51,712 nucleotides of DNA, from the IMG/VR virus record IMGVR_UViG_3300012944_000010, positions 1 through 51,712 of that record; one strand, written 5' to 3'. This DNA comes from a virus. Position numbers and translations under genes: made by a program. Of this stretch, positions 1-51,712 are shown in pieces (the stretch's first letter is position 1; each line of letters begins with the position of its first letter). The notes beneath the pieces were generated by a model that saw nothing but the letters and a program-made list of their open reading frames with translations, searched no databases and had not been told where the DNA came from.

Positions 1-123
1 CAAACGTAGCACGTTCACGATGAAACGCTACTGCCCAACCTTCTGTGCCTACTACTTGACAATAGGTAAACAGACCTGCTCCAACCCTACCTTGGAAAGC
101 AGGGTCTTGAGCGAGTTGATATG
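1..123. repeat. Terminal direct repeat, left copy
   Basis: Bases 1-123 are identical to bases 51590-51712. The repeat lies inside a coding sequence that reads in frame across the join, so the window is a circularly closed genome of 51,589 bp. The repeat could be an assembly overlap of a circular or terminally redundant molecule. True T7-type terminal repeats usually lie outside genes, which favours the overlap explanation. Confidence 0.95.
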
Positions 124-145
124 AATCGGAGAAAGTAGCAGCCAT
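1..145 (-). CDS. Late virion-type protein, 126 aa, N-terminal part (continues at the right end)
   Basis: This is the 5' part of a minus-strand gene that crosses the circular junction. ATG at 145-143 overlaps the stop of the upstream gene (TAATG). The first 48 codons lie here and the rest at 51354-51589. The complete product is 126 aa, begins MAATFSDSYQLAQDPAFQ and ends in VPNG. It is Ala/Thr-rich with no signal peptide or membrane segment. The family is not recognised. Its place between two probable structural genes suggests a small virion component. A standard linear ORF search finds only the last 75 codons from a false GTG. Confidence 0.8.
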   Translation of the reverse strand, partial: MAATFSDSYQLAQDPAFQGRVGAGLFTYCQVVGTEGWAVAFHRERATF

Positions 146-681
146 TAAAAGGGTTCGTAGATAATATGCACGTTAGCAGTTGTAGATGCGCCAGTACCAG
201 CAGACATGTTCAGGAGCATAGCCTGACCGAAGGTAACAGGGGTACCAGCAGCAAAGATAGCATTACCAATCAGAGTCATCTGTTGAGTAGGAGCTGCATT
301 CCAACGTAAGATTCCACCGAAGGTGTTTAAACCAACGTTGATCTTAGGTGCTGTAATACCATTAGATGCTTGAGGCTGTGTAGTAACAGCAGCGATGAAC
401 GTAGTATTAATAACAGGAGTAGCATTCGACTGCATAGGTCCATCTGAATTAGGAGCAACTAGAGCAGATGCACCACCAGTCTGAGCAGTAGAGATTGGAA
501 TAAAAGCAAATGCACCAATAGTAGACGAAGATGCAGTACCAGTAATCAAGATTTCGTTGATATCTGTGACTTGTGTAGTAGACGAACCAACCATAGCCAT
601 ATAGCCACTGGTTGTTGCAGCGGTAGCTAAGGCAGTAGCTGGGAACGTAACACCGAATGTGTTAAAGTTTCGTTTGGCCAT
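145..681 (-). CDS. Probable structural protein, 178 aa
   Basis: The second gene of the late unit is translationally coupled at both ends: its start shares the TAATG of the upstream zinc-ribbon gene, and its stop overlaps the next start. The product is rich in Ala, Thr, Ser, Gly and Asn with alternating beta-type segments, no signal peptide and no membrane span. This composition is typical of phage decoration or fibre-associated proteins. No family is recognised, so the structural role is inferred from composition and operon position. Confidence 0.7.
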   Translation of the reverse strand: MAKRNFNTFGVTFPATALATAATTSGYMAMVGSSTTQVTDINEILITGTASSSTIGAFAFIPISTAQTGGASALVAPNSDGPMQSNATPVINTTFIAAVTTQPQASNGITAPKINVGLNTFGGILRWNAAPTQQMTLIGNAIFAAGTPVTFGQAMLLNMSAGTGASTTANVHIIYEPF

Positions 682-986
682 TAAGTAGAGTTTCCTAGGT
701 TAGACAGAAGAGTTAACCCTTCTTCTTGTTGTTGAATATAAGTTTTATGTACATAGTCTGGTTGTTTCATCACTATTCCGCAATTATCACAAATATATTT
801 ATTACATGCTTGACAATGTGCTCTGTCTCTGGTACGATCCAGATTAATGATTACTACTGTACCACAGTGTGAGCAGTGATTTGTCTTGGTTTCGAACAAT
901 TGTCCTTCACCAACAGCTGATTTGCCGTATCCAAGCTTACGAGCCTCTTCTTCAGTGAAGCCTGGAGAAGCTCGGTGATCTAGCAT
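681..986 (-). CDS. Zinc-ribbon protein, first gene of the late operon, 101 aa
   Basis: The product has cysteine pairs CSHC, CQAC and CDNC, the pattern of one or two small zinc ribbons. I place the start at ATG 986 (MLDHRASPGF), which has a GAAGG ribosome site 7 nt upstream. Longer in-frame starts at 1037 or 1055 fall at or inside the promoter, so the mRNA would start too late to use them normally. Predicted transcription start near 1037 leaves a 50-nt leader. Function is unknown. As the first late gene it could be a regulator or assembly factor, but this is inference. Confidence 0.7.
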   Translation of the reverse strand: MLDHRASPGFTEEEARKLGYGKSAVGEGQLFETKTNHCSHCGTVVIINLDRTRDRAHCQACNKYICDNCGIVMKQPDYVHKTYIQQQEEGLTLLSNLGNST

Positions 987-1043
987 TAAATAACCTTCGT
1001 GTAGTTGACGATTAGAAATAGGGAATATATTAACCATATGCGT

Positions 1044-1072
1044 ATTATAACACAATTAAAAATACATGTCAA
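1044..1072 (-). promoter_or_regulatory. Late promoter, perfect sigma70 consensus
   Basis: On the minus strand, TTGACA (1072-1067) and TATAAT (1049-1044) are separated by exactly 17 nt. Transcription should start near 1037 and run leftwards through 145, across the junction and on to about 24.5 kb. It is the only clear promoter of the minus arm. The ACATGT palindrome overlapping the -35 box is a possible operator. The neighbouring ribbon-helix-helix gene is an obvious candidate regulator, although no binding site is proven. Confidence 0.85.
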
Positions 1073-1099
1073 GAACTATTTTAAAGAAAACGAAAATAA

Positions 1100-1258
1100 A
1101 TGAAAAGTTTTTTAATTAAGACAGAGCAAATATCCTTTAGAGTCACCGAGGAGCATTTTACTAAAATACAAGAACTAGCTAATAAATCAAAGAAATCTAT
1201 AAGTTCTTTCGTTCGAGATGTGGTATTAGCGAGTGTATACTATACAGATGAGAAATAG
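1100..1258 (+). CDS. Ribbon-helix-helix (CopG/Arc-like) DNA-binding protein, 52 aa
   Basis: ATG 1100 to TAG 1258 encodes a 52-aa protein. A short strand (residues 10-16, QISFRVTEE) is followed by helix 1 (about 18-31) and helix 2 starting SSFVRDVVLASV. This is the strand-helix-helix layout of CopG/MobC/Arc-type RHH proteins, which dimerise and bind operators with the strand. The ribosome site is weak. It is the first gene of the plus arm, 28 nt from the -35 box of the divergent late promoter, which fits a role in the early/late switch. The RHH call rests on pattern only. Confidence 0.65.
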   Translation: MKSFLIKTEQISFRVTEEHFTKIQELANKSKKSISSFVRDVVLASVYYTDEK

Positions 1259-1487
1259 CGTTTCTAAGCCTTCTACAGAACGTTTTTCATGGGAAGGTAC
1301 TACCCTAGCTCTAGGTACTAAAAAGCTTACGTACGAGCTTCCTAGGCACGTTTCCCACGTTTCTATGTATTACTGCTCCACTCCTACCGGAATGTCTATA
1401 GATTTTTATAATTTATCTAGAGCAAGACAACATTTATTATATTTATATAGAACAGATCACAAGGGTGATCAGAAAGATAACTCATGA
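1248..1487 (+). CDS. Hypothetical protein, 79 aa
   Basis: The start ATG 1248 overlaps the end of the RHH gene by 11 nt, and the stop TGA overlaps the next ATG (ATGA). An in-frame GTG at 1233 is possible but less likely. The product is basic and aromatic-rich in its second half, with no recognised domain. Coupling to both neighbours is the main evidence that it is real. Confidence 0.5.
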   Translation: MRNSVSKPSTERFSWEGTTLALGTKKLTYELPRHVSHVSMYYCSTPTGMSIDFYNLSRARQHLLYLYRTDHKGDQKDNS

Positions 1488-1660
1488 GTATTTTAACCGA
1501 TATACAATTTTTAAGTAGAAGATATCTAAACAAAGCATTTGATTTTCAAACATGGAAGATATATATGATTATGAAGATTAATGCTATTGAAGATGATGAG
1601 AAGGCGGAAGAGGTAGCTAGACACTTTGCTACTAGACCAGAAGATGATTCTAATGTTTGA
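1484..1660 (+). CDS. Hypothetical protein, 58 aa
   Basis: ATG 1484 overlaps the preceding stop (ATGA) and the frame runs to TGA 1660. The product begins MSILTDIQFLSRRYLNKAF and ends in an acidic stretch. It is predicted mainly helical and no family is recognised. Tight coupling within the RHH-led cluster supports expression. Confidence 0.5.
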   Translation: MSILTDIQFLSRRYLNKAFDFQTWKIYMIMKINAIEDDEKAEEVARHFATRPEDDSNV

Positions 1661-1715
1661 ATATTGTACAGCAATAACAATAGTCATATTAGCTCTAGTA
1701 TACGTAACAATATGA
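1653..1715 (+). CDS. Possible tiny membrane peptide, 20 aa
   Basis: ATG 1653 to TGA 1715 gives MFEYCTAITIVILALVYVTI, a single hydrophobic span with almost no flanks. It overlaps the end of the upstream ORF, which allows coupled translation, but there is no good ribosome site. It could be chance. Confidence 0.25.
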   Translation: MFEYCTAITIVILALVYVTI

Positions 1716-2046
1716 TCTCAATAAAAAATTCTGAGATATTTTTAGGGTGTAATTCGTTGCGCGCCTCGCGCACCCCCGACCCCCTTGGAGGGTCGCGCGA
1801 GCGATCGACGATAGATGGGACCCATTAATTTTATTGTATTATATCTTATAATATAATGACTCTTACTATTATTATATATGATCATACGATATGGTATTAT
1901 AATATACTCTGAGAGTATTACTATAATACTCTTATAATTCTAGTATTGTTCTTACAATACTATGTTCTAGTATATTCTAATATACTCTTATATATTCTAT
2001 AATATAATAACAATACTATAACTCTAACATCTATTATAAGGACAAT
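1716..2046. other. Gene-free AT-rich region with a GC-rich palindrome; candidate origin or control region
   Basis: A weak stem ATCTCA/TGAGAT (1715-1737) followed by T residues may end the upstream cluster. A GC-rich block then contains TGCGCG-CCT-CGCGCA (1758-1772) and a competing pair CTCGCGC (1765-1771) / GCGCGAG (1795-1801) around GACCC (1778-1782) / GGGTC (1790-1794). About 220 bp of low-complexity A/T follows (1825-2040). AT-rich tracts beside palindromes at the divergence point of the two arms suit a replication origin, but that is inference. No ORF of note is present. Confidence 0.4.
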
Positions 2047-2205
2047 ATGAATAGTTTTGATTTGGTGTCTAAACAAGAACTATATGATGCTCTAATTAAT
2101 ATACGAGATAATGCTTATTCTAATATTGATGATGATTGGATATGGATTGATAATCACACACCATTAGCATTATATATTGATAGTATTACTCAACGAATGG
2201 AATAA
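2047..2205 (+). CDS. Hypothetical protein, 52 aa
   Basis: ATG 2047 has an AAGGA site 6 nt upstream and the frame ends at TAA 2205. The product is acidic and Asp/Asn/Ile-rich with two Trp in DDDWIWIDN. No family is recognised. It is the first of three closely spaced tiny ORFs downstream of the AT-rich region. Confidence 0.5.
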   Translation: MNSFDLVSKQELYDALINIRDNAYSNIDDDWIWIDNHTPLALYIDSITQRME

Positions 2206-2211
2206 TATAAT

Positions 2212-2316
2212 ATGAATAGACGAAATAGAATACGATACATTATTAAACGATTGAAATACTTAAGACGATTAATGTTTATGATTAATATGTCTAAATACCA
2301 CATGGATGATTTATAA
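2212..2316 (+). CDS. Small basic peptide, 34 aa
   Basis: ATG 2212 to TAA 2316, six bases after the previous stop. It is strongly basic at the N-terminus (MNRRNRIRYIIKRLKYLRR) and predicted to form an amphipathic helix. No family is recognised and the ribosome site is poor, so it may be expressed only by coupling. Confidence 0.35.
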   Translation: MNRRNRIRYIIKRLKYLRRLMFMINMSKYHMDDL

Positions 2317-2317
2317 T

Positions 2318-2467
2318 ATGGATAAACAAATACTATTTAATACACTAATCAATAATAATGATTTGTATTTAGATGAGGACGAACAACAGTACTTAATTAG
2401 TTTAGTGCGCTCTGATATTATGATGGATGAGTTTATGAAACTACATCCGCATAACCTAAATAGATAA
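2318..2467 (+). CDS. Small acidic protein, 49 aa
   Basis: ATG 2318 to TAA 2467, one base after the previous stop. The product is acidic (DLYLDEDEQQYLISLV) and predicted helical. No homologue is recognised. Tight spacing with the two ORFs before it suggests one small early operon. Confidence 0.4.
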   Translation: MDKQILFNTLINNNDLYLDEDEQQYLISLVRSDIMMDEFMKLHPHNLNR

Positions 2468-2729
2468 TAGGATTATATTTACTACTGCTGCGTGAGTAGC
2501 AGGTTGTATCCTTCAACAACCAATTGATGTAGTGCAATGCACAATGTGAATGATATCAATTACTTATGTGTCTATTCATAACTCAACCAACTAGTAGATG
2601 GTTGAATAATACAACTCGACTACAACTACATCAGCAATTAGTGCTAAGTTATTGAAATGAATAAATAAATTATTATTTAGGATTTATAACTTATTGTTAT
2701 GAATACAATCATAATAGGCCTAGTCCTAC
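2468..2729. other. Non-coding region with nested inverted repeats
   Basis: There is no plausible gene here. TGATGTAGT (2525-2533) pairs perfectly with ACTACATCA (2625-2633), enclosing a second hairpin CAACCA (2584-2589) / TGGTTG (2599-2604). CTGCT/AGCAG forms another hairpin near 2484-2500. The region could be an untranslated RNA, a leader or an operator array upstream of the strong 2.73-kb promoter. Confidence 0.4.
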
Positions 2730-2758
2730 TTGACTCCTATGGTTTGACATGAGATAAT
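2730..2758 (+). promoter_or_regulatory. Early sigma70 promoter, extended -10 type
   Basis: TTGACT (2730-2735), a 17-nt spacer and GATAAT (2753-2758), with TG one base before the -10 (extended -10). Transcription should begin near 2765, giving a leader of about 36 nt to the ATG at 2801. The motif TTGACT-N14-TGRGATAAT recurs at 4663-4691. Confidence 0.8.
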
Positions 2759-2800
2759 GATTACAATGCTCAATCATGAGCAGAACAAGAGGAGTTAGTC

Positions 2801-4063
2801 ATGGTTGCTTTGAATAAGTCTAAGAGCAAGGGCAAGGATACGACTGCGCTTGTGACTGTGCCGGAGAGCGATCTATCTAAGGACGCACAAGCACGTATGT
2901 CCTCTGCTCTCTCGCAGGCCAACGTTCAGACCAACGACAAAGTACAGTCCGACAGATTGGACGAAGAAGAAGCGCAGACTAATCGGCTAATCGCCGCTGC
3001 AACTGAATGTGCCGAGGCATTGGCAGGACACGAGGAGTTCAATGCATTCACGCATGATGCGATCGAGCACAAGCGTGAAGAGGACTACAAATCAGTGCGT
3101 TGTTACAAGTACATGCAAGCGTACCTATCACACGATCAACGCGCATTGCTGCCGTGGCCCAAGAGCAAGCATGACGATGCGTTCGTCAAGACTTCGAACA
3201 CACCCAATGTGTATGACGTGATCAAGACTAAGCGTAAGAACGCTAAAGGCGAGATTGTTTCACACACCACGTCCTACTACCGGACTATGGCTGAGGCGTT
3301 GCCAGAAGGCGTTACAGCACGTGACACACTGCTTGCAATCGAGAAGGTTGAGGGCAACACGATCGACGCACCGCAAGAGTGGAAGACTGACAAGCAAGGC
3401 AATAGCATCGGCAAGCCTCGCCTTGAGGCAGCTAAAGGCGACTGCCGTCGGACACTAAACACACTAACCGACGCAATGCGCAAGGCTGGTCACATCATTC
3501 TTCAAGAGCACGCTATTAGTGCTTTACCACGCGTGCGAATGACGTGGACGACAGACGAACAAGGCTTGATCGTTCGTAGCACTAAGTCTCTGTCTCTTGT
3601 TTCACGTCGTCCTGACAAGGCGGGGACTGTAGATGAATACGACTTGAACTCAATCAAGTCGTTCTCAATCGGGCAGATGTTATCCTGGAAGGTGGATAAG
3701 GCAAAACGTGTCGCTCCTCACAATCAAATCACGCTCGACACTCTCGTTGCGTCGAGCAAGGGCGTGAGCAAAACAACAAGCAAGCCACCCGCAGGACAGA
3801 CAGCGGACAGTGTGTTTAAGGTGACTAACATCACGGATGCAGAGAAGCGTCTTAACGAGTTCCGTGCATACGCCCAAGGTGCCAATCCAATCGAGGCACA
3901 AGAGCGATACGCTTCGCTCATGTCCCGCGCTAAGGACGACGACGCTGCGCTTGATACCATGCGCTGGGTCTACGATGCACTCGCGCCACATGTGAATGCA
4001 CCCGCCAACGTCGAGCGCGTCACCAAGTACCGCGAAGGATTGGTCAAGGCCAAGGTGGCGTGA
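2801..4063 (+). CDS. Large early protein of unknown function, 420 aa
   Basis: This is the first large gene after the 2730 promoter. ATG 2801 is preceded by AAGAGGAG six bases upstream. The product has a Lys/Ser-rich N-terminal tail (1-15), a helical middle (40-110) and a soluble C-terminal half. It has no membrane segments or recognisable motifs. Its codons are clearly richer in G/C than those of the flanking AT-rich small genes, which suggests either strong expression or a different origin. Strong promoter, strong ribosome site and first place fit an abundant host-takeover or regulatory protein, but this is inference. Confidence 0.8.
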   Translation: MVALNKSKSKGKDTTALVTVPESDLSKDAQARMSSALSQANVQTNDKVQSDRLDEEEAQTNRLIAAATECAEALAGHEEFNAFTHDAIEHKREEDYKSVRCYKYMQAYLSHDQRALLPWPKSKHDDAFVKTSNTPNVYDVIKTKRKNAKGEIVSHTTSYYRTMAEALPEGVTARDTLLAIEKVEGNTIDAPQEWKTDKQGNSIGKPRLEAAKGDCRRTLNTLTDAMRKAGHIILQEHAISALPRVRMTWTTDEQGLIVRSTKSLSLVSRRPDKAGTVDEYDLNSIKSFSIGQMLSWKVDKAKRVAPHNQITLDTLVASSKGVSKTTSKPPAGQTADSVFKVTNITDAEKRLNEFRAYAQGANPIEAQERYASLMSRAKDDDAALDTMRWVYDALAPHVNAPANVERVTKYREGLVKAKVA

Positions 4064-4091
4064 CCTATCACGACGCACACCGCAACACAAC

Positions 4092-4118
4092 GCCTCGCGC
4101 ACGCGCGGGGCATTCTTG
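4092..4118 (+). terminator. Possible intrinsic terminator
   Basis: GCCTCGCG (4092-4099), loop CACG, CGCGGGGC (4104-4111): an 8-bp GC-rich stem with one G-T pair, followed by ATTCTTGT. The T-tract is interrupted, so termination is probably partial. It lies directly after the 420-aa gene. Confidence 0.5.
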
Positions 4119-4139
4119 TATCAACTCAATAGGTGACGC

Positions 4140-4319
4140 ATGTATCATTGCTATTCTGAAAGTCTGCACTGTCTGCATTCAGTGCATTGTATCAGTTACA
4201 TGAAAGGGGAATGTGAACCAAACTATCCCATGCCTACTACACTCGACAATGTAGACCAGTATTATCGTCAATATTGGCGAGTGAAAGATATGAACGAATA
4301 TCGAGCACAGTACGAATAA
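4140..4319 (+). CDS. Hypothetical protein, 59 aa, Cys/Tyr-rich
   Basis: ATG 4140 has an AGGTG site 6 nt upstream. The product contains Cys at residues 4, 11, 17 and 25, interspersed with His, so metal binding is possible but no standard finger is formed. The C-terminal half is rich in Tyr and Arg (VDQYYRQYWRVKD). An intrinsic terminator follows 23 bp after the stop. Confidence 0.55.
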   Translation: MYHCYSESLHCLHSVHCISYMKGECEPNYPMPTTLDNVDQYYRQYWRVKDMNEYRAQYE

Positions 4320-4342
4320 CTCTAAATCATTTAACTAAACTC

Positions 4343-4370
4343 ACCCGCCTTAGACGGCGGGTTTCTTTTT
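4343..4370 (+). terminator. Intrinsic terminator
   Basis: ACCCGCC (4343-4349), loop TTAGAC and GGCGGGT (4356-4362) are followed by TTCTTTTT. A 7-bp GC-rich stem with a U-tract ends the first early transcription unit. Confidence 0.85.
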
Positions 4371-4662
4371 GTCTTGCGTTGTATACAATCACATATAACG
4401 CGTGTAGGAAGGTCCGTGGTGCGTTATTTTATTGAGAGCTACTAGGGTAGCCAACATACAAATAAACGCATCAGCGGGCTTCTATCGCAGACGTCAGCCA
4501 TTCTATGCATTATGATAGGTAAATCACCATGGACTGGTTGGTCACACGATATAATGTAAACAATAGAGTTTTAACAATTTAAGAGTTTAAAACTTTTTCC
4601 TGTAAATCCAAATGTTGAGAAACATTATTCTCCCAAACTATTCCATATAGACATGCAGAAAC
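4371..4662. other. Gene-free stretch between terminator and next promoter
   Basis: No convincing gene is present; the best ORF is 17 codons at 4530-4583. A small hairpin GCTAC-TAGG-GTAGC sits at 4438-4451. The segment separates a terminator from the 4663 promoter and may hold operators, but I recognise none. Confidence 0.4.
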
Positions 4663-4691
4663 TTGACTAAGGTAGTGTGGTATGGGATAAT
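4663..4691 (+). promoter_or_regulatory. Second early sigma70 promoter, same design as the 2730 promoter
   Basis: TTGACT (4663-4668), a 17-nt spacer and GATAAT (4686-4691), with TG one base before the -10. It shares the TTGACT-N14-TGRGATAAT layout with 2730-2758. The start should be near 4698, leaving a 20-nt leader with an AAAGGAGG site before ATG 4719. Confidence 0.8.
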
Positions 4692-4718
4692 AGGTATAAT
4701 GGAAAGGAGGATATGGTT

Positions 4719-4958
4719 ATGAACGAAGACGAGATCAGAGCGATGGCTAATGACGATGGCCAAATCTATATCCCTGTGTCCTCATCATTCATTGAGGCTA
4801 TCTCGTATGATCTAGAGGTTAACGTTCTTATTGTATCATTCCTTAGTGGGAACGATACTGCATATACACATTGTTCGTTCGAGAAGTTTGTTGATTTCGT
4901 TAATGGTAAAGGCACTGGCGGTAGCGTTGGTGCATACTATAATCTCTACATCAAATAG
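4719..4958 (+). CDS. KTSC-domain protein, 79 aa
   Basis: The start ATG 4719 lies 8 nt after AGGAGG; earlier in-frame starts (4677, 4713) fall in the promoter or too close to the ribosome site. Residues about 20-79 match the KTSC pattern: SSFIEAISYD near the N-terminal side, a central strand LIVSFLSG, an aromatic CSFEKFVDFV segment, and a closing G..Y-N-I-K (GAYYNLYIK). KTSC domains (named from lysyl-tRNA synthetase C-termini) are small alpha/beta domains proposed to bind RNA or protein. Their role in phages is not known. This is the first gene of the second early unit. Confidence 0.75.
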   Translation: MNEDEIRAMANDDGQIYIPVSSSFIEAISYDLEVNVLIVSFLSGNDTAYTHCSFEKFVDFVNGKGTGGSVGAYYNLYIK

Positions 4959-4999
4959 TTCATTAGGTCATTGTGACCAAACTACCACGGAGGTGAAGT

Positions 5000-5263
5000 A
5001 TGGGTATCAAACATCCTAACGCGGACACAGGCGCAGAGTCTGACCAATACCGCGAAAGCATCAACGGTTACGGTACGTTGATTACCAAAGACGAACACGA
5101 TGCCGCGATCAATATGACGACGATCGAGTATATCGTCGGCGAGAGCGATGCTCCACACATCAAGTATCGCCTAACATTAGAGCCTATCTCCACTCACACG
5201 CCAGCCGAATACGCCGAGTTGAAAGACAAGGCGGAGACGGCGAGCGCACAGGCCGCAGAGTAG
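5000..5263 (+). CDS. Hypothetical early protein, 87 aa
   Basis: ATG 5000 follows GGAGGTGAAGT, a strong ribosome site. The product is soluble with an Ala/Glu-rich helical C-terminus (residues 66-87). Codon use is G/C-rich like the 420-aa early gene, in contrast to the small AT-rich genes. No family is recognised. A long-stem terminator follows directly. Confidence 0.65.
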   Translation: MGIKHPNADTGAESDQYRESINGYGTLITKDEHDAAINMTTIEYIVGESDAPHIKYRLTLEPISTHTPAEYAELKDKAETASAQAAE

Positions 5264-5280
5264 TACAGCATATGCGGCTA

Positions 5281-5327
5281 GCACAGCCTCACGCCTACGG
5301 CAATTGGGTGGGGCTGTGCGTTTCTCT
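5281..5327 (+). terminator. Intrinsic terminator with 12-bp stem
   Basis: GCACAGCCTCAC (5281-5292) pairs with GTGGGGCTGTGC (5308-5319) over 12 bp with one G-T pair. It is followed by GTTTCTCTT. The strong stem ends the unit started at 4663, although some read-through into 5376 is likely because no clear promoter follows. Confidence 0.75.
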
Positions 5328-5375
5328 TATGGAATACACGTGAAATAGTTCATGTGTAGATTATAGGAGAATAAC

Positions 5376-5630
5376 ATGTCTTTTTATGAACGTTGGATAG
5401 CGAAACGTGGACGTGGAGGCAGGATTACTCCACAACAAATGGTGGCTGCGAAATCTGTAGTTAATTTGGTTGTTCTAGAAGCGTTCAAAGGAATTAGTCT
5501 AGGACAACTTAACGTCGCTTCTGAATATTATTATGGAGCGCCGGAACCCGAAGACTACAACGATATGTTTACTTTATTATGTGAAGGCATTGAGGAAATG
5601 AAAAAGAATGGTGGACCGGGCGTAGCTTAG
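5376..5630 (+). CDS. Hypothetical protein, 84 aa
   Basis: ATG 5376 with AGGAG 6 nt upstream. The N-terminus is basic (AKRGRGGRITPQQ), the centre hydrophobic and helical, and the C-terminus acidic. No recognised family. It follows the terminator at 5281-5327, and a weak -10-like TAGATTATA near 5357 could give it its own start. Confidence 0.6.
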   Translation: MSFYERWIAKRGRGGRITPQQMVAAKSVVNLVVLEAFKGISLGQLNVASEYYYGAPEPEDYNDMFTLLCEGIEEMKKNGGPGVA

Positions 5631-5668
5631 TGTCCATCGGGGCTGGGGGGCTTTGATGGAGGTGCAAC

Positions 5669-5845
5669 TTGGCAAAGAAAGTTGAATTATTCACGCTTGA
5701 AGAAGGCGCGTACTTCGAGTGGCGGAACACGAAGTACAAACTAATAAGCCATGGAGAGAATTACGATGGTGTAGCTGAAGAAATCTCTAATGGTCAGCAC
5801 CATCGTTTCAATACCTGTGCTTTCGTCACTCCTGTGAACGAATAA
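5669..5845 (+). CDS. Hypothetical protein with TTG start, 58 aa
   Basis: TTG 5669 lies 5 nt after GGAGGTG and the frame runs to TAA 5845. The product begins MAKKVELFTLEEGAYFEWR and appears to be a small beta-rich protein (KYKLISHGE, HHRFNTCAFVTPV). No family is recognised. The strong ribosome site and close spacing to the next gene support it. Confidence 0.6.
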   Translation: MAKKVELFTLEEGAYFEWRNTKYKLISHGENYDGVAEEISNGQHHRFNTCAFVTPVNE

Positions 5846-5861
5846 TGTGATAGGTGCAAAC

Positions 5862-6248
5862 ATGACGGAGTACATCATGGTCACACTCAAACCACGACGC
5901 AAAGCATACGCAGTTTTAAACGAACGTGATTACTGTTGTATCGTTGGCGAGGTTAATACTCGCAAATATGGTGAATTGCCACGCTATGTGCCTGCTCCCA
6001 AAGATGAGCACATGGCACAGGCTAAGCCAGACACTGGCGAATGGGAACGTTACATCAAATCGGTGTTACGTGACCCCTTGAAAGAAGCAAGACTTGTACG
6101 CTCTACCGAATTAGCAGAGCGTAAGATACAAGCTCTGATTGATCATCCTGATACTCCAGATGCAGAGCGCCAAGCTGCCATTCGTGCAATAGCGAGGAAA
6201 CGACGTGCTAAAGGCAACGTATCCGGTGATCGTGAAACCCCATGGTGA
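5862..6248 (+). CDS. Hypothetical protein, 128 aa
   Basis: I choose ATG 5862 (MTEYIMVTLKPRRK), which has AGGTG 6 nt upstream, over the in-frame GTG 5847. The N-terminal half is beta-like and contains a Cys-Cys pair; the C-terminal half is a charged helix with many Arg and Ala residues. No domain is recognised. The end overlaps the next gene by 44 nt in another frame. Confidence 0.6.
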   Translation: MTEYIMVTLKPRRKAYAVLNERDYCCIVGEVNTRKYGELPRYVPAPKDEHMAQAKPDTGEWERYIKSVLRDPLKEARLVRSTELAERKIQALIDHPDTPDAERQAAIRAIARKRRAKGNVSGDRETPW

Positions 6249-6390
6249 AGTGATCAGTGTATGCCATCTGATCTACGACGTTGATACCTTGGTCGGAGAA
6301 TGCACTGTGATGTGTATCAATACGGCGGGTGAAGTTCCACCGTATGATTGGGCTCAACCACGTCCATCAAACATCAAGAGGGCAACATGA
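6205..6390 (+). CDS. Hypothetical protein with GTG start, 61 aa
   Basis: GTG 6205 has a GAGGA site 6 nt upstream inside the preceding gene. The product looks like a small beta-fold (VIVKPHGEVISVCHLIYD) with a Pro-rich C-terminus. Later GTG codons at 6226 and 6232 are alternatives. Stop TGA overlaps the next ATG (ATGA), supporting coupled translation. Confidence 0.5.
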   Translation: MLKATYPVIVKPHGEVISVCHLIYDVDTLVGECTVMCINTAGEVPPYDWAQPRPSNIKRAT

Positions 6391-6530
6391 ACAAGAGATT
6401 TTATAATTATTACAATGCTCCTGTTATAGAATACTACAGCAGGGGCTGGTGCGTATATAGTTATGTTCCATTTCCTTCGGGTATCTTCAATCCTGATGTT
6501 AAATATGTTGCTGTGCTGGGATATAATTAG
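6387..6530 (+). CDS. Tyr-rich small protein, 47 aa
   Basis: ATG 6387 lies just after AAGAGGGC and overlaps the previous stop. The product is Tyr/Asn/Pro-rich (MNKRFYNYYNAPVIEYYSRG), has no charged helix and no recognised family. Its stop overlaps the GTG of the next gene. Confidence 0.5.
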   Translation: MNKRFYNYYNAPVIEYYSRGWCVYSYVPFPSGIFNPDVKYVAVLGYN

Positions 6531-7072
6531 TGAGTAAGAAACGATACGGCCGTAGCAAAGGCTCGAAGGCATCACAGATGAGGAGTTATTCCTCATCTAT
6601 GGTGCGTCCATCCGGTAAATCCATCGGTCACTCTGCGCGTATGACGCGCAAGCTGTTGAAGAGTGATGACGTTGAACAAAGGACATTGAGAACAACAGAT
6701 TGGGGATATGATGGTACTGTTGATACAATCCCCAAAACATTCAACGAACACATGGCTCGTAATGAGACCAGACGTAAAGAACAGATTGTTACATATGGTG
6801 GTAAGCCTTATTACGAATGGGCAGGTCAACGTTTCCAAGGTGCTGATAGTTTCCAAAAGATTAAAATAGTAGATATGCCATATCGTGAGAGGATATGGAT
6901 GTTCTTTAGTGGACATCGTGTGTTCTTCGTTAGATTGGATCACTTTGCTAAGACAGCAAAGATGTCCAATAACTGGTACACCACTGAGCGGGCGTTGGAA
7001 GCATTAGGTCTGAACTTAGTGTCGTGGCAGGAGGAAGTCGACTACGAAAAGGCTCTGAAAGGAGAATTCTAA
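6530..7072 (+). CDS. Hypothetical basic protein, 180 aa
   Basis: GTG 6530 overlaps the preceding stop (TAGTGAG), so translation is probably coupled. The first 60 residues are rich in Lys, Arg and Ser, compatible with nucleic-acid binding. The remainder is a mixed alpha/beta sequence with several Trp and Tyr residues. No family is recognised. The stop TAA shares an A with the ATG of the following zinc-ribbon gene. Confidence 0.6.
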   Translation: MSKKRYGRSKGSKASQMRSYSSSMVRPSGKSIGHSARMTRKLLKSDDVEQRTLRTTDWGYDGTVDTIPKTFNEHMARNETRRKEQIVTYGGKPYYEWAGQRFQGADSFQKIKIVDMPYRERIWMFFSGHRVFFVRLDHFAKTAKMSNNWYTTERALEALGLNLVSWQEEVDYEKALKGEF

Positions 7073-7248
7073 TGGCTGTTAAGATTTGTCGTGTTTGTTT
7101 CACACCGAAAACTGTTCAACCCTATTATGGTAGCGAGAAGTCTTATTGGACTTGTATGAAATGCTGCCAACTTGGTCATTATCACACTCCTACGGAAGAG
7201 CCGTTACTGTTGATGATTAAGTTAAACGAATACATGCGCGCAGCCTAA
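7072..7248 (+). CDS. Small zinc-ribbon protein, 58 aa
   Basis: ATG 7072 with GGAG 7 nt upstream. The in-frame codon at 7024 lies inside the upstream gene and adds an unlikely N-terminus. Two cysteine pairs, CRVC and CMKC (plus an adjacent Cys), flank a short loop, the layout of a one-zinc ribbon. The C-terminus is MRAA, one of five early proteins in this window ending in Ala-Ala. Function is unknown. Two tandem hairpins and a terminator follow. Confidence 0.65.
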   Translation: MAVKICRVCFTPKTVQPYYGSEKSYWTCMKCCQLGHYHTPTEEPLLLMIKLNEYMRAA

Positions 7249-7278
7249 CCCCCTGGCCCAGGACTGCGTGCATGTTAC

Positions 7279-7336
7279 CAGAGATGTTAGCCCATCTCTG
7301 GGCCGGCGGGATGAGTGATTGCGTCCCGCCGGTTTT
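7279..7336 (+). terminator. Tandem hairpins ending in an intrinsic terminator
   Basis: Hairpin 1 is CAGAGATG (7279-7286) / CATCTCTG (7293-7300). Hairpin 2 is CCGGCGGGA (7303-7311) / TCCCGCCGG (7324-7332), followed by TTTT. Hairpin 2 is a strong intrinsic terminator closing the operon upstream of the tRNA region. Confidence 0.85.
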
Positions 7337-7349
7337 CTATTTAATAAGC

Positions 7350-7431
7350 GGACTCTAGGAACTCTGCCTGTGTCTAGACCGGCATACGGAGAGACAACTC
7401 TAGGCTTGTCCTCTTCTCGAACCTAGAGTCC
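7350..7431 (+). promoter_or_regulatory. Alternative-pairing RNA element upstream of tRNA-Leu
   Basis: GGACTCTAGG (7350-7359) can pair over 10 bp with CCTAGAGTCC (7422-7431). A second copy, ACTCTAGG (7397-7404), can pair with the same 3' strand. The two hairpins are mutually exclusive, the layout of a switch or a processing site. It resembles a tRNA acceptor stem but lacks D- and T-arms, so I do not call it a tRNA. Confidence 0.4.
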
Positions 7432-7443
7432 ACCTATTGAATA

Positions 7444-7527
7444 GCCCACATGGCGGAATGGTAGACGAGCCAGACTTAAAATCTGGTGCCTTCGGGCGTG
7501 CAGGTTCGAGTCCTGTTGTGGGCACCA
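7444..7527 (+). tRNA. tRNA-Leu (anticodon UAA)
   Basis: The acceptor stem is GCCCACA/TGTGGGC. The anticodon stem CCAGA/TCTGG has loop CTTAAAA, giving UAA. A long variable arm (GTGCCTTCGGGCGT), a T-arm with GGTTCGAGTCC and an encoded ACCA at 7524-7527 follow. The long variable arm confirms a class II tRNA. It would help decode UUA/UUG, common in the AT-rich late genes. Confidence 0.95.
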
Positions 7528-7536
7528 CTCTACATT

Positions 7537-7594
7537 CCAACTGTTCATATAGCCTCGGTATTTGTTTCGGGGTCGAGACTAGTCCTGCAGTTGG
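7537..7594 (+). other. Structured spacer between the two tRNAs, possible tRNA relic
   Basis: CCAACTG (7537-7543) pairs perfectly with CAGTTGG (7588-7594), like a 7-bp acceptor stem. An inner CCTCG/CGGGG stem has a 10-nt loop. There is no convincing T-arm, so it is not a functional tRNA by inspection. A degenerate tRNA or a processing signal is possible. Confidence 0.35.
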
Positions 7595-7651
7595 TTCGGT
7601 ACGAGAAGACACACAGACACAGAACTCGCCGGTAATATGTAGTACAAACTA

Positions 7652-7722
7652 CGACCTGTGGCCGAGTGGTTAGGCACACGACCGATAATCGTGCAACGGT
7701 GGTTCGAGTCCATCCGGGTCGA
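7652..7722 (+). tRNA. tRNA-Ile (anticodon GAU)
   Basis: The acceptor stem is CGACCTG/CGGGTCG (one G-T pair). The D-arm is GCC/GGC. The anticodon stem CACGA/TCGTG has loop CCGATAA, giving GAU. The T-arm is GGTGG-TTCGAGT-CCATC. CCA is not encoded (ACTT follows), unlike the tRNA-Leu, so the host must add it. The C1-G72 first pair is unusual for an isoleucine tRNA. Confidence 0.85.
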
Positions 7723-7742
7723 CTTCAACATAGGAGGAACTC

Positions 7743-8210
7743 ATGATTGAGACGGGCATTCTAGTCGTTGGACTAGTTGCCTTATCTGCATTACTGGTAT
7801 TTGTTCAAGACAAGTGGATCACTACTCGCTTATGGCGAGCATACTTTTGGAAGGACGTTCCAAGAATGGATGTCCGGGCAGAAGAATACGTATGGGAAAA
7901 AGTAGCTGATGCAGCTCTAAATGTTATTGACACCAAGTATCTCGAAGGAGAGATATGCAGTGAACAACGTTTAGCTATGCTTCATAAGCTACGCAAATCA
8001 CCTGGACTAGGCTTTCAGTTTAGTCCACGTAACATTCAACTCAGATTAAAGGAGGTGATCCGTGAGCGGATAGGAACACATACTGCGCTTAAGTTCCCTG
8101 ATCCAGGGCCATATGCGCTAGCCTACTCATCCCAGCTTGGTGATAGGTGCACACCAGTAATCGTAACCTTACGCATGAGGACAGGCAAATGGGCCATGAA
8201 GCGGCCATAG
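7743..8210 (+). CDS. Membrane-anchored early protein, 155 aa
   Basis: ATG 7743 with TAGGAGGAAC upstream, a strong ribosome site. Residues 5-22 (GILVVGLVALSALLVFVQ) form one transmembrane helix near the N-terminus. The rest is a charged, probably cytoplasmic alpha-helical domain. No family is recognised. The 3' end overlaps the next gene by 22 nt. An inner-membrane early protein could act in superinfection exclusion or host takeover, but there is no direct evidence. Confidence 0.65.
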   Translation: MIETGILVVGLVALSALLVFVQDKWITTRLWRAYFWKDVPRMDVRAEEYVWEKVADAALNVIDTKYLEGEICSEQRLAMLHKLRKSPGLGFQFSPRNIQLRLKEVIRERIGTHTALKFPDPGPYALAYSSQLGDRCTPVIVTLRMRTGKWAMKRP

Positions 8211-9562
8211 TACAACGAATCGAGGGAAAGACGATCGACGACAAGTACCTCGAACTTGTTGCTACTGAATATGGCGAATACATCGTCTATATTGATGTGA
8301 ATGCCGAGGGGATAAACGCCATTCACATGGACGGCGGCGAAGAACAGTCTCTGCAGAATATCAAAGATACAATGGCAGAAACTACTGCGCCATTCTTCTT
8401 GGCATTCGGCAAAGGTTGCGCCGAAGAAGACCGATTACCATTCTTAATCATGCAGTTGGACAACACAACTCCACTGTGTGCGATCCTGATCGAAGGTAAC
8501 TTCGCTGGCTTCGGCGAGATGGAGTCATCCCATCCGGATGAGTGGTATGTCAGCCAACAATACCTACTACCCAAGATCACTCGCTTAGCCAAGGACTACG
8601 ACGAAAACCAGGCTAAGATCGTTGAGTACCTGAGCGACTCGTTCAATCAGAACGAAATGCTGAAAAGCATCTGTCCTCTCCCAGGCGCTCGATGTGAAAT
8701 ACTGTTCATTTTCGGCAATGGACAGACTGTGAACATGGTTAAAGGTGATCTTCATAAACGATTTGACTGGGGGGAAGTTTCCAGCGCATTATCTTACAAC
8801 CCTGCCGGTCAGTCTACTGTTCTAAAGAAGATCACAGGGAGTTTGGCAAGGGGCACACGAACAGCTCCAATCATTACAGCCAAGCCCAACGAACCTGATG
8901 GCAAGAAACCAGATACAGCAATAGCGGCTGCCATCATAAAGGCTGATGCGAAGAGCGACGATGATCGTCCTTACATCTTGCCACCAGGCAGACGTTGTGA
9001 GTCAGCCAAAAACCTGGGCGAATTCTACGATCACAATTGTGGTTATCGTCCAGAAGGTTGGGAAGATGGCATCAGCGGAAAGGCTTTGAGCAACGCTAAA
9101 GCCAAGCCTGCCAGGGTGAAAAAAGCCCTGTGGGAAGACACAGTAAGATACGCTAATGCTGTGTCTAAGGGTACGTTCTTGGAAGTGAAGGACGACAAGG
9201 GCGGCAAAGCACCGTCCAAGGTCGATCCTCCGGCACAACCTAACCGCATGGTGCTGTTGGCTACGGAGCGTGAAGCCGTCGAGAAGGTGTTCAAGCCGAA
9301 GCTGATCAAGGCCACCATCGATGACGGCAGCAATCTCGTTGCTGACCCAGTGCAGTTGGCTGAGGATTTGAAAAACAATCCTCTGTTCACGCAGATGGTC
9401 GGCTTCAAAGAGGGGTTGGATGAGTTCGAGAAATACTCGTCCGAGGCGTTCTTGCTACTATGCAAAACAGAACCGAAGGCCGCGGCGTTGCTGTTATCGC
9501 AGTACCGCTTGGACCGCTGGGTTAATAAGAAATCCGGCGCTGTGGCCAAGGTTGCTATCTGA
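8189..9562 (+). CDS. Large early protein of unknown function, 457 aa
   Basis: I place the start at ATG 8189 (MGHEAAIVQRIEGK), 7 nt after GAGGA; the in-frame GTG 8147 lies well inside the upstream gene. The sequence suggests two parts: an N-terminal mixed alpha/beta region (1-230) and a C-terminal Lys/Ala-rich region (230-457). It has no membrane segment and no catalytic motif I can name. Codon use is G/C-rich, like the 420-aa early gene. It sits between the tRNAs and the replication genes. Confidence 0.75.
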   Translation: MGHEAAIVQRIEGKTIDDKYLELVATEYGEYIVYIDVNAEGINAIHMDGGEEQSLQNIKDTMAETTAPFFLAFGKGCAEEDRLPFLIMQLDNTTPLCAILIEGNFAGFGEMESSHPDEWYVSQQYLLPKITRLAKDYDENQAKIVEYLSDSFNQNEMLKSICPLPGARCEILFIFGNGQTVNMVKGDLHKRFDWGEVSSALSYNPAGQSTVLKKITGSLARGTRTAPIITAKPNEPDGKKPDTAIAAAIIKADAKSDDDRPYILPPGRRCESAKNLGEFYDHNCGYRPEGWEDGISGKALSNAKAKPARVKKALWEDTVRYANAVSKGTFLEVKDDKGGKAPSKVDPPAQPNRMVLLATEREAVEKVFKPKLIKATIDDGSNLVADPVQLAEDLKNNPLFTQMVGFKEGLDEFEKYSSEAFLLLCKTEPKAAALLLSQYRLDRWVNKKSGAVAKVAI

Positions 9563-9588
9563 TTCCCACCTCAGCATAGTCAGATAGC

Positions 9589-9671
9589 GCGTAACGGTTG
9601 TAAGACGTTACGCAAGCAGGGATATCGACGGAGACGTGCCGCGTCTGATCCTTGTCTATTTACTTAGACAA
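9589..9671 (+). other. Two hairpins in the intergenic spacer
   Basis: GCGTAACG (9589-9596) pairs with CGTTACGC (9606-9613), and TTGTCTA (9652-9658) pairs with TAGACAA (9665-9671). Neither has a clean U-tract. They may attenuate or stabilise the mRNA between the 457-aa gene and the next gene. Confidence 0.45.
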
Positions 9672-9686
9672 TTTACGGAGAGTTAG

Positions 9687-10376
9687 ATGAAGAACTTGCT
9701 TTCAAATATCAGGGAGCAGTATAGCGTCTACAAAGCAAAAAGAATGCTCAATAAATTGAGCGTTAACTACAAACTGCCAGGGAGTGATGTGTATCACACA
9801 CCTGATGCTCCTGAAGTGGAAGCAAGAGAGTTTCATCTTGTCTTAATTTATGATGAGATGATGTTACATAGACCTGAGCATAGCAAGATCGAATACTATG
9901 TACAGGAACACGCAGGTAGAGGAACAACACGAGCTAATGTGGAAGCATGGATACATGAGCCGACTAATAAAGTCTTGGCTTTTCCTGCATTTCACAAACA
10001 AATCAAACCTGTGTGGATGGATCAGAATGGAGCTAATCCAGCTCCCATCAAAGGCGATCTGTTCAAAATTCGTTCAGATGCTCTTTTTATTCTTGACAAA
10101 CTGATGGAGAATACGGTATGGTATAACCGCTTTGAAGTGAATACAGTCTCCTGGTTAAGGAAGAACTATTACTCTCACTTACATAGCCGAACCCATACCA
10201 CACAAGAGAACCCTCAATATCGTAAGGCTTGGATTTATCTCGCTAATCCTCAGAAAGCGAATTTGATTTCAAGTTACGATGGTTGGCGTCCTTTACCTAT
10301 GTGGCCTCCTCGTAAACGCGAAAAGGGGAGTTGTGTATATTTTCATTCATATAGAGGTGAATCATCAGCCGCCTAA
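9687..10376 (+). CDS. Protein with a possible gamma-glutamylcyclotransferase-like fold, 229 aa
   Basis: ATG 9687 with GGAG 6 nt upstream. Residues about 48-155 follow the order of the GGCT/AIG2 fold: an N-terminal strand LVLIYDEMM, a segment ending FPAF, then IKGDLFKIRSDALFILDKL and a YNRFEVNTV strand, like the usual G-x-L-y...LD..E.-x-Y-R motif. The usual YGTL is not conserved and the catalytic Glu spacing is shifted, so enzymatic activity is doubtful. It ends in SSAA. Its last bases overlap the unusual start of the primase-helicase. Confidence 0.45.
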   Translation: MKNLLSNIREQYSVYKAKRMLNKLSVNYKLPGSDVYHTPDAPEVEAREFHLVLIYDEMMLHRPEHSKIEYYVQEHAGRGTTRANVEAWIHEPTNKVLAFPAFHKQIKPVWMDQNGANPAPIKGDLFKIRSDALFILDKLMENTVWYNRFEVNTVSWLRKNYYSHLHSRTHTTQENPQYRKAWIYLANPQKANLISSYDGWRPLPMWPPRKREKGSCVYFHSYRGESSAA

Positions 10377-11935
10377 TAGAAGCACATCTTCCGTGTCCAT
10401 CATGTCCATCCTCCGACGCGTACTCCACGTGGGACGATGGGCACGGATTTTGTTTTAGTTGTAATACTTATTTTCCTGCTGATAATAAGATTTCATTAGA
10501 ATATACTTACGAGTATTTACCATGGCGAGGAGTACGAGATGAGAGCTTCAGATACTATAATGCTCGTACTCGTATCGGGCCTGATGGTTGTCCCGTTGAT
10601 ATTTTATACCCTTATTCTAATGGTGCAATTAAACACCGTAAAATCTTGGATAAAGAATTTTGGACGGAAGGTACTCCGTCTGGTCTGTTCGGTATGGACA
10701 AGTTTGATCCGGGGTCGTCGAAGACGATCACCATAACAGAAGGAGAGTTAGATGCTGTATCGCTTTGGCAGGTTAATCATACGCCTGTGGTTAGTGTCAG
10801 CTCAGCTGCTAGCAGTCTACGTGATTGCACAGTGGCTAGGGATTGGTTACTTAGCTTCGAGCGCATCATCCTTGCCTTCGACAGTGACCCAGCCGGTCGA
10901 GAAGCTGTCCGAAGGGTGGCACAGCTTTTTGAATTTGGTCGGGTGTACGACCTCAAACTAAACAAACACAAGGATGCCAATGCGTACGTCGAAGCTGGTG
11001 AGGAGAATGAACTTAAAACGGCATGGTATAACTGTAAGAAGTACGTGCCCGATAACTTCATTACTTCACTATCGGATTTCTCTGCGCTCCTTTCCGAGGA
11101 ACCCCACTTCGGCGTACCATATCCTTTCCCTACGTTAACGGAGATGACGTATGGAATTAGACCAGGAGAAATCGTCCTCATCACTGCTCAGGAAGGAGTA
11201 GGTAAAACTTCCTTACTCCACACCATCGAGCACAAACTTCTTAAGGAGACCACTGCCAATGTCGGATGTATCTACCCAGAGGAAACCCCTCGACGACATC
11301 TCGAAGCCATCCTTGGTATCGAGCTTGGAACGCCTATCCATCTTCCGGGACACAATATTACAGGGATTGAAAGATCTCTGGCATTGGAGAAACTTCTGGA
11401 GAAAGATGGCAGGTTACTCTTGTACCATTACAGCGGCGGAGGTGATCCGGATCTTTTTCTGGACGCAATCCGATTTATGGTGGCTGGCGCTCTGTGCAAG
11501 TTTGTCTGTTTTGACCTTGTCGGCATGGTCATCGGCGACAGTGGAACGGATGATCGGAAAGCCATAGATTACTTTATGACTCGGCTAGGGATGATGGCTG
11601 TTGAGCTAGATTTTGCAGCCATCATAACGAGCCATGTCAACGATCAAGGCCAAACACGAGGATCACGCTATGTCGGCAAGGCAGCCAGTACTCGCATTGA
11701 TCTTGAACGAAATCTGTCAGCTGGAGCTACTAGAACAATTCTCACCATCAATAAGAACCGATATGCTTCACGCACTGGATACGCTGGAACTATCGAGTTT
11801 GATCCGCTTACATACACATTTAAAGAGATACCGAAAACACAGCTCGACACAGAGTTTAACATTGAATTTTCTAAACTTGTTAAAGGACTTGTAGTTAATG
11901 GAGATAAAAGTAGTACATCGCAGATGGCGATATAG
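10364..11935 (+). CDS. T7 gp4-like DNA primase-helicase, 523 aa, probable ATC start
   Basis: This replicative primase-helicase should lay primers and unwind DNA ahead of the phage polymerase. A zinc ribbon (C11, C14, C30, C33, with DGHGFCFSC as in T7 gp4) precedes a TOPRIM domain (EGELDA near 126-131, DSDPAG near 173-178). A RecA-like helicase domain follows (Walker A GVGKTS near 278-283, Walker B-like FVCFDLVGM, IITSHVN). No ATG, GTG or TTG lies between the in-frame stop TGA 10358-10360 and the zinc ribbon. The first canonical start is TTG 10646, which would remove the zinc domain. ATC 10364 has GAGG exactly 6 nt upstream and is the best candidate; ATC 10361 and ATA 10376 are alternatives. 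Confidence 0.85.
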   Translation: MSRLIEAHLPCPSCPSSDAYSTWDDGHGFCFSCNTYFPADNKISLEYTYEYLPWRGVRDESFRYYNARTRIGPDGCPVDILYPYSNGAIKHRKILDKEFWTEGTPSGLFGMDKFDPGSSKTITITEGELDAVSLWQVNHTPVVSVSSAASSLRDCTVARDWLLSFERIILAFDSDPAGREAVRRVAQLFEFGRVYDLKLNKHKDANAYVEAGEENELKTAWYNCKKYVPDNFITSLSDFSALLSEEPHFGVPYPFPTLTEMTYGIRPGEIVLITAQEGVGKTSLLHTIEHKLLKETTANVGCIYPEETPRRHLEAILGIELGTPIHLPGHNITGIERSLALEKLLEKDGRLLLYHYSGGGDPDLFLDAIRFMVAGALCKFVCFDLVGMVIGDSGTDDRKAIDYFMTRLGMMAVELDFAAIITSHVNDQGQTRGSRYVGKAASTRIDLERNLSAGATRTILTINKNRYASRTGYAGTIEFDPLTYTFKEIPKTQLDTEFNIEFSKLVKGLVVNGDKSSTSQMAI

Positions 11936-12092
11936 ATCACGTGAAGGATTAGTTTTGATAGTTACCCAAGAATACAAACGAGTAATTAAATTAATAACCG
12001 CAGCTAATCTAATTAAGTTTAAACATAAAATATGCAAATTATCTAGGAATGACGGCAGTCCCTATGATGAGGTGGAGATAAAAATAAAATGA
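11898..12092 (+). CDS. Small basic protein, 64 aa
   Basis: ATG 11898 lies inside the 3' end of the primase-helicase gene, 10 nt after AAAGGA. It ends in TGA overlapping the ATG of the uracil-DNA glycosylase (ATGA). The product is strongly basic (MEIKVVHRRWRYRSREG) and may bind nucleic acid, but no family is recognised. Confidence 0.5.
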   Translation: MEIKVVHRRWRYRSREGLVLIVTQEYKRVIKLITAANLIKFKHKICKLSRNDGSPYDEVEIKIK

Positions 12093-12772
12093 CTAAAGAT
12101 TTCACCTGGGATCAATTAAACTATTGGCAATCCGGTGAGTGGCAAGTAGTACAGGAGCGACTTGATGATAGGGATAAACGTGTTGAACTATATAATCCTA
12201 GTCGTGAGCTTATGTTTTCTGCACTGGATGCTACGCCCTACGCTACGACAAAAGTGGCCGTTATTGGACAAGATCCTTATCCCGATAGACATTGCGCTTG
12301 TGGTATTGCTTTTAGCGTACCTAATGGAACTATTCCAGCGGGAGTTATGATCCCACCCACGCTGGATAATATTTTTAAGGAATACGTTAATGACTTGCAC
12401 TACCCCTACCCAACACGAACCGATCTTCTCCCATGGGCAAGTAAGGGTGTGCTCTTGTGGAATGCTATACCGAGTTGCGGATGGCGAAAGTCCATGTCCC
12501 ATGATTGGCCAGAGTGGGAACCTCTTACCAGAGAAATCATTGCGAGACTCAGTCTCAAACGAGACATCGTCTTTGCGTTCATGGGTGGTGTTGCTAGGAG
12601 ACATACTGGGTTTGTCAACACCACACACAATACTGTTTTGGAGACTAGTCACCCTGTGCCTAGGGCTAATATTCGTAGTACTCAGCCTTTCGTTGGTTCT
12701 AGGATATTCACTAGGATCAATGATGCATTAGTTCAAACACATAGAAAGGAGCCAGTCGACTGGAGATTATAA
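12089..12772 (+). CDS. ung: Uracil-DNA glycosylase, family 1, 227 aa
   Basis: The product should remove uracil from DNA. Signature motifs are in order: the water-activating loop GQDPYP (residues 60-65, Asp at 61-62 region), CGIAFSVPNG, LLWNAIPS (122-129, the usual LLLN motif), and HPVPRAN (188-194) in place of the common HPSPLS. Length is normal for the family. ATG 12089 overlaps the preceding stop. The minor-groove loop differs from consensus (V-P-R-A), so activity may be altered. A phage-encoded UDG is uncommon. It sits directly after the primase-helicase, which suggests repair or protection of replicating phage DNA. Confidence 0.9.
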   Translation: MTKDFTWDQLNYWQSGEWQVVQERLDDRDKRVELYNPSRELMFSALDATPYATTKVAVIGQDPYPDRHCACGIAFSVPNGTIPAGVMIPPTLDNIFKEYVNDLHYPYPTRTDLLPWASKGVLLWNAIPSCGWRKSMSHDWPEWEPLTREIIARLSLKRDIVFAFMGGVARRHTGFVNTTHNTVLETSHPVPRANIRSTQPFVGSRIFTRINDALVQTHRKEPVDWRL

Positions 12773-12978
12773 TGCCTAGAACCAATCCATATTATCTTTG
12801 GTCTAAATTAGGACGTTTAATTAATAGATTAGAATGTCTCGAAGATGATTTAGATACTAAATTCTCAAGAAAGAATTATGATACTGAACGTGTTCAGATA
12901 ATCTCAGCTATTCGTGTATTAAAAGCCGCAAGGCATTTGTTTAATTTAAAACGGAGCAATCCAGATGAAGGAGGGTAA
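12772..12978 (+). CDS. Hypothetical helical protein, 68 aa
   Basis: ATG 12772 overlaps the UDG stop (TAATG) and has GGAG 6 nt upstream. The product is helical and charged (LGRLINRLECLEDDLDTKF) and may form a coiled coil. Its last codons contain the ribosome site of the following lipoprotein gene. No family is recognised. Confidence 0.6.
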   Translation: MPRTNPYYLWSKLGRLINRLECLEDDLDTKFSRKNYDTERVQIISAIRVLKAARHLFNLKRSNPDEGG

Positions 12979-12980
12979 AC

Positions 12981-13322
12981 ATGAGGTCGTTTCTGTCCAC
13001 GTTTATGATTTGCATATCGGTCCTCGTGGTGGGGTGCTCTTCCTCCCACTCGGAAACACTATGCTTCTCTTCAAGAAAAGAAGCCGCGATCCAGAACCCA
13101 CAGAAGCAGATCTTTTACACTACTGTGGGAAAACATCAAGATCATCAGGATCTGAAGAAGGCTGGACCGATTGGGAGTAAATGCTGGCATGCACATAAAG
13201 ATTGGACTCCATTAAATCTTATGCCAACACATCTTCCTAAGAAAGATAACTATCTTTCTAGTCAAGAATATTTCTGGCCTCTTGGTCCAGAGGAGAAAAC
13301 TGATGTCCATCATAGATTTTGA
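12981..13322 (+). CDS. Small predicted lipoprotein, 113 aa
   Basis: ATG 12981 follows AGGAGGG by 5 nt, a very strong ribosome site. Residues 1-18 are a lipoprotein-type signal peptide (MRSFLSTFMICISVLVVG) with Cys19 as the likely lipidated residue, followed by a Ser-rich linker. The rest is a hydrophilic domain without a recognised fold. Phage lipoproteins include outer spanins (Rz1) and superinfection-exclusion proteins such as T5 Llp. Early-arm placement away from the lysis genes favours exclusion, by inference. Another ORF (12965-13180) overlaps in a different frame. Confidence 0.65.
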   Translation: MRSFLSTFMICISVLVVGCSSSHSETLCFSSRKEAAIQNPQKQIFYTTVGKHQDHQDLKKAGPIGSKCWHAHKDWTPLNLMPTHLPKKDNYLSSQEYFWPLGPEEKTDVHHRF

Positions 13323-13758
13323 GGATGAGGAGAGAAAAAGAAGAGCTGTGGAGTATCCTAAGCTTAGGTTATTACAAGGGGGCAAAGAGCCTCCTTCTTC
13401 GTATAAGGGCTATTGGTTAAAGGATCTGGAAGAACATGCAGTATTTATAGCTAGAGAGAAGAAGAGTCCTGCTCGTTGGATTGCCTCTGAATATCATATT
13501 ATATTCAAGGCAGGTGATGCTGTTAAGGTAGCACTCCGTCAATGGGATCCTGAGAAAGGAAGAGAACGAATTCATTATAGTTGGATTGCAGGTCCTGAGT
13601 TCTGTCAGGATTGGGAATGTATTGAAGTATTAGACGATGGGAAAAGTTATAGGACCGATAACGAGGATGGATTGGGAGCAGATGAAGTATCTGAAGGCGG
13701 TGACAGAGTGGACGAGCCGACAGGACCAGAGATTTTACGCGGAGACCTTGTCGATTGA
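13303..13758 (+). CDS. Hypothetical protein, 151 aa
   Basis: ATG 13303 (MSIIDFEDEERKRR) lies 7 nt after AGAGGAG and is preferred over GTG 13282. The product is charged, with a Trp-rich core (SYKGYWLKD, PARWIASEYH, RIHYSWIAG) and a long acidic, low-complexity tail from about residue 110. Another small ORF (13667-13804) overlaps that tail in a different frame, so the tail may be partly constrained by dual coding. No family is recognised. Confidence 0.6.
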   Translation: MSIIDFEDEERKRRAVEYPKLRLLQGGKEPPSSYKGYWLKDLEEHAVFIAREKKSPARWIASEYHIIFKAGDAVKVALRQWDPEKGRERIHYSWIAGPEFCQDWECIEVLDDGKSYRTDNEDGLGADEVSEGGDRVDEPTGPEILRGDLVD

Positions 13759-13804
13759 AAGGGCTCTATTAAAAAAGTTGAAGGCTAAGTACGATTTTAC
13801 TTGA
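13667..13804 (+). CDS. Small overlapping ORF, 45 aa
   Basis: ATG 13667 (or 13682) to TGA 13804. The product (MDWEQMKYLKAVTEWTSRQ and onward) looks like a normal amphipathic helical protein, more so than the acidic tail it overlaps. GGGAG lies just before the second ATG. Its stop falls within the TTGACA of the 13801 promoter. Reality is uncertain. Confidence 0.4.
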   Translation: MDWEQMKYLKAVTEWTSRQDQRFYAETLSIERALLKKLKAKYDFT

Positions 13805-13829
13805 CAAATAGAAAAAAAGAGAGTATTTT
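13801..13829 (+). promoter_or_regulatory. Sigma70 promoter for the AAA+/polymerase operon
   Basis: TTGACA (13801-13806), a 17-nt spacer and TATTTT (13824-13829). It lies 35 bp before the GTG start at 13865 and would transcribe the AAA+, VWA, DNA polymerase and ssDNA-binding genes. The spacer is A-rich. Confidence 0.7.
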
Positions 13830-13864
13830 AGTTAGACATCCACGAAGTGGTGTAGGAGATATAT

Positions 13865-14020
13865 GTGTTTAAGAGTAAATACCTAGATAAAGATGTATTT
13901 GTTCAGCAATATCTGCTCAGCAGAACTTCCCATAAGAAGAGTGGATTAGAATTGCTTAAAGAAGCTTCTGAAATATGGGAAAGTATCAACACGAGAAGCT
14001 ACGATGTCAAGAAAGACTAG
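13865..14020 (+). CDS. Hypothetical protein with GTG start, 51 aa
   Basis: GTG 13865 is 6 nt after AGGAG and the frame ends at TAG 14020, overlapping the AAA+ gene by 17 nt. The product is a charged helical protein (MFKSKYLDKDVFVQQYLLS). No family is recognised. First gene after the 13801 promoter. Confidence 0.6.
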   Translation: MFKSKYLDKDVFVQQYLLSRTSHKKSGLELLKEASEIWESINTRSYDVKKD

Positions 14021-15008
14021 AAACAGAACAGGAATAGTGCGTATGGGTTCCTTCGGAGAGTTAGAACAGAAGATCAAAGAGATGGAAGAACCAGTGCATA
14101 CACAGTTTGTAGAGACGTTGGAGGAAGCTAAGAATTCTTCTATAAGTGATGTTGTTAAGTCTCTTACAGAAGCATTAGCTTCGTTTCTCAACAGAGACCA
14201 AGTAAGAGACTTAGTACAGAAAGAGATATACGATTTCAAATGTACTCACACTATAGAGCTTAAGAAGGACGGAGATGTAGTAACCCTTCCAGACGAGATA
14301 AGACACTACCTCTTCCCAGAGGTACTCCAGACAGTAGACTTATCAATACCAGCAGCATTAATCGGACCAGCTGGTAGTGGTAAGTCCACTCTATGTGAAC
14401 AGATAGCTTCTGCTCTAAAGCTTAAGTTCCACTTACAGAATGGAGTAACAGGAACCCATGAACTCACTGGCTATGTTGATGCCCATGGACGGTATGTGGG
14501 TACACCTTTCCGTTCTGCTTTCGAGCATGGCGGCCTCATTCTTATCGATGAGGTGGATACTTCTGAGGCTGGGGCACTCAAGTGGGTCAACACCGCATTG
14601 GCCAACGGTCATGCTGCTTTCCCTGATAAATGCGATCCTGTGGTACGCCATAATGATTTTCGCATCATCATTGCTGCAAATACCTGGGGCTCAGGAGCTG
14701 ATCGACTCTATGTCGGAGCTAATCAAATCGATGCTTCCACCTTAGACCGTTTCGTATTCTTCAACTTCCTCTATGATGAGAAGTTAGAAGAACTCGTAGC
14801 AGGAGATCCTTCGTGGGTTAAGAAGGTACAGAAGTACCGTAGAGCAGCAGATCAAGAGAAAGTACGTATTGTTATCTCCCCTCGTGCATCTATCCACGGT
14901 GCTAAACTAATCAAGATTGGTTGGAAACCATCTGTAGTGGAAGATAGGATCATATGGAAGGGAATAGACAAAGACCTGAAGGAACGCATTCTGAAAAGAG
15001 CCGCGTAA
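14004..15008 (+). CDS. MoxR/CobS-type AAA+ ATPase, 334 aa
   Basis: An AAA+ ATPase of the MoxR/CobS (AAA_5) type. Walker A GPAGSGKST is at residues 121-129, Walker B LILIDEVD at 178-185, then a sensor region around IIIAANTWG and STLDRFVFF. A helical region (15-75) precedes the ATPase core. ATG 14043 (MGSFGELEQ) is a possible alternative start. MoxR-type ATPases normally work with a von Willebrand A-domain partner as chaperone or metal-insertion systems, and the next large gene fits that role. The protein ends in KRAA. The substrate in a phage is unknown. Confidence 0.85.
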   Translation: MSRKTRNRTGIVRMGSFGELEQKIKEMEEPVHTQFVETLEEAKNSSISDVVKSLTEALASFLNRDQVRDLVQKEIYDFKCTHTIELKKDGDVVTLPDEIRHYLFPEVLQTVDLSIPAALIGPAGSGKSTLCEQIASALKLKFHLQNGVTGTHELTGYVDAHGRYVGTPFRSAFEHGGLILIDEVDTSEAGALKWVNTALANGHAAFPDKCDPVVRHNDFRIIIAANTWGSGADRLYVGANQIDASTLDRFVFFNFLYDEKLEELVAGDPSWVKKVQKYRRAADQEKVRIVISPRASIHGAKLIKIGWKPSVVEDRIIWKGIDKDLKERILKRAA

Positions 15009-15148
15009 GGTTTAATTGTATAGGTCCAACCCATTGCGCTGATATAGGATCAGATCAGTGTGAGTATTGTGAGTGGGTACATGAGCGAAAGAATTCTGAA
15101 AGTAGAAGGGGATGCAAGAGAGATAGAATTAATCCTCCCACCTCCTAA
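14954..15148 (+). CDS. Possible small Cys-rich protein, 64 aa
   Basis: ATG 14954 lies inside the end of the AAA+ gene in another frame, with AGGA 4 nt upstream. The product contains CIGPTHC followed by CEYC, which could bind one zinc. It bridges the gap between the AAA+ and VWA genes and overlaps the latter's start. The cysteine spacing is the main reason to list it. Confidence 0.4.
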   Translation: MEGNRQRPEGTHSEKSRVRFNCIGPTHCADIGSDQCEYCEWVHERKNSESRRGCKRDRINPPTS

Positions 15149-16070
15149 AGAAGAACACACTAAAGTCTTCAGAGGATACTGGTCTTCCCCAGAAGCTCTA
15201 TCCAGAGAGATACGTAAGTGGGATAAGAAAGAAGCATGGTCTGACTCAGGATGGGAAACAGGCAATAGAGCCTGGTATGGTACAACCAGTATGGATGGAG
15301 CTATTAGTTTAGCTTTAGAAGGATGGCCGGAAGGCGCTGAGAAAGCATCTCGTCTGCAGAATAGGATACGTGCGAATAATCCTATTATGCTGAAGAGAAA
15401 GCTGTTCTCGGTAGCAGGAGCATCACCAGATGTACCTCGTGCAATCAGTGGCAATCCTCTTAATATGCGTATACCTGACGTGTCTAAAGCGTCCAGGAGA
15501 GTTGTCATCACATTACTATCCGATATTAGTGCTCACTGTGGGCATGATGGTGATGAGTTTATCAATAGAGCTGCTGTCGTGGCTGCTGTGGTGGATGAGA
15601 TAGAAGCATCTGGCTATGCGTGTGATGTAATAACCTACTGCAATTCAGAAGGTGGAGGTTGGGGAGATGGTAGTAGTAGTTTCAACTACTGTACTTCCAT
15701 CCAAGTGAAGAACTCAAACCAACCTGTAGATATTTCCAGACTAGCATTCGGACTAGGACACACATCCTTCTTTCGTCGTATGATCTTCGCAGAGAAAGGA
15801 TATCACCAATATTGCAAAGATCTTGGAACAGGATTAGGACACAGTACCTATTTTGATCAGAAAGGTCTTGCAGAGAGGAACATCTTTGTGATACCATCAA
15901 TCAACAATGCTAAAGGAGCATTCTCTACAGAAGAGAAAGCGGAGACAGAAGGTGTCAAGTACATCATCGAAGATCTCAAGAAACAAGGTTTCCCATTATT
16001 TGAGGTTGATGAGTTCATCCCTCAAACAGTACCTCTTACGAAAGACAGAACTATTAGAAAGGCAGCGTAG
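15081..16070 (+). CDS. VWA-like (CobT-type) partner protein, 329 aa
   Basis: Residues about 138-200 resemble the first strand and helix of a von Willebrand A domain: VVITLLSDIS with D148 and S150 as a reduced MIDAS motif, then a helix to DEIEASGYACDVITYCNS. The DxSxS motif is incomplete (DISAH), so metal binding may be weak. The N-terminal 100 residues are Trp- and Gly-rich. I use ATG 15081; GTG 15060 is an alternative 8 nt after AGGA. Its position next to a MoxR/CobS ATPase supports a two-component AAA+/VWA system. It ends in RKAA. Confidence 0.65.
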   Translation: MSERILKVEGDAREIELILPPPKEEHTKVFRGYWSSPEALSREIRKWDKKEAWSDSGWETGNRAWYGTTSMDGAISLALEGWPEGAEKASRLQNRIRANNPIMLKRKLFSVAGASPDVPRAISGNPLNMRIPDVSKASRRVVITLLSDISAHCGHDGDEFINRAAVVAAVVDEIEASGYACDVITYCNSEGGGWGDGSSSFNYCTSIQVKNSNQPVDISRLAFGLGHTSFFRRMIFAEKGYHQYCKDLGTGLGHSTYFDQKGLAERNIFVIPSINNAKGAFSTEEKAETEGVKYIIEDLKKQGFPLFEVDEFIPQTVPLTKDRTIRKAA

Positions 16071-16071
16071 C

Positions 16072-16365
16072 ATGTTCATGAATTCAGAAACTTTAAAGAA
16101 GGCAGGGATTGAATTACAGCCTTCTCCTGCTGACGCAGTGTCAATTCTCTGTCATCCCGAGGATGGAACATTCTTCCTATTGGTTACTCGTAAAGGAAAG
16201 TTACCTACAGAAGCGAAGAAGGTTATGTGTGATGACATCGAAACTACTATTGAGTTTATACGAGGATTCTTTCCTCCTGCGACTGTGCCAACAGTCACCT
16301 TCAAAAATTCCCCGGAAAATTTTGAGGTTAGACAGGAAATTGGCTTTTTGAATAAAGCCGCATGA
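16072..16365 (+). CDS. Hypothetical protein, 97 aa
   Basis: ATG 16072 (MFMNSETLKKAGIELQ), one base after the VWA stop; ATG 16078 is an alternative. The product has a beta-rich first half (AVSILCHPEDGTFFLLVTR) and ends in NKAA. No family is recognised. With the two upstream genes it forms a run of three proteins with basic-AA tails, possibly one functional module. Confidence 0.6.
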   Translation: MFMNSETLKKAGIELQPSPADAVSILCHPEDGTFFLLVTRKGKLPTEAKKVMCDDIETTIEFIRGFFPPATVPTVTFKNSPENFEVRQEIGFLNKAA

Positions 16366-16499
16366 TTAAGCTTTCTGTAGGAGACAAAATCTCTGTTTTA
16401 GGAAAAGAATACACAGTCACTCAAGACATGTGCTTCGCAGACATGTACTCACTTGAACAGTGGGTTAAACAAATGCGTGCTTGGAAGCTAATAGATTGA
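16362..16499 (+). CDS. Small protein, 45 aa
   Basis: ATG 16362 overlaps the previous stop (ATGA) and TGA 16499 overlaps the TTG start of the DNA polymerase. The product (MIKLSVGDKISVLGKEYTV) begins like a small SH3- or OB-like beta fold and ends in a helix. No family is recognised. Coupling on both sides supports it. Confidence 0.55.
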   Translation: MIKLSVGDKISVLGKEYTVTQDMCFADMYSLEQWVKQMRAWKLID

Positions 16500-18415
16500 G
16501 AGTAGTATTCGACATAGAGGCTAATGGACTTATAAATCCTACGAAGATCTGGCTGATCGTATGTAGAGAGCTTGCTGAGCCCCTGGGTACAGTTGGTGCA
16601 CCCGGCTCTCTACATATCTTCAGAAAGGTATCGGATGATGAGTCAGAGAAGCAAAGGTTTCTGGAATTTAGTAGACAAGTTACTCAATGGATTGGTCATA
16701 ATTGTATTAGTTATGATTGTCCTGTTCTTAATGGATTATTGGGGCTGGTTATCCCCATTGAAAATGTGGTTGATACATTTATTATCTCCAAGTTAGTAGA
16801 TTATTCAAGAGATGGACATAGCATTGAAAGCTATGGGTTAGAGTTTAATATACCTAAGATTTCGTTTAATGATTTTAGTAAATATACATTAGAAATGGAG
16901 ACGTATTGTGTTAGAGATGTGGAAATCTGCCACAGAATATATAACAAGCATAGTGGGGTTATCAATGATCGAGCTTGGCGGACAGCTATTGACGTTGAGC
17001 AAAGCTTCCAGGTGGTTTGTGGGGAGTTGCATAATAATGGCTTTGCTTTCAATGTTAATGATGCAAATAAACTCCATAATAAAGTCACTAAAGAGTTAGC
17101 TGTCTTAGATAAAGCTATCTTAGAACAGTTTCCTCCCAGAGAAGTAATTCTCCGCTATTTCACGCCAAAGGCTACTAAGTTTGGTACCATAAATCGCACC
17201 TCCGTACCACGTAGCCTTTGGCATGAGATAGAGAATTACAAAGTAGGAGAGGAATATCCTGTCCATGGCATCCAGACGTTTAATCCTAGTAGTCATAAAC
17301 AAACTATTGATGTATTGTATGAAGCCGGGTGGAGTCCTATTGATAAAACTATTACTCACATTAAGGCTTTACGTACAAAGGATCAAGAAAAGCTTGACAA
17401 ACTAATTAAATACGGGTATAAAGTAAACGAGAATAACTTAAATACTTTACCTCCTAAAGCACCTGCCCCTGCTAGAACTCTAGCAAAGCGCATCCTGCTT
17501 GAGTCCCGACGAAGAACACTAACCGAATGGTTAGGTCTTGTCCAAGAAGACAATCGCATCCACGGGAAGTTCTACTCGATTGGAGCTTGGACTCACAGGA
17601 TGGCTCATCAAGAGCCTAATACCGCCAACATACTTAACGACACAGACACCCAAGGTAAGCCACGCCTATATGGCGGTGAGATGCGTAGCTTATGGTGTAC
17701 ACCGAAAGATAAGCTTCTAGTAGGTGTCGATGCAGAAGGCATCCAGTTACGCATCTTCGCTCATTACATTGATGATGAGGAGTTAACTAATGCCCTTGTC
17801 AACGGTAGAAAAGAAGATAAGACCGATCCGCATAGTGTCAACCAGAGGATCATTGGTGGTGTATGTCGATCTAGGGCTGCTGCAAAGCGGTTCTTATACG
17901 CGGTCTTTCTTGGAGCAGGATTGCGTAAGGTTGCTGAAATTCTGGACTGCTCAAAAGAAGAAGCAGAAGAGGCATTTGAACGTCTATTATCCCGTTATAC
18001 CGGCTTCGCCAAACTTAAACGTACAATTATACCGGCGGATGCGCGCCGTGGCTTTTTCATGGGGTTGGACGGTAGGCGGGTTCACATATACGGAGAGACA
18101 GTATCCGAACGACGACATCTGGCAATGTCGGGGTACCTCCAAAACGGTGAAGCGGTTGTAATGAAACACGCCACACTTCTCTGGCGTGATAGGTTGATTG
18201 AGAAGAAGATACCATTCAAGTTAGTGAACCTAGTTCACGATGAATGGCAAACGGAATGCCCAAATGATATGAGCATTGCGCTTGCCATTGCACAAGAACA
18301 GTGCACTGCACTGAGAGAGGTAGGTGAGAAACTGAAGTTACGATGCCCCCTAGCGGGGAGTTATGAGACAGACGGACATATTACTATAGGTGATAATTGG
18401 AAGGTGACACATTAG
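16496..18415 (+). CDS. Family A DNA polymerase with 3'-5' exonuclease, T7-like, 639 aa
   Basis: The replicative polymerase. The exonuclease domain has DIEAN (D6, E8; exo I), IGHNCISYD (exo II) and YCVRDVE (exo III). The polymerase domain has motif A (VGVDAEGIQLR), motif B (AAAKRFLYAVFLGAG, with Tyr at the position of T7 Tyr526) and motif C (LVHDEWQ). All catalytic residues seem intact, so proofreading is expected. TTG 16496 gives an N-terminus (MRVVFDIEANGL) like T7 gp5 and has GGAAG 8 nt upstream; TTG 16481 is an alternative. The length is slightly below T7 gp5 (704 aa). Confidence 0.95.
   Translation: MRVVFDIEANGLINPTKIWLIVCRELAEPLGTVGAPGSLHIFRKVSDDESEKQRFLEFSRQVTQWIGHNCISYDCPVLNGLLGLVIPIENVVDTFIISKLVDYSRDGHSIESYGLEFNIPKISFNDFSKYTLEMETYCVRDVEICHRIYNKHSGVINDRAWRTAIDVEQSFQVVCGELHNNGFAFNVNDANKLHNKVTKELAVLDKAILEQFPPREVILRYFTPKATKFGTINRTSVPRSLWHEIENYKVGEEYPVHGIQTFNPSSHKQTIDVLYEAGWSPIDKTITHIKALRTKDQEKLDKLIKYGYKVNENNLNTLPPKAPAPARTLAKRILLESRRRTLTEWLGLVQEDNRIHGKFYSIGAWTHRMAHQEPNTANILNDTDTQGKPRLYGGEMRSLWCTPKDKLLVGVDAEGIQLRIFAHYIDDEELTNALVNGRKEDKTDPHSVNQRIIGGVCRSRAAAKRFLYAVFLGAGLRKVAEILDCSKEEAEEAFERLLSRYTGFAKLKRTIIPADARRGFFMGLDGRRVHIYGETVSERRHLAMSGYLQNGEAVVMKHATLLWRDRLIEKKIPFKLVNLVHDEWQTECPNDMSIALAIAQEQCTALREVGEKLKLRCPLAGSYETDGHITIGDNWKVTH
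17394..17422 (+). promoter_or_regulatory. Possible internal promoter in the DNA polymerase gene
   Basis: TTGACA (17394-17399), 17-nt spacer, TATAAA (17417-17422). The match is as good as the intergenic promoters but lies within coding sequence, so it may be chance. If active it would raise expression of the ssDNA-binding protein and the downstream large RNA. Confidence 0.35.
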
Positions 18416-18665
18416 TTGGTTAGATAAATTATTTCCACCATTAATACCACGAAGAGAAGAGTTTATATGGGAGCCAAATGGCATGAAGATTTATGCATTG
18501 AAGTTTAAAGATGAGATTATTAAATTAGGTACGAAAGAGTATGATGTTACATCGGATTACCGATGGGAACATAAAGGAGTTAGGGATCATCTAACAGTGG
18601 TATATGGTACTTTCACAGAGGAAGGTACAATTGAATTATTAAAAGTAGAAGAGGTGAAAGAGTAA
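18411..18665 (+). CDS. Hypothetical protein, 84 aa from an ATT start (60 aa from ATG 18483)
   Basis: The frame opened by ATG 18483 extends upstream without a stop to CAC-ATT at 18411. The extension (SWLDKLFPPLIPRREEFIWE) looks like real protein. AAGG lies 6 nt before ATT 18411, the same geometry as the primase ATC start. ATG 18483 with GGGAG 9 nt upstream remains a conventional alternative giving MKIYALKFKDEIIK. The product is a small charged beta/alpha protein of unknown family. Confidence 0.5.
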   Translation: MSWLDKLFPPLIPRREEFIWEPNGMKIYALKFKDEIIKLGTKEYDVTSDYRWEHKGVRDHLTVVYGTFTEEGTIELLKVEEVKE

Positions 18666-18842
18666 ATGTTTACGCAGCAAGTTAAAGTTAAGTATTGGGA
18701 GCCTAAGATGGCTACCATTGTATTAGAGACACCAAATAGGCTGACTAGTGTAGAGGCTGAGAATATGGCTCTTGAGGAATTCAAGGAGCAATATCCTGAG
18801 GCTCTAGATTATGTGGTTGAGGAAACAGTAGAACTCAACTGA
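18666..18842 (+). CDS. Hypothetical acidic protein, 58 aa
   Basis: ATG 18666 immediately follows the previous stop and TGA 18842 lies one base before the ssDNA-binding gene. The product (MFTQQVKVKYWEPKMATIV) has an N-terminal beta segment and a Glu-rich helix. No family is recognised, but the spacing suggests a co-translated partner of its neighbours. Confidence 0.6.
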   Translation: MFTQQVKVKYWEPKMATIVLETPNRLTSVEAENMALEEFKEQYPEALDYVVEETVELN

Positions 18843-18843
18843 T

Positions 18844-19341
18844 ATGCCTAGAGAACAAGAAGTAGTTTACCTTAGTGGTAAGATTGCGTGGGGCAGAGGA
18901 CTCTTTGTCCCTTCGCAATTCAATAAATATTCATGTAGATTATATTTAGATCAAGAGTCTTTAAACATTGTACTAGATTTGAAGAAGAGAGGAATACAGA
19001 ATAACGTAACCAAAGATGAAAATGGATATTGGGTTAATCTGTCCCGTCCTTCTCAAATCAATGTACGTGGTGCTCTACGCACAATGGACCCACCTATTGT
19101 TATCGCTTCCGATGGACAACCTTGGGATAAGAACAAGGGAATTGGGGACGATAGTGATGTTACTTGTCAGGTAATCGTCCGTAATTGGAAAGCACCTATG
19201 GGCGGAAAGACAGGTGTTTCTATTAGGTTAGACTCTGTTAGAATTGATAACTTAGTTGAATTTACTAGTACAGATTGGCCTGAAGCAGTCGGTAAGAATG
19301 TTAAGGCTCTAGAAGAACATAAAGTAACTCCTTGGAATTAG
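18844..19341 (+). CDS. Probable single-stranded DNA-binding protein, 165 aa
   Basis: The sequence has the order seen in phage OB-fold ssDNA-binding proteins of the DUF2815/T7 gp2.5 type: a first strand with VVYLSGKIAWGRGLF, aromatic FNKYSCRLYLDQ, a central insertion, and a late strand with DVTCQVIVRNW. The length is typical. It lacks an obvious very acidic tail, unlike T7 gp2.5. It follows the DNA polymerase in the replication operon, which supports the call. Its stop codon overlaps the stem of a terminator. Confidence 0.7.
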   Translation: MPREQEVVYLSGKIAWGRGLFVPSQFNKYSCRLYLDQESLNIVLDLKKRGIQNNVTKDENGYWVNLSRPSQINVRGALRTMDPPIVIASDGQPWDKNKGIGDDSDVTCQVIVRNWKAPMGGKTGVSIRLDSVRIDNLVEFTSTDWPEAVGKNVKALEEHKVTPWN

Positions 19342-19420
19342 CCAGCCTAGTCCACTGATACAGACAGCCTACCCTACTCCCGTAGTGACTCCTGTATATC
19401 AGATGGTTGGCTCTTTTATT
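19340..19420 (+). terminator. Branched intrinsic terminator or attenuator after the ssDNA-binding gene
   Basis: AGCCAGCC (19340-19347) pairs with GGTTGGCT (19405-19412) over 8 bp with one G-T, followed by CTTTTATT. Inside are CTGATACAG pairing with CTGTATATCAG (two-base bulge) and a small CTAC-TCCC-GTAG hairpin. It separates the replication operon from the structured RNA. Confidence 0.65.
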
Positions 19421-19436
19421 AGCAGCTCTGCTGCGC

Positions 19437-19453
19437 ATGTTGCGGAGCAACAT
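19437..19453. repeat. Tri-loop palindrome ATGTTGC-GGA-GCAACAT
   Basis: A perfect 7-bp stem with 3-nt loop. The same stem with a TTC loop recurs at 36845-36861, and a variant TGTTTGC-TAC-GCAAACA lies at 44255-44271. All are intergenic. Confidence 0.7.
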
Positions 19454-19458
19454 TTAAT

Positions 19459-20700
19459 AGGGTGTTGCAGGTACGGTAACGTATTCTGTTCTGAGAGATG
19501 GTTTCGCCGTAAGGCTCTCACTCTAGGTTGCAGGCGAAGTAACAATCTAGCACCCTTTTATTAGCGTAGCTCAACAGCAAGAGCCCCACCTGTATGTGCT
19601 GGCGTGATCCAGTGGGAAACCGTGGGAGATGTAGGTTAAAGTCCTATCGCTATTTGTCCCTTTGTACAAATCTTTGTGCAGTAGTATAAAAGCGCAGGTA
19701 TAGACGGGTTAGAACTAGTAAACGGGTACTACAGGCCCGTGGGTTAGGTTCTCCAGGCCTAACTGTTCCGTCTCGATTACGCACGACGGCTGTCCGAACG
19801 TCGTTACCAGCCCTACGGGGCCAGAAATCCGGTGTTGCGCTCCGGCTGTGACTACACAGCTCCCAATAGGTGAGTTGTAAGGTGATGTGTACAGAGGGAC
19901 AAACTAAGGCTAGATCCTTACGCTGTAACCCCTCCATAAGGTGCAGCATGTGTCGGTAAGTAGGCCATTACTTGCAACCAGCCACATATGTGATCCTCTG
20001 CCCTCGGTGAACCGTCTTAACGGATCACTTAAGATGCTAAAAGACAATGTTAGCTAGTACCGGAAGGTATTCTAGCAGGTTGTGCAGGCAGATCATGGGA
20101 CGTTAAAAAACTCGATATGTTCCGTCTCTGTGGAAGCTAACGTATGTGGAAGTAGTTCCGTAAAGGTCCGCAATTCCTGGATTGTCTGTCCAGGATACGA
20201 CGATAGTCCTCGTGTATGATAAACTACAATCTCCACTCCCTCACTCATTCTTGCCGTGTAGGCATTGCTTTCAAACGCACAGAGCTGTAGAGTAGTAGGA
20301 GATTGAGGCGTCGTGTCAGATAGTGCCGCCGCTTCTCAAAGGTAGACACCAGAGAGATAGGGGAGCTACTGACACTGATTGACGATCAGTCCATAGGCGG
20401 GCAAGTAACGAGTCGTAGGACACAAAGCCCATGCTTTCAAGCTAAAGGGTGATTATAGGAATGAAAAGACTATGAGGCAGTCTAACGCCCTCTGAAGGCA
20501 GTCACTGTACCATCTGGGAAACTTTGTGGATAAACTCATAGTAGCGAATGCTCTGTTAGTTTGCTAACAGAGATACTATTCCCACTGCTTGCATAGTCGA
20601 GGTGGTGCTACAGGCCGTCAACAGATATGCAGCAGCAACCGCAGGAGGTGACAATGTTTCCTATGTGGTATGGGAATAAGCCTCCTTAAGTATTACCGGG
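19459..20700 (+). ncRNA. Giant structured non-coding RNA candidate (GOLLD/ROOL-like or new class)
   Basis: Roughly 1.24 kb with no credible gene, packed with strong local and long-range stems. AGGGTG (19459-19464)/CACCCT (19551-19556) closes a 5' element. GACGG (19703-19707)/CCGTC (19768-19772) encloses ACGGG/CCCGT (19722-19740) and GTTAGG/CCTAAC (19743-19763), a three-way junction. Others are ACGACG/CGTCGT (19783-19804), GCTGTG-ACTA-CACAGC (19845-19860), GTGATCC/GGATCAC (19990-20028), GCTAG-TACC-GGAA-GGTA-TT-CTAGC with a GNRA loop (20053-20076), GATACGACG/CGTCGTGTC (20194-20202/20309-20317) stacked outside CAATCTCC/GGAGATTG (20227-20234/20298-20305), CTCTGTTAG-TTTG-CTAACAGAG (20551-20572), and GGAGG/CCTCC (20644-20685). 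GOLLD and ROOL RNAs are large, phage- or prophage-associated and form RNA-only multimers. Membership here is inference, as are the exact ends. Confidence 0.75.
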
Positions 20701-20750
20701 GGGCTAGGTTGTCGTTGCTATTATAATGAATTCATTTCTTAACAAATTTA

Positions 20751-20778
20751 GCACCTCTGGTGCGCGCGGCGTAGCCGC
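20751..20778. repeat. Two tri-loop hairpins before the 97-aa gene
   Basis: GCACC-TCT-GGTGC (20751-20763) and GCGGC-GTA-GCCGC (20766-20778) lie back to back, 24 bp before the next start codon. They share the 3-nt-loop design of the other dispersed palindromes. Confidence 0.6.
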
Positions 20779-20801
20779 TTAACAACAATGGAGATTAAAT
20801 C

Positions 20802-21095
20802 ATGGGTAGCGGCATCTTAGACATGCTTCTACTACAGAGCTTACTCAAACCATCAGGAGGCACTGAGTCATTAGATCAGGCACTTAAATGGATTGAGGAA
20901 TTCAGGAAGACAGAGAAGGAGAAATCTGATAAAGCTAAAGCTAAAGGACCACAACCAGCACCTAAGATATTCTCATTCCCTGATGTTTGTTTCATATTAT
21001 TAGGACTGGGACTACCAGCTGGTTTATTATGGATGTGGGGTGTCTTAGAACTAATTGATATTGTGCAACACAGAGCAGCAGGTATATTTCACTAA
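20802..21095 (+). CDS. Membrane protein, 97 aa
   Basis: ATG 20802 with GGAG 8 nt upstream. A charged helical segment (residues 28-50, EEFRKTEKEKSDKAKAKG) precedes one long hydrophobic stretch (about 58-88, VCFILLGLGLPAGLLWMWGV), consistent with one transmembrane helix or a hairpin. It could be holin-like or an anchor for a complex. It is the first gene after the large RNA. No family is recognised. Confidence 0.6.
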   Translation: MGSGILDMLLLQSLLKPSGGTESLDQALKWIEEFRKTEKEKSDKAKAKGPQPAPKIFSFPDVCFILLGLGLPAGLLWMWGVLELIDIVQHRAAGIFH

Positions 21096-21098
21096 TTT

Positions 21099-21971
21099 AT
21101 GACTACTTCTATTCACACATTGATAACTGATGTTCGTGATCTACTCAAAACTAAAGGGTGGCTCACAGAGGTATTGGCGAAGGAACTGGGCGATGCAACA
21201 TCAAGATCTATTGGAGAACAGTTCTCCGAAAAACAAAAGGCTCCTTCGCTCCGCCTTTCAGGAATGGGACCGAGATGCCCTAAGGCATTATGGCATAGTA
21301 TACACACGCCGGGAGAGGCTGAACCTCTTCCACATTGGGCTGAAGCAAAATTCTCTTTGGGTCATTTCCAAGAGGCTTATGGCATAACACTTGCCAAGGC
21401 TGCTGGGCATAAAGTTGAAGGAGAGCAACATGAGTGCCACCTTGACGGCGTCAAAGGTCATGTGGATGCTATTGTTGACGGTTGTGTGGTTGATTTCAAG
21501 TCCTGTAGCGGCCGCCAATATCAGAAGTATAAATCCGGGGATATTGGGTTGGAGGGTAATGATTCGTTTGGGTTTCTTTGCCAGCTGGACGGGTACGTTA
21601 CTGCTTGTGGGCAGGATGATCTTGTTCATGTAAAAGACAAAGGCTATATTTTTGCAATGCATAAGGAACTAGGACATGTCTGCCTCTACGAGCACAGAAC
21701 TAGACCGGCTAGCATTCGAGAGCGCATTACTCAATACCGTAGCGTGGTTGAGCGAAAGCATCCGCCTGAGTGCACCTGTAAAACCGTACAACATGGAGCA
21801 AGTGGAAATATTGGTCTTGATACACGAGCTAGCTATGAAGCTTACAAATGGTGTTGTTTCCCCAAACTTCGTTGTTTCATCTACGCCAACGGACCCGCCT
21901 ATCTAACACGTGTAGTGAGGTTGCCAGATGTCCCAGAAGTCGGAAGAGATGGAAAGCTCATGCACACTTAA
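21099..21971 (+). CDS. Cas4/RecB-like PD-(D/E)XK exonuclease, 290 aa
   Basis: The nuclease core is visible: an upstream Glu (FQEAYG, about 92), GHVDAIVDGCVVDFKS with D123, D132 and K134, and a following Gln/Tyr-rich helix (QYQKYK), as in RecB-family and Cas4 nucleases. Cys60 and C-terminal cysteines (CTCK and CCFPKLRC) could hold an iron-sulfur cluster as in Cas4-type enzymes. In T7-like phages an exonuclease (gp6) degrades host DNA and removes primers, and this gene probably fills that role. ATG 21099 is 3 bp after the preceding stop and lacks a strong ribosome site. Confidence 0.8.
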   Translation: MTTSIHTLITDVRDLLKTKGWLTEVLAKELGDATSRSIGEQFSEKQKAPSLRLSGMGPRCPKALWHSIHTPGEAEPLPHWAEAKFSLGHFQEAYGITLAKAAGHKVEGEQHECHLDGVKGHVDAIVDGCVVDFKSCSGRQYQKYKSGDIGLEGNDSFGFLCQLDGYVTACGQDDLVHVKDKGYIFAMHKELGHVCLYEHRTRPASIRERITQYRSVVERKHPPECTCKTVQHGASGNIGLDTRASYEAYKWCCFPKLRCFIYANGPAYLTRVVRLPDVPEVGRDGKLMHT

Positions 21972-22110
21972 TCTTAGAGTAACTATAAAAGGAAAGAAAC
22001 AAAGGTTGTGTGATATCTCTTCATCTTTCCTTGAATTAATTAGATCTTATGAAGATCTACATATTTCAATATTAGGAATAGATTTTAACAATCCCAAAGA
22101 TCAGAAATAA
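21928..22110 (+). CDS. Hypothetical protein, 60 aa
   Basis: ATG 21928 has GAGG 7 nt upstream within the exonuclease gene and overlaps it by 44 nt. The product has a basic beta-like start (TLNLRVTIKGKKQ) and a helical C-terminal half. No family is recognised. Its 3' end overlaps the ATT-initiated endonuclease gene. Confidence 0.5.
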   Translation: MSQKSEEMESSCTLNLRVTIKGKKQRLCDISSSFLELIRSYEDLHISILGIDFNNPKDQK

Positions 22111-22450
22111 GTTCGAACAGAAGATCTCGAACCAGCTTAAGAAAGCTAAGGTGGAGTTTGGCTATGAGAAAGTTCGTATCCCTTACGTTATTCACGGTTG
22201 GTATATTCCTGATTTCATCGTGGATTTACATCTATTTCCTTCCGAAGATAAACGCTTGTATATCGAAACAAAAGGATACTTACGGCCAGAGCATAAACGA
22301 AAGATGGTTGCCGTTCGACGGTGTAATCCCACCCTAGACATAAGGCTGGTGTTCTATGCTCATAACAAGAAATACATAAAGTGGGCAGAGAAGAATGGCT
22401 TTCCGTGGGCTGTAGGCGAAATACCGAAGGAGTGGTTAAAATGTTACTAG
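22082..22450 (+). CDS. T7 endonuclease I-like Holliday-junction resolvase, 122 aa, probable ATT start
   Basis: The product aligns by eye with T7 gp3. FEQKISNQLKKAKVEFGY corresponds to T7 LEDKVSKQLESKGIKFEY, including the catalytic Glu (T7 E20). IPYVIHGWYIPDFIVD carries the catalytic Asp (D55) and YIETKGY the E-x-K pair (E65, K67); the end is IPKEWL. The only canonical start, GTG 22151, lies after the catalytic Glu codon (22115). Upstream to the in-frame stop TAG 22079-22081 the only near-cognate starts are ATT 22082, ATC 22091 and ATC 22100. AGGA ends 4 nt before ATT 22082. This nuclease should resolve branched replication intermediates and degrade host DNA. Confidence 0.85.
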   Translation: MLTIPKIRNKFEQKISNQLKKAKVEFGYEKVRIPYVIHGWYIPDFIVDLHLFPSEDKRLYIETKGYLRPEHKRKMVAVRRCNPTLDIRLVFYAHNKKYIKWAEKNGFPWAVGEIPKEWLKCY

Positions 22451-22506
22451 GGATGGCAATAGTAGGTTATATCATCTATCTAATATACCGAGAACTAAGG
22501 AGGTAG
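22441..22506 (+). CDS. Tiny membrane peptide, 21 aa
   Basis: ATG 22441 overlaps the endonuclease stop and runs to TAG 22506. The product is one hydrophobic span with a basic tail (MLLGMAIVGYIIYLIYRE). Its 3' end contains the AAGGAGG ribosome site for the next gene. It is the first of three single-span ORFs in 600 bp. Confidence 0.4.
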   Translation: MLLGMAIVGYIIYLIYRELRR

Positions 22507-22508
22507 TA

Positions 22509-22619
22509 ATGGAATACGTAGGCATCGGAGTTCTAATCCTAATAGGGTTTATCTTATTAGGAATGTTGACAGGAAGAGTTAAGTTAGGAGTGGAGTTTAG
22601 ACGACGTGATGATTACTAA
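22509..22619 (+). CDS. Small membrane protein, 36 aa
   Basis: ATG 22509 lies just after a perfect AAGGAGG site. Residues 3-20 (YVGIGVLILIGFILLGML) form a transmembrane helix followed by a basic tail (FRRRDDY). The strong ribosome site argues for real expression. Function is unknown. Confidence 0.6.
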   Translation: MEYVGIGVLILIGFILLGMLTGRVKLGVEFRRRDDY

Positions 22620-22731
22620 ACATCCAAAGAACAGACAAGAGCGTAGGAAGCTCGATGAAATTAAAAAGAAAAAGAATAAACCTGCCGGCAAGGCAGATGA
22701 AGCAAGTGACGAAGGAGATATCCTCCGGTAA
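22609..22731 (+). CDS. Lys-rich small protein, 40 aa
   Basis: ATG 22609 (or GTG 22606) overlaps the previous gene by 11 nt and ends at TAA 22731. The product is highly charged (RQERRKLDEIKKKKNKPAG) with an acidic tail and may be a disordered nucleic-acid-binding peptide. It overlaps the next ORF in a different frame. Confidence 0.4.
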   Translation: MITKHPKNRQERRKLDEIKKKKNKPAGKADEASDEGDILR

Positions 22732-22900
22732 TCTACAAGATCTGATTAGTCCTTTCTTGTACCAAATTGGAGTGCTTAAGCATTCTGAAGAAGCAACTAA
22801 CTTTGTCATCCAGTATAAATCTGGAAGACATTATCTAACATTCGATGTAAAGGGGGTGGAAAAAGTAATTGAGAAATTACAAGAAGGAGACACGATATGA
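22697..22900 (+). CDS. Hypothetical protein, 67 aa (81 aa from ATG 22655)
   Basis: The body (MKQVTKEISSGNLQDLISP onward) is a small mixed alpha/beta protein with HYLTFDVKGVEKVIEKL at the C-terminus. ATG 22655 has AGGAAG upstream and would add a basic N-terminus; ATG 22697 has AAGG only 3 nt before it. I cannot decide between them. No family is recognised. Confidence 0.5.
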   Translation: MKQVTKEISSGNLQDLISPFLYQIGVLKHSEEATNFVIQYKSGRHYLTFDVKGVEKVIEKLQEGDTI

Positions 22901-23111
22901 GGACACCAGAGCACAAGTCTTACGACGTGAAGCTAGAAACATGGCCCGGAGGAAGGCACGCAAAGCCGGGCGTATCGGACCTGTTGGTACTGATACTCGG
23001 GAGCTCGATCATACTGGGTCTCATCGCTTTGGTAGCTTATTTAATGTATCTACTCGTGTCGTAACCAGACATGCAAACCGTATCCGACAACCTAAACGCG
23101 GAGTACGTTAA
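22869..23111 (+). CDS. HNH-nuclease-like small basic protein, 80 aa
   Basis: The layout matches the small phage HNH-like family: N-terminal YKKE, a basic helix (RREARNMARRKARKAG), then ELDH and STRVVTRHANRIR, corresponding to the usual D-H...N-L-R-V-V-x-R-x-x-N-R. The central His is retained, but the G-G-x-N segment is altered (GSLFNVS), so catalysis is uncertain. TTG 22869 has GGTGGA 8 nt upstream and gives the family's normal N-terminus. It overlaps a 55-codon membrane ORF in another frame. Confidence 0.6.
   Translation: MRNYKKETRYEDTRAQVLRREARNMARRKARKAGRIGPVGTDTRELDHTGSHRFGSLFNVSTRVVTRHANRIRQPKRGVR
22897..23064 (+). CDS. Overlapping membrane peptide, 55 aa
   Basis: ATG 22897 lies 7 nt after AAGGAG, a better ribosome site than that of the ORF it overlaps. 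Residues 28-53 (LLVLILGSSIILGLIALVAY) form a clear transmembrane segment. It is entirely inside the HNH-like gene in another frame. Either both are translated (overprinting) or one is a shadow; I cannot exclude either. Confidence 0.45.
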   Translation: MRTPEHKSYDVKLETWPGGRHAKPGVSDLLVLILGSSIILGLIALVAYLMYLLVS

Positions 23112-23557
23112 TGGCTAGTCTCTCAGGTGGTGGAAGTAGCAACAAATCTATCATAGGTAAATTCTCGGAAGAGTTGAAGAAGATCATCACCTCCGAGTCT
23201 GTCGAGAAAGCCTTGATCGACGAGTTGGCGGAGCGTGAGGCAGATAAGAGAGTTAAGGCTCTCGTCATTGTCTATGACAATCTTCTCAAACTCAACAGTG
23301 ATCTGAACAAGATCAACCGTCCAGACGACATAAAGTATGGAGCAGATCACAAACCTGTTCAAGAATACTTTACCAAATCTAGGATAGAAGAGATCGACAA
23401 AATCAAACAACGGATCGATAAACACGAGAAGGCCATCGCCAAGGGGCTTGACGGAGAGATGAAAGATGTCTACGATCTTGCCCAACAGTCTTCTGGAAAG
23501 AATAAGGACGGCAGTGGAAGCAAAGGTTCAGATCCTCCTGATCCCGAAGCTTCTTGA
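23111..23557 (+). CDS. Hypothetical coiled-coil protein, 148 aa
   Basis: ATG 23111 shares a base with the previous stop (TAATG). A flexible Gly/Ser N-terminus precedes long charged helices (residues 15-125, with KRVKALVIVYDNLLKLNSD), then a Gly/Ser/Pro tail. A coiled-coil oligomer is likely. Codon use is G/C-richer than its neighbours. No family is recognised. Confidence 0.65.
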   Translation: MASLSGGGSSNKSIIGKFSEELKKIITSESVEKALIDELAEREADKRVKALVIVYDNLLKLNSDLNKINRPDDIKYGADHKPVQEYFTKSRIEEIDKIKQRIDKHEKAIAKGLDGEMKDVYDLAQQSSGKNKDGSGSKGSDPPDPEAS

Positions 23558-23825
23558 TACTCATATAAAGTGGCACACCCGACCTCAAATGAGGCACGGG
23601 TGTGACTGCGATTGGTGTATAGAGAAAGCTGTAGGTACGGCTTACATAGGACGTACCTTCACACCATGGAGAAAATGGGATGAAGCTAAACAAGAATTAG
23701 CACCCTGGGTAGCAAAGGAAGCTCACCCTGATGACATAGGACATTATCTGATCCTATGGGAGAGAGAACGTAAGCGTAAGATTGTGAGAGAAAGATTAAA
23801 ATGGACGAAAGAGCATGCATTATGA
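23466..23825 (+). CDS. Hypothetical protein with a CxCxxC motif, 119 aa
   Basis: ATG 23466 has GGAG 9 nt upstream and lies 92 nt inside the preceding gene. The body after residue 30 looks genuine: HGCDCDWCIEKAVG suggests a metal site with three Cys and a His, and the C-terminus is basic and helical (ERERKRKIVRERLKW). The start may be further downstream or non-canonical, as the first 25 residues are frame-overlapped. Function is unknown. Confidence 0.55.
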   Translation: MSTILPNSLLERIRTAVEAKVQILLIPKLLDTHIKWHTRPQMRHGCDCDWCIEKAVGTAYIGRTFTPWRKWDEAKQELAPWVAKEAHPDDIGHYLILWERERKRKIVRERLKWTKEHAL

Positions 23826-24364
23826 GTAAGAAATATGATCAGATGAAGAAAAGGATCTATGATTTGGAGTTGTTAGTTGGTTTACAGCCTACGCCTGTAT
23901 CAACATTAAACCCATGCAATTCCGCATGTGAGGAGATTACCATGAATACCGCGAATGCCACCGTTACCGTTGAGAAGAAGACCTACGAGACCGAGCGTCG
24001 CAGTCTACGTGACGCCGTGTTCACCGCCAGAACGACAAAGGATAGCGAACTCCGGAAACACTACAACATCGACTGCATCGACTCTGAGGATCTATCTCCC
24101 AAGGAGTTGGTCGACGCGATCAAGTCGGACAAGTTCAAATACAAGGAAGATGGCGAGTACTCCGAAAAGAAGAACTGGTACTGCTCTCCCCTGAGCGGAA
24201 TCTGCTTCTGTGATCCGGACAAGAAGCCCAACCACGAAGACTACTACAAGGCTCGTGACAAGATGACCGAGGATGCCAATAAGGTGAACCTCGACATCTC
24301 CGTTCTGGAGCCGTCTGAAAGCCTCAAGTCTTACCGCAAATTCGAGGAGAGGAAGTATCACTAA
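23822..24364 (+). CDS. Last early gene, 180 aa (or 140 aa from ATG 23942)
   Basis: Two starts compete in one frame. ATG 23822 gives MSKKYDQMKKRIYDLELL, with AT-rich codons. ATG 23942 (MNTANATVTVEKK) has GAGGAG 6 nt upstream, and from there the codons become markedly G/C-rich. The switch suggests the shorter form is the main, highly expressed product, or that the N-terminal 40 codons were added later. The core contains NWYCSPLSGICFC, three cysteines that could bind metal. No family is recognised. Confidence 0.6.
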   Translation: MSKKYDQMKKRIYDLELLVGLQPTPVSTLNPCNSACEEITMNTANATVTVEKKTYETERRSLRDAVFTARTTKDSELRKHYNIDCIDSEDLSPKELVDAIKSDKFKYKEDGEYSEKKNWYCSPLSGICFCDPDKKPNHEDYYKARDKMTEDANKVNLDISVLEPSESLKSYRKFEERKYH

Positions 24365-24373
24365 TTAGCACCC

Positions 24374-24474
24374 ATGAAGACTGACCGGCATCCATAAGTC
24401 CGGCACACAAATAGTCTTCATAATAATTGTTTGTGTATGGGGATGACTGCACGCTAGCTAGATCGCTCACAAAC
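24374..24474 (+). ncRNA. Possible small structured RNA before the convergent terminator
   Basis: ATGAAGACT (24374-24382) pairs with AGTCTTCAT (24413-24421) around an inner CCGG/CCGG stem, and GTTTGTG (24429-24435) pairs with CACAAAC (24468-24474). With the terminator that follows it would form a three-hairpin RNA of about 140 nt. It could simply be an elaborate 3' UTR. Confidence 0.4.
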
Positions 24475-24480
24475 GAAAGA

Positions 24481-24515
24481 ACCCCCAGCGGCCTTTTGGC
24501 TACTGGGGGTTTTTT
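24481..24515. terminator. Strong, probably bidirectional intrinsic terminator
   Basis: ACCCCCAG (24481-24488) pairs with CTGGGGGT (24503-24510) around CGGCC-TTTT-GGCTA and is followed by six T on the plus strand. On the minus strand the hairpin is followed by TTCTTTCG. It sits exactly where the two arms converge. Confidence 0.9.
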
Positions 24516-24537
24516 AGTGTCTGGATTCTGCTATAGA

Positions 24538-26469
24538 CTATTCGTCTTTTGGAAAGCCTGGTAAATCTCTAAGGAGCTTCTGAAGTTCTGGGGATAATTT
24601 AGCAGCATTCTTTAGAACGATTCCATTAAGACGTTCCTCAAGCTCTGCTTTCTCAGCATGAGCTTGTCTGAATTCCAATTTAAACATATCTGGCTCAAAC
24701 CCTTCCTTCTTCCAATTCACGTTCTCAGCTTCTAAAAATCTATTTAAATGATCTAACCGAGCTTCAAGTTTATTATCTTTCATGTTATAAGTAATAGGAT
24801 ATTGGTTTCTATCTGCTTCTGCTACAAAACCTTTACCTTTACGTCCTTGCTTTGCTGCAGCTTTTTCATAAGCTTCTTGCCCAGGAGATTTCTTAGGAGG
24901 GTTGACCCAATGTTCAAATAAATTCATCAAAGGATGTTCTATAGTATCTTTATCTTTAACATTCTCATTAGCAGGTCTTTGTAACTGAGTTACATCACGA
25001 TTAGCAGTATTAAAATCTTCTGGACTTTTCTTCTCAAATTCTTCCATCATCTTTTTATAGACCTCAGGATACTGATTCTTTAAATTCTCAGGTTCTATAG
25101 GTCCACCTTCGAATTGATTCTTATACCAATCAGATAAACCTTCTTCAGGATCAGTGTGTTTCATTTCTTCTTTAAACCAATCCGGAACATCTTTGAGTCC
25201 TTGAGGTCCGAACTTATTCTTAGATTTCAATCCCAAGTTATCAGCTTGTCTCTTAACAGTAGTAGGGTCAACTCCTAATTCTCTACCAAGTTGTGGAAAA
25301 GATTTACCTGCGGCTAAACCTTCTTTTATGATTTTATCAATTCCAGGAATCTTTCTAAATATTCCTAATTCACCAGGACCAACTATTTGTGAAGGGTCTT
25401 TAAGAACGGATAAGATTTGATCTGCTAGAGTATCTCCCATACCTTGTATGTATCTACTAGCTTCACCTTCAGGTCTAGAAGGGATAAACTGTTTAGGCGA
25501 GAACTGTGCAGGTTCTTCGTTAGATGTATAATTAAGTAGACTATTTCTATCAGTATCAGGGTTGAAGAGAGGATTAATAAAATCTTGAGGAGCGTTATAC
25601 CTCTCTTCAGGGAAGGCTGTAGGACTTCTTAAACTGGGATGGTATAAACTAGGGGTACCTTCGAAACTCTCACCAGGGACCTTCTGTGGCAGTCCTAGAG
25701 GCATTCCTTGGAACCTGTCTCCAAAACTAGATTGAATATTAAATATCTTATGTTTACCAGGTTCAATACCTTTTTCGTGATATGCATCTTGATCTATGGA
25801 GTTGGAATCTGGTTGCCCAGCAGCATCCCAAGCATGAAGAGCACGCTCAGGAGAGTTATGAGAAACAATAAGTACTCTGTGTTCATCAGGATGTTCATTA
25901 GCTATCTGTTTAGTTGTATCTATAATTCTATTAGTAAATTCATTGAAAGATTCAGAGCTACCAGGTGGACGTTCGTCTTTAGCATCTTGACAATAATGAT
26001 CTACTTGATCGTGAGCTTCTTTACCTTTACTCTCAGTAAGATCCCCTAAATCCCAGGTTCTTAATCCTGGATGAAAGTCTGGAGTTATTCCGATCTCTTT
26101 ACCAATAATCCTAGCAGTCTCTTTGGCCCTAGGAAGATCACTAGAAACAATATGTGTAATATCAAGATCCTTGACAGACTTAGAAGCTTTCTTAGCTTCT
26201 TTACGCCCATCAGCATTAAGGCTAACATCGGACCATCCACGAATAGGCTGATCATGTGATTTTTCTCCTGATTCTTCATTTAGATCTGTGTCACCGTGAC
26301 GTACGAAGTAGAGTTCTTTATTAGGATTAGCTTCATATACATCGGTCTTGGGATTATAAGTACCTTCACCAGATTTAACTCTAGATGTTAAATCATCATT
26401 CATAGGATGATCAAGAAGATAATCTGTCTGATCTTCATACACTTGTCCATCATGAGTAGATACAACCAT
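24538..26469 (-). CDS. Virion-associated protein with a histidine-phosphatase domain, 643 aa
   Basis: Residues about 50-240 form a histidine-phosphatase (phosphoglycerate-mutase-like) domain: LYFVRHGDTD with the catalytic RHG at 57-59, GWSDVSLNADG, a SSDLPRAKETA segment, WDLGDLTE, and VLIVSHNS with the second His near 204. These are the active-site features of this phosphatase family. A disordered Pro-rich linker follows. Residues about 389-415 (SFPQLGRELGVDPTTVKRQ) look like a helix-turn-helix, and the C-terminal 200 residues are charged helices. As the last late gene, directly after the internal virion proteins, it may be injected with the DNA. Its substrate is unknown. Confidence 0.8.
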   Translation of the reverse strand: MVVSTHDGQVYEDQTDYLLDHPMNDDLTSRVKSGEGTYNPKTDVYEANPNKELYFVRHGDTDLNEESGEKSHDQPIRGWSDVSLNADGRKEAKKASKSVKDLDITHIVSSDLPRAKETARIIGKEIGITPDFHPGLRTWDLGDLTESKGKEAHDQVDHYCQDAKDERPPGSSESFNEFTNRIIDTTKQIANEHPDEHRVLIVSHNSPERALHAWDAAGQPDSNSIDQDAYHEKGIEPGKHKIFNIQSSFGDRFQGMPLGLPQKVPGESFEGTPSLYHPSLRSPTAFPEERYNAPQDFINPLFNPDTDRNSLLNYTSNEEPAQFSPKQFIPSRPEGEASRYIQGMGDTLADQILSVLKDPSQIVGPGELGIFRKIPGIDKIIKEGLAAGKSFPQLGRELGVDPTTVKRQADNLGLKSKNKFGPQGLKDVPDWFKEEMKHTDPEEGLSDWYKNQFEGGPIEPENLKNQYPEVYKKMMEEFEKKSPEDFNTANRDVTQLQRPANENVKDKDTIEHPLMNLFEHWVNPPKKSPGQEAYEKAAAKQGRKGKGFVAEADRNQYPITYNMKDNKLEARLDHLNRFLEAENVNWKKEGFEPDMFKLEFRQAHAEKAELEERLNGIVLKNAAKLSPELQKLLRDLPGFPKDE

Positions 26470-28613
26470 TATGGGTTAGTCTTTTCTTTGTTCTGTTCTT
26501 TAAGTTTTTTAGCTAATACTTGATTACCTAAAGCTCTTACAGCAGCTGATTCTGTCTCTGCCGGAACACCAGACATATCTTTACCTACATTAGGATTACC
26601 TGCCGTAATTAATTCAACTGCATAAGCATTAGGATCTTTACCTAGATGAGAACCTAAGTTTCTAACTACTCTCATAACATTATTAAGTTGTTTAATAGTT
26701 TGAGTAGCTTGAGCATAATTAGACGTACCATGAGGAAAAGAAAACGGTCCTTGTTCACGCATCTGTTCTTTAGGATTTCTAATAACAAACTCTTGAGTCT
26801 TGTTATCGTAAGCTAAACCAAATTTAGATGTTCCCTCTAAATCTTTCATTAGACTTGGAAAGACACGGTTAGAAACAGCATCCTCTAAGAAATTCTGAAC
26901 TTGATTGTTCAATTTAGGATCTCCTAATGACCAGATTTTATCTAAGGTTTCTTTATCCCCCATCTTCTCAAGAATAGTACCCTGTCCTTCAGCTGTTTTA
27001 CCTGTTCGATAATCGTAAGCATCTTTAGCCCATTTGCCTAACATACCTAAATTCTCAGAACCATAATACATATAAGCCATATTGCGAGCTTGAGTCTTGG
27101 GCATAGTTTTGATATTATCAATGAAGTTAATATATCCTTGTAATGTCGCAGGACTAGCTCCTATGGTATGAGCTTGGTCAATACGTTCACTCATATTAAT
27201 AGGTTTATTATTCTTATCTCCTCCTGGAGGAGTGGACATACCTTTAGCCATAGTTTCTTGGAAATGGTTTCCAATAATTGGACCTGCATTCTTAACTACA
27301 CTTTGAAATGTATCTAGATATGTTTTAGCTACTTCAGGAGCTATACTATTTAATGCTTCATAATCAGCTAAAGCACCTCCAAATCCTGGTACTTTCAACC
27401 AACCTAGTTTAGCATTCTGTTGAATGGCTGCCGCAGCATTGCCAGCAGAAGAAACAATATTACCTAATTTACTTACGTCTCCACCTACCGCATCGTGAGC
27501 TAATCTATCGAAATAGGTTCCAGCTTCATTAAGAGATTTATCTAAATCTCCTCCCATTGTTCGAGCAGCAAATCTAGTATTCTTATACATATCTGCTTTT
27601 AGTTTACTTATAGATTGTGCAATGTCATTTGCAAGTTTCTGACCTTCAACAGAATCTGGGTTAGCTTGAACCTTTCTAACTTTATCTTGTAATTCATCCC
27701 AAGTATTTGCACCATTATTTATCATAAGGTTCTGTTTCCAGTTTTCTACTGTATCTGATATTGTAGAATTAACATTCCGCCCAACTTTAATCTTATCTAC
27801 AGTATTTTGTTTCTCATCTATAGTTAAATCAGTCTCTCGTCTCTTCTGATCTATATCTCTTGACTGAGCATTTAGAACATGATGAAGAGAAGTAAATTCA
27901 TCTACATATCCTGGATCACCTGGCTGTTTACCAAAATGATTATTAACAATAGAATCTCTTAATTCAGGATCTGCTACATCTTTTAATCCACTTAAAATAT
28001 GTGAATCAATCTTACCTCTCTGTTCGTTAAGTTTGGACACAATACTGTTATAATCAGAAATACGTGCGCGTATTAAAGCATCTGCGCTTCCTTCTCCAGT
28101 AGCGCGACTAGCACCTGCCGTTATCTGCGCCCTCCACATAGGAAACTGAGCATTTAAATCCTTAAGAATTCTAGCTCTGTCAGATAAATAATCTGTTTCA
28201 GATATTTTACCATGATCATAACGTTCTTTTAAAGATGCGATAGATTTAGTTCCATTTGTAACTGGAGTTGGAACATCTTGACCGGTGACTAGACTCCCTG
28301 TGGGATCTGTTTTAGATGGTTGTAATTGAGTGTTTTCATCAGGATTTTGTGGTGTGCCTAATAAAGAAGCTTCTTTAACATCTAAATTTCTTCCTTCTTT
28401 TTCAGCAGCTTCATTTAATTGTTCATATGTTTTATTTTCAGCATATGCGCCAACTACTTTACTAACACCACCTATAGCTTCTTCAGCAGCATCTCCAATT
28501 CCTTTACCAAGTATAGCACCAGATTTATCACCTTCTGGCTGTGGTATAGCTCTAGAATATCTAAGATATTCAGGATCACCTGGTGTTTGTATTTGAGGTG
28601 CAAAAGTAACCAT
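26469..28613 (-). CDS. Internal virion protein, T7 gp15-like by position, 714 aa
   Basis: Starts at the stop of the 1661-aa gene (TAATG) and ends at the start of the phosphatase gene. The protein is almost entirely helical and charged, with long stretches rich in Asp, Lys and Asn and no signal peptide or membrane span. T7-like phages eject helical core proteins (gp14, gp15, gp16) to build a channel across the cell envelope. Size, order and composition fit gp15, but I see no diagnostic motif. Confidence 0.7.
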   Translation of the reverse strand: MVTFAPQIQTPGDPEYLRYSRAIPQPEGDKSGAILGKGIGDAAEEAIGGVSKVVGAYAENKTYEQLNEAAEKEGRNLDVKEASLLGTPQNPDENTQLQPSKTDPTGSLVTGQDVPTPVTNGTKSIASLKERYDHGKISETDYLSDRARILKDLNAQFPMWRAQITAGASRATGEGSADALIRARISDYNSIVSKLNEQRGKIDSHILSGLKDVADPELRDSIVNNHFGKQPGDPGYVDEFTSLHHVLNAQSRDIDQKRRETDLTIDEKQNTVDKIKVGRNVNSTISDTVENWKQNLMINNGANTWDELQDKVRKVQANPDSVEGQKLANDIAQSISKLKADMYKNTRFAARTMGGDLDKSLNEAGTYFDRLAHDAVGGDVSKLGNIVSSAGNAAAAIQQNAKLGWLKVPGFGGALADYEALNSIAPEVAKTYLDTFQSVVKNAGPIIGNHFQETMAKGMSTPPGGDKNNKPINMSERIDQAHTIGASPATLQGYINFIDNIKTMPKTQARNMAYMYYGSENLGMLGKWAKDAYDYRTGKTAEGQGTILEKMGDKETLDKIWSLGDPKLNNQVQNFLEDAVSNRVFPSLMKDLEGTSKFGLAYDNKTQEFVIRNPKEQMREQGPFSFPHGTSNYAQATQTIKQLNNVMRVVRNLGSHLGKDPNAYAVELITAGNPNVGKDMSGVPAETESAAVRALGNQVLAKKLKEQNKEKTNP

Positions 28614-31600
28614 TATATGTTTCCTCCTAGTTCACGACTTCTTATTTGCCGTTGTCTTAATTCTTCTTCTTGACCAGCAGGAACATGCTTAAGATTGTAT
28701 TCTCTTGGTATGCTCTTAACTAATGATTCATGTCTATCTAATGCTTTAGCTTTAAGAGATGGTATATCAAGCATAGGAAAATCTCTCATGCGTAATAAAT
28801 TAGCAGCATCTTGGAAATAACTATCTGCTTGATCTGGATTGTAGCCTACTCCAGCTTGAGCTGCCATAATACCTTTTCTAAACCTTTCAATAAATAGTTC
28901 TTCAGTGTGTTTGTTATACTCTTCTCGATTTTTGGTTTGATTTCCCATCAGATAACCATCCGATACTTGTTGATGATCTAATCCTGTTAAGAGCATTGTT
29001 ATGGCATCCATTGGACGTATATCAGTATCTAATAAAGTTCCTTTACGAGAATACCAATTACCAGTTTGTAAAGCCATTCTGGTTTGATCTCCCCTATTAA
29101 CAGATGTTATTGCCTTAAAGGATTGAACTACATCTTCCCAATTAGTTTTATAACCATCGGTATACATATTCATAGCCCATCGACGGATAGAATCAGTATT
29201 AGCCCAAGTATCTGCAAATACACTACCTGTTGGTCCCGTAGCTGCTCCTAATATAATAGACCACATAGTTGCATCACTATGTAGATTATCAAATAAATTA
29301 CTAGCTATTCCAGTAGGGCCATAAGTTTGACCTATATTATAGGTATGGTTAGTAGCCATATTAATTAAAGCAGCAGGTACACCATTCATCACGGTATCTT
29401 TAATATAACCATCTCCTACTTGATAACCTTGCTCTGTAGCTAACTTACGAATATGATCTGCGATAGGGAATCCCCACAGAGTAGTTCCAATAGGTAAACC
29501 ATAGAGAGTAGACATAGTCGCAAATAGTCTAGTCTTCTCCATAGTTGTTAGTCTCTTACTAAACATCATCTCTGCCAACCGCATATAGTATGATTGAAAT
29601 TGCAGAGGAATAGAAGCTAATCCATGTTGAAATAATGAATTAGAACCTCGATCCATATTAACATTAAGCAAGCGAGCGCGTTGAAATATTTCCTCTTTAT
29701 TAGCTGCTGATAAGGCTCCGGTAGGATTAACATCTCTAAATCTTCTATAAGCGGTAGCCATGGCTCCGTATCTTACATTACGATCCCCTTCTGTAAAGAA
29801 GCTAGCTCCTAAAGATAAGAATCTCTGACCACCATTAGAATAAACACTACCAGACCATATATTATCTCTGGAAGCATGTTCTCCAGCAACAGTACCGAAT
29901 CCGCTGTTTTCTACTAAACTAGCCCACTCTTCGTATTCTCCAGGTCTCCATCCAAAATTTTCTAACAGTCTGCCCATAGATTTCATAACTTCTGGGCTTC
30001 TGTTAATTGCTGTTAAATGATACATATAAGCAGCAGCAGCGCCTGAACCTGCTCTACCAGGACCTTCAACACCCATAATGACAGCCCAGGTATTCATTTG
30101 TTTTAGAAACTCTGAAGGATTAAACATTCCTAATTTGAAATGAAATGCTATCTGCCTTAAAAATCCTGGACCATCTCTAGTCATAGATAAGAAAGATAAA
30201 GGTTTAATGACATAATCTGGACCTAAGTTCTTATACATCGCATCAGATAATTTTTGAGCAGCGGAAGTAAGATAGGATTCTTGTTGGCTAGGTCTAGTTA
30301 CCAATGCAAGGTGTTGCTGTCTAGTTAATTCTAATTGTCTAATTCTATCAAGTTGATCTGCATTTCTACCTGCTTCATTAAAATCAGGATCATGAAATAT
30401 AGAAAAACCAGCTCTATCTATTATCTTTTGTTGCTTGGGAGCAAGGTAAGGCTTGGCTTCTTGCAACCAATGTTGCATAAAAGTAAGTTTTAAATCATCG
30501 AAATAAAATGAATTAGATATATTATTTAATGATCTATTCATTGTAGTCATGGGATCGAGTAACTGAGCAGGCTCCACATTAAAAATAGGATTACCTTTGC
30601 CACCTCTATCCATGATAGTCATAAGCTCTCTTACATCTCTTTCACCTGTGAAAGCTATTTGATATTGAGACGCTGGGTTACCTGTTGTATAACTATTAGA
30701 AAAATCTTTACCATACTTAGCTTTATATTCACTTCCGAAAGCATCTCCTATATTCTTATTGTTATCCATAAGACGGATAGGTTCATCAGGATCTATTCGA
30801 GGTTTAATATTCTTATCAGGTTTGAACATCTCATAAACATCTTGATAATCATAACCTACAGGATTAGCCCTGAGAAAAGCTTTAGCTTCTGCAAATTTAC
30901 TATCTCTAATTAGTTCTCTGAAACCATTTAAACGTTTCTCTAACTCTCTGCCTTCAGCTCTAGTGCGAATAGCCCAGAGAGTATTATCACCTTCATAATT
31001 AACCTTAGTGCCATCCCTGCCAAGAATAGCTTGCTTAAGATAGAAAGGATATTCATATATGAAATGCCCACCGCCTGTTTCAGGAAGTTGTTTAAAATCT
31101 AGATTCTTTCTCTCAAAATTACCAACCACATACCGAATGCGTTCATCTTTAACTGGACCAAATCCTTTTAAAGGTCTAGACAAATCATCATATAATTGAA
31201 CTATTTGAGGCTTAGAAGTAAATTGACCTCCTTTAGTTTTACCTGTACGAAGAATGGTGCCCATCTCAGTATCTTTTCCTAAAGCTCTGAGAGATAGTAT
31301 TTGAGATTCTCCTGCTGTATTACCCATAATCAAGACTTTATGATCTCCACTAGGTATTTGATCACCCAAATGAATACCTGGAAAATGGTCTGATCTAACT
31401 TCATTTCCTTCTGCATCTTTAGAAAGAATAATAGTTTTCATAGCTCCTTGTCTATACATATTACGTAAGACAGAAAGATTACGAAGAGTATAATCTAATT
31501 CGTTAAGTCCTTTCCATGCAAAATAAGCTCTTATTTCCTGTTCATCAGGAAGACGTTGTAATACTTTCTGATACTGGTATTCTAATTCACCTGGATTTTT

Positions 31601-33598
31601 AAAAGTATATCCTAATTTACCTGTATCCCGATCAGTTATTTTACGACCACTATCTACGATACGTTTAAACTCATTCCACTTCTGTCTTTGCGCAGTAAAA
31701 GGAAATGCACCTTTAGTTAAATTCTGAAGATCTTGGCCTGCTGCAATAACTACTTTATTTAAAACATTAGGGCCGAATGTGGCTATACCTCTATTAATAC
31801 TAGCCATTTGAGCCATAGTATCTTCCGGGGTACGTAAACCACCTATGAAACGATTAAGTAAACTAGTAGGAGTTTTAGCTCCATAAGAATTAGTTTCTAT
31901 TGCTTTCTGTATCATCTGATAAGCAAATTTACTATTCTCATTCCAAGGAACAATTATTTTAATATAGTAGCCAGAACCTGAGTCAACAGCTGAAGCAGGA
32001 ACAATAGGTCCTCTGTCTCCCACAGCTGCATATGTCATTGGAGTCTTAGTTTTTTGTGCAGGAGCAGTTACAGGCTCATCCAGACGAGCAACTATATCTT
32101 CAAATGTAGCAGGATTACCTTCAATAGTGAAGTCTTTTAAAGTATGTATTTTATTAGCGTAGTATTTAGCAGCCTCTGCGTCTTGAAAATATACACCTTT
32201 TTGATTGACTAAATGTAATTCAAGATGTGCAGTATTAGTTAAAGGTTCGTCAATTAATTTAACATCTGCTATTTTATTATCTAAACTAGGAAAATAAGTT
32301 TCAATATAGGTTTGAAAATGTTCTTTTAAAACTCCCTCTAACGTTCTCAAATAAGGAGTTCTTGAAATCCTCATCCTATTAGCTAATACATCTTGAGTAA
32401 CAGTTCCAAGATTCTCGACATTCTCTTTTAATTGATTAGATAATTCTGCTCCGAAGTTTCCCGGGTTTTCTCCTATCTTCTCAACTTTTCCTTGTAGGAA
32501 AGAATTCATACCTCTAATTACTTGATCACGAGGATCATTACCCATACTGTCAGAAGCAATGTCGCCAGCAGCTCTACGTATTGCAGCTGTCTCTAAATCA
32601 CCTGCTGCTGCTGGTGCAGCAATCTCTGCTGCTTCTTTACCAATAGATTTAGCCAATCCAGCTATAGTATTTTTCATAGCTAATTGAGGAAAAACTGCTC
32701 TGGCTGCACCTTTAATAGCAGTAGTACCAAAAGGAACAGTAGCAATATCCACAGGAAGCATAAAATTATTAATGAACTTATCGTTAGTCGATTGGCCTAC
32801 TAATGCAGTTAAATATGCTGCCTCTAAATGAGGATTATCTTTCAACTGTTCGTGAATACGATCTAGTGTGCTGGCTTGGTCTTGTCTAGACATCCCATAG
32901 AATTTCTGAGATTGATCTTCAAGATTATTTCCTAAAGCTAATGATGTTCCTACTTGATCTACCAGATTACTTAATTGATAATTCTGGTAACCAGGAACCA
33001 TCATTTTACCCACATCTTTAATAGTTTGCCACCAAGACTCATCATGAACATTCTGAGCTACATTTTGTAATCTATTATTAACTAATTCTCTAGTAGCTAT
33101 TAAATTCTCACCTACTCGTTGATAAGCATTAAACTCTTCAGGATGCTCTGTTTGGGCAGTTTTAAGCCAAGTAGTATTATCCGGTTTACTTTGAGGCCAG
33201 TTAAGATAGCTCATATACTGTTTAGCAAAATGATCTTCAAAAACAGAAGAAGGACTATCTGGTTCTCCTGCTAACTTTCTATCAATAGTGTTTAAATCAT
33301 CTGGAACTAAAGGTCTACCAATTCTAGATGCTACATAAGAAATAGCTTGATTTCTCTTCCTAACATTTTCATATCCTATTTGAGCTGCAACACTATCTCT
33401 TAATTGATCTTCTTTACCGTTTAACATACTTTGATAGTAATCAGGATACGTTTCCTTAACTTTACCTTGCAGTCCAAAATTAGCTCTCTTCGCTCTATCC
33501 TCTGCAACAGCAGGAGACGAAGCTATAGGAGTATCAACAGGTACAGCCGGAATAAATTCTTGATCTTGATCTGGATTATATGCGTCAATAGTAGCCAT
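28613..33598 (-). CDS. Giant internal virion (ejection) protein, T7 gp16-like, 1661 aa
   Basis: By far the largest gene. ATG 33598 overlaps the stop of the gp14-like gene. The product is mostly helical and hydrophilic, with a few moderately hydrophobic segments in the last third (around LYGLPIGTTLWGFPIADHI and SIILGAATGPTGSVF) that could enter a membrane. T7 gp16 carries an N-terminal transglycosylase domain, and I cannot find one here. Position among tail and core genes and size indicate an ejected channel or motor protein. The central region may carry other activities that I cannot identify by eye. Confidence 0.8.
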   Translation of the reverse strand: MATIDAYNPDQDQEFIPAVPVDTPIASSPAVAEDRAKRANFGLQGKVKETYPDYYQSMLNGKEDQLRDSVAAQIGYENVRKRNQAISYVASRIGRPLVPDDLNTIDRKLAGEPDSPSSVFEDHFAKQYMSYLNWPQSKPDNTTWLKTAQTEHPEEFNAYQRVGENLIATRELVNNRLQNVAQNVHDESWWQTIKDVGKMMVPGYQNYQLSNLVDQVGTSLALGNNLEDQSQKFYGMSRQDQASTLDRIHEQLKDNPHLEAAYLTALVGQSTNDKFINNFMLPVDIATVPFGTTAIKGAARAVFPQLAMKNTIAGLAKSIGKEAAEIAAPAAAGDLETAAIRRAAGDIASDSMGNDPRDQVIRGMNSFLQGKVEKIGENPGNFGAELSNQLKENVENLGTVTQDVLANRMRISRTPYLRTLEGVLKEHFQTYIETYFPSLDNKIADVKLIDEPLTNTAHLELHLVNQKGVYFQDAEAAKYYANKIHTLKDFTIEGNPATFEDIVARLDEPVTAPAQKTKTPMTYAAVGDRGPIVPASAVDSGSGYYIKIIVPWNENSKFAYQMIQKAIETNSYGAKTPTSLLNRFIGGLRTPEDTMAQMASINRGIATFGPNVLNKVVIAAGQDLQNLTKGAFPFTAQRQKWNEFKRIVDSGRKITDRDTGKLGYTFKNPGELEYQYQKVLQRLPDEQEIRAYFAWKGLNELDYTLRNLSVLRNMYRQGAMKTIILSKDAEGNEVRSDHFPGIHLGDQIPSGDHKVLIMGNTAGESQILSLRALGKDTEMGTILRTGKTKGGQFTSKPQIVQLYDDLSRPLKGFGPVKDERIRYVVGNFERKNLDFKQLPETGGGHFIYEYPFYLKQAILGRDGTKVNYEGDNTLWAIRTRAEGRELEKRLNGFRELIRDSKFAEAKAFLRANPVGYDYQDVYEMFKPDKNIKPRIDPDEPIRLMDNNKNIGDAFGSEYKAKYGKDFSNSYTTGNPASQYQIAFTGERDVRELMTIMDRGGKGNPIFNVEPAQLLDPMTTMNRSLNNISNSFYFDDLKLTFMQHWLQEAKPYLAPKQQKIIDRAGFSIFHDPDFNEAGRNADQLDRIRQLELTRQQHLALVTRPSQQESYLTSAAQKLSDAMYKNLGPDYVIKPLSFLSMTRDGPGFLRQIAFHFKLGMFNPSEFLKQMNTWAVIMGVEGPGRAGSGAAAAYMYHLTAINRSPEVMKSMGRLLENFGWRPGEYEEWASLVENSGFGTVAGEHASRDNIWSGSVYSNGGQRFLSLGASFFTEGDRNVRYGAMATAYRRFRDVNPTGALSAANKEEIFQRARLLNVNMDRGSNSLFQHGLASIPLQFQSYYMRLAEMMFSKRLTTMEKTRLFATMSTLYGLPIGTTLWGFPIADHIRKLATEQGYQVGDGYIKDTVMNGVPAALINMATNHTYNIGQTYGPTGIASNLFDNLHSDATMWSIILGAATGPTGSVFADTWANTDSIRRWAMNMYTDGYKTNWEDVVQSFKAITSVNRGDQTRMALQTGNWYSRKGTLLDTDIRPMDAITMLLTGLDHQQVSDGYLMGNQTKNREEYNKHTEELFIERFRKGIMAAQAGVGYNPDQADSYFQDAANLLRMRDFPMLDIPSLKAKALDRHESLVKSIPREYNLKHVPAGQEEELRQRQIRSRELGGNI

Positions 33599-34083
33599 TA
33601 AAACGACATTAAACCTTTTCCAATACCAGTCATTGCAGAACTAATACCTTGAGCTTGAGAAGATTTAGACTCAATATCTGCTATACTTAACTTATTAATA
33701 TCAATCTGAGAATTGATATCAAATAACTTCTCACCAATCTGTAAGTTCTGAGATATGCCTAATTCACTCGTAGCAGCTTCACCAGATACGGTAGCTCTAC
33801 CACCAGCTAAACCTGAACTGAATTGTCCACCTTGATTAACTGAAGCAGCTAGAGCTGATGATTGTGCTTGTTGCGCAGTACGTACAGTCTGTAACATTCT
33901 ACGTCTAGCATCAATTTCCATGGCTTGTCTACGTTGCTGATCTGCCTGCATCTCCAGCATAGCATTAGCTTTTTCAGCTTCAGCTTTCTGCTTTGCATAT
34001 TTAGAACCTTCTACAGCTCCGTATACTGAACCTGCAACTTCCAGTGTCATTCCTGCAGCTGCGGTATATGGATTACTAGGCAT
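33598..34083 (-). CDS. Internal virion protein, T7 gp14-like, 161 aa
   Basis: ATG 34083 directly follows the tail tubular B gene. The N-terminus (residues 6-30) is weakly hydrophobic and Ala/Gly-rich, followed by a Gln/Ala/Arg-rich helix (KQKAEAEKANAMLEMQADQ) and a Gly/Ser-rich loop. This is the typical profile of T7 gp14-class core proteins that insert into the outer membrane upon ejection. Length and gene order fit. Confidence 0.75.
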   Translation of the reverse strand: MPSNPYTAAAGMTLEVAGSVYGAVEGSKYAKQKAEAEKANAMLEMQADQQRRQAMEIDARRRMLQTVRTAQQAQSSALAASVNQGGQFSSGLAGGRATVSGEAATSELGISQNLQIGEKLFDINSQIDINKLSIADIESKSSQAQGISSAMTGIGKGLMSF

Positions 34084-36498
34084 TTATACCACCTGATTTA
34101 TCTGATCTAATATGGACCAACCCATTAGATCGAAGGGTTTTCCTTGAACGGATGATATTTTTATTTGAACTGCCATACCTCTACCTCTAAGTCTTATCTT
34201 ACGATATAGACTGTTAGGACCCATAGTCACTACTTGCCTGGTGGATTGTTTGCCTGATGCAGTACCTCCTGCATAATCCCAAATTGCTTGTATTGTACAT
34301 TCACTACCTAAAGGATTTCTAGAGAACATATAGACATAAGGGATCTGTGTCTTACGTAAAGCTTGACCTTCTAGCAAATATCCAGTTAAAAAGAAACTTA
34401 TATAATTATAACCTATATTGTTTTCAGATACAAAATCTAAGAAATTAGTAAAGTCATTCTCTTCAGAGAATGTATAATTAGAACCTACGGCTGTTATGTA
34501 TTTAAGTACTGGACCTGGAGCCCCACTTCCTCCTGGGTTCTGTATATATTTAATATCAGTAATAATACTTAGACTGTTAGTAGGCAATGTAAATGGGTAG
34601 AATGCTTTAGTAACTGTATTATAATTTATAATAGTGTCATAAGTATAACGGTTACCTATTCCAGTTTCATTTGTACTTCTAAAACACCATTGAATTATAT
34701 AATCTAATTGATGATAATCTCCTCTAGCATAAGGTTTACTTATTAGAGGAATGTTAGCATAATAAGTTAGAATGGTTCCTAAACATATATTGTGTACATC
34801 TAATTGAATATCAGGACTATGAGCTGAACCAGGTTGTGAAGATGGAATGACTTCGTATATACCTTCTTGATTCCAGAAGAACGGGTATCCTTGAACTTCA
34901 ATGAATGAAGAACCAGAAATAGATTGAATACTAGATATTTTAGTTACTGTGAAATCACTTGCAATGAAACCAAGTCCAGAAGAACCACTTATGAACCATA
35001 TACCATTAGCAGCAAAGACAAGTAAACCAAATCTTAAAGCGAAGAGTTTGTAGATAGCTCCACAACCAGGGATAGTTAATACCCCACCATCAGTAGGCAA
35101 TATGGCAAATAAAGTTTGAGATGTAGAATCGTTAGTTTGATAACATCTCCCAAAATTAATAGGACTCTCTACTATCTGGGAGAAATAAATATTCTCAGTC
35201 CAAGTAACATTAGGAGCATCTCCAACAGCTGAATCAAAAGCATTAATACCTGAATACCAAACTCTCCCTTGATAGAAAGCTCCTGTGCTAGGTCTGGATA
35301 CAGTTGATACAGATGTTAAATTAGGAATACTAGATATTAGAGATCTGTCTTGATTGAAGACACTTAATACGAAAGAACCTTTAGGAGCTGGAGACTGTAA
35401 TGATTGAACATTAGCAAATGTTGTTAAAGGTGAAAAAACATTAGTAGGATCTTTATAGAGCCACCAGATATCTGAATTAGATGGATAGTTTCCAACTGCA
35501 CTGAACCAAGTATTGATAAATCCTACATTAATCAGAGACAAGTTAACACTAGCTGCGGTATCAAAGAAATTACCACCAGACCAATATCCTGTTTGATTTA
35601 GAGTGTGGTTATTATTACTATTAATACCAATGGTTATAGAAGTGAAAGGAGTCACATAATTCGTAACAATACCTGTTAAAGTTACAGGTCCTGTTAAATT
35701 ATTATTATTAGCTCCAGTCCTTGCACAAGGATTAAGAACTAATTGAACACTACTTCCATTCGTTACTGCTGTAGTATTAGATTGAGAAGATATAGTTAAA
35801 ACCAGAGAAGTAGGACCTGTATTCTGATCATTCAAAGGAATCTGTCCATGATAACTAGAAGTACCTGTCCAACCTGATCCTTGAGTCCATCCTTGATTAA
35901 TTAAATTATATTTGTGTTCATTATTTAATACATTAGGTCTAAAGTTATCTGCTACTCCAGGTTCAGGAATTCCTACAAAATCTCTCATCTGCAAAGTTAT
36001 TACACTTGCAGTAACAAGGTTATTATTGAAGATACAATAGAAAGGATCACAATTAGGATGAAAAATAAATAAGTATCCATTTCCTATTGCATACTGACAT
36101 TCTTGCTGAGACGGATCAGCTGTATTGCCTGTAGCTAAGAATGCAGAAAAATTGACTACAGAAGAGAGTAAAGTTGTAGAAAGAGGATTAGCTGAAGTTG
36201 CAGCACTAGATTTCCAGAAATATAGATTAGATCCAATCTGTTGTACTAATATTTGACTGGTACCATCTCCACCAGCATTTAACCATCTAAAAGAAGATCT
36301 AGCTATATTAGCAGCATTTATAGGAACGTCTATATTGTTATTCTCATAATCAATACCGCCTCTACGTTGTACATCTCCAATTAAAGTATAGACACAATTA
36401 GCAGTATCTGTAGCTGCATTCGGTGGAAAATTCAATCCAGTGAATTCAGTCTTAAGACCTTCTTTAAAATTGTTCTGTACTGTTTGACCTTGAGGCAT
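34084..36498 (-). CDS. Tail tubular protein B (nozzle), T7 gp12-like, 804 aa
   Basis: The N-terminus (QTVQNNFKEGLKTEFTGLNF, then DVQRRGGIDYE) matches the conserved opening of gp12-type nozzle proteins (N-F-x-x-G ... R-R-x-G). The remainder is a long beta-rich, Asn/Ser/Thr-rich protein expected to form the hexameric tail nozzle. Length is near T7 gp12 (794 aa). It starts at the stop of the 102-aa gene. Confidence 0.85.
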   Translation of the reverse strand: MPQGQTVQNNFKEGLKTEFTGLNFPPNAATDTANCVYTLIGDVQRRGGIDYENNNIDVPINAANIARSSFRWLNAGGDGTSQILVQQIGSNLYFWKSSAATSANPLSTTLLSSVVNFSAFLATGNTADPSQQECQYAIGNGYLFIFHPNCDPFYCIFNNNLVTASVITLQMRDFVGIPEPGVADNFRPNVLNNEHKYNLINQGWTQGSGWTGTSSYHGQIPLNDQNTGPTSLVLTISSQSNTTAVTNGSSVQLVLNPCARTGANNNNLTGPVTLTGIVTNYVTPFTSITIGINSNNNHTLNQTGYWSGGNFFDTAASVNLSLINVGFINTWFSAVGNYPSNSDIWWLYKDPTNVFSPLTTFANVQSLQSPAPKGSFVLSVFNQDRSLISSIPNLTSVSTVSRPSTGAFYQGRVWYSGINAFDSAVGDAPNVTWTENIYFSQIVESPINFGRCYQTNDSTSQTLFAILPTDGGVLTIPGCGAIYKLFALRFGLLVFAANGIWFISGSSGLGFIASDFTVTKISSIQSISGSSFIEVQGYPFFWNQEGIYEVIPSSQPGSAHSPDIQLDVHNICLGTILTYYANIPLISKPYARGDYHQLDYIIQWCFRSTNETGIGNRYTYDTIINYNTVTKAFYPFTLPTNSLSIITDIKYIQNPGGSGAPGPVLKYITAVGSNYTFSEENDFTNFLDFVSENNIGYNYISFFLTGYLLEGQALRKTQIPYVYMFSRNPLGSECTIQAIWDYAGGTASGKQSTRQVVTMGPNSLYRKIRLRGRGMAVQIKISSVQGKPFDLMGWSILDQINQVV

Positions 36499-36806
36499 TA
36501 GGCTTCTTTAACTTCTACATTTCTCTTTGAATAATAATCTTCAACAGCTTTACGTAATGTACTAAACTTAGTCCACTTCTGTCTTAAAGCCATAGGTATT
36601 TCACCTTTATCCATATAGCAATGCCAGAGATGTCCTTCTGTTTTAGCATGCATTTTATTATCACCTGTGAATAACTTCTTAGCAGGTAAACCAGCAGTAT
36701 CCTTAGCTACTGTTCCTTCTATAGGAGATAGCAGTAAGACCCTATCTGAAGAAGGGGCCTCTAAGTTTTCCTGCCAATGTATTTTAGCGAATGGCGTTCC
36801 TACCAT
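36498..36806 (-). CDS. Small tail-region protein, 102 aa
   Basis: ATG 36806, with GGT-rich leader, between tail tubular A and B genes. The product is soluble, with an AKIHWQENL start, a Lys-rich centre and a helical C-terminus. No family is recognised. Position suggests a tail-assembly or adaptor component. Confidence 0.6.
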   Translation of the reverse strand: MVGTPFAKIHWQENLEAPSSDRVLLLSPIEGTVAKDTAGLPAKKLFTGDNKMHAKTEGHLWHCYMDKGEIPMALRQKWTKFSTLRKAVEDYYSKRNVEVKEA

Positions 36807-36844
36807 TGTTTTACCTTTCTATTATTTAACTGAAAACAATGGGC

Positions 36845-36861
36845 ATGTTGCTTCGCAACAT
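36845..36861. repeat. Tri-loop palindrome ATGTTGC-TTC-GCAACAT
   Basis: A perfect 7-bp stem with 3-nt loop, immediately downstream (minus strand) of the tail tubular A stop. It matches the stem at 19437-19453 exactly. No U-tract follows on the minus strand, so mRNA stabilisation or processing is more likely than termination. Confidence 0.65.
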
Positions 36862-38004
36862 TTACCATGGAGATGCTCCTGATCTAGTCCAACGTGTTCC
36901 ATATCTATAGTTAAGCCAAGGCCCTATTGCGAATCTACCATAGTTTGGTAGTTGATCAAAATAAGATGGTTTATTGTCTATCGACTTCATCTTCTGCGTA
37001 ACCGCCCACTGACGTTTCAATTCTCTATCGGCAAGAGAGTGTGGCATTTGCTTTAATTCAAAGAATGCAAGAGCCTTGGACTCATTGAGTAATAGAGGAA
37101 ATGATTGATCATTAAGTGCAGGAACAAAGTTATCTTGTAACTTAAACGGAGGAACTATCTGTCCTTTAACTAGAGTTTTAGATGCTTGTAAAGTATCATC
37201 CTGTGTTCGGTCGTAAGTATCAAACAACACAAAGAAATTACTAATCACAGTGCCATAACTAGGCTGTCTATCAGTCATATATCTGAAGATAAAGTGATTG
37301 CCTCCTTGAGTGAAGTTATAACTCTGAACATTAGGCTGAGTAATATCAAACTTATTCACCATATCCAGGAATTCATCATTGGCTAACAAAGTAACATAAC
37401 GATAACCAGGTGGAGTATTAGGAGTTTGAACGCTAGTAATAGTCCAGAAAGCAAACGTACCTTGACCTGTGGTCTGAGTAACGTTAATATTTAACGTTGT
37501 ACCTGAATAAGTTGTAACGGTTCCAAACATTGTATTTGCACCGTTGGTTGCTTGCGCAGTTTGTCCCACAGTAATCGGAAGCGTGGAAGAGCCCACCGTA
37601 AAGGTGCGACTGCCAAGTCCAACAATATTGCTAGTAGAAGAAGTGGTAGTCCAATTAATAGTAGAAGCGAGATCAAGATTGAGGTCATGACTATACGCTC
37701 CAAATTGAGACTTTTGGAAGGTTGAGTCCAATGGATTGGTATCGTAATACTGCATCCACGAGATCCTCGACACACCTGCCGGCAAGAACATCTGTGTTGG
37801 TAATAATGCATTGTCTGATGGATTTAATTGAAAGATCTGTTCATCTAATTGTAAATCACCTCTAGCTACAATATCATAATATTTATTCTGTACAATCTGT
37901 GCAACCTGCATACTTTCCACTGTATCTGAAATAGAGTTAACTTCATCAGAAGACATAGCAGATAGAATATTCTGCACAATGTTAAGTAGAGTTTGAGTGG
38001 CCAT
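36862..38004 (-). CDS. Tail tubular protein A (adaptor), T7 gp11-like, with inserted beta domain, 380 aa
   Basis: Helical start (LLNIVQNILSAMSSDEVNSI) and a C-terminal region with KSYFDQLPN-type loops as in gp11-class adaptors. T7 gp11 is about 196 aa. The extra length here includes a Ser/Thr/Gly-rich beta segment at about residues 120-205 (SNIVGLGSRTFTVGSSTLP) that is inserted in the fold. The start overlaps the holin gene by 23 nt. It should connect the portal to the nozzle. Confidence 0.8.
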   Translation of the reverse strand: MATQTLLNIVQNILSAMSSDEVNSISDTVESMQVAQIVQNKYYDIVARGDLQLDEQIFQLNPSDNALLPTQMFLPAGVSRISWMQYYDTNPLDSTFQKSQFGAYSHDLNLDLASTINWTTTSSTSNIVGLGSRTFTVGSSTLPITVGQTAQATNGANTMFGTVTTYSGTTLNINVTQTTGQGTFAFWTITSVQTPNTPPGYRYVTLLANDEFLDMVNKFDITQPNVQSYNFTQGGNHFIFRYMTDRQPSYGTVISNFFVLFDTYDRTQDDTLQASKTLVKGQIVPPFKLQDNFVPALNDQSFPLLLNESKALAFFELKQMPHSLADRELKRQWAVTQKMKSIDNKPSYFDQLPNYGRFAIGPWLNYRYGTRWTRSGASPW

Positions 38005-38395
38005 TCTTCATAAATTCTTTAGCTGTTCCAACGATTGTATTATGTAAGAAATAGAAACCAATAGTAACCATAATTACATTCCACAATTCTGGACTTAGAG
38101 TTGTACTTGCATCATACCAAGCTAAACCTTTATCCCAAATAAATACTTTAGCTAAAACAAATGCAGGACCTGCTGCAAGAATAGTACGCATAGTAAGATC
38201 TAAATTACTATGTGTGCTATCTGCAATTAAGACATCACGTTGAGATTCAAGAGTTTTAATCCTCTCTTCAATCTCAACCTTCTCTTGATCGGTAGTGGCA
38301 TTAATATGAGCTATTCTCTCATTGGAGATAGCTGTAGTAATGCCGTTAACCGTACTCAATAAGCCAGGGATAAGGCTTAATAGTAGACTCCACAT
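37982..38395 (-). CDS. Holin, 3-TM (GTA holin-like) family, 137 aa
   Basis: An N-terminal hydrophobic segment (residues 2-22), a charged coiled region (25-62, DQEKVEIEERIKTLESQRD), then two hydrophobic helices at about 70-92 and 105-125. The signature LIADSTHSNL-x-x-x-x-R before the second helix is characteristic of the GTA-type 3-TM holin family. It would permeabilise the inner membrane to release the endolysin encoded just upstream. It shares the TAATG/ATTAGGG junction with the 63-aa gene. Confidence 0.7.
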   Translation of the reverse strand: MWSLLLSLIPGLLSTVNGITTAISNERIAHINATTDQEKVEIEERIKTLESQRDVLIADSTHSNLDLTMRTILAAGPAFVLAKVFIWDKGLAWYDASTTLSPELWNVIMVTIGFYFLHNTIVGTAKEFMKNGHSNST

Positions 38396-38586
38396 TAGGG
38401 TAATTTAGCTTGCAATGCAGCCACGTTAGCTTTCAACACATTGACATCAGCAGTCACCGTAGTAGGAAGACTCGACACAGCAGCAACAGCTGCTTTAAAG
38501 CCATGATGTCCAACATACCAACCAACAAGAGTCGCTAAGATGTGAGAGCCACCAAGGCCGAGCATAAGAAATTCAGTTCCAGTCAT
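38395..38586 (-). CDS. Small membrane protein, possible second holin or antiholin, 63 aa
   Basis: Residues 5-30 (EFLMLGLGGSHILATLVGW) form one hydrophobic span, followed by Gly-His residues and an Ala/Val-rich amphipathic C-terminus. It is located between the endolysin and the 3-TM holin, with one base between stop and start on either side. A lysis role is inferred from this position. Confidence 0.6.
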   Translation of the reverse strand: MTGTEFLMLGLGGSHILATLVGWYVGHHGFKAAVAAVSSLPTTVTADVNVLKANVAALQAKLP

Positions 38587-38588
38587 AT

Positions 38589-39173
38589 TTAATTCCTTTT
38601 AAATAGTTTTGAGATTAAGTTTATAGACGAATCGACAATAATATTCCAGGATGTCGGTACTGGTTGTGATGTAGTAGAAGCAGAAGTAATAGGTTTTAAG
38701 AATAGAGTACGTTCTGCTTGTCTACGTCTAACTAGACCAGCTACAACATGAGCTACACCATGAATAGTCTGTTTATCATAAAGTAAAAGTCTATCTGCAG
38801 CAGTATCATAATCTTTCTCATTTAGAACAGTTAAGATAGAAGAGTGTCCTAATGCACCTGTATTGTATTGAAACGATATCAAAGCATCATATTGATTTTG
38901 GTTTAGCGGGGCCTTAACCAAAGACTCCACCTGACTTTCGACCTTATGTAGATCATTCGACAACGTTTCATCAGCTTGCGTCTGTGTAAATACATCCCCA
39001 ATATTAATATGGGGAGGCCCAGCAGCATTAGTGTGCCCATAACCGATAGTAAGCGTTCCATGAACTGTGTCTCCTGAATGTACTATATGATCGTTATAAT
39101 CATCATACGATTGAAGGATTAAACCTTCAAAAGATTCAATTAGATTCCGACCGTTTTGACTTGTTTTCATCAT
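38589..39173 (-). CDS. GH24 endolysin (T4-lysozyme type), 194 aa
   Basis: A muramidase that cuts peptidoglycan for lysis. The catalytic arrangement E-x8-D-x5-T is visible in extended form: ESFEG (E16), YDDYND, and LTIGYGHT (T42). The rest has the family's YDALISFQYNTG segment and RR-AE motif. No signal peptide is present, so it needs a holin, supplied by the next genes. A C-terminal 30-residue extension (SWNIIVDSSINLISKLF) is amphipathic and could bind membrane. ATG 39173 or 39170 overlaps the upstream 58-aa ORF. Confidence 0.9.
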   Translation of the reverse strand: MMKTSQNGRNLIESFEGLILQSYDDYNDHIVHSGDTVHGTLTIGYGHTNAAGPPHINIGDVFTQTQADETLSNDLHKVESQVESLVKAPLNQNQYDALISFQYNTGALGHSSILTVLNEKDYDTAADRLLLYDKQTIHGVAHVVAGLVRRRQAERTLFLKPITSASTTSQPVPTSWNIIVDSSINLISKLFKRN

Positions 39174-39312
39174 CTAAACCTTGAAGAACATAACATGCAT
39201 CTATTTCCTTATTAGCTTCTTCTAATTCTTTTTGAAGCTTTTCAATCTGAACTTGAAGAGCAGCGACGGTGAATGCATATTCACCAAGCAAAGCTTTGAC
39301 TTTCTGTTCCAT
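39136..39312 (-). CDS. Small coiled-coil protein, 58 aa
   Basis: ATG 39312 overlaps the tail-fibre stop (TAATGG) and TGA 39136 lies inside the endolysin gene. The product (MEQKVKALLGEYAFTVAAL) contains a heptad-like helix (IEKLQKELEEANKEIDA). It may be a small trimeric or dimeric coil, for example a fibre chaperone or lysis partner. No family is recognised. Confidence 0.65.
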   Translation of the reverse strand: MEQKVKALLGEYAFTVAALQVQIEKLQKELEEANKEIDACYVLQGLDDENKSKRSESN

Positions 39313-40847
39313 TATGCAGCACTCGTAAAGTTAGTCCAAGTAGTAGAGCCAGTTGTATTAACATACAATCTAGTTGAAGTAGAAGAACCTGTAGTATTAA
39401 GATAAATAGATCCTTGAGCAGCAGTTATAGTAGGAGCACCTGCACCAAAGTAAATACCAAAATTTGAACCACTTCCATATAAATAAGCATTGGTTGAGTC
39501 TCCCCCAGCAACTGGAGCTGTAGTACTACCGACTTTAGATTTACCTGCAGTAATTAGATTACCACTAGCATCAATAGTAAGATTACCAGCACCTAATTGA
39601 AGAGTACCGCCAGTTGAAGAACAACTTAGGGTAGATGAACCACTGGTAAGACCTGCAAGACTTAAAGTACCTGCTGTAGCACCAATAACTCCGACTTGAA
39701 CAGGCTGAGTAACAGTTAATAGATTTGATGTAGCACTAGTTTGTAATTGAATATTACCACTGGTTGTTCCCGATAATTGAACAATACCACTAGCTATACC
39801 TGCACCACCTGAAATAATTAGTCCTGTAGCTCCTACTGAGAATCCATTAGCTAGGAATGAACCTGTACTAAACGTAGTAGCAGTAAAATCAATACCACTT
39901 ACAACTGTAGCACCACCTACTGTTTTAATAAGTGTACCTGCAGTTTTTACAGGGAATTGATTAGTAGTATCCCCAAATTGAATGCCATTTTTCCATCCAA
40001 CAGAACCTGCTTGATTAGCTAGAAAAAGACCTGCATCACTCCTGGAACCTGAAACAGCATCATTATTTAATTGAACAATAGCCCAACCATATTTGTCTAA
40101 TACTGTAGATCCTGCAACTAACGACGTATTAACTTCCCCTCCTGCAGCACCAGCCATATTAGTAGCAGCAGCATTTAGTATTGCTATTGGGTTTATACCA
40201 AATATAGTACCCTTTTCAGATCCAACACCACCTCCATCACTGGAGACAGCCTGAGAAACAAACGAAGCACCTACATAGTTTCTATTAGTATTAGTTGCTG
40301 AAGTTGCGCTAGTAAGTTGAGTTGTTACTGTTAAACCTTGTCTAGCTCCTTTTGTAGAAGAACCTCCAAAGCCTAAGTAAATATTAAAAGCATTAGCTAC
40401 ATTACCTACACCACTAGCATCTAAATTATCTGTGCCAATTGCAAAAGAATTAAAGTTGTTAGTTACGGTAAAACCAGCAGGATTTGTAATAGTTCCTACT
40501 ACACCTGCATTAAAGTTTTGTACTGCAGACCAAGTATTAGCTCCATCTAAGAATGGGACTGCATGGCCAGATGTACCGGTTGTAGCATTAGTAACTGTTA
40601 GAGAACCAGGACTAACCACATCTATTAATCTAGCTGGAGAATTAGCTGTAGATGGAAAGGGTAGATTTATAATTTGATTGTTATTCATATCCAGAGTAGA
40701 GGTCATCTGATTAGGACTAACTCCACTTCTAGATAAAACATCAGTGAAAGCAGTAGAAATGGCTGTGAAATTATTATTCACAGTATTAGCTGCTGTAGTG
40801 TCATTAACAAATGTAGTGACAGGATTAGGTGTATAATTTTCAGCCAT
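39312..40847 (-). CDS. Tail fibre protein, 511 aa
   Basis: The N-terminal region contains the typical phage fibre motif LDMNNNQIINLPFPSTA, found where fibres enter a repeating beta structure. The rest is a long Gly/Ser/Thr/Asn-rich beta-repeat sequence with short strands ending in small loops, likely a trimeric shaft and receptor-binding tip. The C-terminal part (GSIYLNTTGSSTSTRLYVN) is a common fibre-end pattern. It should bind the host surface. Confidence 0.85.
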   Translation of the reverse strand: MAENYTPNPVTTFVNDTTAANTVNNNFTAISTAFTDVLSRSGVSPNQMTSTLDMNNNQIINLPFPSTANSPARLIDVVSPGSLTVTNATTGTSGHAVPFLDGANTWSAVQNFNAGVVGTITNPAGFTVTNNFNSFAIGTDNLDASGVGNVANAFNIYLGFGGSSTKGARQGLTVTTQLTSATSATNTNRNYVGASFVSQAVSSDGGGVGSEKGTIFGINPIAILNAAATNMAGAAGGEVNTSLVAGSTVLDKYGWAIVQLNNDAVSGSRSDAGLFLANQAGSVGWKNGIQFGDTTNQFPVKTAGTLIKTVGGATVVSGIDFTATTFSTGSFLANGFSVGATGLIISGGAGIASGIVQLSGTTSGNIQLQTSATSNLLTVTQPVQVGVIGATAGTLSLAGLTSGSSTLSCSSTGGTLQLGAGNLTIDASGNLITAGKSKVGSTTAPVAGGDSTNAYLYGSGSNFGIYFGAGAPTITAAQGSIYLNTTGSSTSTRLYVNTTGSTTWTNFTSAA

Positions 40848-40861
40848 AAATTACTTTCTGA

Positions 40862-41350
40862 TTAAAGATAAACGATGTAAGCCGGAGTCGTAACATTCGT
40901 AATACGAATATTCAGAGTCCTGGACGTGTTAGTAGGCATAGCCCCACTTCCATTAGCATCTAAAGCTCCACCTGATCCAGCTATGATTGTAAGTGTAGCC
41001 GATCCTGTATTAGCGACAAAACATTGCATAATGTCACCGACTGCAATACCACCACTATTAGCATTCATATAATTGACGATATTAGTAGCTGTATCTAATG
41101 TACCATTCGCAGCACCAGCATTAGCATGAATTATGATACCTCCGCCTAGCTGTGCAGCTGTATAAGTTTGACTGCCTGAAGCAAAACTAGTGGGAACACC
41201 AGTTCCAGCCATCCACAGAGTACCAAATGAACCAGTTCCACCTAATGAAGTAGCACCAGGAGTACCAGGAACGTAGGCACGTGTACGCTGATTTGAAACG
41301 ACTTCGTCCTGGCCGCGATCGTCGTTAATGTATTGTGTATTAATTGCCAT
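40862..41350 (-). CDS. Probable capsid decoration or head-fibre protein, 162 aa
   Basis: ATG 41350. The first 30 residues are charged (QYINDDRGQDEVVSNQRT), possibly a capsid-docking tail, followed by a Gly/Ala/Thr-rich beta domain. It lies between the capsid-adjacent 239-aa gene and the tail fibre. Role by composition and position only. Confidence 0.6.
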   Translation of the reverse strand: MAINTQYINDDRGQDEVVSNQRTRAYVPGTPGATSLGGTGSFGTLWMAGTGVPTSFASGSQTYTAAQLGGGIIIHANAGAANGTLDTATNIVNYMNANSGGIAVGDIMQCFVANTGSATLTIIAGSGGALDANGSGAMPTNTSRTLNIRITNVTTPAYIVYL

Positions 41351-41376
41351 TTGTTTTCCATTTTTGTTTTAGTATT

Positions 41377-41392
41377 GGGGGCCGAAGCCCCC
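41377..41392 (-). other. Stable UUCG tetraloop hairpin between late genes
   Basis: On the minus strand GGGGGC-TTCG-GCCCCC, a C(UUCG)G super-stable loop. It lies just after the stop of the 239-aa gene and has no U-tract behind it. It probably protects the 3' end of capsid-gene mRNA or reduces read-through. Confidence 0.65.
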
Positions 41393-41400
41393 GTTACTAA

Positions 41401-42120
41401 TTAGACATTGATATTACCGTAGAGGGTATATCGAACACGAACTTTGATAAGTCCGTTTGTGTATGTGCCACTAGCAATTGCGCTAAGCCACGCTGCTGTT
41501 GGCAGCGGAGTAAGAGCATTTGTCACCAAAGGCATGTTAATTCCAACCCAGTCACCACCACCAGCAACAAGTGTGCCGGGAGCGCTGCCCCAGTTGAAAC
41601 CAGATGTACCTGGTCTAGTGTACGTGACTCGGGCTCCCACAGGAGTCTGCTGCGCAATAAGCTGTGCATTCAGAATATGTGTGTTAGGACCGTTGGGAGT
41701 AACCGCAACAAACGAGGAACTCGGGCTACCTGGAGAGGTAGTCACGAGACCGATTGAAAGGCTAGTTCCACCCGTAGCCGCAATCAACACTTCAGTGGTG
41801 ACTTCTTCGATGAACATCTGCGTAGCAGTGAACGTAATCGTAGTGCCACCCGTATTAACTGCAGTTTGCTGCAACGGGATCAACGTAGTTAAAGATTGGA
41901 TACCAGCTGCGATTGGCGAGCCAGTACCAGAAAATGAAGTAGGTGCCGCCGGGATCGCAATGCTACCAGTGCCAAACTGAGTCGGAACTAATGCAACATA
42001 CGTCTCGATTTCGCGAGTATCTCCATAAATGAGAAAATCACCACCAACTTCGGGGATTGCCTTCTGAGTACCATACTGTAAAGGAAGCCCGTCTTGATTG
42101 TACCAAAAGCCTTGTACCAT
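41401..42120 (-). CDS. Probable major head-associated or decoration protein, 239 aa
   Basis: ATG 42120, 15 bp after the major capsid gene. The start (MVQGFWYNQDGLPLQYGTQ) is followed by beta-rich, Gly/Thr/Pro-rich sequence with no membrane segment. Codons are as G/C-rich as those of the capsid gene, unlike most late genes, which suggests high copy number in the virion. The downstream UUCG hairpin would stabilise the shared mRNA. Confidence 0.65.
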   Translation of the reverse strand: MVQGFWYNQDGLPLQYGTQKAIPEVGGDFLIYGDTREIETYVALVPTQFGTGSIAIPAAPTSFSGTGSPIAAGIQSLTTLIPLQQTAVNTGGTTITFTATQMFIEEVTTEVLIAATGGTSLSIGLVTTSPGSPSSSFVAVTPNGPNTHILNAQLIAQQTPVGARVTYTRPGTSGFNWGSAPGTLVAGGGDWVGINMPLVTNALTPLPTAAWLSAIASGTYTNGLIKVRVRYTLYGNINV

Positions 42121-42135
42121 GATATTAGTCCTCCA

Positions 42136-43128
42136 TTAGCTCGGAACAACAGTTATGTTCGTTAAGATGGTGACCAAATTTTCAGGTCGATAAAGCTTGA
42201 AACCCCATTCCGAAATGGTCAGATATTCCTCTTGCTGTAAATCCTTATTGAATTCAGAATAGACAGTAGGCATCTGACGGAACGCTCCAACCCATGGCAA
42301 CGTATCGCCAGGAGTAGCCGAGAAGAAGTAGTTAGCAACACCAATGTTGCCGGCACCTGAAGCGGTACCAACACTGCCAGCGACGCCGCCGGTAGTGATC
42401 GTCTCGGTTGTAATCTGAGGCAGATAATTCGACTCGTAAACGTCGAAGCCAAAGATATTGAAGCGGAACTTGAAACCAGAAACGAGGCCTTCCAACGGAA
42501 GCTCCTGCCAACGAACGGCGGGAGTTAACAGGTTGACAACGTTAGCCTGAGTCTCAAGAGAATAGGCAACGGACGGATCGACAATGGCACAAAGATTGTT
42601 CAGTGGAACGTTAGCCTTGGTTAAGGCATATCGTGCACGAGCAAAGTCTGGGAAAGTAATACCAGAACCAGGACCAGTCGCAACGAAGCGGTGATCTGCT
42701 GTATTGATGATATTTGCATTACTTGCCGTCTGTCCGGAGTTAGCTTTAGCGAGAATATTAGTCTCGACAGCCTCCATAAGAGCACGATGTTGACGAGGCA
42801 CAAAGGCCGCGATCACATCTGCGCTATAGTAGCTATCTCGCTTGAACTTCTCCGAGATTGCATTTGCAGAGTACTTATAGTTATCAAACTGGAACTGAAA
42901 GTTACCAGTGTCCATACTATTATACTTGATTGCCTGACCTTCTGTGAAGTCGGCAGTCTCTGCCTCGCCAATCGAGGGGATGTTAAGCGTAAACCCATCT
43001 GGGAAATCGCTAATCATACGGACGAACTTCATGGCAACCAGGTCATCTAATAAGAGCTGTTTGATCTGATTAGACCAAATCTGAGTTCTAATTAGATTAG
43101 GGGTATTGGCTACATTAAAGCCAGCCAT
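42136..43128 (-). CDS. Major capsid protein, HK97 fold, 330 aa
   Basis: ATG 43128 has AGGAG 6 nt upstream. Located directly after the scaffold gene, with the length usual for podovirus capsid proteins without a fused protease. The sequence has the normal order of an N-terminal arm, a GEAETADFTEGQ strand region, a helix with ADVIAAFVPRQHRALMEAVE (spine-helix-like), and late strands LVSGFKFRFNIFGFDVYES before a flexible Gly/Ala loop. Codons are G/C-rich, as expected for the most abundant virion protein. Confidence 0.9.
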   Translation of the reverse strand: MAGFNVANTPNLIRTQIWSNQIKQLLLDDLVAMKFVRMISDFPDGFTLNIPSIGEAETADFTEGQAIKYNSMDTGNFQFQFDNYKYSANAISEKFKRDSYYSADVIAAFVPRQHRALMEAVETNILAKANSGQTASNANIINTADHRFVATGPGSGITFPDFARARYALTKANVPLNNLCAIVDPSVAYSLETQANVVNLLTPAVRWQELPLEGLVSGFKFRFNIFGFDVYESNYLPQITTETITTGGVAGSVGTASGAGNIGVANYFFSATPGDTLPWVGAFRQMPTVYSEFNKDLQQEEYLTISEWGFKLYRPENLVTILTNITVVPS

Positions 43129-43147
43129 TTAATTCTCCTAAAATAAT

Positions 43148-43930
43148 TTATCGTGTACCACCAGCATATACATCAAAACCAGCATCATTAAACGATTCGC
43201 CTAATTCCATGCGGTCTTGTAACATCTGGACCTGTGTTTTACTATCCAGATAGGCATTCTTATTTGTCTTACGTAAATTCTCATACCAAGCCCAGGTACG
43301 CTTTTCAGGGGGTAATGGCATAGGATTCTGAGGATTCTGCGTTTGGTTGCGTGGAGGTGCCTGAAACTGCTGCTGAGGTGCTCGGGGTTGGTCTATCCCT
43401 AACATCTTCAGGAAAGTAATTGGTTTCCTGCGTGCCAAATCGTCTGCTTCCTCTCTAGTCAAATCTAATTGTTCTATCTGTTGTTTGTACGTATCGGAGT
43501 AATTAGCACCAAAACGTTCAACGAGTTTGTTTCTAACAGTATCTAAATTCTGATTGTACGTTTGAGTCAATCGTTCGGTCTTGAACTTGCTCTCAATCAA
43601 AGATTCGATCTGTTTGTAGTCTATAGGCTTGTCTCCTTGAACGATGGGTATTTGTTCTTTAGGAGGCTGTTGGCGATTTCCTTGTATTTGGTCTAACAAG
43701 TCTTCTAACTTTGCCTTTGCTATATTTTCATCCCTAGCTCTGGAATAGTCTTCACGAAGTTTAGCATTTTCTGCTTCTACCTGTTTAATATGTGCATCTT
43801 GGAAGATTTTAGCTCGCGCTACTGCCTCTGGAGAGTCATAGCGTTTACCTTCTCCCACGAGCTCATTAAGGTAGCTCCGAGTAAGATCCAGGTTCTGGGG
43901 GTCCTGTGATGATTGGTTTGTTGGGGTCAT
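43148..43930 (-). CDS. Scaffolding protein, 260 aa
   Basis: A highly charged, Gln/Glu/Lys-rich, helical protein with a coiled coil (about residues 45-80) and a Pro/Gln-rich linker (about 185-210), just before the capsid gene. This is the classic profile and place of a scaffold. I use ATG 43930 (MTPTNQSSQDPQ); an in-frame TTG 43954 would add 8 residues. The 5' part overlaps the 115-aa gene by 65 nt. Confidence 0.8.
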   Translation of the reverse strand: MTPTNQSSQDPQNLDLTRSYLNELVGEGKRYDSPEAVARAKIFQDAHIKQVEAENAKLREDYSRARDENIAKAKLEDLLDQIQGNRQQPPKEQIPIVQGDKPIDYKQIESLIESKFKTERLTQTYNQNLDTVRNKLVERFGANYSDTYKQQIEQLDLTREEADDLARRKPITFLKMLGIDQPRAPQQQFQAPPRNQTQNPQNPMPLPPEKRTWAWYENLRKTNKNAYLDSKTQVQMLQDRMELGESFNDAGFDVYAGGTR

Positions 43931-44213
43931 CAACGAGTCGGTCACTCTTTTCAATCACTTTCTGCTTGTCTAAATCAACAAGCGTTAATAAATTTGTTAA
44001 TGCTTTCTTATATCCATTGGTATGTGCTTGACGATAAGCCCAATTAAGATTATCGTAAGCTTTAAAGCTTATTTCAGCTTTACCAGTAGCTTCTAAATCT
44101 TGTTCTATTAACTGTTTAAGTCTATTAAGAACATGTTTAGATCTGTTAACGGATATTGCAAAGCTCTTCTTATCTTCATCAGTCTTGAGATGATTAGTCC
44201 AAGCTGTATACAT
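43866..44213 (-). CDS. Hypothetical late protein, 115 aa
   Basis: Sits between portal and scaffold. It is helical and charged (HVLNRLKQLIEQDLEATGK) with a Pro-rich C-terminus. Similar-size proteins of unknown role are frequent at this position in T7-like phages. No family is recognised. Confidence 0.65.
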   Translation of the reverse strand: MYTAWTNHLKTDEDKKSFAISVNRSKHVLNRLKQLIEQDLEATGKAEISFKAYDNLNWAYRQAHTNGYKKALTNLLTLVDLDKQKVIEKSDRLVDDPNKPIITGPPEPGSYSELP

Positions 44214-44254
44214 AAATTTACTTTACTCTTTTGGTTTAATTGAAATTTATGTTA

Positions 44255-44271
44255 TGTTTGCTACGCAAACA
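44255..44271. repeat. Tri-loop palindrome TGTTTGC-TAC-GCAAACA
   Basis: A perfect 7-bp stem with 3-nt loop in the 64-bp gap after the portal gene, related to the ATGTTGC/GCAACAT palindromes at 19437 and 36845. Confidence 0.6.
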
Positions 44272-44277
44272 ATACAC

Positions 44278-46101
44278 TTATTGTCCTTGTGCTATTTGAG
44301 GCATCTGGGTAGCTTGTTGTCTAGGCACACCAGATAAGTGGTAATCTTCTCCCATACCAGTAGCTGTACCAGCAGCCATATGCACTTGCTCTTGTAAAGC
44401 ATTTTGTTTCTTTTGAGCATCTGCTTGTTCTGCTAAAGCAACATTAGGTCTGACTACATCATAATCATCAATATTGAAATATGAAGATAAAATCTGTGCT
44501 AACTTAATCCCGGAGAAATGTGGCTGTACTGTAGGCCATAATCCAGATGAAGTAAGCTGAGTGAGGTTTTGAACCAAATCTGCTTGTTCAGAGAAATGTC
44601 TAGCACCTACAGGTTTAATACGTCCGATACCTGTAATATCTTCCACAGTTAAGTCTTGGAAAGAAATATCGTTGTATGTATTATCAAATACTTTGATAGT
44701 AGTAACACCTTCCATATTACGTCGAGATAACTCTAACATGGCATTAAGTAATGGTTCTACCATCTGTTCTTCGAATTGTTTAATCTTATTTTGAAAGACA
44801 CGGGCTGCAGCATTCTCTAAGCGCTGCACTTCATATTTAGTTTTCTCGCCGGGTGTTCTGAAGCCCATGGCTTCTTTAGGTGCACCAGCCATTTCTTCCA
44901 TTAGCGCTTCTATACGCTCTATCTTCATATCTGCTTGTAATACATTAGTCTGAGGAGTAACTAATTCTACTTTACCTTCATCACCAGCAAAGATCTTAGC
45001 TCCTGGTTCCCAGACATAATCTTCAACAAATCCAGTAATTAATTGAACCGGATATGTAACTAAGTCCCATACGTCTGCCCCCATGTTCTCAATGTGGTCC
45101 ATGCGATACTGCATACCAACGAGATTATCCAGAGGACCCATGCCCCATAAATTATCAGTTTTCTTTCTCCAAGGAACGTGATATATCGGGGGAGTACCGA
45201 AATAGCTAGGATTAGGCTTGTTACCAATAAGCTTGTGTCTATCCACAACGGTGATAACACGATTCTTTTGAAATTCGTCAGTATGGATGTCATGCCAATC
45301 TCCGTAGTAAGTGAAGAACTCTACCCAATTGGACATCAAGTAATTACGGAAAGATGTAAACCCTTCCATTGCATATAAGCGATCACGCTGTATCCAATCA
45401 CCTTGCCAAGAACGTGCTGTGTAACGAATATCCTTAAGATAGTCATATAATTTCAAATATTCATCGGTATTCTCATCTTGAGACATACGAGATAGTAAAG
45501 ACTTCAATTCTCCCATAGAGACAAGAGAACGTACTATTTTAGGAGACTCTTGAAAATTCTCAGCTGTAGGGTTCATGACCATATCAAGAGGTGAGATACG
45601 TCTAATTGCTGGTCCTATATAACCAGCTTGAACTTTATTATCTAATTCTACTCGTTGATCTTTCCATTCAACAGTAGCAAAGCAATTGCCAAAGTGGATG
45701 TAATCAAGGATAACTTTATCCATTTCGTGCTTAAAGGAAGGCTGAGATATAACCCACTGCATGTAATTAGCAATCGCGTCTCTCTTTTCGCGTGAGTTTG
45801 CATCCCGTTCATTAGCTTCCCAAATAAGCCACTTGCGTTGTGGGAACAAGGTAGCGGTGTAGTTAGAGTATAAGTTGTCACTGATATGACATAATTTCGG
45901 AACAGTTGTTTTATTTTTCCAAGGAAGCTGTGCATTAGTTGTTTTAGTCGTATCAGTAGCATAGACATATCTACGTATCTCTTCTTTCTCGACTTTCCAT
46001 GGATTGCGTAACAGATCCCACTGAGTCCAATACTCAGTAATCTGTGTAGCCATCATATCAGGCTTAATTACATTTTGTAGTTCTAGTACTTTACCCGTCA
46101 T
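44278..46101 (-). CDS. Portal (head-tail connector) protein, 607 aa
   Basis: Follows the terminase in the late operon. Recognisable portal features: an N-terminal domain with KVLELQNVIKPDMMATQIT, a KLCHISDNLYSNYTATLFP segment, the DMVMNPTAENFQESPKIVR loop found in podovirus portals, and a long C-terminal crown helix (KTKYEVQRLENAAARVFQN). The length is above T7 gp8 (536 aa). It should form the dodecameric DNA channel and docking site for terminase and tail. Confidence 0.9.
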   Translation of the reverse strand: MTGKVLELQNVIKPDMMATQITEYWTQWDLLRNPWKVEKEEIRRYVYATDTTKTTNAQLPWKNKTTVPKLCHISDNLYSNYTATLFPQRKWLIWEANERDANSREKRDAIANYMQWVISQPSFKHEMDKVILDYIHFGNCFATVEWKDQRVELDNKVQAGYIGPAIRRISPLDMVMNPTAENFQESPKIVRSLVSMGELKSLLSRMSQDENTDEYLKLYDYLKDIRYTARSWQGDWIQRDRLYAMEGFTSFRNYLMSNWVEFFTYYGDWHDIHTDEFQKNRVITVVDRHKLIGNKPNPSYFGTPPIYHVPWRKKTDNLWGMGPLDNLVGMQYRMDHIENMGADVWDLVTYPVQLITGFVEDYVWEPGAKIFAGDEGKVELVTPQTNVLQADMKIERIEALMEEMAGAPKEAMGFRTPGEKTKYEVQRLENAAARVFQNKIKQFEEQMVEPLLNAMLELSRRNMEGVTTIKVFDNTYNDISFQDLTVEDITGIGRIKPVGARHFSEQADLVQNLTQLTSSGLWPTVQPHFSGIKLAQILSSYFNIDDYDVVRPNVALAEQADAQKKQNALQEQVHMAAGTATGMGEDYHLSGVPRQQATQMPQIAQGQ

Positions 46102-46255
46102 CTTTTAACTTTAATATCTCTTCTACAGTTTCAGTCACTAAGTATCTATGTCCATTAACTTTAATAAATGATCCACCACCTATATGAGGACCGAATTCAG
46201 TCATCTTTTTACGATCTATAGTAAGCACTATTCCATTTTGAGCGGTTAAATTCAT
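46091..46255 (-). CDS. Small FlbD-like beta protein, 54 aa
   Basis: ATG 46255 to TAA 46091, overlapping the next and previous genes by a few bases. The pattern LTAQNGIVLTIDRKKMTEF, then FIKVNGHRYLVTETVEEIL resembles the FlbD family (L-T..NG ... I-V.-E-S.EEV), but the similarity is short. It is too short to be found by a 60-codon cut-off. It lies between terminase and portal. Confidence 0.6.
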   Translation of the reverse strand: MNLTAQNGIVLTIDRKKMTEFGPHIGGGSFIKVNGHRYLVTETVEEILKLKDDG

Positions 46256-46428
46256 TCAGATTTCCTTGAAAAAGACGGACATCTAAATCTAGAATCTGTT
46301 GTTGTGCCGTATTCAAGAGAATCACTTTTCTCACATAAACCTACATAATCTGAAATCTTTTTCCAAGGACCTGTACATGTTTCACAACAATTTGGAGGCC
46401 ATTTATTCCAAGAAGGTATTTTATTCAC
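46252..46428 (-). CDS. Small Cys-rich (zinc-ribbon-like) protein, 58 aa
   Basis: GTG 46428 has GGAGGTG just upstream and overlaps the terminase stop (GTGA); the longer start at 46443 is less likely. The product contains PNCCETC, then VGLC and FRC, enough for one zinc site. It is a companion gene of the terminase, function unknown. Confidence 0.6.
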   Translation of the reverse strand: MNKIPSWNKWPPNCCETCTGPWKKISDYVGLCEKSDSLEYGTTTDSRFRCPSFSRKSE

Positions 46429-48008
46429 GCTACACCTCCCCAACGAGAGTTAAATTGCAGAGGTTTCTCTTGTTCTTTCCTGAATCGCATAATATTGACA
46501 GGCTGTAACACTAAATCTACTGCAGATGCTAGCGCATCTTTAACGTCGTCGTGTGGAGGATTAGCAAATATAAGTTCTTCTTCTAAGGTTTGACAATGCC
46601 CACCCATATAGTGCCACATCTGTCGATTCGCGTACTTGGGTTCTAAAGTGGCGAGTATCCGCTCTTCTTTTGACCCTTGCCATCTGGTAGGCCTATGTTC
46701 GTCTATAACTAAAGATAAACCCATAGGTCGTATATAATTCTCTTTTAAATCTTGAACAATAACTACTTGAGCTGCTGTCACTTCGGCTCTTACCTTCCTA
46801 AATCCCCATTTCTCATACATCTTGAGGATCTTGTTGAAATAATCAGATACACGTTTAGTTTTAAACCTATCTATGTCTAAAACATAGTAGTTCCCCTCGC
46901 CATCGGCACCAACAACGACAATTGAGCTCCAGTCACCCTTTTCGGAGAGCGAGTACGCGAAGTCGATACTGGACACGATATTGAGAGGTTTTCCTGAGAA
47001 CCACCATCGTCCACCTTTGTGGAAGAGTTTTTCTCTGTCGTAATACTGGAACTGGTCTCTTTTGATTGGTGCGGAACTGATGTCGTGTGGATCGTTATAG
47101 TATTGGGCCCTGAATTGTACTGAAGTACCGTATGCCTGTTTCTTTTCCGCCAAGACTTTAGCATCAAATCCGAACCATTTCCCATCTGATCTCTGTTGTT
47201 TAGGCCATAAGAATTGACCAGTGCCATCACCCACAGATTCCACCGGATATTGTTTAACATTGAAAAATGATGCTGTTTTAGTAATGTTTCCCAAATCATC
47301 AAACTCTTGTTCCTCTTTTCCTATTAAGTCGGCATATAGATCATTCGGGTGATACCTAGTACCGACTACGACTTCCTTTGCTCCTACACCCATAACAGAA
47401 GACAGAGCAGCGTATTGTTCAGCTGCTTTCTCTCTAGCTTCTGCAATATAAGCGTTCTTAGATACAACAATATCGTCCATAATTGCTAGATCGCAATGCA
47501 TACCAACGATATTGGTAGTCAATCCTGCTGTAAAAAGAGTAGGATCCCTAATAAATTCTTTCTTACGAAGTGGATGATCTACCGAGATTTCTCGTTCTGT
47601 CCACTTCTCTCTCTTAGCTTCTTCTTGATGAACCATCTCAGGCCAATACAGTCTATAGTTATCAGAAGTAAGAATATCCTTAATAAACTTATTCTGTTTA
47701 ACAGCCAAACTAGATGTGCTGGATATATACAGAATTCTAATAGCTGGGTTACGTGTTATCTCCCAGGCAGCATACATTCCCGCTGCCCACGACTTTCCAT
47801 GGTCACGTGGTAACAGCAGTAGTAAATGACTACCTGATTTTTCAGAAGACATCCACGAAGTTATCTCTCTATGGATATTGCCTAGAACACGATGAGGCTG
47901 TGTTAACTCTATGAACGCTTCAAATGAAGCTTCACATAATTGCCTACGATCATCTCTGGCTAGACTTATAAGACTAGCTGATTTCTTCCTTGGTCTGCCG
48001 CGAGGCAT
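46425..48008 (-). CDS. Terminase large subunit, 527 aa
   Basis: The DNA-packaging motor. The ATPase domain has a Walker A-type LPRDHGKS (residues about 66-73) and Walker B LAIMDDIV (about 173-180). The RNase H-like nuclease has SSIDFAY near residue 345, a middle Glu (RAEVTAAQ) and the final HDDVKDALASA near 494, giving the acidic triad. No obvious small-subunit gene lies beside it. The start overlaps the preceding stop (TAATG). Confidence 0.95.
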   Translation of the reverse strand: MPRGRPRKKSASLISLARDDRRQLCEASFEAFIELTQPHRVLGNIHREITSWMSSEKSGSHLLLLLPRDHGKSWAAGMYAAWEITRNPAIRILYISSTSSLAVKQNKFIKDILTSDNYRLYWPEMVHQEEAKREKWTEREISVDHPLRKKEFIRDPTLFTAGLTTNIVGMHCDLAIMDDIVVSKNAYIAEAREKAAEQYAALSSVMGVGAKEVVVGTRYHPNDLYADLIGKEEQEFDDLGNITKTASFFNVKQYPVESVGDGTGQFLWPKQQRSDGKWFGFDAKVLAEKKQAYGTSVQFRAQYYNDPHDISSAPIKRDQFQYYDREKLFHKGGRWWFSGKPLNIVSSIDFAYSLSEKGDWSSIVVVGADGEGNYYVLDIDRFKTKRVSDYFNKILKMYEKWGFRKVRAEVTAAQVVIVQDLKENYIRPMGLSLVIDEHRPTRWQGSKEERILATLEPKYANRQMWHYMGGHCQTLEEELIFANPPHDDVKDALASAVDLVLQPVNIMRFRKEQEKPLQFNSRWGGVA

Positions 48009-48286
48009 TAGTCTAAACCATGTCCTTGTTTACGCATATATTCCAAAACCTTATCAAATCTACGTTCAAAGAGATCGATACGATCTTTTAAATATATTAC
48101 ATCTTTTGTCAAAATAGCAGACTCAATAATCAATTTATTCAATATCTTGATATCTTCTTTGATATCTTTGATATCACTCTTTATTTCTTTAGCGTCGTAA
48201 TTCTGTTTCCAATAGAAACCAGCAGCTGCAAACAATACTGTTAGTAAAGTTATTACCGCTCCTAAACTTATTTCCCATACGATCAT
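48008..48286 (-). CDS. Membrane-anchored coiled-coil protein, 92 aa
   Basis: Residues 3-25 (VWEISLGAVITLLTVLFAA) are an N-terminal transmembrane helix, followed by a long heptad-rich helix (EIKSDIKDIKEDIKILNK). An N-in anchored coiled coil is the shape of an i-spanin or a membrane-tethered lysis or assembly protein. It is next to the terminase rather than the endolysin, so the role is uncertain. Confidence 0.6.
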   Translation of the reverse strand: MIVWEISLGAVITLLTVLFAAAGFYWKQNYDAKEIKSDIKDIKEDIKILNKLIIESAILTKDVIYLKDRIDLFERRFDKVLEYMRKQGHGLD

Positions 48287-48292
48287 TAGTCA

Positions 48293-48568
48293 CTAACTAT
48301 ATGAAATAGTAAGATCACATGTAGCTGATGGATTTACAATTAGACTAGTTCCATAACCAATATCATAACAATATTCCGTAGGTATTGTTCCTGCAGCCAT
48401 CACTGCTACAGTATTTGTACCATCAGATATTGTAATTGTATTTGTTGTTCCTGGATTATTAACAACCATAGTATGCAAAACTCCCACACCAGTTTTAAGC
48501 GTGGTTGCCCCACTTGCAGTTATATGCGCATATTTGAAAGGGGGTTCATTATACCCTGCCATTGTCAT
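48293..48568 (-). CDS. Small virion-type beta protein, 91 aa
   Basis: ATG 48568 shares the TAATG junction with the preceding gene and has AGGA 8 nt upstream; ATG 48562 is possible. The sequence is beta-rich (LHTMVVNNPGTTNTITISD) and resembles small capsid-decoration or tail-associated domains. No membrane or catalytic motif. Confidence 0.6.
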   Translation of the reverse strand: MTMAGYNEPPFKYAHITASGATTLKTGVGVLHTMVVNNPGTTNTITISDGTNTVAVMAAGTIPTEYCYDIGYGTSLIVNPSATCDLTISYS

Positions 48569-48681
48569 TATGATCTTCCTTTACCGACTGTTTTACCAGT
48601 GCCTTTCATTTTTGAATTCCAAATCTTGGCAGCTTTAACAGTGCCGTATTTACGTTTTAATTTAATGTACCCAGCAGGCAT
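48568..48681 (-). CDS. Small basic protein, 37 aa
   Basis: ATG 48681 to TAA 48568, coupled to both neighbours. The product (MPAGYIKLKRKYGTVKAAK) is strongly basic with a Gly/Lys-rich tail. It could bind DNA inside the head or assist packaging. Confidence 0.55.
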   Translation of the reverse strand: MPAGYIKLKRKYGTVKAAKIWNSKMKGTGKTVGKGRS

Positions 48682-48932
48682 TACGAAGTAGCAGTGCCAC
48701 GAGCAATCAGTTTTCCACTAACACTAGAAGATGCTTTGGCTTTCTTCCCTTTACCTTGATGTGGTACTGCATGAGCCTGGCCCCTAATAGCATGTAATTT
48801 AGCATGTGTATCGCTGGAATGCGAGTCGTTGAAGTCAGTTCTTGCATCTTGAGGATGTCCTGAGAAACGGAATGCATTACCTGGTGCTCCGCTCTTCATT
48901 ACACCTGATGGTAAAAATCCTGCTACCATCAT
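48681..48932 (-). CDS. Hypothetical late protein, 83 aa
   Basis: ATG 48932 or 48929, overlapping the preceding stop. The product is Gly/Ser/His/Lys-rich and probably disordered (QGKGKKAKASSSVSGK near the C-terminus). No family is recognised. One of a run of five small coupled genes between fibre and terminase. Confidence 0.5.
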   Translation of the reverse strand: MMVAGFLPSGVMKSGAPGNAFRFSGHPQDARTDFNDSHSSDTHAKLHAIRGQAHAVPHQGKGKKAKASSSVSGKLIARGTATS

Positions 48933-49114
48933 AAATCATCCTGATATGCACCTGAATTAGGTGTGTTAAGAGCTGGAAACATAGACAGAGTAGAATCTTC
49001 TAATCCTCTATTACCAGAAGGATGCACAACATTATTAGCTGGATGATCTTGTGGGGCCATAGCCTTACCCATCATAGAATCATAATTCTGTCTGACTGAT
49101 TGTTTACGTTTCAT
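48929..49114 (-). CDS. Hypothetical late protein, 61 aa
   Basis: I choose ATG 49114 (MKRKQSVRQNYDSMMGK), overlapping the preceding TGA; GTG 49117 is possible. The N-terminus is basic and the remainder Pro/Asn/Gly-rich and probably disordered. No family is recognised. Confidence 0.5.
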   Translation of the reverse strand: MKRKQSVRQNYDSMMGKAMAPQDHPANNVVHPSGNRGLEDSTLSMFPALNTPNSGAYQDDL

Positions 49115-49293
49115 CACATACCCAGATTATGGACGCCACCTTCCATGGTCGTCGATCCAAGACTGGCGTTCTCGCCCTTCTCAGACATAGGCGAACTAGA
49201 CTGAGAGCCTTCATGTGCACGTCGAGGAGTGCCCATATGATTCTGGTAGGAGCTAACTCCTTTATTGTGCATTTGTGCGCTTGGTGTTTTCAT
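49114..49293 (-). CDS. Hypothetical late protein, 59 aa
   Basis: ATG 49293 to TGA 49114, overlapping genes on both sides. The product is rich in Ser, Gly, His and Met (MKTPSAQMHNKGVSSYQNH), probably disordered. Coupled position is the only evidence for function. Confidence 0.5.
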   Translation of the reverse strand: MKTPSAQMHNKGVSSYQNHMGTPRRAHEGSQSSSPMSEKGENASLGSTTMEGGVHNLGM

Positions 49294-49390
49294 ATTTATT
49301 TAATCTTTCTTTCTTAGGTCTGCCTCCCAGTTTACCTAGGGCAGAAGCTTGTTTACTTATTATGCTTGCCGCTTTTACTTTGATTGCCAT
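49262..49390 (-). CDS. Small basic protein, 42 aa
   Basis: ATG 49390 lies inside the end of the 656-aa gene and TAA is at 49262. The product contains SALGKLGGRPKKERLN and shares the KAASI peptide and its DNA with the end of the 656-aa prot (17-bp direct repeat), suggesting local duplication. Function unknown. Confidence 0.5.
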   Translation of the reverse strand: MAIKVKAASIISKQASALGKLGGRPKKERLNKYENTKRTNAQ

Positions 49391-49409
49391 CGTATGCTTG
49401 CCGCTTTTA
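49361..49409. repeat. 17-bp direct repeat TATGCTTGCCGCTTTTA
   Basis: The repeat occurs at 49361-49377 and 49393-49409, 32 bp apart start to start. It encodes the KAASI peptide both in the 42-aa ORF and at the C-terminus of the 656-aa protein. Confidence 0.8.
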
Positions 49410-51345
49410 ATGCTATACTAGAACGTTGTTGTGGAGTTAAGGAAGCAGCTCTAGCATGTCCTCCCTTAGTGCTCATCTCTGTTAAAATTAAAGGTTGAGC
49501 TTTTCTAACATATTCTGTTAGTTTTTGAGTCCATTCTTCTCTAGTCCATGTCTTACCACCTAAATCCTGTTGTACAGGAGGTGGAGGTACTGGTAAATTG
49601 AGAACTAAAGCCTGATACCAATATTGATCTATTGGTGATGTTGTACCTGATAAAGGCCAATCAGATTGATTGAAAGGTTTAATACCAACGGGTAAATAAA
49701 TTACTAAATTCTGATTATAATCTTGGTACCAATAGATAGGATAAGGATTGGGATAATCTGACTGAACAAATGGAAATATACTCGATTGTATGAATTCAGA
49801 TAGATTACCAATCCATGTCGGATCTATTGGCTGACTAACCACTGGAAGTGGAAAGTCTACATTCTGGAAAAATGGTGTTGGTCTGGGTAGAAGTTGTAAA
49901 TTATTCTGCCAGAATTGATCTATAGGTGCGTATGTGCGCGATAAAGGCCAGTCAAACTGATTAAATGGTGCCTGAAAGGCAGGTTTTAAAGTACTTTGTA
50001 ATAGACTCTGAAACCAATCTTGATACCAAATTACTCTCTGTGGATTGGGATAATCAGATTGTACAAATGGAAAAGTCTCAGATTGATAAAATAGATTTAG
50101 ACTTTGAGACCAAAATTGATCAATAGGATTATAAGTTTTCGATACTGGCCAATCTAACTGACTGAATGGATTAGTTAGATTGAAGCTTTCAGTCCAGCTT
50201 TGATACCAGATAATTCTCTGAGGATTAGGCCAATCATCCTGATTAAAAGGATTCTGAGTAATTGTTCTTAAAGATAACCCGGATACTTCTAAACTTCTAT
50301 ACCAATAGACAGGATAAGGATTAGGTTGATCTACAGGTATGAATGGAGTAGGACGTGGTAATCTAGTAGATTTTTCCCAGCTTTGATACCAAGTAACTGG
50401 ATTAGGATTAGGAGCTGTAACCTGCGTACGTAGAGTTTGAGTTAAAATTCTAGGTTGTGGTACTATAGAATTTCCAGGTTCTAACCAACTATAATCTGGT
50501 AATCTTTGGTAGTCTATAGGATTAGGGAAATCTCTTTGAACACGTAAAGTCTGAGTTAATATTGTAGGAACAGGAATAGTAGTTAAAGCTTGTTCTGTCC
50601 ACTTTTGCCATTCAGAATAAGCGAACCTACTTGGAGGAAGATCTGTAAACTGTTTACCAGCAGTACCTGAAGCTGTAGAAGCTACTAGATCTAGAGCTAC
50701 TATGGCCCATTGAGCAGAGCTTACAGTGTAAGTCCATGTATGAGTTTGAGTAGACGCTCCACCTGTTTCAAATTGAGCTGTACTGCTAGGTGAATTACCA
50801 TTATTTAGATATAATTGAGTCTTATTAGGACCTGCAATTACATCGACTGAATCACTTAGAGCAGATACTGTAGCATCAGCAGATGCGTTCTTAGTGATTG
50901 CTCCACTAGATGGGTTGTTTGTCGTACCTTGAGCAGTAACTAAATGTGCGAAACTCGTTGCGCCACCAGTCTGGTTAACACCTGTCCAGGAGACAGCCCA
51001 AGTCTGGATTTGTGTGTTTACGCTCCAACTTGCATTGGAAGCTACTACGATTGTTTGGGCACCTGTAGAATTAGCTACCTTACCCCATATTTCAGTTCTA
51101 ACCCAACTAGAACTAGCTGTAGCTGAGCTTATAGCTCCTATGAGCGTATAACCAGTTACAGAGGCTAAGGCTGCACCAGTAGCAGGAGAGGCTGTTGTAT
51201 CGCATATGTGTGCAAAGAATAAGATTGCACCGTTGGTATTTGAAACAACCGTTAAACCAGTATAATTCGGTGAAAGTGTATGTGCACCTGCCGTATTATC
51301 CGTTTGATTAGTTATTGTACCTGTAGCATCACGAGCAACGGCCAT
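49375..51345 (-). CDS. Large adhesin/fibre-like protein with degenerate repeats, 656 aa
   Basis: Residues 1-225 form a Thr/Ala/Ser-rich beta-sandwich-like region. Residues about 245-610 consist of degenerate repeats of roughly 35-40 aa with the signature NPQRVIWYQDWFQSL / PFNQSDWP, rich in Pro, Trp, Tyr, Gln and Asn and almost free of charge. The C-terminus carries GGHARAASLTPQQRSSIAL, a motif seen at the ends of various phage and bacterial proteins. No fibre motif is diagnostic, but size and composition suggest an extended surface or tail protein. It lies near the start of the late operon. Confidence 0.65.
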   Translation of the reverse strand: MAVARDATGTITNQTDNTAGAHTLSPNYTGLTVVSNTNGAILFFAHICDTTASPATGAALASVTGYTLIGAISSATASSSWVRTEIWGKVANSTGAQTIVVASNASWSVNTQIQTWAVSWTGVNQTGGATSFAHLVTAQGTTNNPSSGAITKNASADATVSALSDSVDVIAGPNKTQLYLNNGNSPSSTAQFETGGASTQTHTWTYTVSSAQWAIVALDLVASTASGTAGKQFTDLPPSRFAYSEWQKWTEQALTTIPVPTILTQTLRVQRDFPNPIDYQRLPDYSWLEPGNSIVPQPRILTQTLRTQVTAPNPNPVTWYQSWEKSTRLPRPTPFIPVDQPNPYPVYWYRSLEVSGLSLRTITQNPFNQDDWPNPQRIIWYQSWTESFNLTNPFSQLDWPVSKTYNPIDQFWSQSLNLFYQSETFPFVQSDYPNPQRVIWYQDWFQSLLQSTLKPAFQAPFNQFDWPLSRTYAPIDQFWQNNLQLLPRPTPFFQNVDFPLPVVSQPIDPTWIGNLSEFIQSSIFPFVQSDYPNPYPIYWYQDYNQNLVIYLPVGIKPFNQSDWPLSGTTSPIDQYWYQALVLNLPVPPPPVQQDLGGKTWTREEWTQKLTEYVRKAQPLILTEMSTKGGHARAASLTPQQRSSIALKAASIRWQSK

Positions 51346-51353
51346 CTAACCTA

Positions 51354-51712
51354 TTAACCGTTAGGCACCCTTATATAGCTATTAAATTGAGCTGCAATTG
51401 CATTAGAAATATGAGCATCTGTTACTAGAGCCGCTCCAGTTAAAGCTAGAGCAGAAGTTGTAATGGGGACTGTCCCACCAACTGTAGCATCAGATAAGAC
51501 AGCAGTATCAGCTGCAACTGAATGGGCGAATTGAACCTGGTAGGGGTTAATTCCTTGAGCATTTAAAGTGGCATTAAACACTTGTAATGCAAACGTAGCA
51601 CGTTCACGATGAAACGCTACTGCCCAACCTTCTGTGCCTACTACTTGACAATAGGTAAACAGACCTGCTCCAACCCTACCTTGGAAAGCAGGGTCTTGAG
51701 CGAGTTGATATG
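51354..51712 (-). CDS. Late virion-type protein, 126 aa, C-terminal part (5' end at left of window)
   Basis: The remainder of the junction-spanning gene that starts at 145. In the linear window the frame is open to the right end because 51590-51712 duplicates 1-123. The stop TAA is at 51354-51356, 8 bp before the start of the 656-aa gene. The C-terminal half is Ala/Thr-rich with no membrane segment. Confidence 0.8.
   Translation of the reverse strand, partial: YQLAQDPAFQGRVGAGLFTYCQVVGTEGWAVAFHRERATFALQVFNATLNAQGINPYQVQFAHSVAADTAVLSDATVGGTVPITTSALALTGAALVTDAHISNAIAAQFNSYIRVPNG
51590..51712. repeat. Terminal direct repeat, right copy
   Basis: Identical to bases 1-123 over its full length. 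See the left copy. Confidence 0.95.

Follow-up and report, generated by a model that had tools for sequence, protein, structure and literature searches.

Does the long gene-poor interval between the DNA polymerase and exonuclease genes of this virus encode a large structured RNA and, if so, what might such an RNA do? Few RNAs without a known function are as highly structured as the large ornate RNAs of phages, and the interval described here combines features of such RNAs with a short reading frame at its 3' end whose last codons are suggestive of a role in translation.

Genomic setting and coding content of the interval

The window, i.e., the whole stretch of DNA analysed here, corresponds to a 51.7-kb virus record of IMG/VR type. 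Its + strand carries the replication genes, which extend as far as 24.4 kb, and its - strand the structural genes. The DNA polymerase (16481-18415) belongs to family A, and its closest isolated relatives are found in Roseobacter and Lentibacter podoviruses, e.g., CRP-4, CRP-5, and ICBM2, with identities of about 40%. A search of bacterial genomes yielded no close relative and, hence, no host is assigned, while DNA similarity searches with the window and the RNAs of two relatives against 50,697 phage records gave no match. On the left, the interval is bordered by a 165-aa protein (18844..19341, +) common to more than 50 relatives, which may be SSB-like as judged by its position and a GNGSDVT motif, with no PDB or Pfam match; a direct search using this protein also gave no matches. 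On the right, it adjoins a 97-aa ORF without assigned function (20802-21095), immediately 5' of the Cas4-domain exonuclease (21099..21971, +; PHROG 1990) that constitutes the right border. The bounds of the region can be revised to about 19342..20705 (+), from the stop of the upstream gene to the hairpin 3' of a tiny ORF described below, with no ORF above chance in between. A second long stretch with no ORFs of at least 80 aa and with low G+C is present at 1488-2800 of the window.

The initial annotation of this DNA saw no credible gene here, a statement that holds for anything long, given that the longest stop-free run in 19342-20653 spans 105 codons compared with a mean of 106 in shuffled sequences, and that no protein family was found for this region. 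Nevertheless, an 11-codon ORF with a strong Shine-Dalgarno sequence had been missed at 20654-20689. The strong stems on which that annotation relied can indeed be drawn, but their thermodynamics provide no convincing excess over chance. The folding energy of the whole 1252 nt gives z = -2.4, whereas two coding stretches of equal length give -2.7 and -5.1; single-sequence energy z-scores are thus uninformative, because coding DNA does equally well. The structures originally singled out have z-scores between -1.5 and -2.9, including a three-way junction (19699-19775, z -1.5), a GNRA-type hairpin (20044-20084, z -2.8), and a nested stem (20188-20322, z -1.5). These ordinary energies are, therefore, insufficient by themselves as evidence for a structured RNA.

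At the 5' side of the region, a branched hairpin at about 19338-19422 (+; z -2.9) is followed by CTTTTATTAG and appears terminator- or processing-like, and a four-way branched stem (AGGGTG...CACCCT) at about 19455-19560 (+; z -2.25) is accompanied by a second copy of the same 10-mer. Only two copies of this 10-mer occur in the window, at 19413-19422 and 19555-19564 (+), each directly 3' of a closed branched stem, an arrangement that resembles a duplicated terminator or processing unit.

Covariation and tRNA-like parts among the relatives

Scans of IMG/VR with the adjacent DNA polymerase brought up roughly 80 different contigs, whose polymerases share 37-60% identity with that of the window; from the metagenome sources of the family, we take these relatives to be soil phages. 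Every complete long-form interval exhibits the same gene order, namely polymerase, 165-aa protein, a gap of 1.1-3.7 kb, and exonuclease, and the gap contains no widely conserved ORF, with an extra small ORF present in some members. This long-gap form was counted in 59 relatives, 57 found by automatic detection and two carrying a divergent 165-aa protein. L062, which is more distantly related and lacks the giant RNA, has only a small ORF and a tRNA-like gene with a 6-nt anticodon loop in this gap (L062:8678-8927), possibly reflecting the ancestral condition out of which the RNA expanded.

The body of the region is alignable within clusters, the best sampled of which comprises seven phages (L007, L008, L010, L013, L018, L089, and L090) with about 57-87% identity over the region and a 548-column alignment. 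Two-sided compensatory changes occur in 40 of its 81 predicted pairs, compared with 11 at most in slid versions of the structure. The covariation score amounts to 0.455, against 0.211 ± 0.017 for shuffles and no more than 0.106 for slid versions, and 93.2% of cells are paired. This last value is favoured by the use of one alignment both to derive the structure and to score it, and the two-sided counts are the better measure. Moreover, alifold z-scores against column shuffles range from -6.2 to -9.8 for the RNA of six phages, whereas their polymerase gene reaches -0.9 to -3.3 and exhibits no covariation gain. Similar results against column shuffles were obtained for two further clusters (L053/L057/L080/L094/L095 and L031/L036/L061). 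Among the pairs, 77 cells are G-U and six are A-C, an excess consistent with a + strand RNA, with the proviso that the predictor itself allows G-U. Helices with two-sided compensatory changes above controls were, in sum, found both in the seven-phage cluster and in a tRNA-like element that includes the window.

This tRNA-like element (19560..19656, +; 97 nt) begins 219 nt after the upstream stop and scores 34.1 bits with the Rfam tRNA model. It contains an acceptor-like stem, a D-arm (GCTC-AACAGCAA-GAGC), and a T-arm hairpin at 19631..19647 (+; GTAGG-TTAAAGT-CCTAT) with the loop TTAAAGT, and CCA is not encoded. The anticodon-stem position is occupied by a 5-bp stem with an expanded loop instead of a normal anticodon loop; no cloverleaf with a 7-nt anticodon loop was found at 19560-19656, and ARAGORN gives no amino acid. 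With this expanded insert in place of an anticodon loop, the element is unable to decode in the manner of a normal tRNA. The same element is present in L053, L134, and L043, and in an alignment of these three relatives with the window, for which the structure was set by hand, 95% of cells are paired and 10 of 21 pairs are changed on both sides, with three at most in slid versions. No two of the phages have the same acceptor-like stem, but hardly any change is seen in the D-arm or in the T-loop TTAAAGT. A covariance model built from these four sequences recovered L052 (1.3e-15), L044 (1.4e-9), and L067 (2e-5) outside the seed, the L052 match lying 5.7 kb downstream of the polymerase and outside this interval, and it also matched two ordinary tRNA-Ile genes (L028 and L030). 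The full element is found at this interval in only about eight relatives, at no more than about 430 nt from the upstream gene.

Far more widespread are T-arm hairpins, defined by a stem of at least 5 and a loop TTNRANY, which were detected in 48 of 58 regions; shuffles gave 0.6, and the coding DNA control 1 of 57. The stems flanking these loops covary (175/228, against 101.6 ± 6.1 when re-dealt). Several other hairpins in which the loop is fixed and the stem varies recur as well, represented by GTCTCATTAGC, GCCAGATWAGC, GGCTGTCTACC, and CTGGAAGCAG; the 7-nt cores of the first three may correspond to anticodon loops (CAU, GAU, and GUC). Such anticodon-like hairpins occur downstream of the 165-aa protein and upstream of the tiny ORF in L013, L016, L027, L039, L053, L057, L063, and others, placed differently from phage to phage, and a fixed GGAGGCTAAAA loop is also present.

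The abundance of tRNA parts raises the question of whether the interval could be a decayed tRNA array or a replication origin with incidental stems, its peptide gene being an ordinary small protein. Phage tRNA islands are common, and the interval does hold T-arms together with some recognisable tRNAs (L028 and L062), but decay would not produce compensatory changes in 40 of 81 pairs or invariant loops on varying stems, so we consider this explanation highly unlikely.

For the body of the window itself, L002 is the sole relative close enough to align, with which it shares long identical islands. One of these islands, CGTATGTGGAAGTAGTTCCGTAAAGGTC (20141..20168, +), has a single mismatch in L002, and a long-range 10-bp helix pairing 19982..19991 with 20140..20149 (+) exhibits one A-U to U-A swap, the rest being identical. 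The stem CAATCTCC/GGAGATTG (20227..20305, +), which is part of the nested stem and encloses the conserved island GCCGTGTAGGCATTGCTTTCAA (20253-20274), is re-paired with other letters in L002 (GCATCAT/ATGATGT), whereas no pairing of the companion stem GATACGACG/CGTCGTGTC was detected in that phage. Altogether, 25 window stems have counterparts in L002, compared with 17.3 ± 3.6 at shifted registers, a modest excess from one homologue only. RNAalifold with non-default weights gave -451 for this pair against -403 ± 15 for column shuffles, a value not relied on because the alignment of the variable part is unreliable. Exact islands of the window RNA were found in IMG/VR only in L002, apart from two unrelated coding matches. 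The strong covariation is in the relatives and not in the window's own sequence and, since the stem test in the window is weak, the window is assigned to the class on the basis of synteny, its tRNA-like element, and its Pro-Pro-stop ORF. Likewise, the body is not alignable between clusters and, thus, it is from synteny and shared parts that we infer one RNA in all 59 regions.

Taken as a whole, the synteny in 59 relatives and the covariation in alignable clusters bear out the original proposal that the replication operon contains a large structured RNA, and a structured RNA class is very probably encoded here, as far as comparative sequence analysis can indicate. What the proposal had overlooked are the tRNA-like elements and the universal Pro-Pro-stop ORF. 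It had further offered two affiliations, a divergent member of the GOLLD or ROOL families or a new class. GOLLD is an RNA reportedly described by Weinberg in 2009. In the window, no Rfam match to GOLLD, ROOL, OLE, or HEARO was obtained at E up to 10 with permissive filters, and none of the four was matched in 15 relatives, the GOLLD test being based on the Rfam covariance model, which represents the conserved 3' half. At gathering thresholds and at E up to 10, Rfam returned only tRNA (weak in the window), sub-threshold chance hits, and one sub-threshold His_leader, a histidine operon leader match at L010:10339-10443 (-) with 37 bits compared with a gathering value of 49. Neither ARAGORN nor Rfam called a tmRNA gene, and no description of such an RNA was found in the open-access literature.

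In size, the RNA is comparable to GOLLD and ROOL (PMC12286853), although homology to either was not found by covariance model; like GOLLD, it is a large ornate phage RNA with many helices, a kind often near or holding tRNAs, and like ROOL, a large RNA of phages or prophages near tRNA islands (PMC12286853). It differs from GOLLD in that a Pro-Pro-stop ORF closes every member and T-arm hairpins are located inside the body, and from ROOL in its architecture and in a single-chain length of about 1.4 kb or more. A universal Pro-Pro-stop ORF is not known as a part of GOLLD or ROOL. Despite the similar size, phage origin, and nearness to tRNA-like elements (PMC12286853), the lack of any Rfam match even under permissive conditions leaves membership in either family as the least probable of the explanations considered, and a very improbable one. 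The cmscan comparison of the window and 15 relatives with Rfam thus gives no support to the first affiliation, and a new class was the better half of the original alternative.

The Pro-Pro-stop reading frame at the 3' boundary

The tiny ORF of the window (20654..20689, +) comprises 11 codons, MFPMWYGNKPP*, with the Pro-Pro codons at 20681-20686 and the stop at 20687-20689. It is preceded by the Shine-Dalgarno sequence AGGAGG (20643..20648, +), which could pair with the Pro codons (GCCTCCT), and a hairpin extends over the Pro codons and stop (20679..20705, +), its counterpart in relatives being mostly a GC-rich hairpin just 3' of the stop. Among the intervals, the 70 nt 3' of the stop fold much more stably than shuffled sequences, with a mean z of -2.4 and 55% below -2, compared with -0.28 and -0.65 in controls.

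Exactly one Shine-Dalgarno-led ORF ending in Pro-Pro-stop, 11-29 codons long, is present in each of 57 intervals (57/57), at the 3' boundary of the structured region. Two further relatives also carry one (12 and 33 codons), extending the count to 59/59 and the range to 11-33 codons. The runner-up C-terminal dipeptide occurs in 5 of 57 intervals, and ORFs of this type were found in 5 of 285 shuffled intervals, in 1 of 57 on the reverse strand, in two loci within the 2 kb after the exonuclease start, and in none of 11 outgroups lacking the long gene-poor interval. A 57-residue small ORF at 22164-22337 (+) of the window, probably membrane-anchored, also ends in Pro-Pro-stop (MRKFVSLTLFTVGIFLISS...DGVIPP).

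The first Pro codon can be CCT, CCA, CCC, or CCG, while the second is mostly CCT, and the stop is TAA in 57 of 58 cases. Since the first Pro codon varies in its third base, it is amino acids and not bases that are conserved at this end. In the same direction, an identical peptide is encoded by L018 and L089, although six of its codons differ synonymously, every amino acid being unchanged over the codons tested; only this pair is used here, because a synonymous-share test over all peptide pairs is biased by the choice of pairs according to peptide identity. The segment CCTCCTTAA was considered as a mimic of the 16S anti-Shine-Dalgarno sequence and rejected, its sole freely varying base being the wobble position of the first Pro codon. 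The residue before Pro-Pro is R in 22 and Q in 21 of 58 peptides (43/58 together). The peptide body is conserved to some degree inside a cluster, as an ordinary small protein would be, but between clusters only the Pro-Pro end is shared, which argues against that part of the decay explanation as well.

A Shine-Dalgarno sequence, a start codon, and a conserved Pro-Pro-stop end are thus all present, as in a termination-arrest ORF. C-terminal Pro-Pro interferes with termination and induces SsrA tagging in E. coli, and it is avoided and rare at the ends of bacterial proteins (PMC3985003, PMC2998420). A universal Pro-Pro-stop on otherwise unrelated micro-peptides is most simply read as a programmed termination pause, and the ORF is probably translated with pausing at its end, to judge from its sequence features. 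The strength of stalling at Pro-Pro-stop may vary with context and host, the data being from E. coli.

The closest parallels to such an ORF are TnaC, other termination-arrest leaders, and the C-terminal Pro-Pro context of SsrA tagging, which share a short ORF with Pro before the stop and an expected slow peptide release. The main rival to an ORF acting for the RNA is accordingly leader-peptide control of downstream genes in the manner of TnaC, in which a stall at Pro-Pro-stop would alter folding, termination, or processing before the exonuclease, and the large RNA upstream would be a separate or accessory element. In TnaC, too, the stall occurs at a terminal Pro that precedes the stop (PMC3985003), the tiny ORF is upstream of the exonuclease in every case, and its Pro codons can pair with the Shine-Dalgarno sequence or with the following G-rich hairpin, a stable hairpin being present after the stop. 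However, that hairpin was not called as a terminator in the window scan (no U-run), and the ORF and the exonuclease are 277 to 1296 nt apart, depending on the phage, with intervening genes in some members. Moreover, the ORF is tied to the long RNA, both being missing together in relatives that keep the exonuclease. The arrangement also departs from TnaC in that a structured RNA of kilobase size, and not a short leader, carries the ORF at its 3' end, and in that the peptide body is unconserved across clusters. Leader-peptide control is, for these reasons, judged rather unlikely, albeit the strongest of the competing explanations. An ORF that serves the RNA is favoured because it tracks the long RNA and does not keep a fixed distance to the next gene.

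Lying precisely where the structured region ends on its 3' side, the ORF would also suit a role as a programmed 3'-end maker, in which the paused ribosome would provoke cleavage at or adjacent to the A site and thereby free the giant RNA from the polycistronic transcript, after which tmRNA would rescue the ribosome. In E. coli, long arrest together with RNase II trimming gives A-site cleavage (PMC3834316), but the stable hairpin after the stop should impede 3' exonucleases, and this mechanism is accordingly regarded as improbable, less so than decay and more so than leader-peptide control.

Proposed parking of a ribosome on a giant RNA

The explanation that best accommodates these observations is a new class of large structured phage RNA closed by a 3' arrest ORF that parks a ribosome, a complete picture to which we give even chances. 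An RNA of about 1.4 kb would be transcribed from the + strand together with the replication operon, starting in some members with a tRNA-like element near the 5' end, continuing with covarying helices, often with T-arm (T-loop) hairpins, and ending with a ribosome-binding site, the ORF terminated by Pro-Pro-stop (11 codons in the window), and a stable hairpin. A host ribosome would initiate on the tiny ORF, arrive at Pro-Pro-stop, and presumably be held there, as C-terminal Pro-Pro resists release factor action. Parked on the RNA 3' end, the ribosome would tether the folded RNA and its tRNA mimics to itself and could also shield or define that end. Candidate purposes are, therefore, ribosome capture, protection or definition of the 3' end, and an action of the tRNA-like parts on the ribosome. 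That the parking takes place on behalf of the RNA is a plausible step, held with somewhat less than even confidence.

The combination of a tRNA-like element and a short reading frame in one RNA recalls tmRNA (ssrA). However, the ORF here has its own Shine-Dalgarno sequence and start codon and ends in Pro-Pro-stop where tmRNA encodes a degradation tag. The tRNA-like element, moreover, forms a compact, separate unit that includes a D-stem. In its most specific and more tentative form, the proposal is that a widespread clade of soil phages produces a kilobase-scale RNA machine, built partly from tRNA-like modules, which loads host ribosomes through a tiny ORF, arrests them at Pro-Pro-stop, and acts while bound to the ribosome.

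The 59 members already offer enough diversity for covariation in one cluster, and the 3' end supplies a conserved and testable clue, a reading frame with a known termination-blocking end. If the proposal is true, this would be a ribosome-trapping RNA, sequestering, remodelling, or marking ribosomes during infection, unlike tmRNA, GOLLD, or ROOL, and it would tie giant phage RNAs to the control of host translation.
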